Positions 1 to 37,490 of a DNA stretch of 37,490 nucleotides are shown one piece after another. Both the position numbers and the translations under genes were made by a program. A model generated the notes under the pieces. It was given only the letters and a program-made list of their open reading frames with translations. It did no database searches and was not told the origin of the DNA. The stretch lies in contig JBFLZD010000036.1 of assembly GCA_040756435.1 (NCBI GenBank), forward strand, positions 1-37,490, given 5' to 3'. The DNA comes from Spirochaetota bacterium. Its GTDB lineage: Bacteria; Spirochaetota; UBA4802; UB4802. The first letter of the stretch is position 1, and every line of letters begins with the position of its first letter.

Positions 1-196
1 GATGATAGCTACTCGTCCCCCCGCCCTGATATCTCGCATACAGCGATGTCAGGTCCATCCTGTCCACTATGGCGCTCACGATTCGCACCAAATGATTCTC
101 AGGAACCATCTCATTGAGATTCGGTGGGAAAAGCCACCCCTGGTCCTGATGGTATCCCTTAAATACTGGTATTGTTGGTTTTCGTTGTTTTTTCAT
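1..196 (-). CDS. IS1182-like transposase, N-terminal fragment (runs off the window)
   Basis: The first 65 codons of a transposase are visible; the rest lies beyond position 1. The protein starts MKKQRKPTIPVFKGYHQDQG and continues through a segment with NEMVPENHLVR, a stretch around MDLTSLYARY, then GGGTSSYH. This matches the conserved N-terminal (DUF772-type) region of IS1182/IS5-group DDE transposases, where 'P..HLVR..' and 'Y..GG..SYHP' are hallmarks. The catalytic DDE residues would be downstream and cannot be seen, so it is unknown whether the copy is intact. The ATG is at the foot of a hairpin (196-215) and has no clear Shine-Dalgarno sequence. Confidence 0.75.
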   Translation of the reverse strand, partial: MKKQRKPTIPVFKGYHQDQGWLFPPNLNEMVPENHLVRIVSAIVDRMDLTSLYARYQGGGTSSYH

Positions 197-215
197 GCGA
201 CAATTTTATGTCGCA
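196..215 (-). promoter_or_regulatory. Hairpin at the transposase start codon
   Basis: TGCGACA-ATTTTA-TGTCGCA forms a perfect 7-bp stem with a 6-base loop. On the minus strand its last base is the A of the transposase ATG, so a transcript starting outside would fold over the ribosome entry region. Many IS elements limit read-through translation this way. That role here is inferred. Confidence 0.5.
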
Positions 216-405
216 TTAATTGCTTGTAAATTAATTTTTTTAAAAAAAAGAGGTGTCTTTTGGGACACCCCCTATATTCATTATGAAATTTTTTATGGAT
301 ATTTTTATTGTCAATTATTTTTGCACAAGTTTCCCTGAAAAACTGATTCAGGTTTTCACGGTATGCAACAAATTCCAGGGCAGGCTCATGTGGATGGGGT
401 TTTAT

Positions 406-1563
406 TTATTCATAGCAGCCAATTTGCCGTGATATTACGATTTTCTGTATTTCTGATGTCCCTTCGCCAATGGTTAATAGCTTGTAATCCCTATAAAACC
501 GCTCAACATTGTATTCTTTCATAAGTCCATAGCCGCCATGAATCTGCACTGCCTGGTCCACTACACGCCCCATGACCTCAGAGCAATATAGTTTTGCCAT
601 GGCTGCATGCTTTGAGAACGGAAGGCCAGCATCTTTTAACTTGCAAGCTTTATACAATAAATTGCGTGCTGCTTCAATTTCAGTTGCCATCTGGGCAAGC
701 TTAAATGCTATTGCCTGGAAAGTTGAGATGGGTTGCCCAAATTGTTTGCGCTGTTTAGCATATTTTAAAGCTAACTCATAAGCTCCCTGTGCACCACCAA
801 GGCCCATTGCAGCTATGGCAAGCCTTCCATTATCAAGTGTCGATAGCATTTGATGAAATCCCTCACCGCGTTTTCCCAGTAAATTTTCCTCAGGCACCTT
901 GCAGTCATCAAAGTAAAGTTCCCCTGTGTCAGATGCACGCCACATCATTTTACGGGTCATCTTTTTTGTTGTAAAACCTGGTGTGCCGTTTGGTACCAGT
1001 ATACACGATACTTCTTTTTTACCATTATCGCGTTTCCCGGTGATTGCCTGTACCGTGCACACACCTGCCATTGGTGATGTTGAGTTTGTTATAAATATTT
1101 TGCTGCCATTTATAATCCACTGCCCATTTTCTAAACGGGCAGTGGTTTTACTTGCTCCAGCGTCTGAACCTGCTTCAGGTTCCGTAAGACCAAATGATGC
1201 CAGTATTTCACCTTTACACAGGCGAGGCAGCCATTCCTGTTTTTGCTTCTCGTTGCCAAAATAATATATAGGGCCAATACCCAGTGAGTTGCCAGCAGCA
1301 ACTGTTGCAGCATGTGAACCATCAATGCGGGCTATCTCCTCAACAACTATCGCATATGATAAATAATCCATGCCAGCACCACCATATTCCTGTGGCACAA
1401 CTATCCCAAAAAGACCCATGGAACCCATTTTTTTTGTCAGCTCTACTGAAAAGGTTTCTGTTTCGTCAAGTTCCTGAGCCACGGGTAAAATTTCTTTTTC
1501 AGCAAATTCCCGCACATTCTGGCGGAGAAGCTTTTGTTCCTGGCTTAACCCAAAATCATACAT
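406..1563 (-). CDS. acyl-CoA dehydrogenase (short/branched-chain type)
   Basis: A 385-residue flavoprotein that oxidises an acyl-CoA to its trans-2-enoyl-CoA, passing electrons to ETF. The length is normal for the family. The FAD/substrate signature FGLTEPEAGSDAGA lies near residues 124-137. The C-terminal motif IHGGYGLMKEYNVERFYRDY is followed by GEGTSEIQK, which carries the usual catalytic Glu position of the butyryl-CoA dehydrogenase group. AGAGG lies upstream of the ATG. It is the last gene of the minus-strand operon with two thiolase-fold and two DUF35 proteins, so it probably desaturates an intermediate of the same CoA-ester pathway. Substrate chain length cannot be told from sequence. 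Confidence 0.92.
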   Translation of the reverse strand: MYDFGLSQEQKLLRQNVREFAEKEILPVAQELDETETFSVELTKKMGSMGLFGIVVPQEYGGAGMDYLSYAIVVEEIARIDGSHAATVAAGNSLGIGPIYYFGNEKQKQEWLPRLCKGEILASFGLTEPEAGSDAGASKTTARLENGQWIINGSKIFITNSTSPMAGVCTVQAITGKRDNGKKEVSCILVPNGTPGFTTKKMTRKMMWRASDTGELYFDDCKVPEENLLGKRGEGFHQMLSTLDNGRLAIAAMGLGGAQGAYELALKYAKQRKQFGQPISTFQAIAFKLAQMATEIEAARNLLYKACKLKDAGLPFSKHAAMAKLYCSEVMGRVVDQAVQIHGGYGLMKEYNVERFYRDYKLLTIGEGTSEIQKIVISRQIGCYE

Positions 1564-1605
1564 GGCGAACCTCTTGTTATTAGTGTTACTATATGTGTTT
1601 AATAC

Positions 1606-2076
1606 TTATACTTTTTCAAAGTACATAATGTCATCAATAGTGCCTGTACGCTCCTTTGAGGGTTTTAGCTTGGCTTTTACTTTCATTCCTAATTTCAAAT
1701 CTTTTTCATCAATGTTGAGGCGATGGATTATACCTCCTTTTATTCCCTTAAAACGTATTAAACCAAGTACATGTGGCTTATCATACCTGTTTCCCTGATA
1801 ATCGAGATAACATGTGGTAAATGAATATAATTCCCCTTCCAGCCCAATCGATAGATATGTATCAATTGGATTAAAACATTCTTCACAATAAATCAGTGGA
1901 TAAATTGTTTTTAATCCACAATGGGAGCATACTGATGCTATGAATTCGCCTTTTTGTTTGAGTGCTTCAAAAAATTTAGTTCCTGCAACTCCTAATGTAT
2001 ATTGGTAATTAACAGGAATCTGGCCTTCAAAATAACTCAGTTCCATATTCAATTGAATAGATTCTTTAAATGACAT
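1606..2076 (-). CDS. DUF35 Zn-ribbon/OB-fold protein (second of pair)
   Basis: A 156-residue protein with a rubredoxin-like zinc ribbon (CSHC and CEEC pairs) followed by an OB fold, the DUF35 architecture. Family members pair with thiolase-fold enzymes, as in BbsA/BbsB, ChsH2/Ltp2 and the archaeal thiolase/HMG-CoA synthase complex, where the OB fold binds the CoA ester. I chose the ATG giving MSFKES because GGGAGG sits 7-8 bases before it. An upstream in-frame ATG at 2106 would overlap the preceding gene and lacks such a site. The next gene upstream encodes a second DUF35 protein, so each probably serves one of the two thiolase-like partners. Confidence 0.85.
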   Translation of the reverse strand: MSFKESIQLNMELSYFEGQIPVNYQYTLGVAGTKFFEALKQKGEFIASVCSHCGLKTIYPLIYCEECFNPIDTYLSIGLEGELYSFTTCYLDYQGNRYDKPHVLGLIRFKGIKGGIIHRLNIDEKDLKLGMKVKAKLKPSKERTGTIDDIMYFEKV

Positions 2077-2092
2077 GATAAGCCTCCCTTTT

Positions 2093-2596
2093 TTAATATG
2101 GTTCAAAGAAAAGAATATCAGTTATTGAACCTGTGCGTTCTTCGGCAGGTTTCCACACAGCTTTAACCTTCATGCCAATCTTTACTTTGGATGGTTCCAC
2201 ATTGCCCAGTAAATGTAGTATTCCCTGCCCGGGCGAAGCACCATCTATTTCAATTACTGCGGGTATATGTCGTGGTTCGTTTGGCTTTAAACGGCTTGCA
2301 TCCCAGTTTACATGGCATATTGCAAATGTATTCACTATACCCGTATCTTGTACTGGCAGATATGCGTCAGTTGGTCTCCAGCACATTTCACAGAATGCAC
2401 GTGCTGGCAGAATGATCCTGTTGCATTTTTCACAATATGATGCTAATATTTTTCCTTCTTTTAATGCATGTAAATATTTCCCAATACCAATCCCGTTATC
2501 CCATGCGTATTGTAAATTTGGATTCCATGGTATTTTAAGAGTTTTTTCATATTCTTCACTTGAAAGGCCTTTCATTGGAACATTTTCTATTTTCAT
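2093..2596 (-). CDS. DUF35 Zn-ribbon/OB-fold protein (first of pair)
   Basis: A 167-residue protein of the same family as its downstream neighbour. It has a zinc ribbon with intact CEKC and CEMC pairs near residues 54-72, then an OB fold ending in an ERTGSITDILFFEP strand that the neighbour repeats almost exactly (ERTGTIDDIMYFE). The N-terminal extension before the ribbon (WNPNLQYAWDNGIGIGKYL) is typical of DUF35 proteins that dock on a thiolase. A strong GGAGGTAATT site precedes the ATG. It lies 9 bp after the thiolase-like gene at 2606-3769, supporting a two-subunit complex. Exact reaction unknown. Confidence 0.87.
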   Translation of the reverse strand: MKIENVPMKGLSSEEYEKTLKIPWNPNLQYAWDNGIGIGKYLHALKEGKILASYCEKCNRIILPARAFCEMCWRPTDAYLPVQDTGIVNTFAICHVNWDASRLKPNEPRHIPAVIEIDGASPGQGILHLLGNVEPSKVKIGMKVKAVWKPAEERTGSITDILFFEPY

Positions 2597-2605
2597 AATT
2601 ACCTC

Positions 2606-3769
2606 CTATCGTCGTAAAACTATCACTGTGCCTACCTGCATTAGGTCGCCCCAGGCCTGGGCCACCCCAACGCGTGGTTTTCCAGGAATCTGACGCTTGC
2701 CAGCCTCTTCACGCAACTGCAGGAATATTTCTATAACTTTCATAAGGCCTGTTGCAGCAATTGGATTACCTACACCCAGTGCACCACCTGAAGGGCAAGT
2801 GGGAAGATTTCCTGTACGTGCAGTGAAGCCTTCAGCTGTTAGGCGTGCAGCTTCACCGCGCTCACACAATAGTAATCCCTCCATGTGGTGGAGCTCTTTG
2901 TAATCAAATGGGTCATACGGCTCTGCAACCTGTATTTCTTTATGTGGTTCAGTAATCCCTGCCATCTCATATGCCATACGTGCAGCTTTTTCAACATAGC
3001 GAGGATAGTATAGATCTTTAGTAGCCCAATATGCTGTATCTAAATTCCATCCCACACCGTCAATCCACACAGGTTTGTCGGTTAATCGCTTTGCTACCTC
3101 TTCACTTGCAAGCACCACTGCTGCAGCCCCATCAGATGCAGGGCTTATATCAAGACGATGTACTGGTTCGGCAAGTACTTCAGAATTTAACACATCATCT
3201 AAGGTTACAGCTTCAGCTACCTGTGCAGAAGGATGATCAAGTGCATTATTCTTATTTTTGACTGCAACCCTTGCAATATCAGCTTTAGACAGACCATATG
3301 TTTCCATGTAACGACGCATTTCCAGAGCAAAGATCCATATCAACGTTGGTTTTAGGGGTTGTTCTGTTGTATGGTCAAAGATAGTTAAGAATGCACCTTG
3401 TGGATGAGGATGGCAGGATGACATTTTTTCAGAACAAACAACCAGGCATACATCACATGCGCCTGATGCAACGTGCATCCATCCGTGAATTGGTGCAAAC
3501 ACGCCGGTGCCTCCACCAACAAAATTTCTTATATATGGTTTATTATTTCCACCAGCACCACTTAAAAGATACTCACCTTTCATATGAACACCATCAAATG
3601 CGTCAGGTGCTGAACCTAATGTAATCATTTCAACATCTTTAAGTTTTAAGCCAGCCTGGTCTAATGCCGTCTTTGATGCAAGGTAAGACATTTCAGGGCC
3701 GGTTTCTTGAGCTCTACGGACAAACTTTGTTATTCCTGCTCCAACAATTGCAACTTTTCTGAATCCCAT
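2606..3769 (-). CDS. thiolase-fold protein lacking the usual Cys and His (lipid-transfer-protein type)
   Basis: A 387-residue thiolase-superfamily protein of the SCP2-thiolase/nonspecific lipid-transfer group. The thiolase N-terminal domain starts VAIVGAGITKF. The C-terminal motif is CPSGGALGVGNPIAATG. Where thiolases have the nucleophilic Cys (CATGS in human SCP2-thiolase) this protein reads GGTGV, and the catalytic His of GHP is Asn (GNP). It is therefore unlikely to do ordinary Cys-dependent thiolysis. Retro-aldol cleavage, as in the DUF35-partnered Ltp2 aldolases, or a non-catalytic role in a heteromer, is more plausible by inference. AAGGAGG lies 6 bases before the ATG. It is immediately followed by a DUF35 gene. 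Confidence 0.85.
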   Translation of the reverse strand: MGFRKVAIVGAGITKFVRRAQETGPEMSYLASKTALDQAGLKLKDVEMITLGSAPDAFDGVHMKGEYLLSGAGGNNKPYIRNFVGGGTGVFAPIHGWMHVASGACDVCLVVCSEKMSSCHPHPQGAFLTIFDHTTEQPLKPTLIWIFALEMRRYMETYGLSKADIARVAVKNKNNALDHPSAQVAEAVTLDDVLNSEVLAEPVHRLDISPASDGAAAVVLASEEVAKRLTDKPVWIDGVGWNLDTAYWATKDLYYPRYVEKAARMAYEMAGITEPHKEIQVAEPYDPFDYKELHHMEGLLLCERGEAARLTAEGFTARTGNLPTCPSGGALGVGNPIAATGLMKVIEIFLQLREEAGKRQIPGKPRVGVAQAWGDLMQVGTVIVLRR

Positions 3770-3780
3770 ACATTTCCTCC

Positions 3781-4932
3781 TTATTCATTTGATAGTATAG
3801 CGACAGCTCCTGTGGCAGTCGGTATACCCCGCCATGATTGTACCAGACCGGTCTTTGCATTAGGTACCTGCCGCATTCCGGCTTCATGCCTTAATTGCAT
3901 AACTGCTTCAATAACTTTCATTCCGCCACTGGCTTCGTATGTGTGACCCACGCCTAATGAACCACCGGAAACATTCACAGGCAATAATCCTCCTAAACTT
4001 GTTGCACCCGTTTGTGTTAAGAACCCAGCTTCACCTTTGCGTGCAATACCAATAGCTTCTAGATGTTGTAATTCCTTGTATGAGTATTCATCACAGATTT
4101 CAGCAAAATCAAGGTCTTTAAGTGGATTGATAATACCTGCTATAGCAAATGCTTTTTGGGCAGCTAACTGTGCATAATCAGCGTATGCAAAATTGCGGCA
4201 CCATGGATTGCCCTGTCCTGAAAACCAACTTATGCTTTTTATCCATACTGGTTTTTGACATAATGCTCTGGCTTCTTTTTCTGATGCCAGTACAACCATA
4301 ATTGCACCATCAGCAGGTTTTGACGCATCCAATTCCTTAAGAGGCAGTGATAGTGGAAGTGATGACAGTACATCATCAACCGTAAGGTTAGCAGCATGTG
4401 CAGCGTGTGGATTCCTAAGTGCATTTGTTTTGTTCTTTACTACTACCTGTGCGCACTGCTTTTCAGTATTCCCTGTTTCTTCAAGAAAACGCTTCATCTC
4501 CAGCCCGGCAAGAAAGTCCGCATTTTCTTTAAGAGGCCTTATATATACAGGGTCAAGGGCAAAAGCTTTAACTTCATCAAGTGTCTTTATATTGGAAACT
4601 TTGGAATGTGCCTCTACTGCTATAGTTCTGAATCTGCCGGTGTTAATCATCATGCACCCTATGCCCAAAGCTTGTAAAAAATCGGCAGTAACAGTTTGGA
4701 CAGGACGCATAACTGCACCCATTTGATCGGGTACATATTCATCAAATATGCTGTAGCCTTCCATGAAATCTTCAGAAGCTGTAATAAATGAATCAATATC
4801 TTTAGGATGCAGACCGGCTTCTTGATATGCTTTAACTGCAGCGGTATACGTAAGCTCTTTAAAAGAAAGGGAAGGGCTGACAGAAGAAAAACCTGTCACA
4901 CCGATGCCCACAATGGCAACTCGTTCTTTCAT
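3781..4932 (-). CDS. second thiolase-fold protein, nucleophilic Cys replaced
   Basis: A 383-residue thiolase-superfamily protein, distantly paralogous to the next gene. It begins RVAIVGIGVTGF, has the conserved EICDEYSYKELQHLEAIG segment and ends with NVSGGSLGVGHTYEASG. The residue aligned with the thiolase nucleophile is Thr (segment TADFLQ), while the His of the GHP motif is kept (GHT). So the two neighbours have lost different parts of the normal active site. AGGAGG precedes the ATG. It is the first structural gene after the regulator and probably acts with its partner and the two DUF35 proteins on a CoA ester. Confidence 0.83.
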   Translation of the reverse strand: MKERVAIVGIGVTGFSSVSPSLSFKELTYTAAVKAYQEAGLHPKDIDSFITASEDFMEGYSIFDEYVPDQMGAVMRPVQTVTADFLQALGIGCMMINTGRFRTIAVEAHSKVSNIKTLDEVKAFALDPVYIRPLKENADFLAGLEMKRFLEETGNTEKQCAQVVVKNKTNALRNPHAAHAANLTVDDVLSSLPLSLPLKELDASKPADGAIMVVLASEKEARALCQKPVWIKSISWFSGQGNPWCRNFAYADYAQLAAQKAFAIAGIINPLKDLDFAEICDEYSYKELQHLEAIGIARKGEAGFLTQTGATSLGGLLPVNVSGGSLGVGHTYEASGGMKVIEAVMQLRHEAGMRQVPNAKTGLVQSWRGIPTATGAVAILSNE

Positions 4933-5081
4933 AATACTTTCCTCCTGATTTAATGATTAAATAAAAAATTTACACGGACATTGAAACTTATGACAAACCT
5001 CCGATATTTTTATGATTCCAAAAGAATGCAATGGCTGTATGTTGTAAAAAATATGGTCAGCAATAGGTTAAACTGTGTACA

Positions 5082-5624
5082 TTATATAGTTCCTACCCAC
5101 AATGCAACAGCCATGGATTTAGAATTGTTGGTGATGTGTTGTTGGTCGGGTTGTGTAAAAAAGTGGGCAGCATCACCCTGGTTGAGTATGATAATCTGAT
5201 TCTGGTAGGATAGTTCCAGAGAACCTTTAATAACACAAAGGACCTCCTGGCTGTTACGAACACCTTTACGAGCAGGAATACTTTTTCCCGGTTCAATGAT
5301 TAATATTGCACTATCTATTGTTCTCCGTGATTCCGGAGGGAAAAAGCGTCTTGTTGCAAACCCAACATGTGGTATATCAACGTCAGAAAGGTCATTTTTC
5401 CTGATTACTGCAATGCGTTCCTGATTTTGAGCTTTTTCAATAACTTCTGCAGCATTACAACCTATTGCGCTGCATATATTCATAAGAGTATCAACCGATG
5501 GTGAATTAACATTGTTTTCAATCTGGCTTAAAAATCCCTCAGATATTCCAGCCTTTTCAGCTACCGCCTTCAACGTCATCTTCTTTTCCTTGCGTTTAAG
5601 CCTGAGCACTGAACCCAAATCCAT
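5082..5624 (-). CDS. XRE-family regulator with C-terminal cupin domain
   Basis: A 180-residue regulator. Residues 6-60 form a helix-turn-helix of the XRE/Cro type (MTLKAVAEKAGISEGFLSQI). Residues 105-175 form a small cupin with a GKSIPAR...EVLCVIKGSLEL core that typically binds an effector. This PuuR/SutR-like architecture usually controls the adjacent catabolic operon. It lies 149 bp upstream of, and in the same direction as, the thiolase/DUF35/acyl-CoA dehydrogenase genes, so it is their likely regulator. The effector could be a CoA-pathway substrate; the sequence does not say. The ribosome site is weak. Confidence 0.88.
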   Translation of the reverse strand: MDLGSVLRLKRKEKKMTLKAVAEKAGISEGFLSQIENNVNSPSVDTLMNICSAIGCNAAEVIEKAQNQERIAVIRKNDLSDVDIPHVGFATRRFFPPESRRTIDSAILIIEPGKSIPARKGVRNSQEVLCVIKGSLELSYQNQIIILNQGDAAHFFTQPDQQHITNNSKSMAVALWVGTI

Positions 5625-5684
5625 TATTTGCCATTACCTTAGTCAATATTCATAAAAATAAATATTAATTATTTATAAATATTT

Positions 5685-5713
5685 ACTATTTATTAAGATT
5701 ATTTTGATGTCAA
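5685..5713 (-). promoter_or_regulatory. possible promoter for the XRE/cupin gene
   Basis: A perfect TTGACA -35 box (minus strand, 5713-5708) stands in an AT-rich stretch about 85 bp before the regulator start. Several weak -10 candidates (such as TAGTAA) follow and I cannot choose between them. Confidence 0.35.
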
Positions 5714-5768
5714 GCTATTTTTTAAAAAATTAGCAGTAATAATTCCTTAAAAATTTCATAAAGAATAA

Positions 5769-5959
5769 AGTGTACACCGGGGTTGTCTCAAAAGACATCT
5801 TCTGCAATGACTTTTGCCATACTGTCATTGCGAGGAACTAAGTGACGAAGCAATCTTGTCTTCTGTGGTATTTAGATTGCTTCGCTACGCTCGCAATGAC
5901 TTTGCACCCACGTCATTGAGAACTCCACGGATTGTTTTTGGACACCGCCGGTCTACACT
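5769..5959. repeat. MITE-like palindromic element, copy A
   Basis: About 190 bp bounded by imperfect terminal inverted repeats of roughly 26 bp. The left end starts AGTGTACACCGG and continues to TCTCAAAA. The right end, reverse complemented, starts AGTGTAGACCGG and continues to GTCCAAAA. Inside is a second palindrome (5824-5900) with perfect 11-bp arms GTCATTGCGAG / CTCGCAATGAC and a nested GAAGCAATCT / AGATTGCTTC pair. There is no open reading frame of note. The core recurs at 21740-21919, and the GTCTCAAAA end resembles the IS end at 248-270. Confidence 0.7.
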
Positions 5960-6112
5960 ATTTTATATTTTGTTCAAATTTCAACATTTAGGAATAATTA
6001 ATGAAAAATTAGTATAAAAAATATAGCTACTATTGTCTTGGAGGATTGTGTTATTCATTAAAGGGTATTTTTTTACTAACTTCAGCAGGGGAAGTTTAGC
6101 ATTTTATTATCT

Positions 6113-6859
6113 TTATTTAATGATTAGAACTATCGCCACTAAAATAAGAAGCATAAGTACTATTTTTTTAAATACGTCCTGATTAATAGTTTTATAAATT
6201 ACGCTACCGGAGTATACCCCTAAAAAAATGGCTGGCAGAAGCATTGTGAAAAATAGCGCAACTTGCTTTGTTAAGAGCCCCCCAATAGTATGCATGGTAA
6301 CAAGTGTTAATCCTGAGAAAAGGAAATATGATGATAGTGAGATGTTCATTTCATCCTTTGACCAGTTCTGTGAAGTTATGTAGATCACTATAGGCGGACC
6401 ATCAGTATTAAATGCACCACCTAAACAGCCTGCAACAAAACCCAATATATATCCTGCTTTATGTTTTATAGTAAATCTTGATTGAGTATTTATTAACGAG
6501 TATACGGCGTATCCAATAATTACTATTGCAAGAGTTGTTTTAATAATGCGTTCAGGTAAATTAACAAGCAAATATATACCTGTTGGTATACCGGGGATTG
6601 CTCCAATAATAAGTGGTTTAATTTTTTTTGGGTCAAAATGCTGGTGGAGCCTGAGAAAGTTTAACGCAGTGATACATGAGCCATTAAGTGCAACCAGGGG
6701 TGTGACAAAATGCATAGGGAAAAGAAATGGCAATAGTGACATTGATACAAGGGCTGAACCAAAGCTGGTTATTGCCTGTACAAATGCAGATATAAATACA
6801 ATAATGAACGAAGTGATGTATTGTTCCAGCGTCAAAGTAATAACACCATTAATTATCAA
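6113..6859 (-). CDS. sulfite exporter TauE/SafE family permease
   Basis: A 248-residue very hydrophobic protein with about seven to eight membrane segments, in the two-repeat arrangement of the TauE/SafE (DUF81) family. The first repeat contains FVQAITSFGSALVSMSLLPF and the second AGCLGGAFNTDGPPIVIY, matching the family's 'G.GGG.....P' pattern. Members move sulfonates, sulfite or other small anions across the inner membrane; the substrate here is unknown. The frame appears to begin at a TTG (6859) with no clear ribosome site, so the start is uncertain. It stands alone, with a downstream MITE-like element and gene remnants upstream. Confidence 0.85.
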   Translation of the reverse strand: MIINGVITLTLEQYITSFIIVFISAFVQAITSFGSALVSMSLLPFLFPMHFVTPLVALNGSCITALNFLRLHQHFDPKKIKPLIIGAIPGIPTGIYLLVNLPERIIKTTLAIVIIGYAVYSLINTQSRFTIKHKAGYILGFVAGCLGGAFNTDGPPIVIYITSQNWSKDEMNISLSSYFLFSGLTLVTMHTIGGLLTKQVALFFTMLLPAIFLGVYSGSVIYKTINQDVFKKIVLMLLILVAIVLIIK

Positions 6860-6944
6860 AACAAAAAATTTATTACACGAAAATAATATACAGCTATTAT
6901 AACAGCAATAAAATTAATTTTGGGATTACAACTATAAAAATTAT

Positions 6945-7090
6945 TGGCCTAATACTTCTGGTGGTGGTCCCCAGTAGAATTTTAGGCAGTGTATCCCTTT
7001 TTCGCGGTAAAAATCAAATGTATATGACCTGTTTTCGTAATAACTGAATAAATTATTATGAGTTATTTGCAATTTTTATTTTTTTAATTT
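6945..7090 (-). pseudogene. 3' remnant of a paralogue of the DUF1564-like gene at 34179
   Basis: Minus-strand translation gives SYYENRSYTFDF, then YREKGIHCLKF and YWGPPPEVL. This is nearly identical to the last 36 residues of the protein encoded at 34179-34667. Weaker similarity continues upstream (LKEIKIANN against LKEINTDN). No start, ribosome site or N-terminal two-thirds is present, so this is the broken tail of a duplicated gene. It shows the family has been multicopy and mobile or recombining in this genome. Confidence 0.75.
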
Positions 7091-7105
7091 CAATGCAGTG
7101 GTATG

Positions 7106-7234
7106 CTACAATAGCTCAGCCTCTGTAAGCTCTTCAAGGCATAAACATATGGTGCTTATTTCAGGATTGTCTTTTTGGGATGCTTGTTTTAATGCCAGCG
7201 CAAGGTTTGTCCATGCTACAGCACATATATTCAT
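7106..7234 (-). pseudogene. small unrecognised open frame, probably a gene fragment
   Basis: 42 codons from an ATG at 7234 to a TAG at 7106; the frame stays open to about 7281. The peptide (NLALALKQASQKDNPEIS, then CLCLEELTEAELL) has helix-like, protein-like composition and good-looking codons, unlike the surrounding AT-rich DNA. No ribosome site is visible. It lies just upstream of the DUF1564-like remnant and may be the C-terminus of another decayed gene. I do not recognise a family. Confidence 0.35.
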
Positions 7235-7352
7235 AAGTTGTGACAAATTTAGGTTTTTGATATCTGGTATAAATAATTCTGCTTAGTTGTTTTTAAATAC
7301 TAAAATTAGTTTTGTAGTTTTGTTACAATGTATCATTAGTATATAAAATTGT

Positions 7353-7380
7353 TTGACAATTGGGTGTTGCATGCTACTAT
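7353..7380 (+). promoter_or_regulatory. probable promoter of the coiled-coil repeat gene
   Basis: TTGACA (7353-7358), 16 bases, then TACTAT (7375-7380). The -35 box is perfect and the -10 box is a partial match. It lies about 80 bp before the start codon of the repeat gene. Confidence 0.45.
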
Positions 7381-7462
7381 CAGTATAGCAAAGCGGGACA
7401 TACATATATTCCCAGCATTTTTAAGTAATAGGCATCTTTAAACATAAAGAAAAGAGGTATCT

Positions 7463-8290
7463 ATGGATGAAAAAATCATAACAAAGTTACTTAAAGAGGT
7501 CATTTCGGAGGAATTAAATATCATCAGAGCTGAGATGGCAACTAAAAAAGACTTGAAAGTGTTTGCAACAAAAGATGATGTCAATACCATTAGAGCGGAG
7601 ATGGCAACAAAAGAAGATTTAAATGCATTTGCAACAAAGGAAGATCTAAATGTTATTAAAGCTCAAATGGCAACAAAGGAAGATTTAAAAGTATTTGCAA
7701 CGAAAGATGATATAAATACCATCAGAGCGGAGATGGCAACAAAAGCAGATTTAAATGTATTTGCAACAAAGGATGATGTTAATGCCATAAGGGAGGAGAT
7801 GGCAACAAAAGATGATCTGAAAAATTTTGCAACAAAGGAAGATTTAAATGTTATTAAAGCCCAAATGGCAACAAAGGAAGACTTAAAAGTATTTGCAACA
7901 AAAGATGATCTGAAAAATTTTACAACAAAGGAAGATTTAAATGTTATTAAAGCCCAAATGACAACCAAAGAAGACTTAAATGCTTTTGCAACAAAAGATG
8001 ATTTGAAACGTTTTACCACTAAAGAAGATTTTCTTGAGTTTGAAGCGCGGTTAAGTTCAACGGTGGAAAGGATACGTGAAGGAATACGTCTTTCACTCTT
8101 TGAGATTGAAAAAGAACTGACCGAAATAAAAGGCAAGCTTCGTTTTTACGACTTTGATTATTTTTCACGACAGAATGATGCTCTGTTAAAATTGCTTAAA
8201 GACCTTTATGAAGAAAAAACATTTATTGTTGCCAGGATGAAAGATCATGAAAATAGGTTAGAAGCAATAGAATATAAACTTGGGAGTTGA
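7463..8290 (+). CDS. hendecad-repeat coiled-coil protein (ATKEDL repeats)
   Basis: A 275-residue, highly charged protein. Residues about 23-190 are built from 22-residue units (two 11-residue hendecads) of the form ATKEDLxxFATKDDxNxIxAxM, at least five in a row plus partial units. The C-terminal 85 residues (from SSTVERIREGIRLSLFEIEK) are non-repetitive helix. Hendecad periodicity favours a straight or right-handed coiled coil. No signal peptide or membrane segment is seen. Similar tandem coiled-coil proteins occur in many bacteria and recall Bdr-type repeat proteins of spirochaetes, but I cannot assign a function. AAGAGG lies upstream of the ATG. At DNA level the units are 66-bp direct repeats (7530-8020), so copy-number change is likely. 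Confidence 0.85.
   Translation: MDEKIITKLLKEVISEELNIIRAEMATKKDLKVFATKDDVNTIRAEMATKEDLNAFATKEDLNVIKAQMATKEDLKVFATKDDINTIRAEMATKADLNVFATKDDVNAIREEMATKDDLKNFATKEDLNVIKAQMATKEDLKVFATKDDLKNFTTKEDLNVIKAQMTTKEDLNAFATKDDLKRFTTKEDFLEFEARLSSTVERIREGIRLSLFEIEKELTEIKGKLRFYDFDYFSRQNDALLKLLKDLYEEKTFIVARMKDHENRLEAIEYKLGS
7530..8020 (+). repeat. 66-bp in-frame tandem repeats
   Basis: Direct repeats inside the coiled-coil gene, each marked by GCAACAAAAGAT/GCAACAAAGGAA-type 33-bp half units. Several neighbouring units are nearly identical, which indicates recent duplication by recombination or slippage. Confidence 0.85.
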
Positions 8291-8441
8291 TGTTATTTTA
8301 TGTAACAACATAAAAAATGACATGGGTACGCTTGATGCCTTTTTCATGTGGGAGTGCAAATCAAATATACGTATTTCATCAATCATGGTGATGAGTAATT
8401 GATAATGTTTCTATATACTATTGTATAATTGGTTTTACAAT

Positions 8442-9215
8442 ATGAATCCCAAAAAACAAATTATTACACCGCCGGTAAAAGCAGCAGCATATTTTAATAA
8501 AAAATCTTCTGAAACGGGGATTTTGCTCCTGCATGGATTTACCGGTACACCTGCCGAGATGAGATTTTTAGCTGAAAAACTTAACGAATCTGGTGCAACT
8601 GTGTATGTGCCCCGTTATCCAGGACATGGAACAAGCCTTATTGAAATGGCAAATTCAAGTATGGATGCATGGTTCACTGCTGCACGCGAGGCATTGTTTG
8701 AACTGAAAGCACATTGTACCAATGTATATATTGCAGGACTTTCAATGGGTGGTATATTTGCAATACTTTTAGCGCGTGAGTTTGCAATTCAAAAAATTGT
8801 ACTCATGTCGGTGCCCTGTACTCTAAAAGAAAAGACCATCTATGCAGCGCCCGTTGCGGGGCTTTTTACTAAAATACTGTGGGTTCCTAACAAAACTAAA
8901 GGCGTGTGTGATGAGGTTGCACGCAAAGAACATATATGCTATGATGATGGTATCCCTGTTCGACAGTCATGGCAGCTTTTTAAGACTATAAAGAAAGCCA
9001 TGAAGGCTCTTCCCCATGTTGATTCGCGGGTGCTTATCGTACAGTCAAGAAATGATCAGGTAATCCCAAAGCACTCTGCGGAGTATATCTACTCGCGCTT
9101 AGGATCAGAGCACAAGCAGATTGTGTGGCTATCACAAAGTGATCATGCCATTACCGTTGATTATGAAAAGGATGTTGTTGCTAAGCACTGCATTGATTTT
9201 TTCTTAAAGCAATGA
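8442..9215 (+). CDS. alpha/beta hydrolase (Est30-like carboxylesterase / monoacylglycerol lipase type)
   Basis: A 257-residue serine hydrolase. The oxyanion-hole motif LLLHGFTGTP is at residues 28-37 and the nucleophile elbow GLSMGG has Ser101. Asp205 (QSRNDQVIP) and His235 (SDHAIT) complete the triad. The size, order and motifs match carboxylesterase Est30 and bacterial monoacylglycerol lipases, which cleave short-chain or monoacyl esters in the cytoplasm. I prefer the ATG at 8442 over an upstream in-frame TTG at 8421; neither has a good ribosome site. It is a single gene convergent with the purine permease. Confidence 0.88.
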   Translation: MNPKKQIITPPVKAAAYFNKKSSETGILLLHGFTGTPAEMRFLAEKLNESGATVYVPRYPGHGTSLIEMANSSMDAWFTAAREALFELKAHCTNVYIAGLSMGGIFAILLAREFAIQKIVLMSVPCTLKEKTIYAAPVAGLFTKILWVPNKTKGVCDEVARKEHICYDDGIPVRQSWQLFKTIKKAMKALPHVDSRVLIVQSRNDQVIPKHSAEYIYSRLGSEHKQIVWLSQSDHAITVDYEKDVVAKHCIDFFLKQ

Positions 9216-9236
9216 TAAACTAAGTCAGTTACTATC

Positions 9237-9254
9237 GCCCTAAACTATTAGGGC
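9237..9254. terminator. hairpin between convergent genes
   Basis: GCCCTAA-ACTA-TTAGGGC gives a 7-bp stem, 22 bp after the esterase stop and overlapping the permease stop. There is no long T run on either side, so it is only a possible bidirectional terminator. Confidence 0.4.
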
Positions 9255-10559
9255 AATACCTGCAAACACATCAATGATAATGAGCGTAGGCGATAGTTCC
9301 TTGAATCTTCCTGTTGCAAGGCAAATGAACGTATAGCTTAAAAAGCCCCACACAATTCCCTGCGTGATGCTATAGGTTAGAGGAATCATCAGGCAGGTAA
9401 CAAATGCAGGAAGGCTTTGCGAGATATCTTTCCAGTGGATATGTGACAGAGGCTGCATCATAAAAAGCCCTATAAGAATCAGCACTGGCGCAGTAGCTAC
9501 AGACGGTATGAATGAAAGCAGGGGACTTAACCACATAAACGGTAAAAACAATAATCCTGCAACAACCGCGGTTAATCCCGTTTTGCCTCCTTCTTCCACT
9601 CCTGCAGCACTTTCAATGTAGGTGGTTGCACTGGAAGTTCCAAAAATTCCTGAAATAAATGTTGCAAATCCATCAACAAACAATGCTTTGCCCACATTGT
9701 GCGGCAGACCTGTTTTGTGGTCAATAAATCCGCCAACTTCAGCAACACCTACAAATGTGGAAATGCTGTCAAACATATCAGTAAAAAGAAGCGTAAAGAT
9801 GGGCACAATAAGGCTTACCGATAGTGCATCGCGAATGTTGAAGCTTAAGAATAGCGTAGTATCAGGAAATGCACTGTATTCAGAGGGCAGGGCTGCAAAT
9901 GGATTAAGGCCTATGAGTGCATAGATGTGGCTTGTACCCCAAACCAGTGCCGCTGTTACAATGATGCCTATAATAAGTGCTCCTTTAATTTTTCGGTATA
10001 CCAGTACACTGGTTATAATAAGCCCACTGGCAAAAAGGAGTTGCTGTATTCCCATACCACCAAAAGTAACAAGTGTTGCAGGGTGTGAAACAATTACACC
10101 AGCGTTTTTTAATCCAATAAACCCTAAGAAAAGGCCAATGCCTGCTGCAACGGCATAGCGCAGATGTAGTGGTATTGCTGCAACAATCTTTTCACGTATG
10201 CCCCATGATGAAAGCAGCATGAAGATAATTCCTGATATACATACTGCACCTAAGGCCACCTGCCAGGGTGTGCCGCTTCCAACCATTGTATACGTAAAAA
10301 ATGCATTTATTCCCATCCCTGGTGCCAGTGCAAAGGGGAGGTTTGCCACCAATCCCATGAGTAGTGAGCTAATGCATGAAACCATGATTGTTGCAAAAAG
10401 CACTGCATGAAATGGCATCCCCGCATCTTTTAAAATGAGTGGATTGACTACAATGATGTATGCCATGGTTAAAAATGTGGCAATGCCAGCACGGATTTCG
10501 GTGCTTATGGTTGTGTTATTTTTTTGAATGTTAAAATATTTTTCAATGTATGATTTCAT
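9240..10559 (-). CDS. AzgA/NCS2-type purine permease (adenine/guanine/hypoxanthine)
   Basis: A 439-residue polytopic membrane protein of the AzgA branch of the nucleobase-cation symporter-2 superfamily, which imports purine bases with protons. Family hallmarks are TFLTMAYIIVVNP (residues 29-41), FALAPGMGINAFF, VPIFTLLFTDMFDSISTFVG and the TTYIESAAGVEEGGKTGLTA segment. E. coli relatives are AdeP/AdeQ and GhxP/GhxQ; the exact base cannot be told here. AAGGAAAA precedes the ATG. It stands next to a nucleoside deoxyribosyltransferase on the opposite strand, so purine salvage is a shared theme. No purine riboswitch was recognised in the leader. Confidence 0.92.
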   Translation of the reverse strand: MKSYIEKYFNIQKNNTTISTEIRAGIATFLTMAYIIVVNPLILKDAGMPFHAVLFATIMVSCISSLLMGLVANLPFALAPGMGINAFFTYTMVGSGTPWQVALGAVCISGIIFMLLSSWGIREKIVAAIPLHLRYAVAAGIGLFLGFIGLKNAGVIVSHPATLVTFGGMGIQQLLFASGLIITSVLVYRKIKGALIIGIIVTAALVWGTSHIYALIGLNPFAALPSEYSAFPDTTLFLSFNIRDALSVSLIVPIFTLLFTDMFDSISTFVGVAEVGGFIDHKTGLPHNVGKALFVDGFATFISGIFGTSSATTYIESAAGVEEGGKTGLTAVVAGLLFLPFMWLSPLLSFIPSVATAPVLILIGLFMMQPLSHIHWKDISQSLPAFVTCLMIPLTYSITQGIVWGFLSYTFICLATGRFKELSPTLIIIDVFAGIALIV

Positions 10560-10744
10560 GGTTTTCCTTAAAAGTGTAAAGGGATGAATACGGAAAGATT
10601 GTCAACGATATTTTTAAATACCTTCTTTTGAAGGGTGCTCAAATGTATGAACTATTACAAAGAATAAAATTGCTTTACATTATTATTATTTTTCTGTAGT
10701 TTTGCCTTACAAACTATTATAATAATGTCTACAAAGAGGTAAGT

Positions 10745-11305
10745 ATGGAATTACAACAGGCAATTGTTGAAAGAAGGAGTATTCGCCGATTTACCGATTA
10801 CTATGTAACTGATGATGAGATTAAACAGATACTGGAGGCTGCCCGCATGGCACCATCATGGGCTAATGTGCAGCCGTGGGAATTCATTGTAGTGAGGGAT
10901 AAAACATTAATTGAAAAAATAACCCAAACATACTCACCTAACAATCCTGCTCGAAAATGTTCACTGGCATCAACTGCGCTGCTGGTTGCATGCGCTCGTA
11001 AAAATATTTCTGGTTGCAAGGAAGGTCAGCAGGTAACTGTTCTACCAAACTGGTATATGTTTGATGTTGGAATGGCAGTTCAGAATCTGTGCCTGAAAGC
11101 CCATGAGCTTGGGCTTGGCACGGTGGTTGTTGGATTCCTTGAACATGAAAAGTGTAATGAAATCCTAAATGTTCCACCTGATTCAACAGTTGTTGTAACA
11201 ATTCCTGTTGGCAAGCCTGAGGTAAGTGGCAAGCAGGGACCACCACGCAAAGAATTACATGAATTTGTGTATTTAGATGTCTATGGCAATAAATTTTTCA
11301 AGTAA
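10745..11305 (+). CDS. nitroreductase-family flavoprotein
   Basis: A 186-residue FMN-dependent NAD(P)H oxidoreductase. The N-terminal motif RRSIRRFTDYYV (residues 10-21) and the MAPSWANVQPWEFIVV segment bind FMN. The AVQNLCLKAHELGLGTVVVG segment is the standard second half. The physiological substrate is unknown; members reduce nitro compounds, quinones or flavins. AAAGAGGT lies 4 bases before the ATG. It is followed after 8 bp by the deoxyribosyltransferase gene, so the two are probably co-transcribed. A TATAAT at 10718-10723 may be its -10 box. Confidence 0.9.
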   Translation: MELQQAIVERRSIRRFTDYYVTDDEIKQILEAARMAPSWANVQPWEFIVVRDKTLIEKITQTYSPNNPARKCSLASTALLVACARKNISGCKEGQQVTVLPNWYMFDVGMAVQNLCLKAHELGLGTVVVGFLEHEKCNEILNVPPDSTVVVTIPVGKPEVSGKQGPPRKELHEFVYLDVYGNKFFK

Positions 11306-11313
11306 GGTATATC

Positions 11314-11775
11314 ATGGATATAAAGGATAAATGGATTTATTTTGCAGGGCCGCTGTTTACTGCAGCTGAAAGGCAATTTAATGAATCATTAGCCCAATAT
11401 ATTGAGCAAGCAGGTTATGCTGTATATCTACCGCAAAAAGAATGCCAGGGAATTTCTTCAGCTAATGATATATTCAATCGGTGCATCAAGGGGCTTGATA
11501 ATGCATGGTGTGTTGTTGCAGTGGTGGATGGTGCTGATGCTGATTCGGGCACTTGTTTTGAAATGGGATATGCGTATGCCAGGGATATTCCAATACTAGG
11601 TGTGCGCACTGATTTCAGGAGAAGTGCTGATGATGGGTACCTGAACCTGATGTTGTCACAAAGTGTTGCAGCCGTATGCTTTGTGAGTAGCCTGGAAACT
11701 ATATCTATTGAAGAAATTGGTTATAAACTGAAAGATGAAATCAGTAGATTGCTTTTTAAAGTATTAAAAAAGTAA
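11314..11775 (+). CDS. nucleoside 2-deoxyribosyltransferase
   Basis: A 153-residue protein that exchanges bases on 2'-deoxyribonucleosides or hydrolyses deoxynucleotides. The N-terminal strand WIYFAGPLFTAAER and the active-site motif DGADADSGTCFEMGYAYA (residues 72-89, catalytic Glu83 expected) are diagnostic. Length matches the family. It follows the nitroreductase by 8 bp and sits near the purine permease, consistent with nucleobase salvage. Its base and sugar specificity are not evident. Confidence 0.9.
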   Translation: MDIKDKWIYFAGPLFTAAERQFNESLAQYIEQAGYAVYLPQKECQGISSANDIFNRCIKGLDNAWCVVAVVDGADADSGTCFEMGYAYARDIPILGVRTDFRRSADDGYLNLMLSQSVAAVCFVSSLETISIEEIGYKLKDEISRLLFKVLKK

Positions 11776-11925
11776 GTGATGATTATTGCTCATTATAAAA
11801 TTTAGTAAAGAAGCATATGATACTTTTAAAATAGGATAGATTTCTTATTCAGATATAGAAGATAAAGAAATGTCGGTGGAATTTTATAATTTTGTAGTAT
11901 GAATCACTATCTGGAGGAATGCACA

Positions 11926-12549
11926 ATGAAAAATATAATAACATATATAACTATCTTCATTTGCGGAAGTATTGCCATTTTACTGGCATTACTGATATAT
12001 GGATTGTCGTTTACACAGAATGTTGTCATCCAGGATGTAACAAAGCAATACTATCATGCAAGCAGGCTTGCGGTGTTTGGAAACGTAGCAATTGGTTTTT
12101 TAAGCGATAGTTCTCTACAAAACAAAGATCTTGATAAACTACCTCATGCATTTAAAATAATTACAACAGGAACTATCGCCACCATGTATTTTAATCCGTT
12201 TGAAAGTGTGTATGTGCCACCGCAGTATCTTGGTGTATACCACATCAATGCATCAGGGCATGAGGGGATACTGGTGCTTCAGGTAAAGGACGGAGTGCTG
12301 AATGGTTCGGTGCGTTTCCCAAACTGGGCAAATGGTGTATGGGAACCATTAAAAGGAGTGAATATAAAAAATAATACACTATGGTTTACGCGATCAGTAA
12401 CTAATGAACAGGAACGGATAAAGACAGGCGCTCGTGAATATTTTACCCAGTATTATATTGGTACATATAAGGATAATGGAAAAAAAATTATTGGTTTTTA
12501 TAAATTGCGTGGAGCCAAATATTTATTTGAAGCGTATAGAAAAAAATAG
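11926..12549 (+). CDS. unknown membrane-anchored beta-rich protein
   Basis: A 207-residue protein that I do not recognise. Residues 4-30 form a single hydrophobic helix, either an uncleaved signal anchor or a signal peptide. The rest should be outside the cytoplasm. The C-terminal half (GHEGILVLQVKDGVLNGSVR, then LWFTRSV and YIGTYKDNGKKIIGFYK) alternates short strands as in lipocalin-like or calycin barrels. The start is set by GGAGG 8 bases before the ATG at 11926; an in-frame ATG at 11899 lacks a site. It ends 1 bp from the convergent GGDEF gene. Confidence 0.7.
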   Translation: MKNIITYITIFICGSIAILLALLIYGLSFTQNVVIQDVTKQYYHASRLAVFGNVAIGFLSDSSLQNKDLDKLPHAFKIITTGTIATMYFNPFESVYVPPQYLGVYHINASGHEGILVLQVKDGVLNGSVRFPNWANGVWEPLKGVNIKNNTLWFTRSVTNEQERIKTGAREYFTQYYIGTYKDNGKKIIGFYKLRGAKYLFEAYRKK

Positions 12550-12550
12550 A

Positions 12551-13501
12551 TTACTGTGCTATCACAACACAATTGCGCCCACGTTCTTTTGCAATATATA
12601 ATGCTTCATCAGCCTTTGCACGAACACTATCCCTGTCAAATGTGGGAAATGCAGCAATCCCCATACTTAAAGATAGTTTAAAATTGTCCATACCCAGGGT
12701 GCGGCAATCAATTTCGTTAACGTTTTGTCGTGCTTTTTCTGCAAGTGTGTGTGCGTGTGCCACATCATTGCCATCAAAGATGACCGCAAACTCATCACCA
12801 CCATAACGGCATAAAGCATCAGTTTCTCGGAATGTATTTTTCAGTACGTCAACTATAGCAAGTATAGCTCTGTCGCCAACTTCGTGACTGTACTCTTCAT
12901 TTATTTTTCTGAAATAGTCAAAGTCCACCATGATAAGGCAAAATGGCGTTTCCTGAGTCATCTTTAAGGTAATTGTATCTTCAAAATAGCTGCGGTTATA
13001 TACACCTGTGAATTCATCAATAATTGAACGCTTGCGTGCTGCTTCGCCCCACTGAATCATCTCGGTTAAAAATGAGCCCGTTTTCATGAGACGCTGTGAA
13101 ATGACGGTGAGCATATCATACATAATTTTGATAGCAGCAGATGGATGGCTATTTATGATTGTAAAAAAGTTGGAAGCTGTCAGTGACAAAAGCCTGCAAT
13201 TTGTTTGTGCAATACAGGTTGCCGAGCGCACATCATTTTCAAATATCGCCATATCGCCAAAAAAGTCACCTGTGGTAAAACGGGCAACTTCGCGCAGGTT
13301 GCCATCTGGCAATGTAATAAAGGCAGCAACTTCGCCGCTGGCAACAATGAAAAGCTCACTACCATAGGTCCCTTCATCAAAGATGATGCTATCTTTGGTA
13401 TAATCTTTTTGTGAAAGATAGGGAACAAGCTGTGAAATCTCATCCTGCGTAAGCTTTTTGAAAATGGTAACTTTTGAAAGCAATGCATCAAGCCCGTTCA
13501 C
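12551..13501 (-). CDS. cNMP-binding domain + active-type GGDEF protein (diguanylate cyclase)
   Basis: A 316-residue cytoplasmic signalling protein. Residues 8-125 form a cyclic-nucleotide-binding beta roll (FIVASGEVAAFI, GDFFGDMAIFENDVRSATCIA). Residues 155-316 form a GGDEF domain. The metal-binding DFDYF (193-197) and GGDEF (234-238) are intact, and an RxxD inhibitory site (RETD, 225-228) stands five residues before, as in product-inhibited cyclases. It therefore probably makes c-di-GMP under control of a bound nucleotide. Its start overlaps the end of the upstream paralogue by 4 bp, so the two are translationally coupled and may work as a pair. Confidence 0.9.
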   Translation of the reverse strand: MNGLDALLSKVTIFKKLTQDEISQLVPYLSQKDYTKDSIIFDEGTYGSELFIVASGEVAAFITLPDGNLREVARFTTGDFFGDMAIFENDVRSATCIAQTNCRLLSLTASNFFTIINSHPSAAIKIMYDMLTVISQRLMKTGSFLTEMIQWGEAARKRSIIDEFTGVYNRSYFEDTITLKMTQETPFCLIMVDFDYFRKINEEYSHEVGDRAILAIVDVLKNTFRETDALCRYGGDEFAVIFDGNDVAHAHTLAEKARQNVNEIDCRTLGMDNFKLSLSMGIAAFPTFDRDSVRAKADEALYIAKERGRNCVVIAQ

Positions 13502-14421
13502 ATGTCACCTTCCACTGCTATTGAATTTCCACCGTTATGGTATACTGACCACATGCGCTCATACACGCTGTCTATAAGCTTCTGGCATAATATTCCATTT
13601 CCGGTGCCCATACTTGCCGTTATTGATGTAATCTGCCCATTGGTGATTGATGCAATATTAATTGTCTGAATGGCTTTATGTACTGATTGTGCCAGTGATT
13701 GAATATCTACATCAGGGGAAGATGCAACAATAAATTCATCGCCCCGGTACCGGATGTGAATGGCATCGGGTGCAGCCTTGCGTATTGTCTGTGCCAGAGC
13801 TATAAGGGTAGCATCACCAGCTTTATGCCCGCAGGTATCGTTGATGGCTTTGAATTTATCAGGTTTGACAACGGCAATTGCGTATTCCCTGTTTTCTTTG
13901 AAAAGCTCTTCACAATATTGTCTGTTATAAAGCCCCGTAAGCCTGTCAGTGTATATAGCTTTTTTTAGTTCGCTTACCCAGCCATAGTTTTGTGAAATGA
14001 GTTTGTTTGTTTCGCGTATTCTGAATGATATGTTCGATAGTAACTGATAAATGACTTTTGCACCAATATTGGCATGCTGTGTTATGAAATCCTCAAATGA
14101 TATTGTTGGGAAAAGCAGTACACGGGATTGTTCCAGTGCAACAGCCTGTGCGTTGCCAAGTGTAATGCCACAGAGATTAAGCTCGCCAAAACTTTCATTA
14201 GGAAGATATCGTGCTATGAGTCGGTTTGAGGAGCCATTGGAATAAATCGCAATGCTGCCAGCAGTTACAACGCACAGAAGTTTAAAATCTTCATCATAAT
14301 CAAAAAGTTTTTCTTTCTCCTGAAGTTCCTTGAATCTGCAGTAATTCTGGATAATATTTAATTCGCTATCATTCAGCGATGAGAATAACTGCACAGATTT
14401 TAATATTTCTTTTGGGTCCAT
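13498..14421 (-). CDS. cNMP-binding domain + degenerate GGDEF protein
   Basis: A 307-residue paralogue of the next gene with the same two domains. The cyclic-nucleotide fold covers residues 8-125 (VVTAGSIAIYS, ESFGELNLCG). The GGDEF domain covers 150-307. Here the signature reads RGDEF (226-230), the first metal Asp of the DxD.F motif is Lys (VKPDKFK, 185-191), and there is no RxxD inhibitory site. It is thus probably not a cyclase. It could be a nucleotide sensor or a regulatory partner of the active enzyme. No clear ribosome site precedes the ATG at 14421. Confidence 0.87.
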   Translation of the reverse strand: MDPKEILKSVQLFSSLNDSELNIIQNYCRFKELQEKEKLFDYDEDFKLLCVVTAGSIAIYSNGSSNRLIARYLPNESFGELNLCGITLGNAQAVALEQSRVLLFPTISFEDFITQHANIGAKVIYQLLSNISFRIRETNKLISQNYGWVSELKKAIYTDRLTGLYNRQYCEELFKENREYAIAVVKPDKFKAINDTCGHKAGDATLIALAQTIRKAAPDAIHIRYRGDEFIVASSPDVDIQSLAQSVHKAIQTINIASITNGQITSITASMGTGNGILCQKLIDSVYERMWSVYHNGGNSIAVEGDM

Positions 14422-14757
14422 TATATTCTACTATCGAACAATTTTAAAAGATTTATAATATATGAAATCCCTTCCCAAGGCAGCATAATACTATTATACA
14501 CAATGCTTAGTACCATCTTCCAAAATGCAGTATGTAATGCAATTAAAAAAATGATATACATTCTAGTAAGATCAGGAAAACTAGAATTGTGTGGATGCCA
14601 TGGTATTGTAATAAATATAATAAATCAAAGTGGATTTTTGTATTTATCAAAGATGGTTTTAACAATAGTTATAGCACTATAGTGTGATGAGTGACTTTGT
14701 TTTTGATATTGTAAAACCAAGTATATTAGTATTATCAAGGAAAGCAGTATTGTTTTA
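14422..14757. other. gene-free stretch
   Basis: About 335 AT-rich bases between the GGDEF pair and the end of the DUF2934 gene. It should hold the promoter of the GGDEF pair. A short minus-strand open frame (14625-14813) overlaps the DUF2934 gene but has no ribosome site and low-complexity content. Nothing else was seen. Confidence 0.5.
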
Positions 14758-15003
14758 TTAGGCTGATGTTTTTCTTCTTTTTTTGCTATTAAGGATATAC
14801 TTTTCTGCTTCAAGCCAGTCGCTTAACTGGTCACCGGGCGTATTATGAGTTATTCTGTAAAGATAATTATAGTATGCCTGTAGCCTTATAGCATCATGCA
14901 ACTGGTTATTATGTTCTGTTTTGATGGGTGTGCTTTTTTTAGTAGGTTTGTGTTTGGGTATTTTGATGTCTTTTACTGCTTCTTTCATCTTTTTCAAAGC
15001 CAT
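14758..15003 (-). CDS. DUF2934-like small basic protein
   Basis: An 81-residue basic protein. A lysine/proline-rich N-terminus (residues 1-28) is followed by a short helical domain, IRLQAYYNYLYRITHNTPGD, then DWLEAEKYIL. The pattern 'I..rAY..y......pGd...dWl.AE..i' is that of DUF2934, a family of small proteins of unknown function common in environmental bacteria. AAAGGAGGT lies 6 bases before the ATG, one of the best ribosome sites in the window. It is a monocistron flanked by AT-rich gaps. Function unknown. Confidence 0.75.
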   Translation of the reverse strand: MALKKMKEAVKDIKIPKHKPTKKSTPIKTEHNNQLHDAIRLQAYYNYLYRITHNTPGDQLSDWLEAEKYILNSKKRRKTSA

Positions 15004-15605
15004 ACATCTACCTCCTTTGAAAATAAAATATATTCTCCTGAATCATAGTTACTCTGTGGACTTATAATAAAACTTGCCATTTAACTTTAACAAAAACGAG
15101 AAATACATCCAGGCAAAATTTAAATATGTTTTATTGAAATGGTACTACTCTATCTCATAGTAAAATAATAAAAAGAATATGATATGTCAATAAGTAATAT
15201 AAAAAGGCGGATAACACATCGCTATTGAATTTAAAACATTAATATTAGTTATATGTATGAAACATCATGTACTTTAAATGATGGTACAATACATCAGTAT
15301 GTATCCATAAATTTTTTTAGGTAAGAAATGCTTTATTATTGCCGCTGCTGAAGACAGCACGGATTATATATGTAATTACTGTATACTTAAAAAAAGTACT
15401 TTTAGAAAGTATTACCGAAACTGCATGTTATATTTTAATTGACATAATTCTGATAATTCATATAGTACAATGGTAATCAATTCCTTAATACTAATTTTGT
15501 TAATAATGAATAAACATCAAGGCTGTTTTTTAAAAAAAGTCATTTAAGACATATCTGGTATATATTTATTTTTTATTTGTATTTAATAATTATTACAGGA
15601 AGACG
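15004..15605. other. gene-free AT-rich stretch upstream of nadK
   Basis: About 600 bases with no open frame of interest. The only feature I can support is a promoter at 15439-15466 reading toward nadK, which leaves a leader of about 130 bases. No riboswitch fold was recognised. Confidence 0.5.
15439..15466 (+). promoter_or_regulatory. sigma-70-type promoter for nadK-recN
   Basis: TTGACA (15439-15444), 16 bases, TATAGT (15461-15466). The -35 box is perfect and the -10 box matches five of six positions. It reads toward the nadK start at 15606. Confidence 0.65.
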
Positions 15606-16472
15606 ATGCAAAAAATAGCAATAAACCTGCACCCTGATGATGAAGGGTCTCTTAAAATTATAAGCGCATTAATTAAAAAAGCACATGCAAAAGGAGTGCA
15701 GGTGCTACTACCTAACTATCCCATTATACAAAAAGATTTCTCCTCTTTAATTGCAAAAAATGATACATACACCAATGTTGACATTGCCATTGCTATTGGT
15801 GGGGATGGAACCTTTATCCGTACCGCACGGATATTTGCAGCATCAAATGTTCCCATCCTTGGTGTTAATCGTGGCAGGTTAGGATTTTTAAATGAATTTT
15901 TGCCTCAGGAAGCTCTTGATTATTTTGATGAAATCTTAAAAGGCAATTATACTTTTTCCAAAAGGAAGATGCTCAGGGCCAATATTATTCGTGATGGTGA
16001 ACAATACACGGCGGTAGATTATTTGAATGATGCTGTTATTACCAAAGGATCATTTTCAAGGCCAATTAGAATTCGATTGGAGCTTAACGATGAATTTGTT
16101 ACCTGCTATTCGGGTGATGGCCTTATTATTGCCACGGCTACTGGTTCAACCGCATATTCACTTTCAGCAGGCGGCCCAATTGTTCTCCCTGATGATGAAT
16201 CGGTGTTTATAGTTAACCCAATATGCCCACATACGCTAGCCATACGGCCAATGGTGGTTCCAGATTCAATGGTGTTGTCGGCACGGGTTGTTACTACAAT
16301 AGAGAATTTATTATTGACAGTTGATGGCCAGGAGGCTATTGCATTGCAGGAAACGGATATTGTACATTTTTCACGGTCATCATATGTAATACATATTATT
16401 AATCACCCATCGCGGCGGTATTTTGATGTGCTACGCCAGAAGTTAGGATGGGGAGCAAACAATGCAGAGTAG
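15606..16472 (+). CDS. nadK: NAD kinase
   Basis: A 288-residue cytoplasmic kinase that phosphorylates NAD to NADP, using ATP or polyphosphate. The hallmark GGDGT is at residues 65-69, followed by GVNRGRLGFLNEF, the conserved LNDAVI segment and TATGSTAYSLSAGGPIV. It is normal in length for the family. AGGA precedes the ATG. The recN gene begins 3 bp after its stop; the nadK-recN pair is conserved in many bacteria. nadB of NAD biosynthesis is nearby on the other strand. Confidence 0.95.
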   Translation: MQKIAINLHPDDEGSLKIISALIKKAHAKGVQVLLPNYPIIQKDFSSLIAKNDTYTNVDIAIAIGGDGTFIRTARIFAASNVPILGVNRGRLGFLNEFLPQEALDYFDEILKGNYTFSKRKMLRANIIRDGEQYTAVDYLNDAVITKGSFSRPIRIRLELNDEFVTCYSGDGLIIATATGSTAYSLSAGGPIVLPDDESVFIVNPICPHTLAIRPMVVPDSMVLSARVVTTIENLLLTVDGQEAIALQETDIVHFSRSSYVIHIINHPSRRYFDVLRQKLGWGANNAE

Positions 16473-16475
16473 ACT

Positions 16476-18182
16476 ATGCTTGTAGAACTTAAAATAAAAA
16501 ATTTTATTTTGATAGATGAGTTATCAATAACCTTTGGCAAGGGATTGAATATCCTTACCGGTGAAACGGGTGCAGGTAAGTCCATCCTTATTGATGCGCT
16601 CTCAGGGGTGCTGGGTGAGAAAATGTCAACTGACATGATTCGTTCTGGCTATGATAGGGCAGTGCTTGAAGGTGTCTTTGATATAAGCAATCTTCCTCAG
16701 GTAAAGCAGATTTTAGAGCAATCGGGCATTGATAATGAAGATGATACACTAATTCTTCGCCGTGAAATTTATTCCAATGGCAAGGGCAGGTGTTTTGCAA
16801 ATTCCATCCAGATTCCCCTTGCTAAACTGAAAGAGATAGCTGACTATTTAGTGGATATACACGGACAAAATGAACATCAAAATATTGTGCAGGTTGCAAA
16901 GCACCGGGAGCTATTGGATAATTTTGGCTTATTGCAACCGCTGGTGCAAAACATGTCACAGCTTCATAAACAATTACAGGAAATAAAAGAAAAAATAGCG
17001 TCACTCCAGATAGATGAAAGGGAAAAGGCTCGGCGCATTGATTATCTTTCTCATGCTATTGGTGAAATTGAACAGGCAAACCTGCAGCCAAATGAAGAAG
17101 AAGCATTGAAGAATGAATCAAACCTCTTGAGCAATGCGGAAAAACTGTTTAATGAATTGAATACTGTACAGGAACTCATGCAGGGTGATCGCGGTGTTGT
17201 ACAGAGCTTGAAGAAAATGGAAATGAGTTTGGGTCATATGGCAGGTTTTGACCCAAATCTGTCCGGCGTGCTTGAAACAGTGCGCGAAGCATACTATTCG
17301 CTTGAGGATGCATATGCTACATTGCGTGATTACGCACGTTCAATAGATTTTTCCCCTGAACGCATTAATCAGGTTGAAGAGCGGCTTGCACTTATCTCAA
17401 GCTTGAAGAAAAAATATGGTGATACCATTCAGGATATTTTGTTGTATGCGCAGAATGCAAAGCGTGAACTTTCTACCATTACTACAACCGAAGAAGCACT
17501 GGATAAACTACAACAGGAATATGATGTAACCTTAAAACAGGCACGTGAGTTAGCATTGCAGCTTTCAGAAAAGAGGCTGGAGGCAGCAAAAAAATTGGAA
17601 CAAATGGTAACACGGGAATTAGCTGATCTGGGGATGCAGGGAACGGTGTTCAGGGTATCAATAAAGCGTGAAATAAGCCCGGATGGGGAGATAGAAGCCA
17701 ATAATAAAAAATATATTTTATACCCCCATGGCCTTGACAGAGTAGAGTTTTTGCTTTCAGCTAACGAAGGCGAAGAATTGCGGCAGTTGCGAAAAGTGGC
17801 AAGCGGTGGTGAGATGTCGCGCATTATGCTGGCACTGAAAAAGTGCATCCTTGATGCTGATATTGTTGATTCGCTTGTATTTGATGAAGTTGATGCGGGG
17901 ATTGGTGGTAAAACAGCAGAAGTTGTTGGTAAAAAATTAAAAGCATTGGCAAAGCAGCGTCAGGTGCTGGTCATTACGCATCTTCCTCAGATTGCAGCAA
18001 TGTCAGATAATCATTATATGGTACAAAAAAAATCGGTTAATGCCCGTACCACAACTCTTGTTGAAAAACTGTCGCCAGATGAAAAAGTAAACGAAGTGGC
18101 ACGCATGCTGGCAGGTGAGGTTGTAACTGATCTCAGCGTGAAACATGCAAAAGAATTAATTGAACTGGCTTCAAAACAGTGA
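16476..18182 (+). CDS. recN: DNA repair protein RecN
   Basis: A 568-residue SMC-like ATPase for double-strand break repair. Walker A GETGAGKS is at residues 29-36. Long coiled-coil arms occupy the middle (about 150-370). The C-terminal half has the ABC signature ASGGEMSRIMLALK, Walker B LVFDEVDAGIGG and the H-loop VITHLPQIAAMSDNHY. Length is typical. It is nearly fused to nadK in position and its stop overlaps the possible GTG start of the next gene. Confidence 0.96.
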   Translation: MLVELKIKNFILIDELSITFGKGLNILTGETGAGKSILIDALSGVLGEKMSTDMIRSGYDRAVLEGVFDISNLPQVKQILEQSGIDNEDDTLILRREIYSNGKGRCFANSIQIPLAKLKEIADYLVDIHGQNEHQNIVQVAKHRELLDNFGLLQPLVQNMSQLHKQLQEIKEKIASLQIDEREKARRIDYLSHAIGEIEQANLQPNEEEALKNESNLLSNAEKLFNELNTVQELMQGDRGVVQSLKKMEMSLGHMAGFDPNLSGVLETVREAYYSLEDAYATLRDYARSIDFSPERINQVEERLALISSLKKKYGDTIQDILLYAQNAKRELSTITTTEEALDKLQQEYDVTLKQARELALQLSEKRLEAAKKLEQMVTRELADLGMQGTVFRVSIKREISPDGEIEANNKKYILYPHGLDRVEFLLSANEGEELRQLRKVASGGEMSRIMLALKKCILDADIVDSLVFDEVDAGIGGKTAEVVGKKLKALAKQRQVLVITHLPQIAAMSDNHYMVQKKSVNARTTTLVEKLSPDEKVNEVARMLAGEVVTDLSVKHAKELIELASKQ

Positions 18183-18184
18183 TC

Positions 18185-18766
18185 ATGGCTGATAATTCAA
18201 TAAACCTTTCAGATTTCATGACGTATCTTCTTAATGATATAATCACCGCCACACCATTGTTTTCCCATATAGACATGAATCGTGTTCTTGTGTGTAGTGC
18301 CTATAATAAAAAGGTTACTGGTGGCGGAATTTTTGCCAAAGTAGTACCCATGCGATTTGAAAATGGAGTGCCGGTAAAAAAGTTTAAAAATTATTGGTAT
18401 GCGTTCCCCAGGATTATAAATAACGGATTTGAGATTTTATATATAGTATATTTTTATATTCCACGGTATTTTGACCTCCCAGCCTATGAAAAACTCAATG
18501 TGGCATTCCATGAACTATATCATATCAGTCCCCGGTTTAACGGTGATGTACGAAGAATGGGCAGGTATAAATTTTCACATGGCTATTCAAAAGAACACTT
18601 TAACAACCAGTTTAAAGACGAACTATCGTACTACTATAATAGAATTAAAAATACTCCCCTCAATACAATTCTTGAGATGAACTTTGCACAAATTTCAGAT
18701 CATTTTGAAAATGTATATACCCTGAGCATGAAGGTGCCACGTCCAAAAAAAATTAAAGAAAATTAG
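18185..18766 (+). CDS. putative metallopeptidase (phage-metallopeptidase-like family)
   Basis: A 193-residue protein with the zinc-protease motif FHELYHISPRFNGDVRRMG (His109, Glu110, His113). A second His-rich loop (FSHGYSKEHF) offers further ligands. The HELYHI...F.GD.R pattern belongs to the small 'putative metallopeptidase' family that also occurs in phages, so Glu110 should be catalytic. Substrate unknown. The start may be the GTG at 18179, which overlaps the recN stop, or the ATG at 18185; either way it is translationally coupled to recN. Its stop overlaps that of the convergent acylphosphatase gene. Confidence 0.72.
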   Translation: MADNSINLSDFMTYLLNDIITATPLFSHIDMNRVLVCSAYNKKVTGGGIFAKVVPMRFENGVPVKKFKNYWYAFPRIINNGFEILYIVYFYIPRYFDLPAYEKLNVAFHELYHISPRFNGDVRRMGRYKFSHGYSKEHFNNQFKDELSYYYNRIKNTPLNTILEMNFAQISDHFENVYTLSMKVPRPKKIKEN

Positions 18767-19038
18767 AAGCGATAGTCACCGCGTATTGTTCCCTGGTAAT
18801 CAGAAATATCAATTCTGCTGATTGAGCCATAAAAACGAATCCCGTAGGGATTGGTTTTAAGAGCGTGAATAAATGAATCAATTAATGCATCATCGTCTGT
18901 ATCCAGGAGGACTTGAACTGTACCATCATATAAGTTGGTTGCACTGCCGTGAATTCCTAAACGCTTGGCGGTTTCACTGCAATAGTAACGGCAAAACACA
19001 CCCTGCACAACACCATGAAGAATTAGTCGCTTTGCCAT
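18763..19038 (-). CDS. acylphosphatase
   Basis: A 91-residue enzyme that hydrolyses acyl phosphates. It has the family pattern GVVQGVFCRYY with catalytic Arg17, then GSATNLYDGTVQV with Asn35. Residues FC between VQGV and Arg are unusual (GF is common). Length and the C-terminal DYRF strand are normal. GGAGG lies 8 bases before the ATG. The last bases of its gene overlap the stop of the metallopeptidase gene on the other strand. Confidence 0.9.
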   Translation of the reverse strand: MAKRLILHGVVQGVFCRYYCSETAKRLGIHGSATNLYDGTVQVLLDTDDDALIDSFIHALKTNPYGIRFYGSISRIDISDYQGTIRGDYRF

Positions 19039-19117
19039 TGTGAAATCCTCCGAAAAAAAGATAATTATTTATAGAGGAGCATCGCAAAGAGCTCCTGTGT
19101 TGTATTATTATAACAGG

Positions 19118-20797
19118 TTATGTAAATGAAATCTCAGAAATTTTCATAAATAATGGCTGTTGTTGTGATGATATGATAAAGCTTCCATTTAAGGATTCAT
19201 CCTGTTGGGGATAATTGGTATTGTAATGAAGTCCACGGCTTTCTTTGCGAAGCATTGCACTCTGGACTATCAATTTTGCGGTGGTTATCAAATTACGCAA
19301 TTCAACCAATCGGGAAGTTATGGTACTTCTTCTGTAGTAATCCTGTATTTCTTCTTCAAGCAGGGTTATACGTCGTGCAGCCCTTTCCAACCTGCGGTTG
19401 GAACGTACAATACCAACATAATCCCACATAACACGTTTGACATCTTCAATGTTATGCTGAATCAAAATCCATTCTTCTAAATCAAACGTTCCCTTTTTAT
19501 CCCATTGTGGGAACTGAGGTAATGCATCTTTGTGGTCAGGTGAAAATATTTCTTTTATATGGCAAAAAGCTCTATGGGAAAATACAATTCCCTCAAGAAG
19601 GGAATTGCTGGCAAGCCGGTTAGCACCGTGGACACCAGTGCAAGCGGATTCACCTGAAACATACAAATTGCTGATAGATGATCTTCCGTTTAAATCAGAT
19701 ACAATACCTCCGCACAAATAATGTGCAGCCGGTACCACAGGGATGGGTTCTTTGCTTATGTCAATGCCTGCTTCTATGCAGTAATGATAAATAGTTGGGA
19801 AACGGGACTCAAGAAAATCCTTATCTTTAAAAGAAATATCAAGATATACGCATTGATCGCCAAGGCGCTTTAATTCCATATCTATAGCTCTGGCAACAAT
19901 ATCACGTGGTGCCAGTTCTTTTAAAGGATGAACCTTTTCCATAAAACGTTCACCACGACTATTGACCAGGATTGCGCCCTCGCCACGGACTGCCTCACTG
20001 ATAAGGAATGCCCGTTCTTTTTGCCCTGGCTCATATAATGATGTAGGATGAAATTGAATAAATTCCATGTCCGCTATGAGTGCACCAGCGCGGTATGCCA
20101 TTGCAATGCCATCACCAGTAGCAATGGCGGGGTTGGTGGTATGAAGATACACCTGACCAATACCGCCAGTAGCAAGCAATGTGTATGGAGCAGTAAAAAG
20201 ATGAACAACCCCGGTAGTATTATCAAGGATATATGCCCCATAGCACCGGATATTGTTATAAGAATTGAAATGTTTACCAGTTAATTTAAGCTGATGCTGG
20301 GTAAGCAGGTCAACTGCGGTATGGTTTTCAAACACCCGTATATTCTTTCTACGGGCAATTTCATCAAGCAACGCCCGTTCAACTTCCTGCCCGGTAAGGT
20401 CTTTTGCATGGACAATTCTGTTATATGAGTGTCCTCCCTCTCTGCCCAAATCAAGGGATACTGTTCCGTTTGGGTTTTTCCTGGTACTGAAATGCGCACC
20501 CCAGTTCATGAGTTCCTGGACACGCTGCGGGCCGCTTTCAGCTAGTATACGTACTGCTGTTTCATTGCAAAGCCCTGCTCCTGCAATTAATGTATCTTTA
20601 ATATGTGATTCAATAGAATCGTGAGGGTCAAAAACTGAAGCAATACCACCCTGTGCATAGTTGGTATTTGAGTCAAAGTCTTTTTTTTTGGTTACAATGT
20701 GTACAGTGCCCAAGTCAGAAGCTTTTATTGCAAATGTCAATCCTGCAATGCCGCTGCCTATCACTAAAAAATCTGATGTAAAAACTTCTATACTCAT
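19118..20797 (-). CDS. nadB: L-aspartate oxidase
   Basis: A 559-residue FAD enzyme oxidising L-aspartate to iminoaspartate, the first step of de novo NAD synthesis. The dinucleotide motif VIGSGIAGLTFAI is at the N-terminus, then NTNYAQGGIASVFD, the active-site stretch FIQFHPTSLYEPG and a RGEGAILVNSRGERF loop. It is similar in length to E. coli NadB and ends in the helical succinate-dehydrogenase-type C-domain. In anaerobes fumarate usually replaces oxygen as acceptor. The gene begins 11 bp after tatD without its own ribosome site, which suggests coupling. nadA and nadC are not in the window. Confidence 0.94.
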   Translation of the reverse strand: MSIEVFTSDFLVIGSGIAGLTFAIKASDLGTVHIVTKKKDFDSNTNYAQGGIASVFDPHDSIESHIKDTLIAGAGLCNETAVRILAESGPQRVQELMNWGAHFSTRKNPNGTVSLDLGREGGHSYNRIVHAKDLTGQEVERALLDEIARRKNIRVFENHTAVDLLTQHQLKLTGKHFNSYNNIRCYGAYILDNTTGVVHLFTAPYTLLATGGIGQVYLHTTNPAIATGDGIAMAYRAGALIADMEFIQFHPTSLYEPGQKERAFLISEAVRGEGAILVNSRGERFMEKVHPLKELAPRDIVARAIDMELKRLGDQCVYLDISFKDKDFLESRFPTIYHYCIEAGIDISKEPIPVVPAAHYLCGGIVSDLNGRSSISNLYVSGESACTGVHGANRLASNSLLEGIVFSHRAFCHIKEIFSPDHKDALPQFPQWDKKGTFDLEEWILIQHNIEDVKRVMWDYVGIVRSNRRLERAARRITLLEEEIQDYYRRSTITSRLVELRNLITTAKLIVQSAMLRKESRGLHYNTNYPQQDESLNGSFIISSQQQPLFMKISEISFT

Positions 20798-20808
20798 TAT
20801 ACAATCAA

Positions 20809-21588
20809 TTAGTGTTTGATGAGTAAATTGGAAAAGTTTTGTGCAATATTGTCAATACAATTTGATAATGGCACTTTTTTCAGGGTAGCAATAAAATGGT
20901 ATGTATGAATAACCATCCCCGGATGATTTGGCTTACCTCGGTGTGGTACAGGAGTTAAAAAAGGTGCATCGGTTTCCAGTAGCATTTTGTCAAAAGGAAC
21001 ATAACGTGCTGCATCCTGAAGATTGGTTGCGGTTTTGTATGTTACATTTCCTGCAAAAGAAATATAAAAGCCTAAGTCAATAAATTTCCTGGCATCGGAA
21101 GGCCCACCAGAAAAGCAGTGGATAATGCCTTTGAGTGGGCTTTGCTCTTTTAATATTGCATAAGTATCGTCCATTGCATCGCGCGAATGTACAATCACAG
21201 GCAGGTTATGCTTTTTAGCTACCTGTATTTGAGTATAGAAGGATTCCTGTTGCATGGCTTTTGGCTGACGCATACGGTAATAGTCAAGGCCGGTTTCACC
21301 AATACCAAAAATCTTTTCAGGGATTGTTTTTATGTACCGTTCGATAGTTACTGTGAATTGATTTAATGTTGAGCTATCAGCCAGTGATGAAGGATGAATA
21401 CCTAAAGCAAGAAAAATATTTTTATATTTACTGGCAAAATCGATACCCCACTGCAGCCCACTATACTCAATAACGACATGCACTGCAGAGGTTACCTCAT
21501 TTTCTTCCATGCGTGAAAATATAACATCTGGTGTTGTGTTGTGGTCTTCAGCACATAGGTCAAAATGTGCATGTGAATCAATATACAT
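20809..21588 (-). CDS. tatD: TatD-family metal-dependent hydrolase/DNase
   Basis: A 259-residue TIM-barrel metallohydrolase. Metal ligands are visible in order: DSHAHFD at the N-terminus, GIGETGLDYY (Glu), VIVHSRDAMDD (His), IIHCFSGG (His) and LLETDAPFL (Asp). TatD-like proteins act as 3'-5' exonucleases or D-amino-acyl hydrolases. I chose the ATG at 21588, preceded by GAGGT, over an in-frame TTG at 21600. It is upstream of nadB and co-directional. Confidence 0.92.
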   Translation of the reverse strand: MYIDSHAHFDLCAEDHNTTPDVIFSRMEENEVTSAVHVVIEYSGLQWGIDFASKYKNIFLALGIHPSSLADSSTLNQFTVTIERYIKTIPEKIFGIGETGLDYYRMRQPKAMQQESFYTQIQVAKKHNLPVIVHSRDAMDDTYAILKEQSPLKGIIHCFSGGPSDARKFIDLGFYISFAGNVTYKTATNLQDAARYVPFDKMLLETDAPFLTPVPHRGKPNHPGMVIHTYHFIATLKKVPLSNCIDNIAQNFSNLLIKH

Positions 21589-22466
21589 ACCATACCTCAA
21601 ATAAATAAATTGAGGTATATCCTAAAACTATTATTCATTGATGCAATATATTTTTTAGTTACATACAGATTGCCTGAAAATATAAAACAGGGGGCCGTCT
21701 CAAAACAAATCGTGGTGCTTGCAATAACGTGAGTACTATGTCATTGCGAGCATAGCGCCAGTGCTGAGTGCTTCGACAAGCTCAGTAACCTCTTGTCGAA
21801 GCGCCTGCCCTGAGCTTGTCGAAGGGAAGCAATCTCTATGCCACAGAGGATGAGATTGCCACGCGCCTGCGGCGCTCGTAACTATGGGATTGCTTCGTCA
21901 CTTCGTTCCTCGCAATGACGCATGTGTATAATAATTACAATGAGGTGTCTTTTGGGACACACCTTGGTATTCATAGTGAAATTTTTTAATGTATATTCTT
22001 TAGCTTTTTTCATGCAAGCAATGTTTTAATATTATCCCCAAAGATGGCATCTGTTGTACATTCCATTCTTTTGCAATAGGAAGTATTTTAAAAGATAATT
22101 AATTGCATTTTTTGTTTACATTTGTTCATGGTTTAGTAATAAGAAAAAGCACATACATGGTTGACAATTTTAATTAATACATGCATAGTTGATGTACAAA
22201 GCATAATACAGGTTTTTTGTATCTGATTATAGTAGCTCATTTGAATTTGACACTTGCGTAACATAAGCTCTTGGTGACCGAAATTCGCAATAAGGTCGTT
22301 GAATGTTCCAGGCAAAGCAAGGAATGCAAAGAGATGGTTTTGCCCCTACTTCAATGGGACGGGCAATGACTGCGGATAAAATCACAACAAGCGTAGCGCT
22401 TGTCGTATATCAAAGGGTTAATTGGTATAACTTTTGTCTTAAATAATATTATCTAAGGAGCAAGAA
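21589..22466. other. long gene-free stretch with composite repeat element
   Basis: About 880 bases. Positions 21690-21964 hold MITE-like copy B. Positions 22133-22315 (minus) carry an open frame with protein-like content (FNDLIANFGHQELMLRKCQI) but no ATG and no ribosome site, so it is probably a decayed gene. The remainder is AT-rich, ending with the leader of the lipoprotein gene. Confidence 0.6.
21690..21964. repeat. MITE-like palindromic element, copy B, with a nested second repeat
   Basis: About 275 bp. The left end GGGGGCCGTCTCAAAA and the right end, read in reverse complement as GGTGTGTCCCAAAAGACACC, form imperfect terminal inverted repeats. The inner palindrome (21740-21919) has the same 11-bp arms GTCATTGCGAG / CTCGCAATGAC as copy A. 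Inserted in its left half is a different repeat with 15-bp arms CTTCGACAAGCTCAG (21771-21785) and CTGAGCTTGTCGAAG (21810-21824) and an additional internal CTTGTCGAAG. No coding capacity. Confidence 0.75.
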
Positions 22467-22853
22467 ATGAAACACATAAATAAATACTTGCCACGTTTTA
22501 TTAAAACAAGCTATGTTGTTATATTCTTTTTTACTATTGCAGTATTTTTGCAGTGCTCCAGTTACATAACAAAAGAAGAAAAACTTACATTAAAAAATTA
22601 TGAAGGAGAATATATTCTATTGCAGGATGCAGTGCGTAATGATATTAAAATTCTTAAAGGTGAACGGGTAAGAATTAAGATTACAGCAACAGATGATTAT
22701 ATAAAGGTATACGCCATGCCTGCTAAGATTGATATAGTTAAGGGTGAGTGGATTTTAATTCTCTATTTGTTTCCGGATGATTTTGAAAAAGAAAAATTTG
22801 ATATAAAGGTTTTTGAGGACAGGCTTTACCAGATGGCAAAGCCTGTCAAATAG
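22467..22853 (+). CDS. small putative lipoprotein
   Basis: A 128-residue protein with a basic N-terminus, a hydrophobic segment (VVIFFFTIAVFLQC) and a lipobox-like FLQC with Cys at about residue 30. It is probably a lipoprotein with a relaxed, spirochaete-style lipobox. The mature part is short and beta-rich (YEGEYILLQDAV, VRIKITATDDYIKVYAMPA), possibly a small barrel or sandwich. I recognise no family. AAGGAG lies 6 bases before the ATG. Its stop is only 3 bp from the stop of the convergent Trx-TrxR gene. Confidence 0.7.
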   Translation: MKHINKYLPRFIKTSYVVIFFFTIAVFLQCSSYITKEEKLTLKNYEGEYILLQDAVRNDIKILKGERVRIKITATDDYIKVYAMPAKIDIVKGEWILILYLFPDDFEKEKFDIKVFEDRLYQMAKPVK

Positions 22854-22856
22854 TCA

Positions 22857-24149
22857 TTAAACCGCAACAGTTGCTTCTTCCAATTCTCTGACTGCAGTAA
22901 TTGCAGCAATAGTGCCATCAGACACTGCTGTTGTTATTTGCCTGTATGGTTTATACCGTATATCGCCAGCTGCAAACACATCAGGCAATGATGTGTGCAT
23001 GAATTCATCAGTGATAATATATCCATTGTGGTTTTGTAAGTCTTCATTAACCATATTGGGCTTCATGCCAGCAAATATGAATACGCCATCACAAGTAATG
23101 TATGACCTGTTTCCGGTTTTAAGGTTTTCAACCTCAACTGTCATACTGCCATCATCATTTTTAATGAATGCACGCGGTTCGTGAGAAAACATAAAAGAAA
23201 TCTTATCGCTGGCAAATGCTTTTTCCTGCGCTTCCCTGTTTGCCTGCAGCCTGTCAAACTGGTGAACAATAGTTATATGACGTGCAAATTTTGCAATAAA
23301 TAGCGATTCCTCAATAGCAGAATTTCCGCCTCCTATTACTACCACATGCTTGTCCTGATAATATTTAGCATCACAGGTTGCACAGTATGATATGCCTTTC
23401 CCTTTATATTCATATTCACCAGGGACATTGAGTTCTCTGTATGAACATCCTGAAGCTATAATTATCTTTTTAGCATGAATAGTCTCTATGCCATCAACGA
23501 TGATATATTTTTTTATTAAATTTATTTCTGTGACATCAACAGAAACACGGAACTGGCAACCTGCTTCTTTTGCCTGTTCACTCATATAGTGCATAAGCAT
23601 AAACCCTTCAACTGGTTTTGCAAAACCGGGGTAGTTTGAAACCATATGAGTTGTTTGGACCTGACCACCAGGAAGCTGGGTATCAACAAGAATTGTTTTA
23701 AGTTTGGCCTGAGCAGCATAAATGCCAGCGGTTAACCCCGCAGGGCCAGCACCTATAACAAGGATATCAGTATACGTCGTTATAGGTTGTATGGCCGATA
23801 GTAACTGAGAAAAACGCTCTTGTGGTAATAAAAACTTAATATTACCAAGAAGCTCAGAGCGTTTTATGCTGCCTGATAAGCGAGTGCCTATCTCCCTGCC
23901 ATTGTGATAAAACAATACCGTAGGTGATGATGTTACACCTAATGATTCAGCTAAAGCGCGATTTTCCTGCCGGAATATCTTTATAAATGTTATATCATCA
24001 CCAAAGATTTCGCTCAATGGTTCAAATTTTGCAGCCAGCGCTTCGCAGGGTGGACATTCCGTAGAATAGAAATCAACGATAACATTACCACTGTGCAGTA
24101 CTTCCTTTTCAAATTGTGATGCATCAATATACTTAATTTTTTCACTCAT
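22857..24149 (-). CDS. thioredoxin-thioredoxin reductase fusion (Trx domain first)
   Basis: A 430-residue single-chain thiol-redox system. Residues 1-110 form a thioredoxin fold with a CPPC active site (Cys32, Cys35) and the cis-Pro at 76 (TSSPT). Residues 125-430 form a complete FAD/NADPH thioredoxin reductase: GAGPAG (133-138), CATC redox pair (Cys256, Cys259), GGGNSAIEE for NADPH, and the C-terminal FAD loop VFAAGDIRYK. The order is opposite to the mycobacterial TrxR-Trx fusion. AAAGGAG precedes the ATG. It is the last gene of the peptide/radical-SAM operon, 14 bp after the maturase, so I infer it keeps peptide or enzyme cysteines reduced. Confidence 0.93.
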   Translation of the reverse strand: MSEKIKYIDASQFEKEVLHSGNVIVDFYSTECPPCEALAAKFEPLSEIFGDDITFIKIFRQENRALAESLGVTSSPTVLFYHNGREIGTRLSGSIKRSELLGNIKFLLPQERFSQLLSAIQPITTYTDILVIGAGPAGLTAGIYAAQAKLKTILVDTQLPGGQVQTTHMVSNYPGFAKPVEGFMLMHYMSEQAKEAGCQFRVSVDVTEINLIKKYIIVDGIETIHAKKIIIASGCSYRELNVPGEYEYKGKGISYCATCDAKYYQDKHVVVIGGGNSAIEESLFIAKFARHITIVHQFDRLQANREAQEKAFASDKISFMFSHEPRAFIKNDDGSMTVEVENLKTGNRSYITCDGVFIFAGMKPNMVNEDLQNHNGYIITDEFMHTSLPDVFAAGDIRYKPYRQITTAVSDGTIAAITAVRELEEATVAV

Positions 24150-24163
24150 GATGTACTCCTTTA

Positions 24164-25540
24164 TTATTGATGTGCCTTGCCGCTTTTGGCGGTGTGGTTA
24201 TATACTTCGTTGGTATTACACGATTTTACATGGTAATTCCCTATTTCTTTTTCAAAATATAATGATATCCCCATTGAAAGCAATGTATCAACTGGCCTAC
24301 AATCAGGATGCAGTATATTGCCGTGATTGTTTTTTGCAACAGCGGCACAACCACCGCCACACAGCAAGCTCAATGAACATTGCTGACATTGTGGTATGGA
24401 TGTAACATCACGTCTTTCCCATTCTTCAATTGCAATAGTATTCAATGACACAGTGGGGTAATAGGTTCCAACTTCTTCGCCATTTTTACCCACCATTGCA
24501 GTACAGGGATATATTTTCCCTGTATAATCAAACGCCCACTCAGTTTTACAACCAGGGCATGCATCAAAGAGGGGATTGGGCATAGCACCTTGCTCAAATA
24601 AAAATTTGCTTATTGAATAAGCAGGCTTATGGAATTGCAGAATGTATGGGTGCTGTATAATGAGTTCATATATTTTTTCATACAATGATGCTCTGTTATA
24701 AAGTTTTGCATTATCGGCCTGGCAATAGTGAAGTTCATAATTTCGTCCAATTTGAGTTTTAAACAATGGGTGGTTTATCCAGCCTTTATCAATGGCAAAC
24801 TGTGCTAAGTTTGGAAGGTCATTGATATTTTCTGCATCAACGACAACACGTAAGTTTATTGGTATATTATGTGCCAGTGCACTATCTATGCCGGTAACTA
24901 TCGCATCAAATGTTGGTGTTTTGGTTTTTGTGAATCTACGTTTATTATGTACATTTTGTGTGCCATCTAGTGTTACCTGGATTTCACGGATGGCTGCTTT
25001 TTTTAAAATGTCAATATATGAACTCAGTGTGTATCCGTTGGTAACTATCGCCAAACTTAATGAATGCTGATTTGCTTTTTCAATAAAATAAGAAATTATT
25101 TCCCGTGCATGAGGTGAATCAAGAAGAGGCTCACCACCAAAGAGGGTAATGTACTTTGGTTTTGTTATGTGCGCGGTAATATATGAAAAAAATGCATCAA
25201 TCACTTCAGGTGTAACTGTACCTTTGTTGTCATAGCCTGATTGATAACAGTAGGAGCAAGCAAAATTGCACGCATACCACGGAACAAAGAATATTTGCAC
25301 CTCAGAGTTGTCGCGAGTATCAAGAAATTCTAAATATGCTTTACGGTATAATATCTTTTCTTCCTGTTCATCAAGCACATACCCCTTGTGTTTCAATATG
25401 CTTATATCAAAGGTTCCATCAGCAATTGCTTTCATCTCATGCTGTGATATGATGTCAGCTTGCATGCTCAGGGGATTCATCATAAAGTAATTGTTTGAAT
25501 CATGTAATTTTCTAATTATAGTATACTGTGATAATTTCAT
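24164..25540 (-). CDS. radical SAM/SPASM protein, likely peptide maturase
   Basis: A 458-residue iron-sulfur enzyme. The radical SAM cluster motif CNFACSYC gives Cys91, Cys95 and Cys98, and the glycine-rich TLFGGEPLLD follows. The C-terminal SPASM region has many Cys (CPGCKTEW, PCTAM, CQQCSLSLLCGGGC, DCRP) for auxiliary clusters. The N-terminal YFMMNPLSMQADIISQHE, before the barrel, is typical of enzymes that modify ribosomal peptides (sactipeptide and related maturases). I chose the ATG at 25540; the upstream open extension overlaps the 30-residue peptide gene in another frame and looks non-coding. It is preceded by that peptide gene and a hairpin. Confidence 0.9.
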   Translation of the reverse strand: MKLSQYTIIRKLHDSNNYFMMNPLSMQADIISQHEMKAIADGTFDISILKHKGYVLDEQEEKILYRKAYLEFLDTRDNSEVQIFFVPWYACNFACSYCYQSGYDNKGTVTPEVIDAFFSYITAHITKPKYITLFGGEPLLDSPHAREIISYFIEKANQHSLSLAIVTNGYTLSSYIDILKKAAIREIQVTLDGTQNVHNKRRFTKTKTPTFDAIVTGIDSALAHNIPINLRVVVDAENINDLPNLAQFAIDKGWINHPLFKTQIGRNYELHYCQADNAKLYNRASLYEKIYELIIQHPYILQFHKPAYSISKFLFEQGAMPNPLFDACPGCKTEWAFDYTGKIYPCTAMVGKNGEEVGTYYPTVSLNTIAIEEWERRDVTSIPQCQQCSLSLLCGGGCAAVAKNNHGNILHPDCRPVDTLLSMGISLYFEKEIGNYHVKSCNTNEVYNHTAKSGKAHQ

Positions 25541-25564
25541 TGGATGTAACCTGTAAAAGTTTTT

Positions 25565-25594
25565 ACCACCTGCACGATTAAACGTACAGGTGGT
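25565..25594 (-). terminator. hairpin between peptide gene and maturase (attenuator-like)
   Basis: Two 12-base arms (ACCACCTGCACG and CGTACAGGTGGT, one G-U type mismatch) around a 6-base loop form a strong stem. On the minus strand it begins 8 bases after the peptide stop and is followed by an A run and then five Ts. Such hairpins between a precursor and its enzymes usually let more precursor mRNA accumulate than enzyme mRNA. That role here is inferred. Confidence 0.65.
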
Positions 25595-25601
25595 GTTTGA
25601 T

Positions 25602-25694
25602 TTAGTCGTGGCAGCCTGCAACAATAGTTGAAATTTTTGCGCAGCACTGTGCAACGTGAGTACTGTTGTCTTTTGGTGCAACAAGTGATTTCAT
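25602..25694 (-). CDS. 30-residue Cys-containing peptide, candidate RiPP precursor
   Basis: A 30-codon gene. AAAGAGGTG stands before the ATG with good spacing, better than the site of the maturase gene. The peptide begins MKSLVAPKDNST and ends HVAQCCAKISTIVAGCHD, with Cys at 17, 18 and 28. The N-terminal half is cysteine-free and leader-like; the C-terminal half is a small-residue core. It sits 31 bp after the ArsM-like gene and directly before the radical SAM/SPASM maturase, the usual precursor place. No known precursor family is recognised. Thioether (sactionine-type) crosslinks at the Cys residues are one plausible fate. I am fairly sure it is translated, less sure of the product. Confidence 0.7.
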   Translation of the reverse strand: MKSLVAPKDNSTHVAQCCAKISTIVAGCHD

Positions 25695-25725
25695 TTAACA
25701 CCTCTTTATTATGGTATAACGTTTA

Positions 25726-26367
25726 TTATGGTTTAGTTATTTTATAGGTAAAACTTGCAACATAAATTGCACCCTTGGGGTACGGTTCACTTTCTTCCAG
25801 TATTTCAATGTCAGAGAATCCCGCCTTTGCTATAATTGCTAAGTACTCGTCTTTAGGAATTGAACCTGCCCAGCACTCAGCAACTGCATCAGGATCATTT
25901 TTGTATTCTAAAGGAACCTGTCCAATAGAGTAAATATCACTTATAATGCATCTTCCACCTGGTTTTAAGATGCGATAAATTTCATTGAATACATTTTGTT
26001 TGTTGTTTACATGGTTTATTGTACAATTAGAAATGATAACATCACAGTTATTATTGGGAAGTGGCAGTGTTTCAAGGTCTGATTGTATAAATGCAACATT
26101 AGTATATCCAAATTTGTTCGATAGTTCCTTTGATTTAGCTATCATGCCACTGGAGATATCAATGCCATAAACAAAACCATTGCTACCCACTGCATCAGCC
26201 ATACGCAGAACATCAGTGCCGCGTCCACTGCCTAAATCAACACATACTTCACCTGGTTTGGGCTTTGCATGATTAATTGCTCCTCCACAGGACAGGCAAC
26301 AGGAGCTTTGAGCTAAATTGCTATAACGCACATTTATTGCTTCAAGAACATGTGATGTATTTACCAT
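25726..26367 (-). CDS. ArsM-like SAM-dependent methyltransferase
   Basis: A 213-residue class I methyltransferase. SAM-binding motif I is CVDLGSGRGTDVL (42-54), followed by GIDISS and the ILKPGGRCIISDI strand. It closely follows arsenite methyltransferases (ArsM/AS3MT): Cys115 in IISNCTINHV and Cys165 in AECWAGSIPKDEYL occupy the places of the As(III)-binding cysteines, and there is an N-terminal CC..C cluster (Cys23, Cys24, Cys27). It may therefore methylate arsenic, or use the same thiol pocket on a peptide or other metalloid. It is the first gene of the operon with the peptide, radical SAM enzyme and Trx-TrxR fusion. Confidence 0.85.
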   Translation of the reverse strand: MVNTSHVLEAINVRYSNLAQSSCCLSCGGAINHAKPKPGEVCVDLGSGRGTDVLRMADAVGSNGFVYGIDISSGMIAKSKELSNKFGYTNVAFIQSDLETLPLPNNNCDVIISNCTINHVNNKQNVFNEIYRILKPGGRCIISDIYSIGQVPLEYKNDPDAVAECWAGSIPKDEYLAIIAKAGFSDIEILEESEPYPKGAIYVASFTYKITKP

Positions 26368-26867
26368 AGGATATATTCTCTTGATACATGAAATATTATT
26401 ATTTTATAAAATACTAAAATAATATGTATGCGTCAAAGAAAATTATGCATTTTTTTAAATTTTTTTATAGTGAGGATTAGTGATAAAAATGCACCTCGAT
26501 TACATTGTGGCTCTGGATAACAGTTTTGTCAAAGTGTCATTGCAAGCAAAGCAAGGCAATCTCAAGAAGCAGGGGTGTTTTCTATGATAAAATTTCTGAT
26601 TGTATTGGAACTCACTATGACAGTTTTACCATAGGGTAATGCTTCTTATCAATTAAACGAAATAAAAATAAACTAATAAATCGTAAAAATTGCTTCGTCA
26701 TCCTGATAAAATTGGGATTCCTTGTTGAGGGTTGAAGAATACTATAAATTTTTATTTTATTATTACTTTTTTGCCTTTATTTTGATGCACAGGCATAAAA
26801 AAATATTGAACAAGATTTTGTTACGCCTCTTATAGGTATGGGGTAACTATTTCACTTATTATTAATA
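26368..26867. other. gene-free stretch with degenerate repeat
   Basis: 500 bases between the chemotaxis receptor stop and the operon promoter. Positions 26532-26565 contain GTCATTGCAAGCAAAGC and GGCAATCTC, a decayed half of the palindromic element seen at 5824 and 21740; a possible opposite arm (ATTGCTTCGTCAT) is near 26690. No gene was seen. Confidence 0.55.
26408..26436 (-). promoter_or_regulatory. promoter of the methyltransferase-peptide-radical SAM operon
   Basis: On the minus strand, TTGACG (26436-26431), 17 bases, TATTTT (26413-26408). It lies about 40 bp before the methyltransferase ATG, in a sharply AT-rich stretch. No operator-like dyad was identified. Confidence 0.55.
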
Positions 26868-28706
26868 TTACATTGATACTTTGAAGTATTCAATATTTTC
26901 CAGTAATCGCCTGGCATTATCTTCAAGTTTTTCTGATAAGGACTGTATTGTAAATGATTCTTCTGCGGTATGGGTGGCTACTTCATTAATAGAATTTATT
27001 GCTTTGGTCAGTTCATCAATAGTTATCTGCTGCTCATTTGATGTGTTATATATCTCATTGGAAAGCTGTACCAACTTTTCAATTTTTCCCATTATACTTT
27101 CATTTTGGGTGGTAAGTTCTTTTGTGAATTGATGAGTAATATTCAAAACATTTTGTGTTGTAAGCATTTTATCACGAACTGATTCAAATAATGTAGCTGT
27201 TTCATTAATAAATTTTATTTCATTTTTAATTTTACTGGAGTATTGTTCAATAGTTGATTGAATCCCTTTTACCAGAGATGCTGTTTGATCAGCTAATTTA
27301 TTCACTTCATCGGCAACAACTGCAAAGCCTCGCCCATGTTCACCTGCACGCGCTGCTTCTATCGCAGCATTCAGTGCCAGAAGGTTTATCTGATCGGCCA
27401 CTTCATTAATTGTTGATACTGTTGCTTCAACTGTCTCTAAGTATTGAGAAATGTCAGTTATAGCGCTTACTGACCTCTGTATTGTTTCCTTGCCTTTTTC
27501 CACTCCACTGATAGCTTCATTAAAAGTCCCTGTTAATTCATTTACCTGATGTGTTAAGTTTGACCCAGAAGAATTGATAACGGTTATTTCTGTATTTACT
27601 GTATTTGCCTGTTCAAGTTGTAATTTGATAGTATTAACTATCATTTCAAAGGATGATGACATCTCTTCGTATGCTGAGCTTGTTTCTTCAATAATAGCTG
27701 TGAGGTCGCGTGATGCTTCTGAGAACTTAGTTGAAGAAATTCTCATGTTGTTGCTTGTTGCTTTGAGTTCTAAAGAGCTTGCACGAATAAGCTCAACCAT
27801 ACTACGAAGATTTTCTTTCATAGTATAAACAGCTATATTAATTTCTGCCAGTTCATCAGCAACTGCTATCTTTTTTGTATATGCAGCCAGTTGCCCTTCG
27901 CCAACAGTAACCAGGAATTCTTTAATGATGTTAGTCTTAATTATGAGCGATTTTGCCAATAATTTTGCAAGATATAAAGAAAATAGTAATCCTATACATC
28001 CAAAAATGAAAAGTTTCCACCATGAAGAAGAAAGATGTAAAGTGCCCTGATCGATTATAGTAGCCATAAATGCTATCATAATAAAGAATGGAGTTAGAAC
28101 AATAATGGTAATTGATATCATTAATTTTTTTGTAATACCCATGGTGTTTTTGAATGTGAAATTTGCAGGGATTTTTGGAAATATACCGGTATTATAAATT
28201 TCCTGTATAAATATTTCGGTAAGAAGAAAATACAATACCGTTCCTGATGGGGCACATATTAGAATACTCATCCAGCTTATGAAAATTTGCGTTGCTGAGA
28301 ATTGATGTGATACTGTAATGGGAACGGTAAACATCGATAATCCAAAAACCCATCTAAAAAAAGCTCCAATACTATGCAAATAGGGCAGGGATAAAAATCT
28401 TTTAAAGGCCAATTCATATGATTCTTCTGATATATCTTCACTTTTTACTACTGCATTAAAATATTTCTGTACTGGCTTTGTCACAATAATGTTGTTAATC
28501 TGAGTGGTAATGAACGAAATGGGGAATGCAAAAGCAATACATATTATAAAGAATATCAGTTGATTATTTGTAAAAGAAATATTTATTGTTAAAAAAAGTA
28601 ATAATATAGGAACTATAATAAAGTAGCTGATTCCCTCAGTTCTAAGAATAAATTGTAATGTAAAATTTTTAATCTTTGAATCATATGAATTAAGTTCAAC
28701 CTTCAT
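26868..28706 (-). CDS. methyl-accepting chemotaxis protein with six membrane helices
   Basis: A receptor of about 612 residues. The N-terminal 260 residues contain about six hydrophobic helices (such as [14 protein letters not shown] and [16 protein letters not shown]) with only short loops, so there is no periplasmic ligand domain. A HAMP-like linker follows. The signalling hairpin is well conserved: [20 protein letters not shown] with the [14 protein letters not shown] continuation. Such multi-helix receptors are common in Leptospira-type spirochaetes and probably sense through the membrane or via partner proteins. I prefer the ATG at 28706; an in-frame ATG at 28727 is possible and neither has a strong ribosome site. 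Confidence 0.92.
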
Positions 28707-28733
28707 ACATAAGCCCCATATTTGCATGTTTTA

Positions 28734-28811
28734 TAGGGGCTGTCTATATAATAGATGTTTAAGTAAATTCCATAAACATTATTTTATCAAAACGCATTTT
28801 TAGACAGCCCC
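28734..28811. repeat. small inverted-repeat element between receptor and Fe-ADH genes
   Basis: A 78-bp segment with perfect 11-bp terminal repeats GGGGCTGTCTA / TAGACAGCCCC and an AT-rich middle without coding capacity. The ends resemble those of the two larger MITE-like elements and IS1182-group insertion sequences. It could also act as a long hairpin terminating the Fe-ADH operon. It lies directly upstream of the receptor start. Confidence 0.6.
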
Positions 28812-28823
28812 ATGCTTTTTATA

Positions 28824-30074
28824 TTATCCTTTTTTTATTTTTTTTCTGTCAAGCGGTATTCCTTCCCATGCTGCTTCTAAAACCATGATGTAATCATTGT
28901 AATCAAGGTCTTCGGGGTTATAGAATTGTGCTGGATCGCTCATTGCTGTTTTTGCAATGTCAGGGAGCTTTTCTTTGGGTATCATCTGCTTGCCACTTCT
29001 GTCATATACCTCTTTCAGGAAACGCGGGTGCTTGCCATCGGTGGCATCATGCAGATCCTGAATAAGCTTTCGAATATATTCTACAGTTTTAAGTGGCCTC
29101 TCTTTTTTTTGTGTTTTGTTATATACTTCTTCACCAGCCAGTGGATATAGTAGCTCGCCAATGTACTGTGAACGTTTATGCATGTTGTACTCCAATCCAT
29201 ACGGCAGCAGTATATTCATGCATACACCATGTGGTACACCACACACACCCCCAATAGCATGTCCAATGTTGTGTACAAGACCAACCATGGAATTGGAAAA
29301 AGCCATGCCAGCTAAGTTTGAAGCCAGCGCCAGTGCTAACCTGCCATCGAGATCAGAAGGTTTTTTAACCACATTGACCAGATTTTGTGCAATAAGCTGT
29401 ATTGCTGCAAGCGCTGTTGTGTCACTTAATGGATTTTTTGCCAGGCAGAAGTAAGCTTCTACAGCATGGGTGAGGGCATCCATTCCGGTAAAAGCTGTTA
29501 TGGTTGGTGGCAACGTTTTGGTCATTCGGGAGTCAATAATAGCAATGTCAGGTAGCAGAAATAAAGATCCAAAGGCCATTTTGATGTTCTTTTCATGGTT
29601 AGCAATAACAGCAACTGAAGTCACTTCAGAACCTGTTCCTGCCGTTGTTGGTACTGCTACAAATGGGCGGAGTTTGCGTTTTACATTACCATAACCCACA
29701 AATTGCAATAAATCAGTTGCATTTTCGGATACAAGAATATTTGCCCCTTTTGCAGTATCCAGAACTGAGCCACCGCCTACGGCAATAATTGAATCACATT
29801 TTTTTGCCCTGTAAATTTTTGCCACTTCATTGACTACTTTTACATCTGAATCTGCTGGTACATTATCAAAGAGTGCAGCAGCCTTGAGTTTTGATTTTTG
29901 CATTGCTGCCTGGACAATTTTTATAAGTCCGGCCTGCTCAACACCTTTATCAGTAATGATCATTGGCCTTTGTGCATTGATTGCTTTCAGACTCTGGGGT
30001 ATCTGCTCTAAGGCCTTATGGCCAACTATTGTTTTAACACTGTTACAAAATTCATAATATGCTGGTAATTGCAT
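28824..30074 (-). CDS. iron-containing alcohol dehydrogenase
   Basis: A 416-residue group III (Fe-ADH) enzyme interconverting alcohols and aldehydes with NAD(P)H. The nucleotide motif AVGGGSVLDTAKG is intact. The metal ligands are present: Asp and His in TGMDALTHAVEAY, His in VHNIGHAIGG and His in GVPHGVCMN. I chose the ATG at 30074, preceded by GAGGTG, over the in-frame ATG at 30092. It is the last gene of the AOR operon, where it can turn AOR-made aldehydes into alcohols or the reverse. Confidence 0.93.
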   Translation of the reverse strand: MQLPAYYEFCNSVKTIVGHKALEQIPQSLKAINAQRPMIITDKGVEQAGLIKIVQAAMQKSKLKAAALFDNVPADSDVKVVNEVAKIYRAKKCDSIIAVGGGSVLDTAKGANILVSENATDLLQFVGYGNVKRKLRPFVAVPTTAGTGSEVTSVAVIANHEKNIKMAFGSLFLLPDIAIIDSRMTKTLPPTITAFTGMDALTHAVEAYFCLAKNPLSDTTALAAIQLIAQNLVNVVKKPSDLDGRLALALASNLAGMAFSNSMVGLVHNIGHAIGGVCGVPHGVCMNILLPYGLEYNMHKRSQYIGELLYPLAGEEVYNKTQKKERPLKTVEYIRKLIQDLHDATDGKHPRFLKEVYDRSGKQMIPKEKLPDIAKTAMSDPAQFYNPEDLDYNDYIMVLEAAWEGIPLDRKKIKKG

Positions 30075-30095
30075 GATTGCACCTCGTTTCAATTA

Positions 30096-30638
30096 TTAGA
30101 ATGTAAATGCACGAACATAGATAAGTATTCTGCCAAAATGTTTTCTGAAGGGATTCATCTGTGACCATTTGGGATATCGTTTAACGGCTAACTTTGCAAT
30201 AATTTTTGGCAGTAAATAAACTTCTACTATATTCAATATCCTTACCAATGCACAGGCGTCAGGCAAATCCCCATCTACAACCAGCCTATTGCGAGCAGTT
30301 GAGATTGCAGTTCCTTCCTGGAATGTAAAAAGAAGCATTGCAGCCTCAACACTTTTTATGGTCATGGTTAATGTTGGTTTGTAGCCTTTATCCTTCCAGC
30401 CTAAGTACTTTACCTTGCCATCTTTAGTTTTGCCAACATACATTGCAGGTCCATTTGGCCATATCCACATCTTCAATAAAAAATTATCTTTTAGTTTTGC
30501 AAATTCTTCTTTTACTTCACTGTCAACCTTTGCTGCAGCTTGAATGGCCCGGCCAACCACCCACAGCATAACAGCAATATATATTCGTTTAATCAATTTC
30601 TTCTTTGGCTTAATTTCAGGATATTGTAATGCGTTCAT
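30096..30638 (-). CDS. SCP2-like protein of unknown role
   Basis: A 180-residue protein. The segment from about residue 45 to 150 (KMWIWPNGPAMYVGKTKDG, LTMTIKSVEAAMLLFTFQEG, RLVVDGDLPDACALVRIL) has the strand-helix pattern of SCP2 sterol-carrier domains, which bind lipids or acyl-CoA. The C-terminal part (PKIIAKLAVKRYP) is basic. It lies between the two Fe-ADH-like genes of the AOR operon, so it may deliver a hydrophobic aldehyde or acyl ester. Family assignment is from pattern only and should be checked by profile search. Confidence 0.55.
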   Translation of the reverse strand: MNALQYPEIKPKKKLIKRIYIAVMLWVVGRAIQAAAKVDSEVKEEFAKLKDNFLLKMWIWPNGPAMYVGKTKDGKVKYLGWKDKGYKPTLTMTIKSVEAAMLLFTFQEGTAISTARNRLVVDGDLPDACALVRILNIVEVYLLPKIIAKLAVKRYPKWSQMNPFRKHFGRILIYVRAFTF

Positions 30639-30658
30639 AATGTAACTCCTTTTTAAAA

Positions 30659-31801
30659 TTATTTACCTTCAAAGGATTTTTCTAGAAGTGCCATATATTC
30701 AGTTTCTTTGTGCTGTTTATTCTTTACAGCAGCTAATCTGGCATATTCTTTCAGTTTGTAGTGGGGAATATTCAACCCTTTCAATGTTGAAGGTGCATAG
30801 TTACCTGTTGCATCTATACACTTAATGAGATAGTCATAAGCGACTTTCTGGCGGTCCTTTTCAGGAGTCTTTGCATATGTATCAATGCCAGCAAGGGCAA
30901 GTAGTAATTCAGGGCGTATGCCACCTTTAGCATGCAGTTTTGCAGCCAGGCTATATCTAAGAAGAATTCCCATCACTTTACCAGGTTGAAGGTTGGTATC
31001 AAGAACTATCGCCTGCGCTAATGTATGTACTATTCCCTGTGGTGCATTTGAAAATGCAGTATCCGCACAGGCTGCCGCATTAACTATAGCAACACTTCCG
31101 TCCTTGTTACATGGCCTTTTAATTGTCTTTGGAAGGTATTGATAAATAAATTGAAGTGCAGTATGTGCATACGCATCATTGATAGGATTAGGTGCAGCTA
31201 TGCCACATGCTTCAATTGCATGTGCCAGTGATGTAAGCGCACAGTTCGCCACCTCCTGTGAAGTAGCATGGCGCGTTATGCGTGAATCAATAACAATAAC
31301 ATCAGGATACAGAAAATCGGATTGTTTTTCAAAACGCTCGTAATATGCAATAGCGGCCATTTCCCCGCCTTCGCAATCTGCAGTGGGTGCGCAAATTAAA
31401 GGTTTAAGTGGCGATGAAATGGTAAGATCAGTACATTTCAAAATATCAGTTTTAAGTGAAACAGCCATATTGACTGCTTTTGCAATATGTGCTATCCCGC
31501 CTGAACCAAGTGCAATGATTGAATCACAACCCCTATCTCTGTATAGTTTCGATAGTTCATTGATTATTGTTACACTGGGGTAGTTAGGGGCATTGGTAAA
31601 AAGAGCGCCTATAGTAATGTTGCTATCGTATAAAGCTTTCGTTAATGTTTTTGCTAACCCTTTTTTTGCCCATCGGGCTGATGTGATGACAAGGGGCTTG
31701 CGGGCATTCAGTGATTCTAATTCAAATGGGATATGTTCCAGCGCTTTAAGCCCAGAACAAATTTTAGGATGACTTAAAAATGTAAAGTTGTATGGAATCA
31801 T
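30659..31801 (-). CDS. degenerate Fe-ADH paralogue (likely inactive)
   Basis: A 380-residue protein clearly of the Fe-ADH fold by its order of motifs, but with the active site taken apart. The nucleotide loop reads ALGSGGIAHIAKA in place of AVGGGSVLDTAKG. At the metal site LTSLAHAIEA has Thr where the ligand Asp should be, VHTLAQAIV has Gln for His, and LQPGKVMG has Pro for the PHG His. Only one of four ligands is left. It has no stop or frameshift and lies in the AOR operon next to the intact enzyme. It may be a structural or regulatory subunit. Confidence 0.85.
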   Translation of the reverse strand: MIPYNFTFLSHPKICSGLKALEHIPFELESLNARKPLVITSARWAKKGLAKTLTKALYDSNITIGALFTNAPNYPSVTIINELSKLYRDRGCDSIIALGSGGIAHIAKAVNMAVSLKTDILKCTDLTISSPLKPLICAPTADCEGGEMAAIAYYERFEKQSDFLYPDVIVIDSRITRHATSQEVANCALTSLAHAIEACGIAAPNPINDAYAHTALQFIYQYLPKTIKRPCNKDGSVAIVNAAACADTAFSNAPQGIVHTLAQAIVLDTNLQPGKVMGILLRYSLAAKLHAKGGIRPELLLALAGIDTYAKTPEKDRQKVAYDYLIKCIDATGNYAPSTLKGLNIPHYKLKEYARLAAVKNKQHKETEYMALLEKSFEGK

Positions 31802-31813
31802 GGTGCCACCTCA

Positions 31814-33676
31814 TTATTTTTTTTCAATTTTTAATCGTTTTAATGTGCTGTCTTTAGGAATGCCATTTTCATCAAAACCACGTGCTTTATAGTAACTATC
31901 TACCAGTTCTTCCAATGGTACGGTACGCTGCTGTGGGTCACAGTGCCTGCCCTCGGTTAAAAATCGTTGTGGGAGAGTATCGTCTTTTCGTGATATACCT
32001 TCACGGGTATTCATATAGCGCTCAAGAACATGTATCCTTCTTCCTGCTTTAATCCACTTGAACATCCCCATGCGCTTGCCAGTAATTCCCGACCACATTT
32101 CGGGCCACAGGCTTACATCCATGAATTTTGTAGCAATTGGGTTGAGATAGGTTACCATTGGATTTAATAGAAATGTTGGCGTGTATTTTACCACAAAAGG
32201 TTCCAGTTCTACAGCAAAAGCAGTAAACTGACATATATGCATTGAATTAATGGCACAGGTGACATCTTCCAAAAATGCAATCATGGAACCTTTACCTTTG
32301 AGTGAAAAGGGATCATGCATATTCAGATACACTTCAACTGCAAAGCTTGCAGTGGAAAGATGGCACGCACCACGGTTTGCAACAGCATAGCTTAATGCCT
32401 GCCCCCAAGCACCACGGGGATCGTAGGCTGCCATTTCAAGGCCTTTAACTTGAATTGCAAAATCAGCTCCACCATATTTTTGCGATAGTTTTCGGGTACC
32501 ATTGGCTAAATCATTACCAAACCCTCTTCTATAAGCAATGTCCGTGATAGTTTTTGCTACATTATCGGGTGATCCAAATTTGAGATCGGTTTTAATTAAT
32601 CCTTTTTCGGTGGCCTCCATTGCCCAGGCAATTGTGACTGCAGTGGATATTGTATCAAGGCCATATTTTGTACAAAGTTCGTTAAATTCGCTGACTGCGA
32701 CAGGATCAAAGATCTCTAAATTGGAGCCAAAAGTACCAATAGTTTCATATTCAGGAATCTGACGCATTTGGCCATTTATAGTGCCTTTGTGACCGCAGAG
32801 AATGGCACAGGGCTTGCAGGTTGAGAATTTGGTATCAAAGCGTTCAGCCATTTCTTCGCCAGAAATTTTGTGTGCTTCGCCGTGTGAACCACCCGTGAAA
32901 TTGCGAACCGGTAACAACCCACCTGCATTATTCAGATTGACATTTGCATTGGTACCAAACTGCCGGTATGATACGGATGTAATGGGATTGCGGTTGATAA
33001 ATTTAAGTGTTTTTTTGCGGGCTTTATCAAACTTTTTAGGATTTTTTGGTACTATCTTGAATTCATTTCCTTTAGCAACTATCGCTTTTACATTTTTTGA
33101 ACCCAGTACTGCACCCATGCCACAGCGCCCTAAAAATCTGTGGCCGGAACAGATATTAGCATACAGTACCTTGTTTTCACCTGCTTGCCCAATGACCAGT
33201 GCACCGCTGCCTTCCTTGTCAAGGGCTTTTTGAACGGTCTGAGTATCTTTACCCCATAATTTTTTTGCATCCTTGAATTCAACTCCCTTTGAACTGATAA
33301 CTAAATACACCGGTGATTTAGCTTTGCCCTTTACAATGAGTCCATCCCAACCGGAGGTTTTCAATGCCATACCAAATGGTCCGCCACAGGAACCGGTTCC
33401 CATAAGTCCTGTCAATGGTGATTTGGTAACTGCTGCAAAGCGACCTGCACAGGGTGCGCCAGTGCCCAGATATACTCCCGTCATCACGATGAATTCATTT
33501 TCCTCAGAGAAAGGATCAATGCCTGCCGGCACTCTGTCATAAAAAAGTTTTAAGCCCAATCCCTTGCCGCCCAAATAGAGTTCCAGGTCCTTTTCAGAGA
33601 TGGGAATCTCACGGTAGGATTGTGTGGTTAAATCAACTTCAATGACCTTGTTACTTGTTCCAGTGATTTCCTGCAT
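31814..33676 (-). CDS. aldehyde:ferredoxin oxidoreductase family protein
   Basis: A 620-residue tungsten/molybdenum pterin enzyme that oxidises aldehydes to acids with ferredoxin (or the reverse). The 4Fe-4S cysteines are seen at 287, 290 and 294 (TCKPCAILC), with the fourth in MHICQF near residue 490. N-terminal pterin-binding parts GGKGLGLKLFYD and GTGSCGGPFGMALKTSGWDG are intact. AAGGAG lies before the ATG. It is the first gene of a minus-strand operon with two Fe-ADH-type proteins and an SCP2-like protein. Together they suggest acid-aldehyde-alcohol conversion. Confidence 0.94.
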   Translation of the reverse strand: MQEITGTSNKVIEVDLTTQSYREIPISEKDLELYLGGKGLGLKLFYDRVPAGIDPFSEENEFIVMTGVYLGTGAPCAGRFAAVTKSPLTGLMGTGSCGGPFGMALKTSGWDGLIVKGKAKSPVYLVISSKGVEFKDAKKLWGKDTQTVQKALDKEGSGALVIGQAGENKVLYANICSGHRFLGRCGMGAVLGSKNVKAIVAKGNEFKIVPKNPKKFDKARKKTLKFINRNPITSVSYRQFGTNANVNLNNAGGLLPVRNFTGGSHGEAHKISGEEMAERFDTKFSTCKPCAILCGHKGTINGQMRQIPEYETIGTFGSNLEIFDPVAVSEFNELCTKYGLDTISTAVTIAWAMEATEKGLIKTDLKFGSPDNVAKTITDIAYRRGFGNDLANGTRKLSQKYGGADFAIQVKGLEMAAYDPRGAWGQALSYAVANRGACHLSTASFAVEVYLNMHDPFSLKGKGSMIAFLEDVTCAINSMHICQFTAFAVELEPFVVKYTPTFLLNPMVTYLNPIATKFMDVSLWPEMWSGITGKRMGMFKWIKAGRRIHVLERYMNTREGISRKDDTLPQRFLTEGRHCDPQQRTVPLEELVDSYYKARGFDENGIPKDSTLKRLKIEKK

Positions 33677-34178
33677 ATAGTATCTCCTTAAAACTTTAAT
33701 TTTTTTGATGTTACAGATTGGCGTTAAAACAAAATCGATTAATTGTATTATTACAATAAAATTGTATATGAGTAATAATAGAATAATGTAAAATTATATG
33801 TCAATCACGATATTGAGAAGAAAATAAAAAATAAGTGCGAAGTTATAAATTAAAACTAGAAAATTATATTCTCTATTAAAATTTTAAACTATCCCAAATA
33901 ATGTGAAAAAAAAACAGGTGAAGTAACTGACAAAAACGAAGTTAGTAAATTTGCAAATGCATAGTAGATGATGATATTTATTGCAAAAGTGCAGTAAATT
34001 GAATAATTAGTGCAGGATGGGGATATTTGATTGTTTTAAAATAATAAAATATGGTGAGATATACTGCAATAAGGCAAATTAAAATAAATCAATATGAAAA
34101 AAGCTTGCAACGATAGTTATCGGTAATGTAGTATTGATATACCACATAATACTACAATATACACTTTGGGAGGAAACT
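33677..34178. other. gene-free AT-rich divergent region
   Basis: About 500 bases between the divergent AOR operon and the DUF1564-like gene. Besides the AOR promoter, it has the near-palindrome CGATAGTTATCG at 34111-34122, which includes one copy of the AACTATCG octamer. Nothing else was seen. Confidence 0.55.
33775..33804 (-). promoter_or_regulatory. promoter of the AOR/Fe-ADH operon
   Basis: On the minus strand, TTGACA (33804-33799), 18 bases, TATTAT (33780-33775). Both boxes are near-perfect. It is about 100 bp before the AOR start. Confidence 0.6.
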
Positions 34179-34667
34179 ATGGATTTTGAAACCACTACCT
34201 GTATTTCGCTTCCCCATTTAGCTATCCTTGGTGAATATGCACACACGTTAGATGTGCCACTGACAACACTTATTGTGTACATGGTCATGTATGCGGCAAA
34301 GAAAGAAAAGAAGACGTATGTAGCATTTAAACGTATAGCTTACCGCAAACGCAGTACAGGCAATCCCTGGAAACGGGTACATCTGGTGCTATATCAGTCG
34401 GAGTATGAGTTTTTCTTAGATGTTAAGAAGTTATGGAAGATGTCGCTTGCCAATATCATTGCATTTTGTGTGGATAATGTTCTGGAAGAATTTTTTTTGT
34501 ATTTCAAAGAGCGATTAAAAGAAATAAATACCGATAACTATCCTAATAATTTACCCAGTTATTATGAAAATAGGTCGTATACCTTTGATTTTCACCGTGA
34601 AAACGGCATACATTGCCTTAAATTCTACTGGGGACCACCACCAGAAGTATTGCGGAAACATTTATAA
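34179..34667 (+). CDS. small unknown protein, weakly DUF1564-like
   Basis: A 162-residue soluble, basic protein. The middle (YVAFKRIAYRKRSTGNPWKR followed by VHLVLYQSEYEFFLDVKKLW and MSLANIIAFCVDNVLEE) has the order 'basic stretch, WKR.H, E-rich helix, S...I...L' that loosely recalls DUF1564, a Leptospira family of unknown, possibly DNA-binding, function. The match is weak. The C-terminus ends with a distinctive IHCLKFYWGPPPEVL. The start is fixed by GGGAGG 7 bases before the ATG at 34179; an in-frame ATG at 34134 has no site. A broken copy of its 3' end lies at 6945-7090. Confidence 0.65.
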   Translation: MDFETTTCISLPHLAILGEYAHTLDVPLTTLIVYMVMYAAKKEKKTYVAFKRIAYRKRSTGNPWKRVHLVLYQSEYEFFLDVKKLWKMSLANIIAFCVDNVLEEFFLYFKERLKEINTDNYPNNLPSYYENRSYTFDFHRENGIHCLKFYWGPPPEVLRKHL

Positions 34668-34759
34668 GCAATATTCTCCTAATTTAGATTATACGATTAT
34701 CATAAAAGATAATAACAGCAATTTTTGCTGAAATGATGGTATTGTTACTATAAAAAATA

Positions 34760-34805
34760 AAAACCGCTCTGTTATCGTATTGATTTTAAGAAACAAAGCG
34801 GTTTT
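34760..34805. terminator. bidirectional terminator hairpin
   Basis: Arms AAAACCGCTCTGTT (34760-34773) and AACAAAGCGGTTTT (34792-34805) pair over 14 bases with one mismatch. A- and T-rich flanks are on both sides. It lies between the convergent DUF1564-like and DUF2279 genes and could end transcripts from both. Confidence 0.7.
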
Positions 34806-34831
34806 ACTCATTCACTATAATTTTAAGAAAA

Positions 34832-35740
34832 TTATATTTTGTCTTCTACAAAATATCCTGCTGGTATATGGTAGTATTTAAATGGCTGTTGTAGAATGCG
34901 GCTTGCCTTAGAATCAGGATTATCAAAGAAATCTTTTACTACTTCCATAAAATTTAAAGAGATGCCATAATACATGCTTCTATACGGTTCTGCAGTTGTT
35001 TCATCCCATCGTACATAGTTACGTGTAAAATAGCCAATATCTAACTGTATATAGCGCATGAAGTTTGGTAATTTTATTCCTAAGTTTTGCAGACCTGCCA
35101 GCCTGAAATTAAAAACATATTTTGCTCCACTATAATCGCTTGACATATGCAATGGATTTTTACCCCAGCGGTCAAAATAACTTTCAGTGGGCCAATATTG
35201 CCAGCTAAAACCAATGAGCGAGTCCAGTGTTGGGGAGTATTCCAGTAGTATCCCCAATCCAATACCAAGCATATCGGCAACAACATCTTCATAGGAAAAG
35301 CCGTATTTGCCAGTAAATGCATCACCTACTTCAATACCAACACCTAAAAATGTAGCGGTTGCAATGGAATAAATCCATTTTGTATTTCTGCCATTTTCTG
35401 ACCAATCATAGTAATTATGAAAGATCCTGAACGCTAAGTAATGAGCCCAACCGTGTCCAATTTTATCAGCACCCCCGGAATCAGTATTCTGCCCAAAAAA
35501 GCCCTCATGAGCCCATCGCCAATTGCTTTGTTCACCCCAGTCCCATGTTTCCATTCCGTATAATATTGTAATTGTAGGTACTGCCACAAACATTGCCAGC
35601 GTTGGTATGGTAGGCCAGTTGCTTTCATTCTGAACAGGTGCAGGGTTTCCAGTTGTTTCCTGCGCATAGAGTACCATAGGAAATAATACCATAATGGTGA
35701 AAATTAGAGTGAGTGGTTTTAACAACGTGTTGCTTTTCAT
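34832..35740 (-). CDS. DUF2279 (YfiM-like) exported protein
   Basis: A 302-residue protein with a signal peptide (residues 1-26, cleavage likely after VLYA). The core has the DUF2279 pattern: DKIGHGWAHYLAFRIF, then GVGIEVGDAFTGKYGFSYED and a D..AD..G..LG stretch. Family members are periplasmic or outer-membrane-associated proteins of unknown function. The C-terminal third (strands such as KYVFNFRLAGL and IQLDIGYFTRNYVRWD) is aromatic and alternating, resembling an outer-membrane beta structure. GAGGG precedes the ATG. It is monocistronic. Confidence 0.8.
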   Translation of the reverse strand: MKSNTLLKPLTLIFTIMVLFPMVLYAQETTGNPAPVQNESNWPTIPTLAMFVAVPTITILYGMETWDWGEQSNWRWAHEGFFGQNTDSGGADKIGHGWAHYLAFRIFHNYYDWSENGRNTKWIYSIATATFLGVGIEVGDAFTGKYGFSYEDVVADMLGIGLGILLEYSPTLDSLIGFSWQYWPTESYFDRWGKNPLHMSSDYSGAKYVFNFRLAGLQNLGIKLPNFMRYIQLDIGYFTRNYVRWDETTAEPYRSMYYGISLNFMEVVKDFFDNPDSKASRILQQPFKYYHIPAGYFVEDKI

Positions 35741-36018
35741 AATAATGCCCTCAATAGACGTTTATCTTTATTATTCTGCAGGTGCTATCAGCATTCAGTA
35801 ACAATTAAAATAAATCAGAATATTAAAAAAGGACACAAAAGGGCAAAATCAAATATGTCAATAAATTTTAGTAAAATAAATATAAAAAATATATTAAATA
35901 GTATTGTGTGTTACACAAATCAAATGTTAGTTCATAGGATTTTTTGTTGTAATTTTTTATAAGGGCTATATTACAATACAATAACTATCAACAATAACTA
36001 TCACGTAAAGTAGGTGCC

Positions 36019-36402
36019 ATGACAGATTATTCAAAAGCCAAAGATGCAATAATTGAAAAAGTTGAAGGGTATGTCTTTGATACAATACCAGCACGTGGCC
36101 ATTGTCCGGTAGTTCAGTGGGAATATCCTGAGTTTCAAAGTTTGTGCCCGGTGTCTGGCAGGCATGATCAGGGTACATTGAAAGTTATTTATGAGCCAAA
36201 AAATCTTCTATTAGAAAGCAAATCAGTACGCGATTATATGAGTGCGTGGCGAAATAAATCAATATGGCAGGAATACGTTACTGATGTCATTGCGCAGGAT
36301 CTGTACAATGCCATCAAGCCAAAGTGGCTTACAGTAGAAATTCAGTGGGCGCCACGAGGTGGAATATTTGCCACTACCACATCTGTAAAAGGTAAAAAGT
36401 AA
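36019..36402 (+). CDS. queF: QueF-like preQ0 reductase with altered active-site His
   Basis: A 127-residue T-fold protein of the short QueF (YkvM-type) group, which reduces 7-cyano-7-deazaguanine to preQ1 for queuosine synthesis. The catalytic Cys43 (SLCPVSGRHD) and Asp50 are in place, as is the QueF motif LLESKSVRDYMSAWRN (63-79). However, the highly conserved FHE triad is WQE (83-85), so the active-site His is Gln. It may be a divergent but active enzyme or a paralogue with another T-fold function. It shares an operon with the ROK kinase, 12 bp downstream. No preQ1 riboswitch was recognised upstream. Confidence 0.8.
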   Translation: MTDYSKAKDAIIEKVEGYVFDTIPARGHCPVVQWEYPEFQSLCPVSGRHDQGTLKVIYEPKNLLLESKSVRDYMSAWRNKSIWQEYVTDVIAQDLYNAIKPKWLTVEIQWAPRGGIFATTTSVKGKK

Positions 36403-36414
36403 ATAAAGGGCACT

Positions 36415-37407
36415 ATGATAGCTGAATATATAGCAGGTGTTGATATTGGTGGAACTAAAATTATTACAACTATCGCCAATGCTACTGGTATAAAAGCACG
36501 GGTTTACCAGCACACACAATTGCAGGGGGATAACCTCGTTATTCCAAAACAGGCATATATGTTGATACAAAAAACAGCAGAATATGCTGGCATTCATTAT
36601 GAAGACATTAAAAGAGTGGGGATAAGCACCTGCAGCCCTTTTGAAAGAAAAGGAATGTATAAAGAGATAGTTGCCCCAAATCTTTGCGGAGGATTAACAG
36701 GGAGTTGTCGTTTACCCAATTCATGGCAGTCCATACCACTTGAAGAATTTTTCAATCAATTATATCCTGAGGTTATAGTAGAAAATGACTGTGTGGCAGC
36801 AGTCGTTGCCGAGAAACTTTTTGGCGCTGGAAAATTTCATGATAATCTTGTGTATGTTACCTGGAGTACCGGTATTGGTGCCGGTGCCTATGTTGACGGC
36901 AGGCTAATTCGTGGTAAAAATGGTAATGCACCACACTTTGGTCATATATTTATTGCTGATGATGGCCCTCAATGTGGTTGTGGTAACTACGGGGATTTAG
37001 AGGCGATAGCATCCGGAACAGCAATTGCCCGTGATTATGGAGTCAATTCTGCAAAGGAAGTCTTTGACAACTATCGTGCTGGCGATGAAAAAGCTATGCA
37101 GATAGTACACCGGGCTGCAAAGAATTTTGCGCGGGGACTGGCTTCGCTCAATGCATTATTTGATACCGAATATATTGTATTAGGCGGTAGCGTTATGAAT
37201 GACAGCGATATTCTGCTGCCGATTATACGGGAGGAGTTCTATAAGTCATTTCCGGTGTTATCAAAAAACGTTATCATAGAAAAAAGCACATTATTTGAAT
37301 ATATTGCTGACATATCAGCACTATCACTTGTCATGCCTGCGTCATGGATAGAATCCTGGAGAACATATACGCCGTGGATGCATGCTCCAGAGCTTATCAA
37401 ACTATAA
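36415..37407 (+). CDS. ROK-family sugar kinase-like protein
   Basis: A 330-residue protein of the ROK group (glucokinase and N-acetylmannosamine kinase-like). The phosphate-binding DIGGTK is at residues 10-15; ENDCVAAVVAEKLFGAG carries the catalytic Asp. The STGIGAGAYVDGRLIRG segment follows. The zinc region reads HFGHIFIADDGPQCGCGNYG then DLEAIASG: the usual 'GE.GH' Glu is His and the third zinc Cys (GC.E) is Asp, so zinc binding is probably weakened. Substrate unknown; no DNA-binding domain is present, so it is a kinase rather than a repressor. AAAGGG lies before the ATG. Confidence 0.88.
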   Translation: MIAEYIAGVDIGGTKIITTIANATGIKARVYQHTQLQGDNLVIPKQAYMLIQKTAEYAGIHYEDIKRVGISTCSPFERKGMYKEIVAPNLCGGLTGSCRLPNSWQSIPLEEFFNQLYPEVIVENDCVAAVVAEKLFGAGKFHDNLVYVTWSTGIGAGAYVDGRLIRGKNGNAPHFGHIFIADDGPQCGCGNYGDLEAIASGTAIARDYGVNSAKEVFDNYRAGDEKAMQIVHRAAKNFARGLASLNALFDTEYIVLGGSVMNDSDILLPIIREEFYKSFPVLSKNVIIEKSTLFEYIADISALSLVMPASWIESWRTYTPWMHAPELIKL

Positions 37408-37490
37408 CAATAAAAATAATTACAATTCACTAATTATTCCTAAATATGGAAATTTGAATAAAATATTAAATATGTACATCCCCGCCGCCT

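Follow-up and report, generated by a model that had tools for sequence, protein, structure and literature searches.

Several described systems come close to the locus presented here. The SCIFF/ranthipeptide loci (CteA-CteB, TIGR03974) have a short Cys peptide, strongly conserved and widely spread, adjoining an enzyme with RRE, radical SAM and SPASM domains, and their peptides carry six Cys in about 45 residues. To our knowledge, partners such as an ArsM-like methyltransferase and a Trx-TrxR fusion are absent from SCIFF loci. CefB (NF038107), with a Cys at every fifth position of its peptide, and PapB (NF047865), with the CX3D motif, are further maturases of Cys peptides. The methyltransferases ArsM and AS3MT (PRK11873; CmArsM) bind As(III) through three cysteines, all of which are required in CmArsM for As(III) methylation (PMC3877260). 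Pairs of ArsM with a radical SAM enzyme make the organoarsenicals arsinothricin (ArsL and ArsM) and arsenosugars (ArsS and ArsM) (PMC8552651). Finally, Trx-TrxR fusions and AhpF-like reductases hold in one chain the full relay from NADPH to a dithiol.

The window, that is, the whole stretch of 37,490 nucleotides analysed, contains a cassette which shares features with these systems (Table 1). The original prediction described four genes head to tail on the minus strand, in the order methyltransferase (MT), peptide, radical SAM/SPASM enzyme and Trx-TrxR fusion, and the frames were confirmed, with gaps of 31, 61 and 14 bp. By alignment with relatives, the start of the SPASM gene was placed at the ATG at 25540. 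A longer SPASM frame starting from a TTG (to 25684) was discarded, considering that it overlaps the peptide gene and is unsupported by relatives. When the four proteins were compared with the NCBIfam profiles, no family was reached at its cutoff by any of them, so their current annotation is generic. The combination had been put forward as one not known from described systems and, in agreement, we found among open-licence papers none joining the MT, a Cys peptide, a SPASM enzyme and a Trx-TrxR fusion.

Table 1. Features of the cassette in the window
Feature	Position	Strand	Description
ArsM-like MT gene	25726-26367	minus	213 aa SAM methyltransferase
Precursor peptide gene	25602-25694	minus	30 aa, MKSLVAPKDNSTHVAQCCAKISTIVAGCHD
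Leader	25653-25694	minus	MKSLVAPKDNSTHV; family consensus MKSL[VI]KKK plus variable linker
Near-invariant 16-residue core	25605-25652	minus	AQCCAKISTIVAGCHD; CC-x9-CHD, exact C-terminus
Hairpin	25565-25594	minus	12-bp stem, between peptide stop and SPASM start; z -5.3
Radical SAM/SPASM gene	24164-25540	minus	458 aa peptide maturase
Putative leader-binding (RRE-like) domain	maturase residues 1-78		from full-length CteB match
Radical SAM motif CxxxCxxC	maturase C91/C95/C98
SPASM cysteines	maturase C328, C346, C385, C388, C394, C398, C414
Trx-TrxR fusion gene	22857-24149	minus	430 aa

The idea of a four-gene unit was borne out by synteny, since the same gene set was found in 108 non-redundant loci of several phyla. 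The order was MT-peptide-radical SAM-TrxR in 87/108 and TrxR-MT-peptide-radical SAM in 8/108, and in most of the remaining loci the cassette is cut by contig ends. A search with the SPASM enzyme among the relatives of the host gave 12 genomes with a patchy spread. In those with sufficient contig, the MT precedes the SPASM gene, Trx-TrxR or a remnant of it follows, and the peptide is present; it sits between MT and SPASM in all of them except one locus (L025), where it is on the opposite strand. The genomes of 84,980 species were then scanned with the maturase, which gave at least 80 loci with 51-82% identity. Since hits were ordered by their similarity to the maturase, remoter members may be missed. 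The records of these loci name Spirochaetota, Bacteroidota (Paludibacter, Prolixibacteraceae, Cyclobacteriaceae), Ignavibacteria, Margulisbacteria, a delta proteobacterium and a Myxococcota bacterium. At the stage before further spirochaete loci were added, the peptide was present in 86/89 non-redundant loci, and two of the three genomes without it at the locus had MT and peptide at another one. MT and peptide lie together, away from SPASM-TrxR, in the genomes of L039 and L098; the contigs of L067 and G100 are cut.

Within the phylum, the DNA pattern of the core was detected in 32 of 393 genomes (reversed control, 0) and the SPASM family, at E 1e-60, in 37. Nearly all of the former (31/32) also carry the SPASM enzyme nearby, separated from the core by a few hundred bases in most of them and by 2.3 kb, divergently, in G055; in the 32nd genome (G197), the contig end cuts the cassette, leaving TrxR, MT, peptide and the beginning of a SPASM frame. 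The six genomes with SPASM only comprise five with a variant-codon or variant-residue peptide and one with a truncated contig. An exception is G075, which has an MT of the cassette type and a remnant of TrxR, but neither peptide nor SPASM was seen on its short contig. The enzyme was found in only 3 of 295 sampled genomes from the class of one Bacteroidota carrier; the cassette is therefore wide but patchy in its distribution. Plasmid records showed only remote homologues (<30% identity). The carriers are nearly all metagenome-assembled genomes, and the single-contig genomes G210 and G349 also carry the cassette.

The predicted second gene, of only 30 residues, is present and is kept in relatives with synonymous codon changes. 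Its alignment showed the core AQCCAKxSxxxxGCHD followed by a stop in 104/104 loci, the last residue being D or N (GCH[DN]). The residues A, Q, C, C, K, G, C and H of the core were invariant in the 104 loci and were encoded by differing synonymous codons. A chance or spurious small frame was ruled out by this codon-level conservation together with the reversed-pattern control. The MKSL[VI]KKK portion of the leader is also conserved across the family, while the linker is not. No match for the window peptide was obtained in NCBIfam and Pfam, and the peptides of three relatives gave noise-level family matches only. Selenocysteine variants of the core were not seen in the loci searched with UGA read through, and the core motif was not found in open-licence papers. 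The original prediction was to fall if the frame were not conserved beside homologous maturases; the peptide accompanies every maturase that could be checked.

With respect to the maturase, the radical SAM cysteines and the seven SPASM cysteines were invariant in 57 diverse members. Its AlphaFold2 model had a mean pLDDT of 91, and in Foldseek CteB ranked first (E 4e-19). The superimposition on CteB (Z 27.2, rmsd 3.7, 393 aligned) covers residues 4-432 and thus includes the N-terminal beta-beta-beta-alpha-alpha-alpha domain, which in CteB binds leaders (PMC8326336). By sequence, in contrast, the window enzyme was far below the NCBIfam cutoff of every named maturase family: the best score was for CefB, aligned end to end (1-441) with 139 bits against a cutoff of 600, followed by PapB with 125 against 340, while TIGR03974 gave 85 against 425. 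Since no named family is near its cutoff, the enzyme is, as judged from sequence and model, a new maturase family of known architecture. The cassette peptide also differs, having three Cys in its core, unlike SCIFF, and neither the Cys-every-fifth spacing of CefB nor the CX3D of PapB. The product may be a sactipeptide, as originally suggested, but the enzyme stays below the cutoff of every named maturase family. Membership of a SPASM family with a known protein substrate, which would have overturned the prediction, was not found: no NCBIfam cutoff was reached and CteB was the best fold. Considering linkage, leader, maturase architecture and codon-level conservation, the peptide is very probably the substrate of the maturase. 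The RiPP-type reading is strongly supported by the conserved peptide, the peptide-maturase architecture and the fixed synteny.

The ArsM-like label was also upheld. Foldseek with the MT model returned ArsM/AS3MT in ranks 1-13, and these were also first in the sequence search. Cys27, Cys115 and Cys165 align with C72, C174 and C224 of CmArsM (PDB ArsM), and the three arsenic-ligand cysteines were found in 97/97 cassette MTs and in 57/57 of the diverse set. Nevertheless, the cassette MT is shorter than ArsM/AS3MT (213 aa), is tied to a peptide gene and, in the case of the window protein, scored 196 bits against PRK11873, whose cutoff is 263. When 42 cassette MTs were placed in a tree with 19 ordinary ArsMs of the same phylum, a single branch with support 100/99 separated the two groups. 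The genome of the window also encodes an ordinary ArsM of 268 aa, for which reason the cassette MT is regarded, by its sequence, as a specialised sister of ordinary ArsM. In total, 14/39 cassette host genomes, that of the window among them, have an ordinary ArsM; a cassette is thus not required for plain arsenic methylation, which counts against the arsenic reading. Ordinary ArsM is commoner in genomes with the cassette (14/39 against 26/354), a difference given little weight because the groups differ in families and habitats. The fusion consists of an N-terminal thioredoxin (ECPPC) and an NADPH thioredoxin reductase (CATCD), and nearly all relatives retain the two CxxC sites; it differs from the described fusions and AhpF-like reductases in the N-terminal position of its thioredoxin and in the firm linkage of its gene to the peptide cassette. 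The predicted pairing of the MT with a dedicated thiol redox enzyme is real and conserved across phyla. Given that thioredoxin reduces the disulfide formed by AS3MT in each turnover (PMC9013690), an MT complete with its reductant would be encoded alongside the peptide.

The hairpin had z < -2 in 76/103 loci when compared with single-base shuffles, and it is probably a partial terminator or an RNA-processing element. Hairpins of this kind are common where a precursor has to be made in surplus. The search of Rfam gave no match. The single promoter shared by the four genes, as originally claimed, is plausible, but the region has 21 promoter-like sites versus 18.1 in shuffled sequence. The recurrent neighbours were DUF1847 (24 loci), TlpA/Trx (21), DUF302 (18), a MarR regulator (10) and SQR-like oxidoreductases (9). 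DUF1847, DUF302, TlpA/Trx and the SQR-like proteins suggest thiol and sulfur redox more than arsenic. Arsenic genes were near only about 4/108 cassettes, the fullest set being at L025, and one cassette adjoins an arsR/acr3/arsC group; with these numbers, an arsenic operon context was ruled out as a general rule. No transporter or exporter, peptidase or immunity gene recurred in the analysed neighbourhoods. Since the core hardly varies and no exporter recurs, we argue for a product that is an intracellular, fixed molecule.

Putting these data together, we see about an even chance that the locus is a RiPP-type cassette whose mature intracellular thiol peptide partners a metalloid methyltransferase. 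In the proposed sequence of events, the peptide would be made in excess over the enzymes, aided by the hairpin 3' of its gene. The N-terminal domain of the SPASM enzyme would then grip the MKSLxKKK leader and the enzyme would modify the core, a step strongly supported by architecture and linkage. The modification would most likely be a thioether between a Cys and a residue close to it; remaining thiols and the terminal His-Asp would then serve as ligands. A point against a metalloid cassette is that the thioether would use up one of the three core thiols. The mature peptide would remain intracellular, acting as thiol carrier or cofactor, and could hand over a thiophilic metalloid, As(III) being the likeliest, to the MT encoded next to it, which would bind the metalloid via its three cysteines before methylating it. 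Arsenic itself is a putative substrate of the MT. Following known ArsM biochemistry, Trx-TrxR would re-reduce the MT disulfide, and possibly the peptide, with NADPH. Metalloid chemistry is our best single guess, held with moderate confidence, because the arsenic-ligand cysteines are invariant and a thioredoxin system is built in. The complete picture we advance only tentatively: a radical-SAM-modified tri-cysteine peptide which acts in several phyla as a metalloid-thiol cofactor, delivering As(III), or a metalloid similar to it, to a dedicated ArsM branch and recharged by its own thioredoxin system.

The main rival is a thiol cofactor free of metalloid, in which SPASM would crosslink the core, the MT would S-methylate a peptide Cys (or another atom) and Trx-TrxR would reduce the finished cofactor. 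The logic is like that of PQQ and mycofactocin, which are fixed-sequence peptide cofactors. This possibility is consistent with a core that hardly varies and with the lack, unlike in bacteriocins, of recurrent exporter and immunity genes, with the thiol and sulfur redox neighbours, with the adjacency of MT and peptide even where the remaining genes are split off, and with the ability of AS3MT to methylate its own cysteines (PMC9013690). We consider it rather unlikely, however, considering that a peptide S-methylase does not need the three arsenic-ligand cysteines, which are invariant in the MT, and that the cassette has no conserved peptidase. Arsenic, methylated or not, could also be covalently fixed on the peptide, the product being an arsenic-bearing natural product. 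The tri-cysteine core, the ArsM-type cysteines and the precedent of arsinothricin and arsenosugars (PMC8552651) would agree with this, but those pathways work without a peptide and, in contrast to ours, their radical SAM enzymes do not belong to the SPASM peptide maturases. No arsenical-forming radical SAM family was among the best 25 NCBIfam matches of the maturase, there is no recurrent transporter and ars neighbours are few, which makes this reading improbable. Even less probable is a secreted antimicrobial or signalling sactipeptide or ranthipeptide, with MT and Trx-TrxR merely giving stress protection: the thioether-maturase architecture would suit it, but the core does not diversify across phyla, and an antimicrobial role is disfavoured by this near-invariance and by the lack of conserved exporter, peptidase and immunity genes in the analysed neighbourhoods. 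An unmodified regulatory or metal-binding peptide (zinc-knuckle-like CC-x9-CH), with the SPASM enzyme acting on another protein, is very hard to sustain in view of the conserved leader and the tight linkage to a maturase with a leader-binding domain, despite a CC-x9-C spacing like the BTK zinc motif (weak, E 0.04, in one relative).

The four-gene set is suited to expression. If the metalloid-thiol cofactor is true, the cassette would represent a new peptide family with a core constant across phyla, probably a cofactor more than a weapon, because the core does not vary from one phylum to another. It would be, as far as we could find, the first tie between radical-SAM peptide chemistry and metalloid methylation, and it would bear on how ArsM receives its arsenic in cells possibly devoid of glutathione. 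The cassette would also mark unnamed participants in the arsenic cycle of sediments.

The cassettes at loci L108, L109, L110 and L026 form one divergent branch. DUF5714-type genes are located immediately upstream of the ArsM-like methyltransferase gene in L108-L110, the domain being confirmed by Pfam in L110, and L026 carries a frame similar to these genes, but downstream, together with a DsrE-like gene upstream. In the cassette of another locus, L025, the peptide gene is divergent in orientation and the in-place copy of the Trx-TrxR gene is a remnant with thioredoxin only; a second, full Trx-TrxR fusion was found in the surroundings, along with arsR, acr3, arsC-like and permease genes. Upstream of the methyltransferase, 11 loci from Bacteroidota encode a short zinc-ribbon protein that carries a domain of the IS1595 transposase type.

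The host genome has a second arsenite methyltransferase, of the ordinary type, at a distance from the cassette and adjoined by an MFS-type transporter.

Coordinates of the features around the cassettes and in the host
Feature	Location	Strand	Remark
Zinc-ribbon protein, IS1595 transposase-type domain	L093:813-1268 (+ ten further Bacteroidota loci)	opposite methyltransferase	
Ordinary arsenite methyltransferase, 268 aa	L132:3384-4190 (host genome C11:32222-32740)		
Repeat frame, 275 aa	window 7463-8290	+	no Pfam match
Lipoprotein frame	window 22467-22853	+	Spiro_T2SS_lipo, 46.4 bits (below cutoff 50)
Row of four frames	window 28824-33676	-	identities read from sequence

Elsewhere in the window, the repeat frame consists of recurring ATKxDLNVI/ATKEDL units, each of about 12-13 residues. 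The row of four successive frames would comprise two that resemble iron-type alcohol dehydrogenases, a small one that is lipid-transfer-like and one that resembles aldehyde ferredoxin oxidoreductase. The lipoprotein frame is convergent to the cassette, and its sub-cutoff likeness to Spiro_T2SS_lipo, a type II secretion-associated lipoprotein, would fit a spirochaete host.
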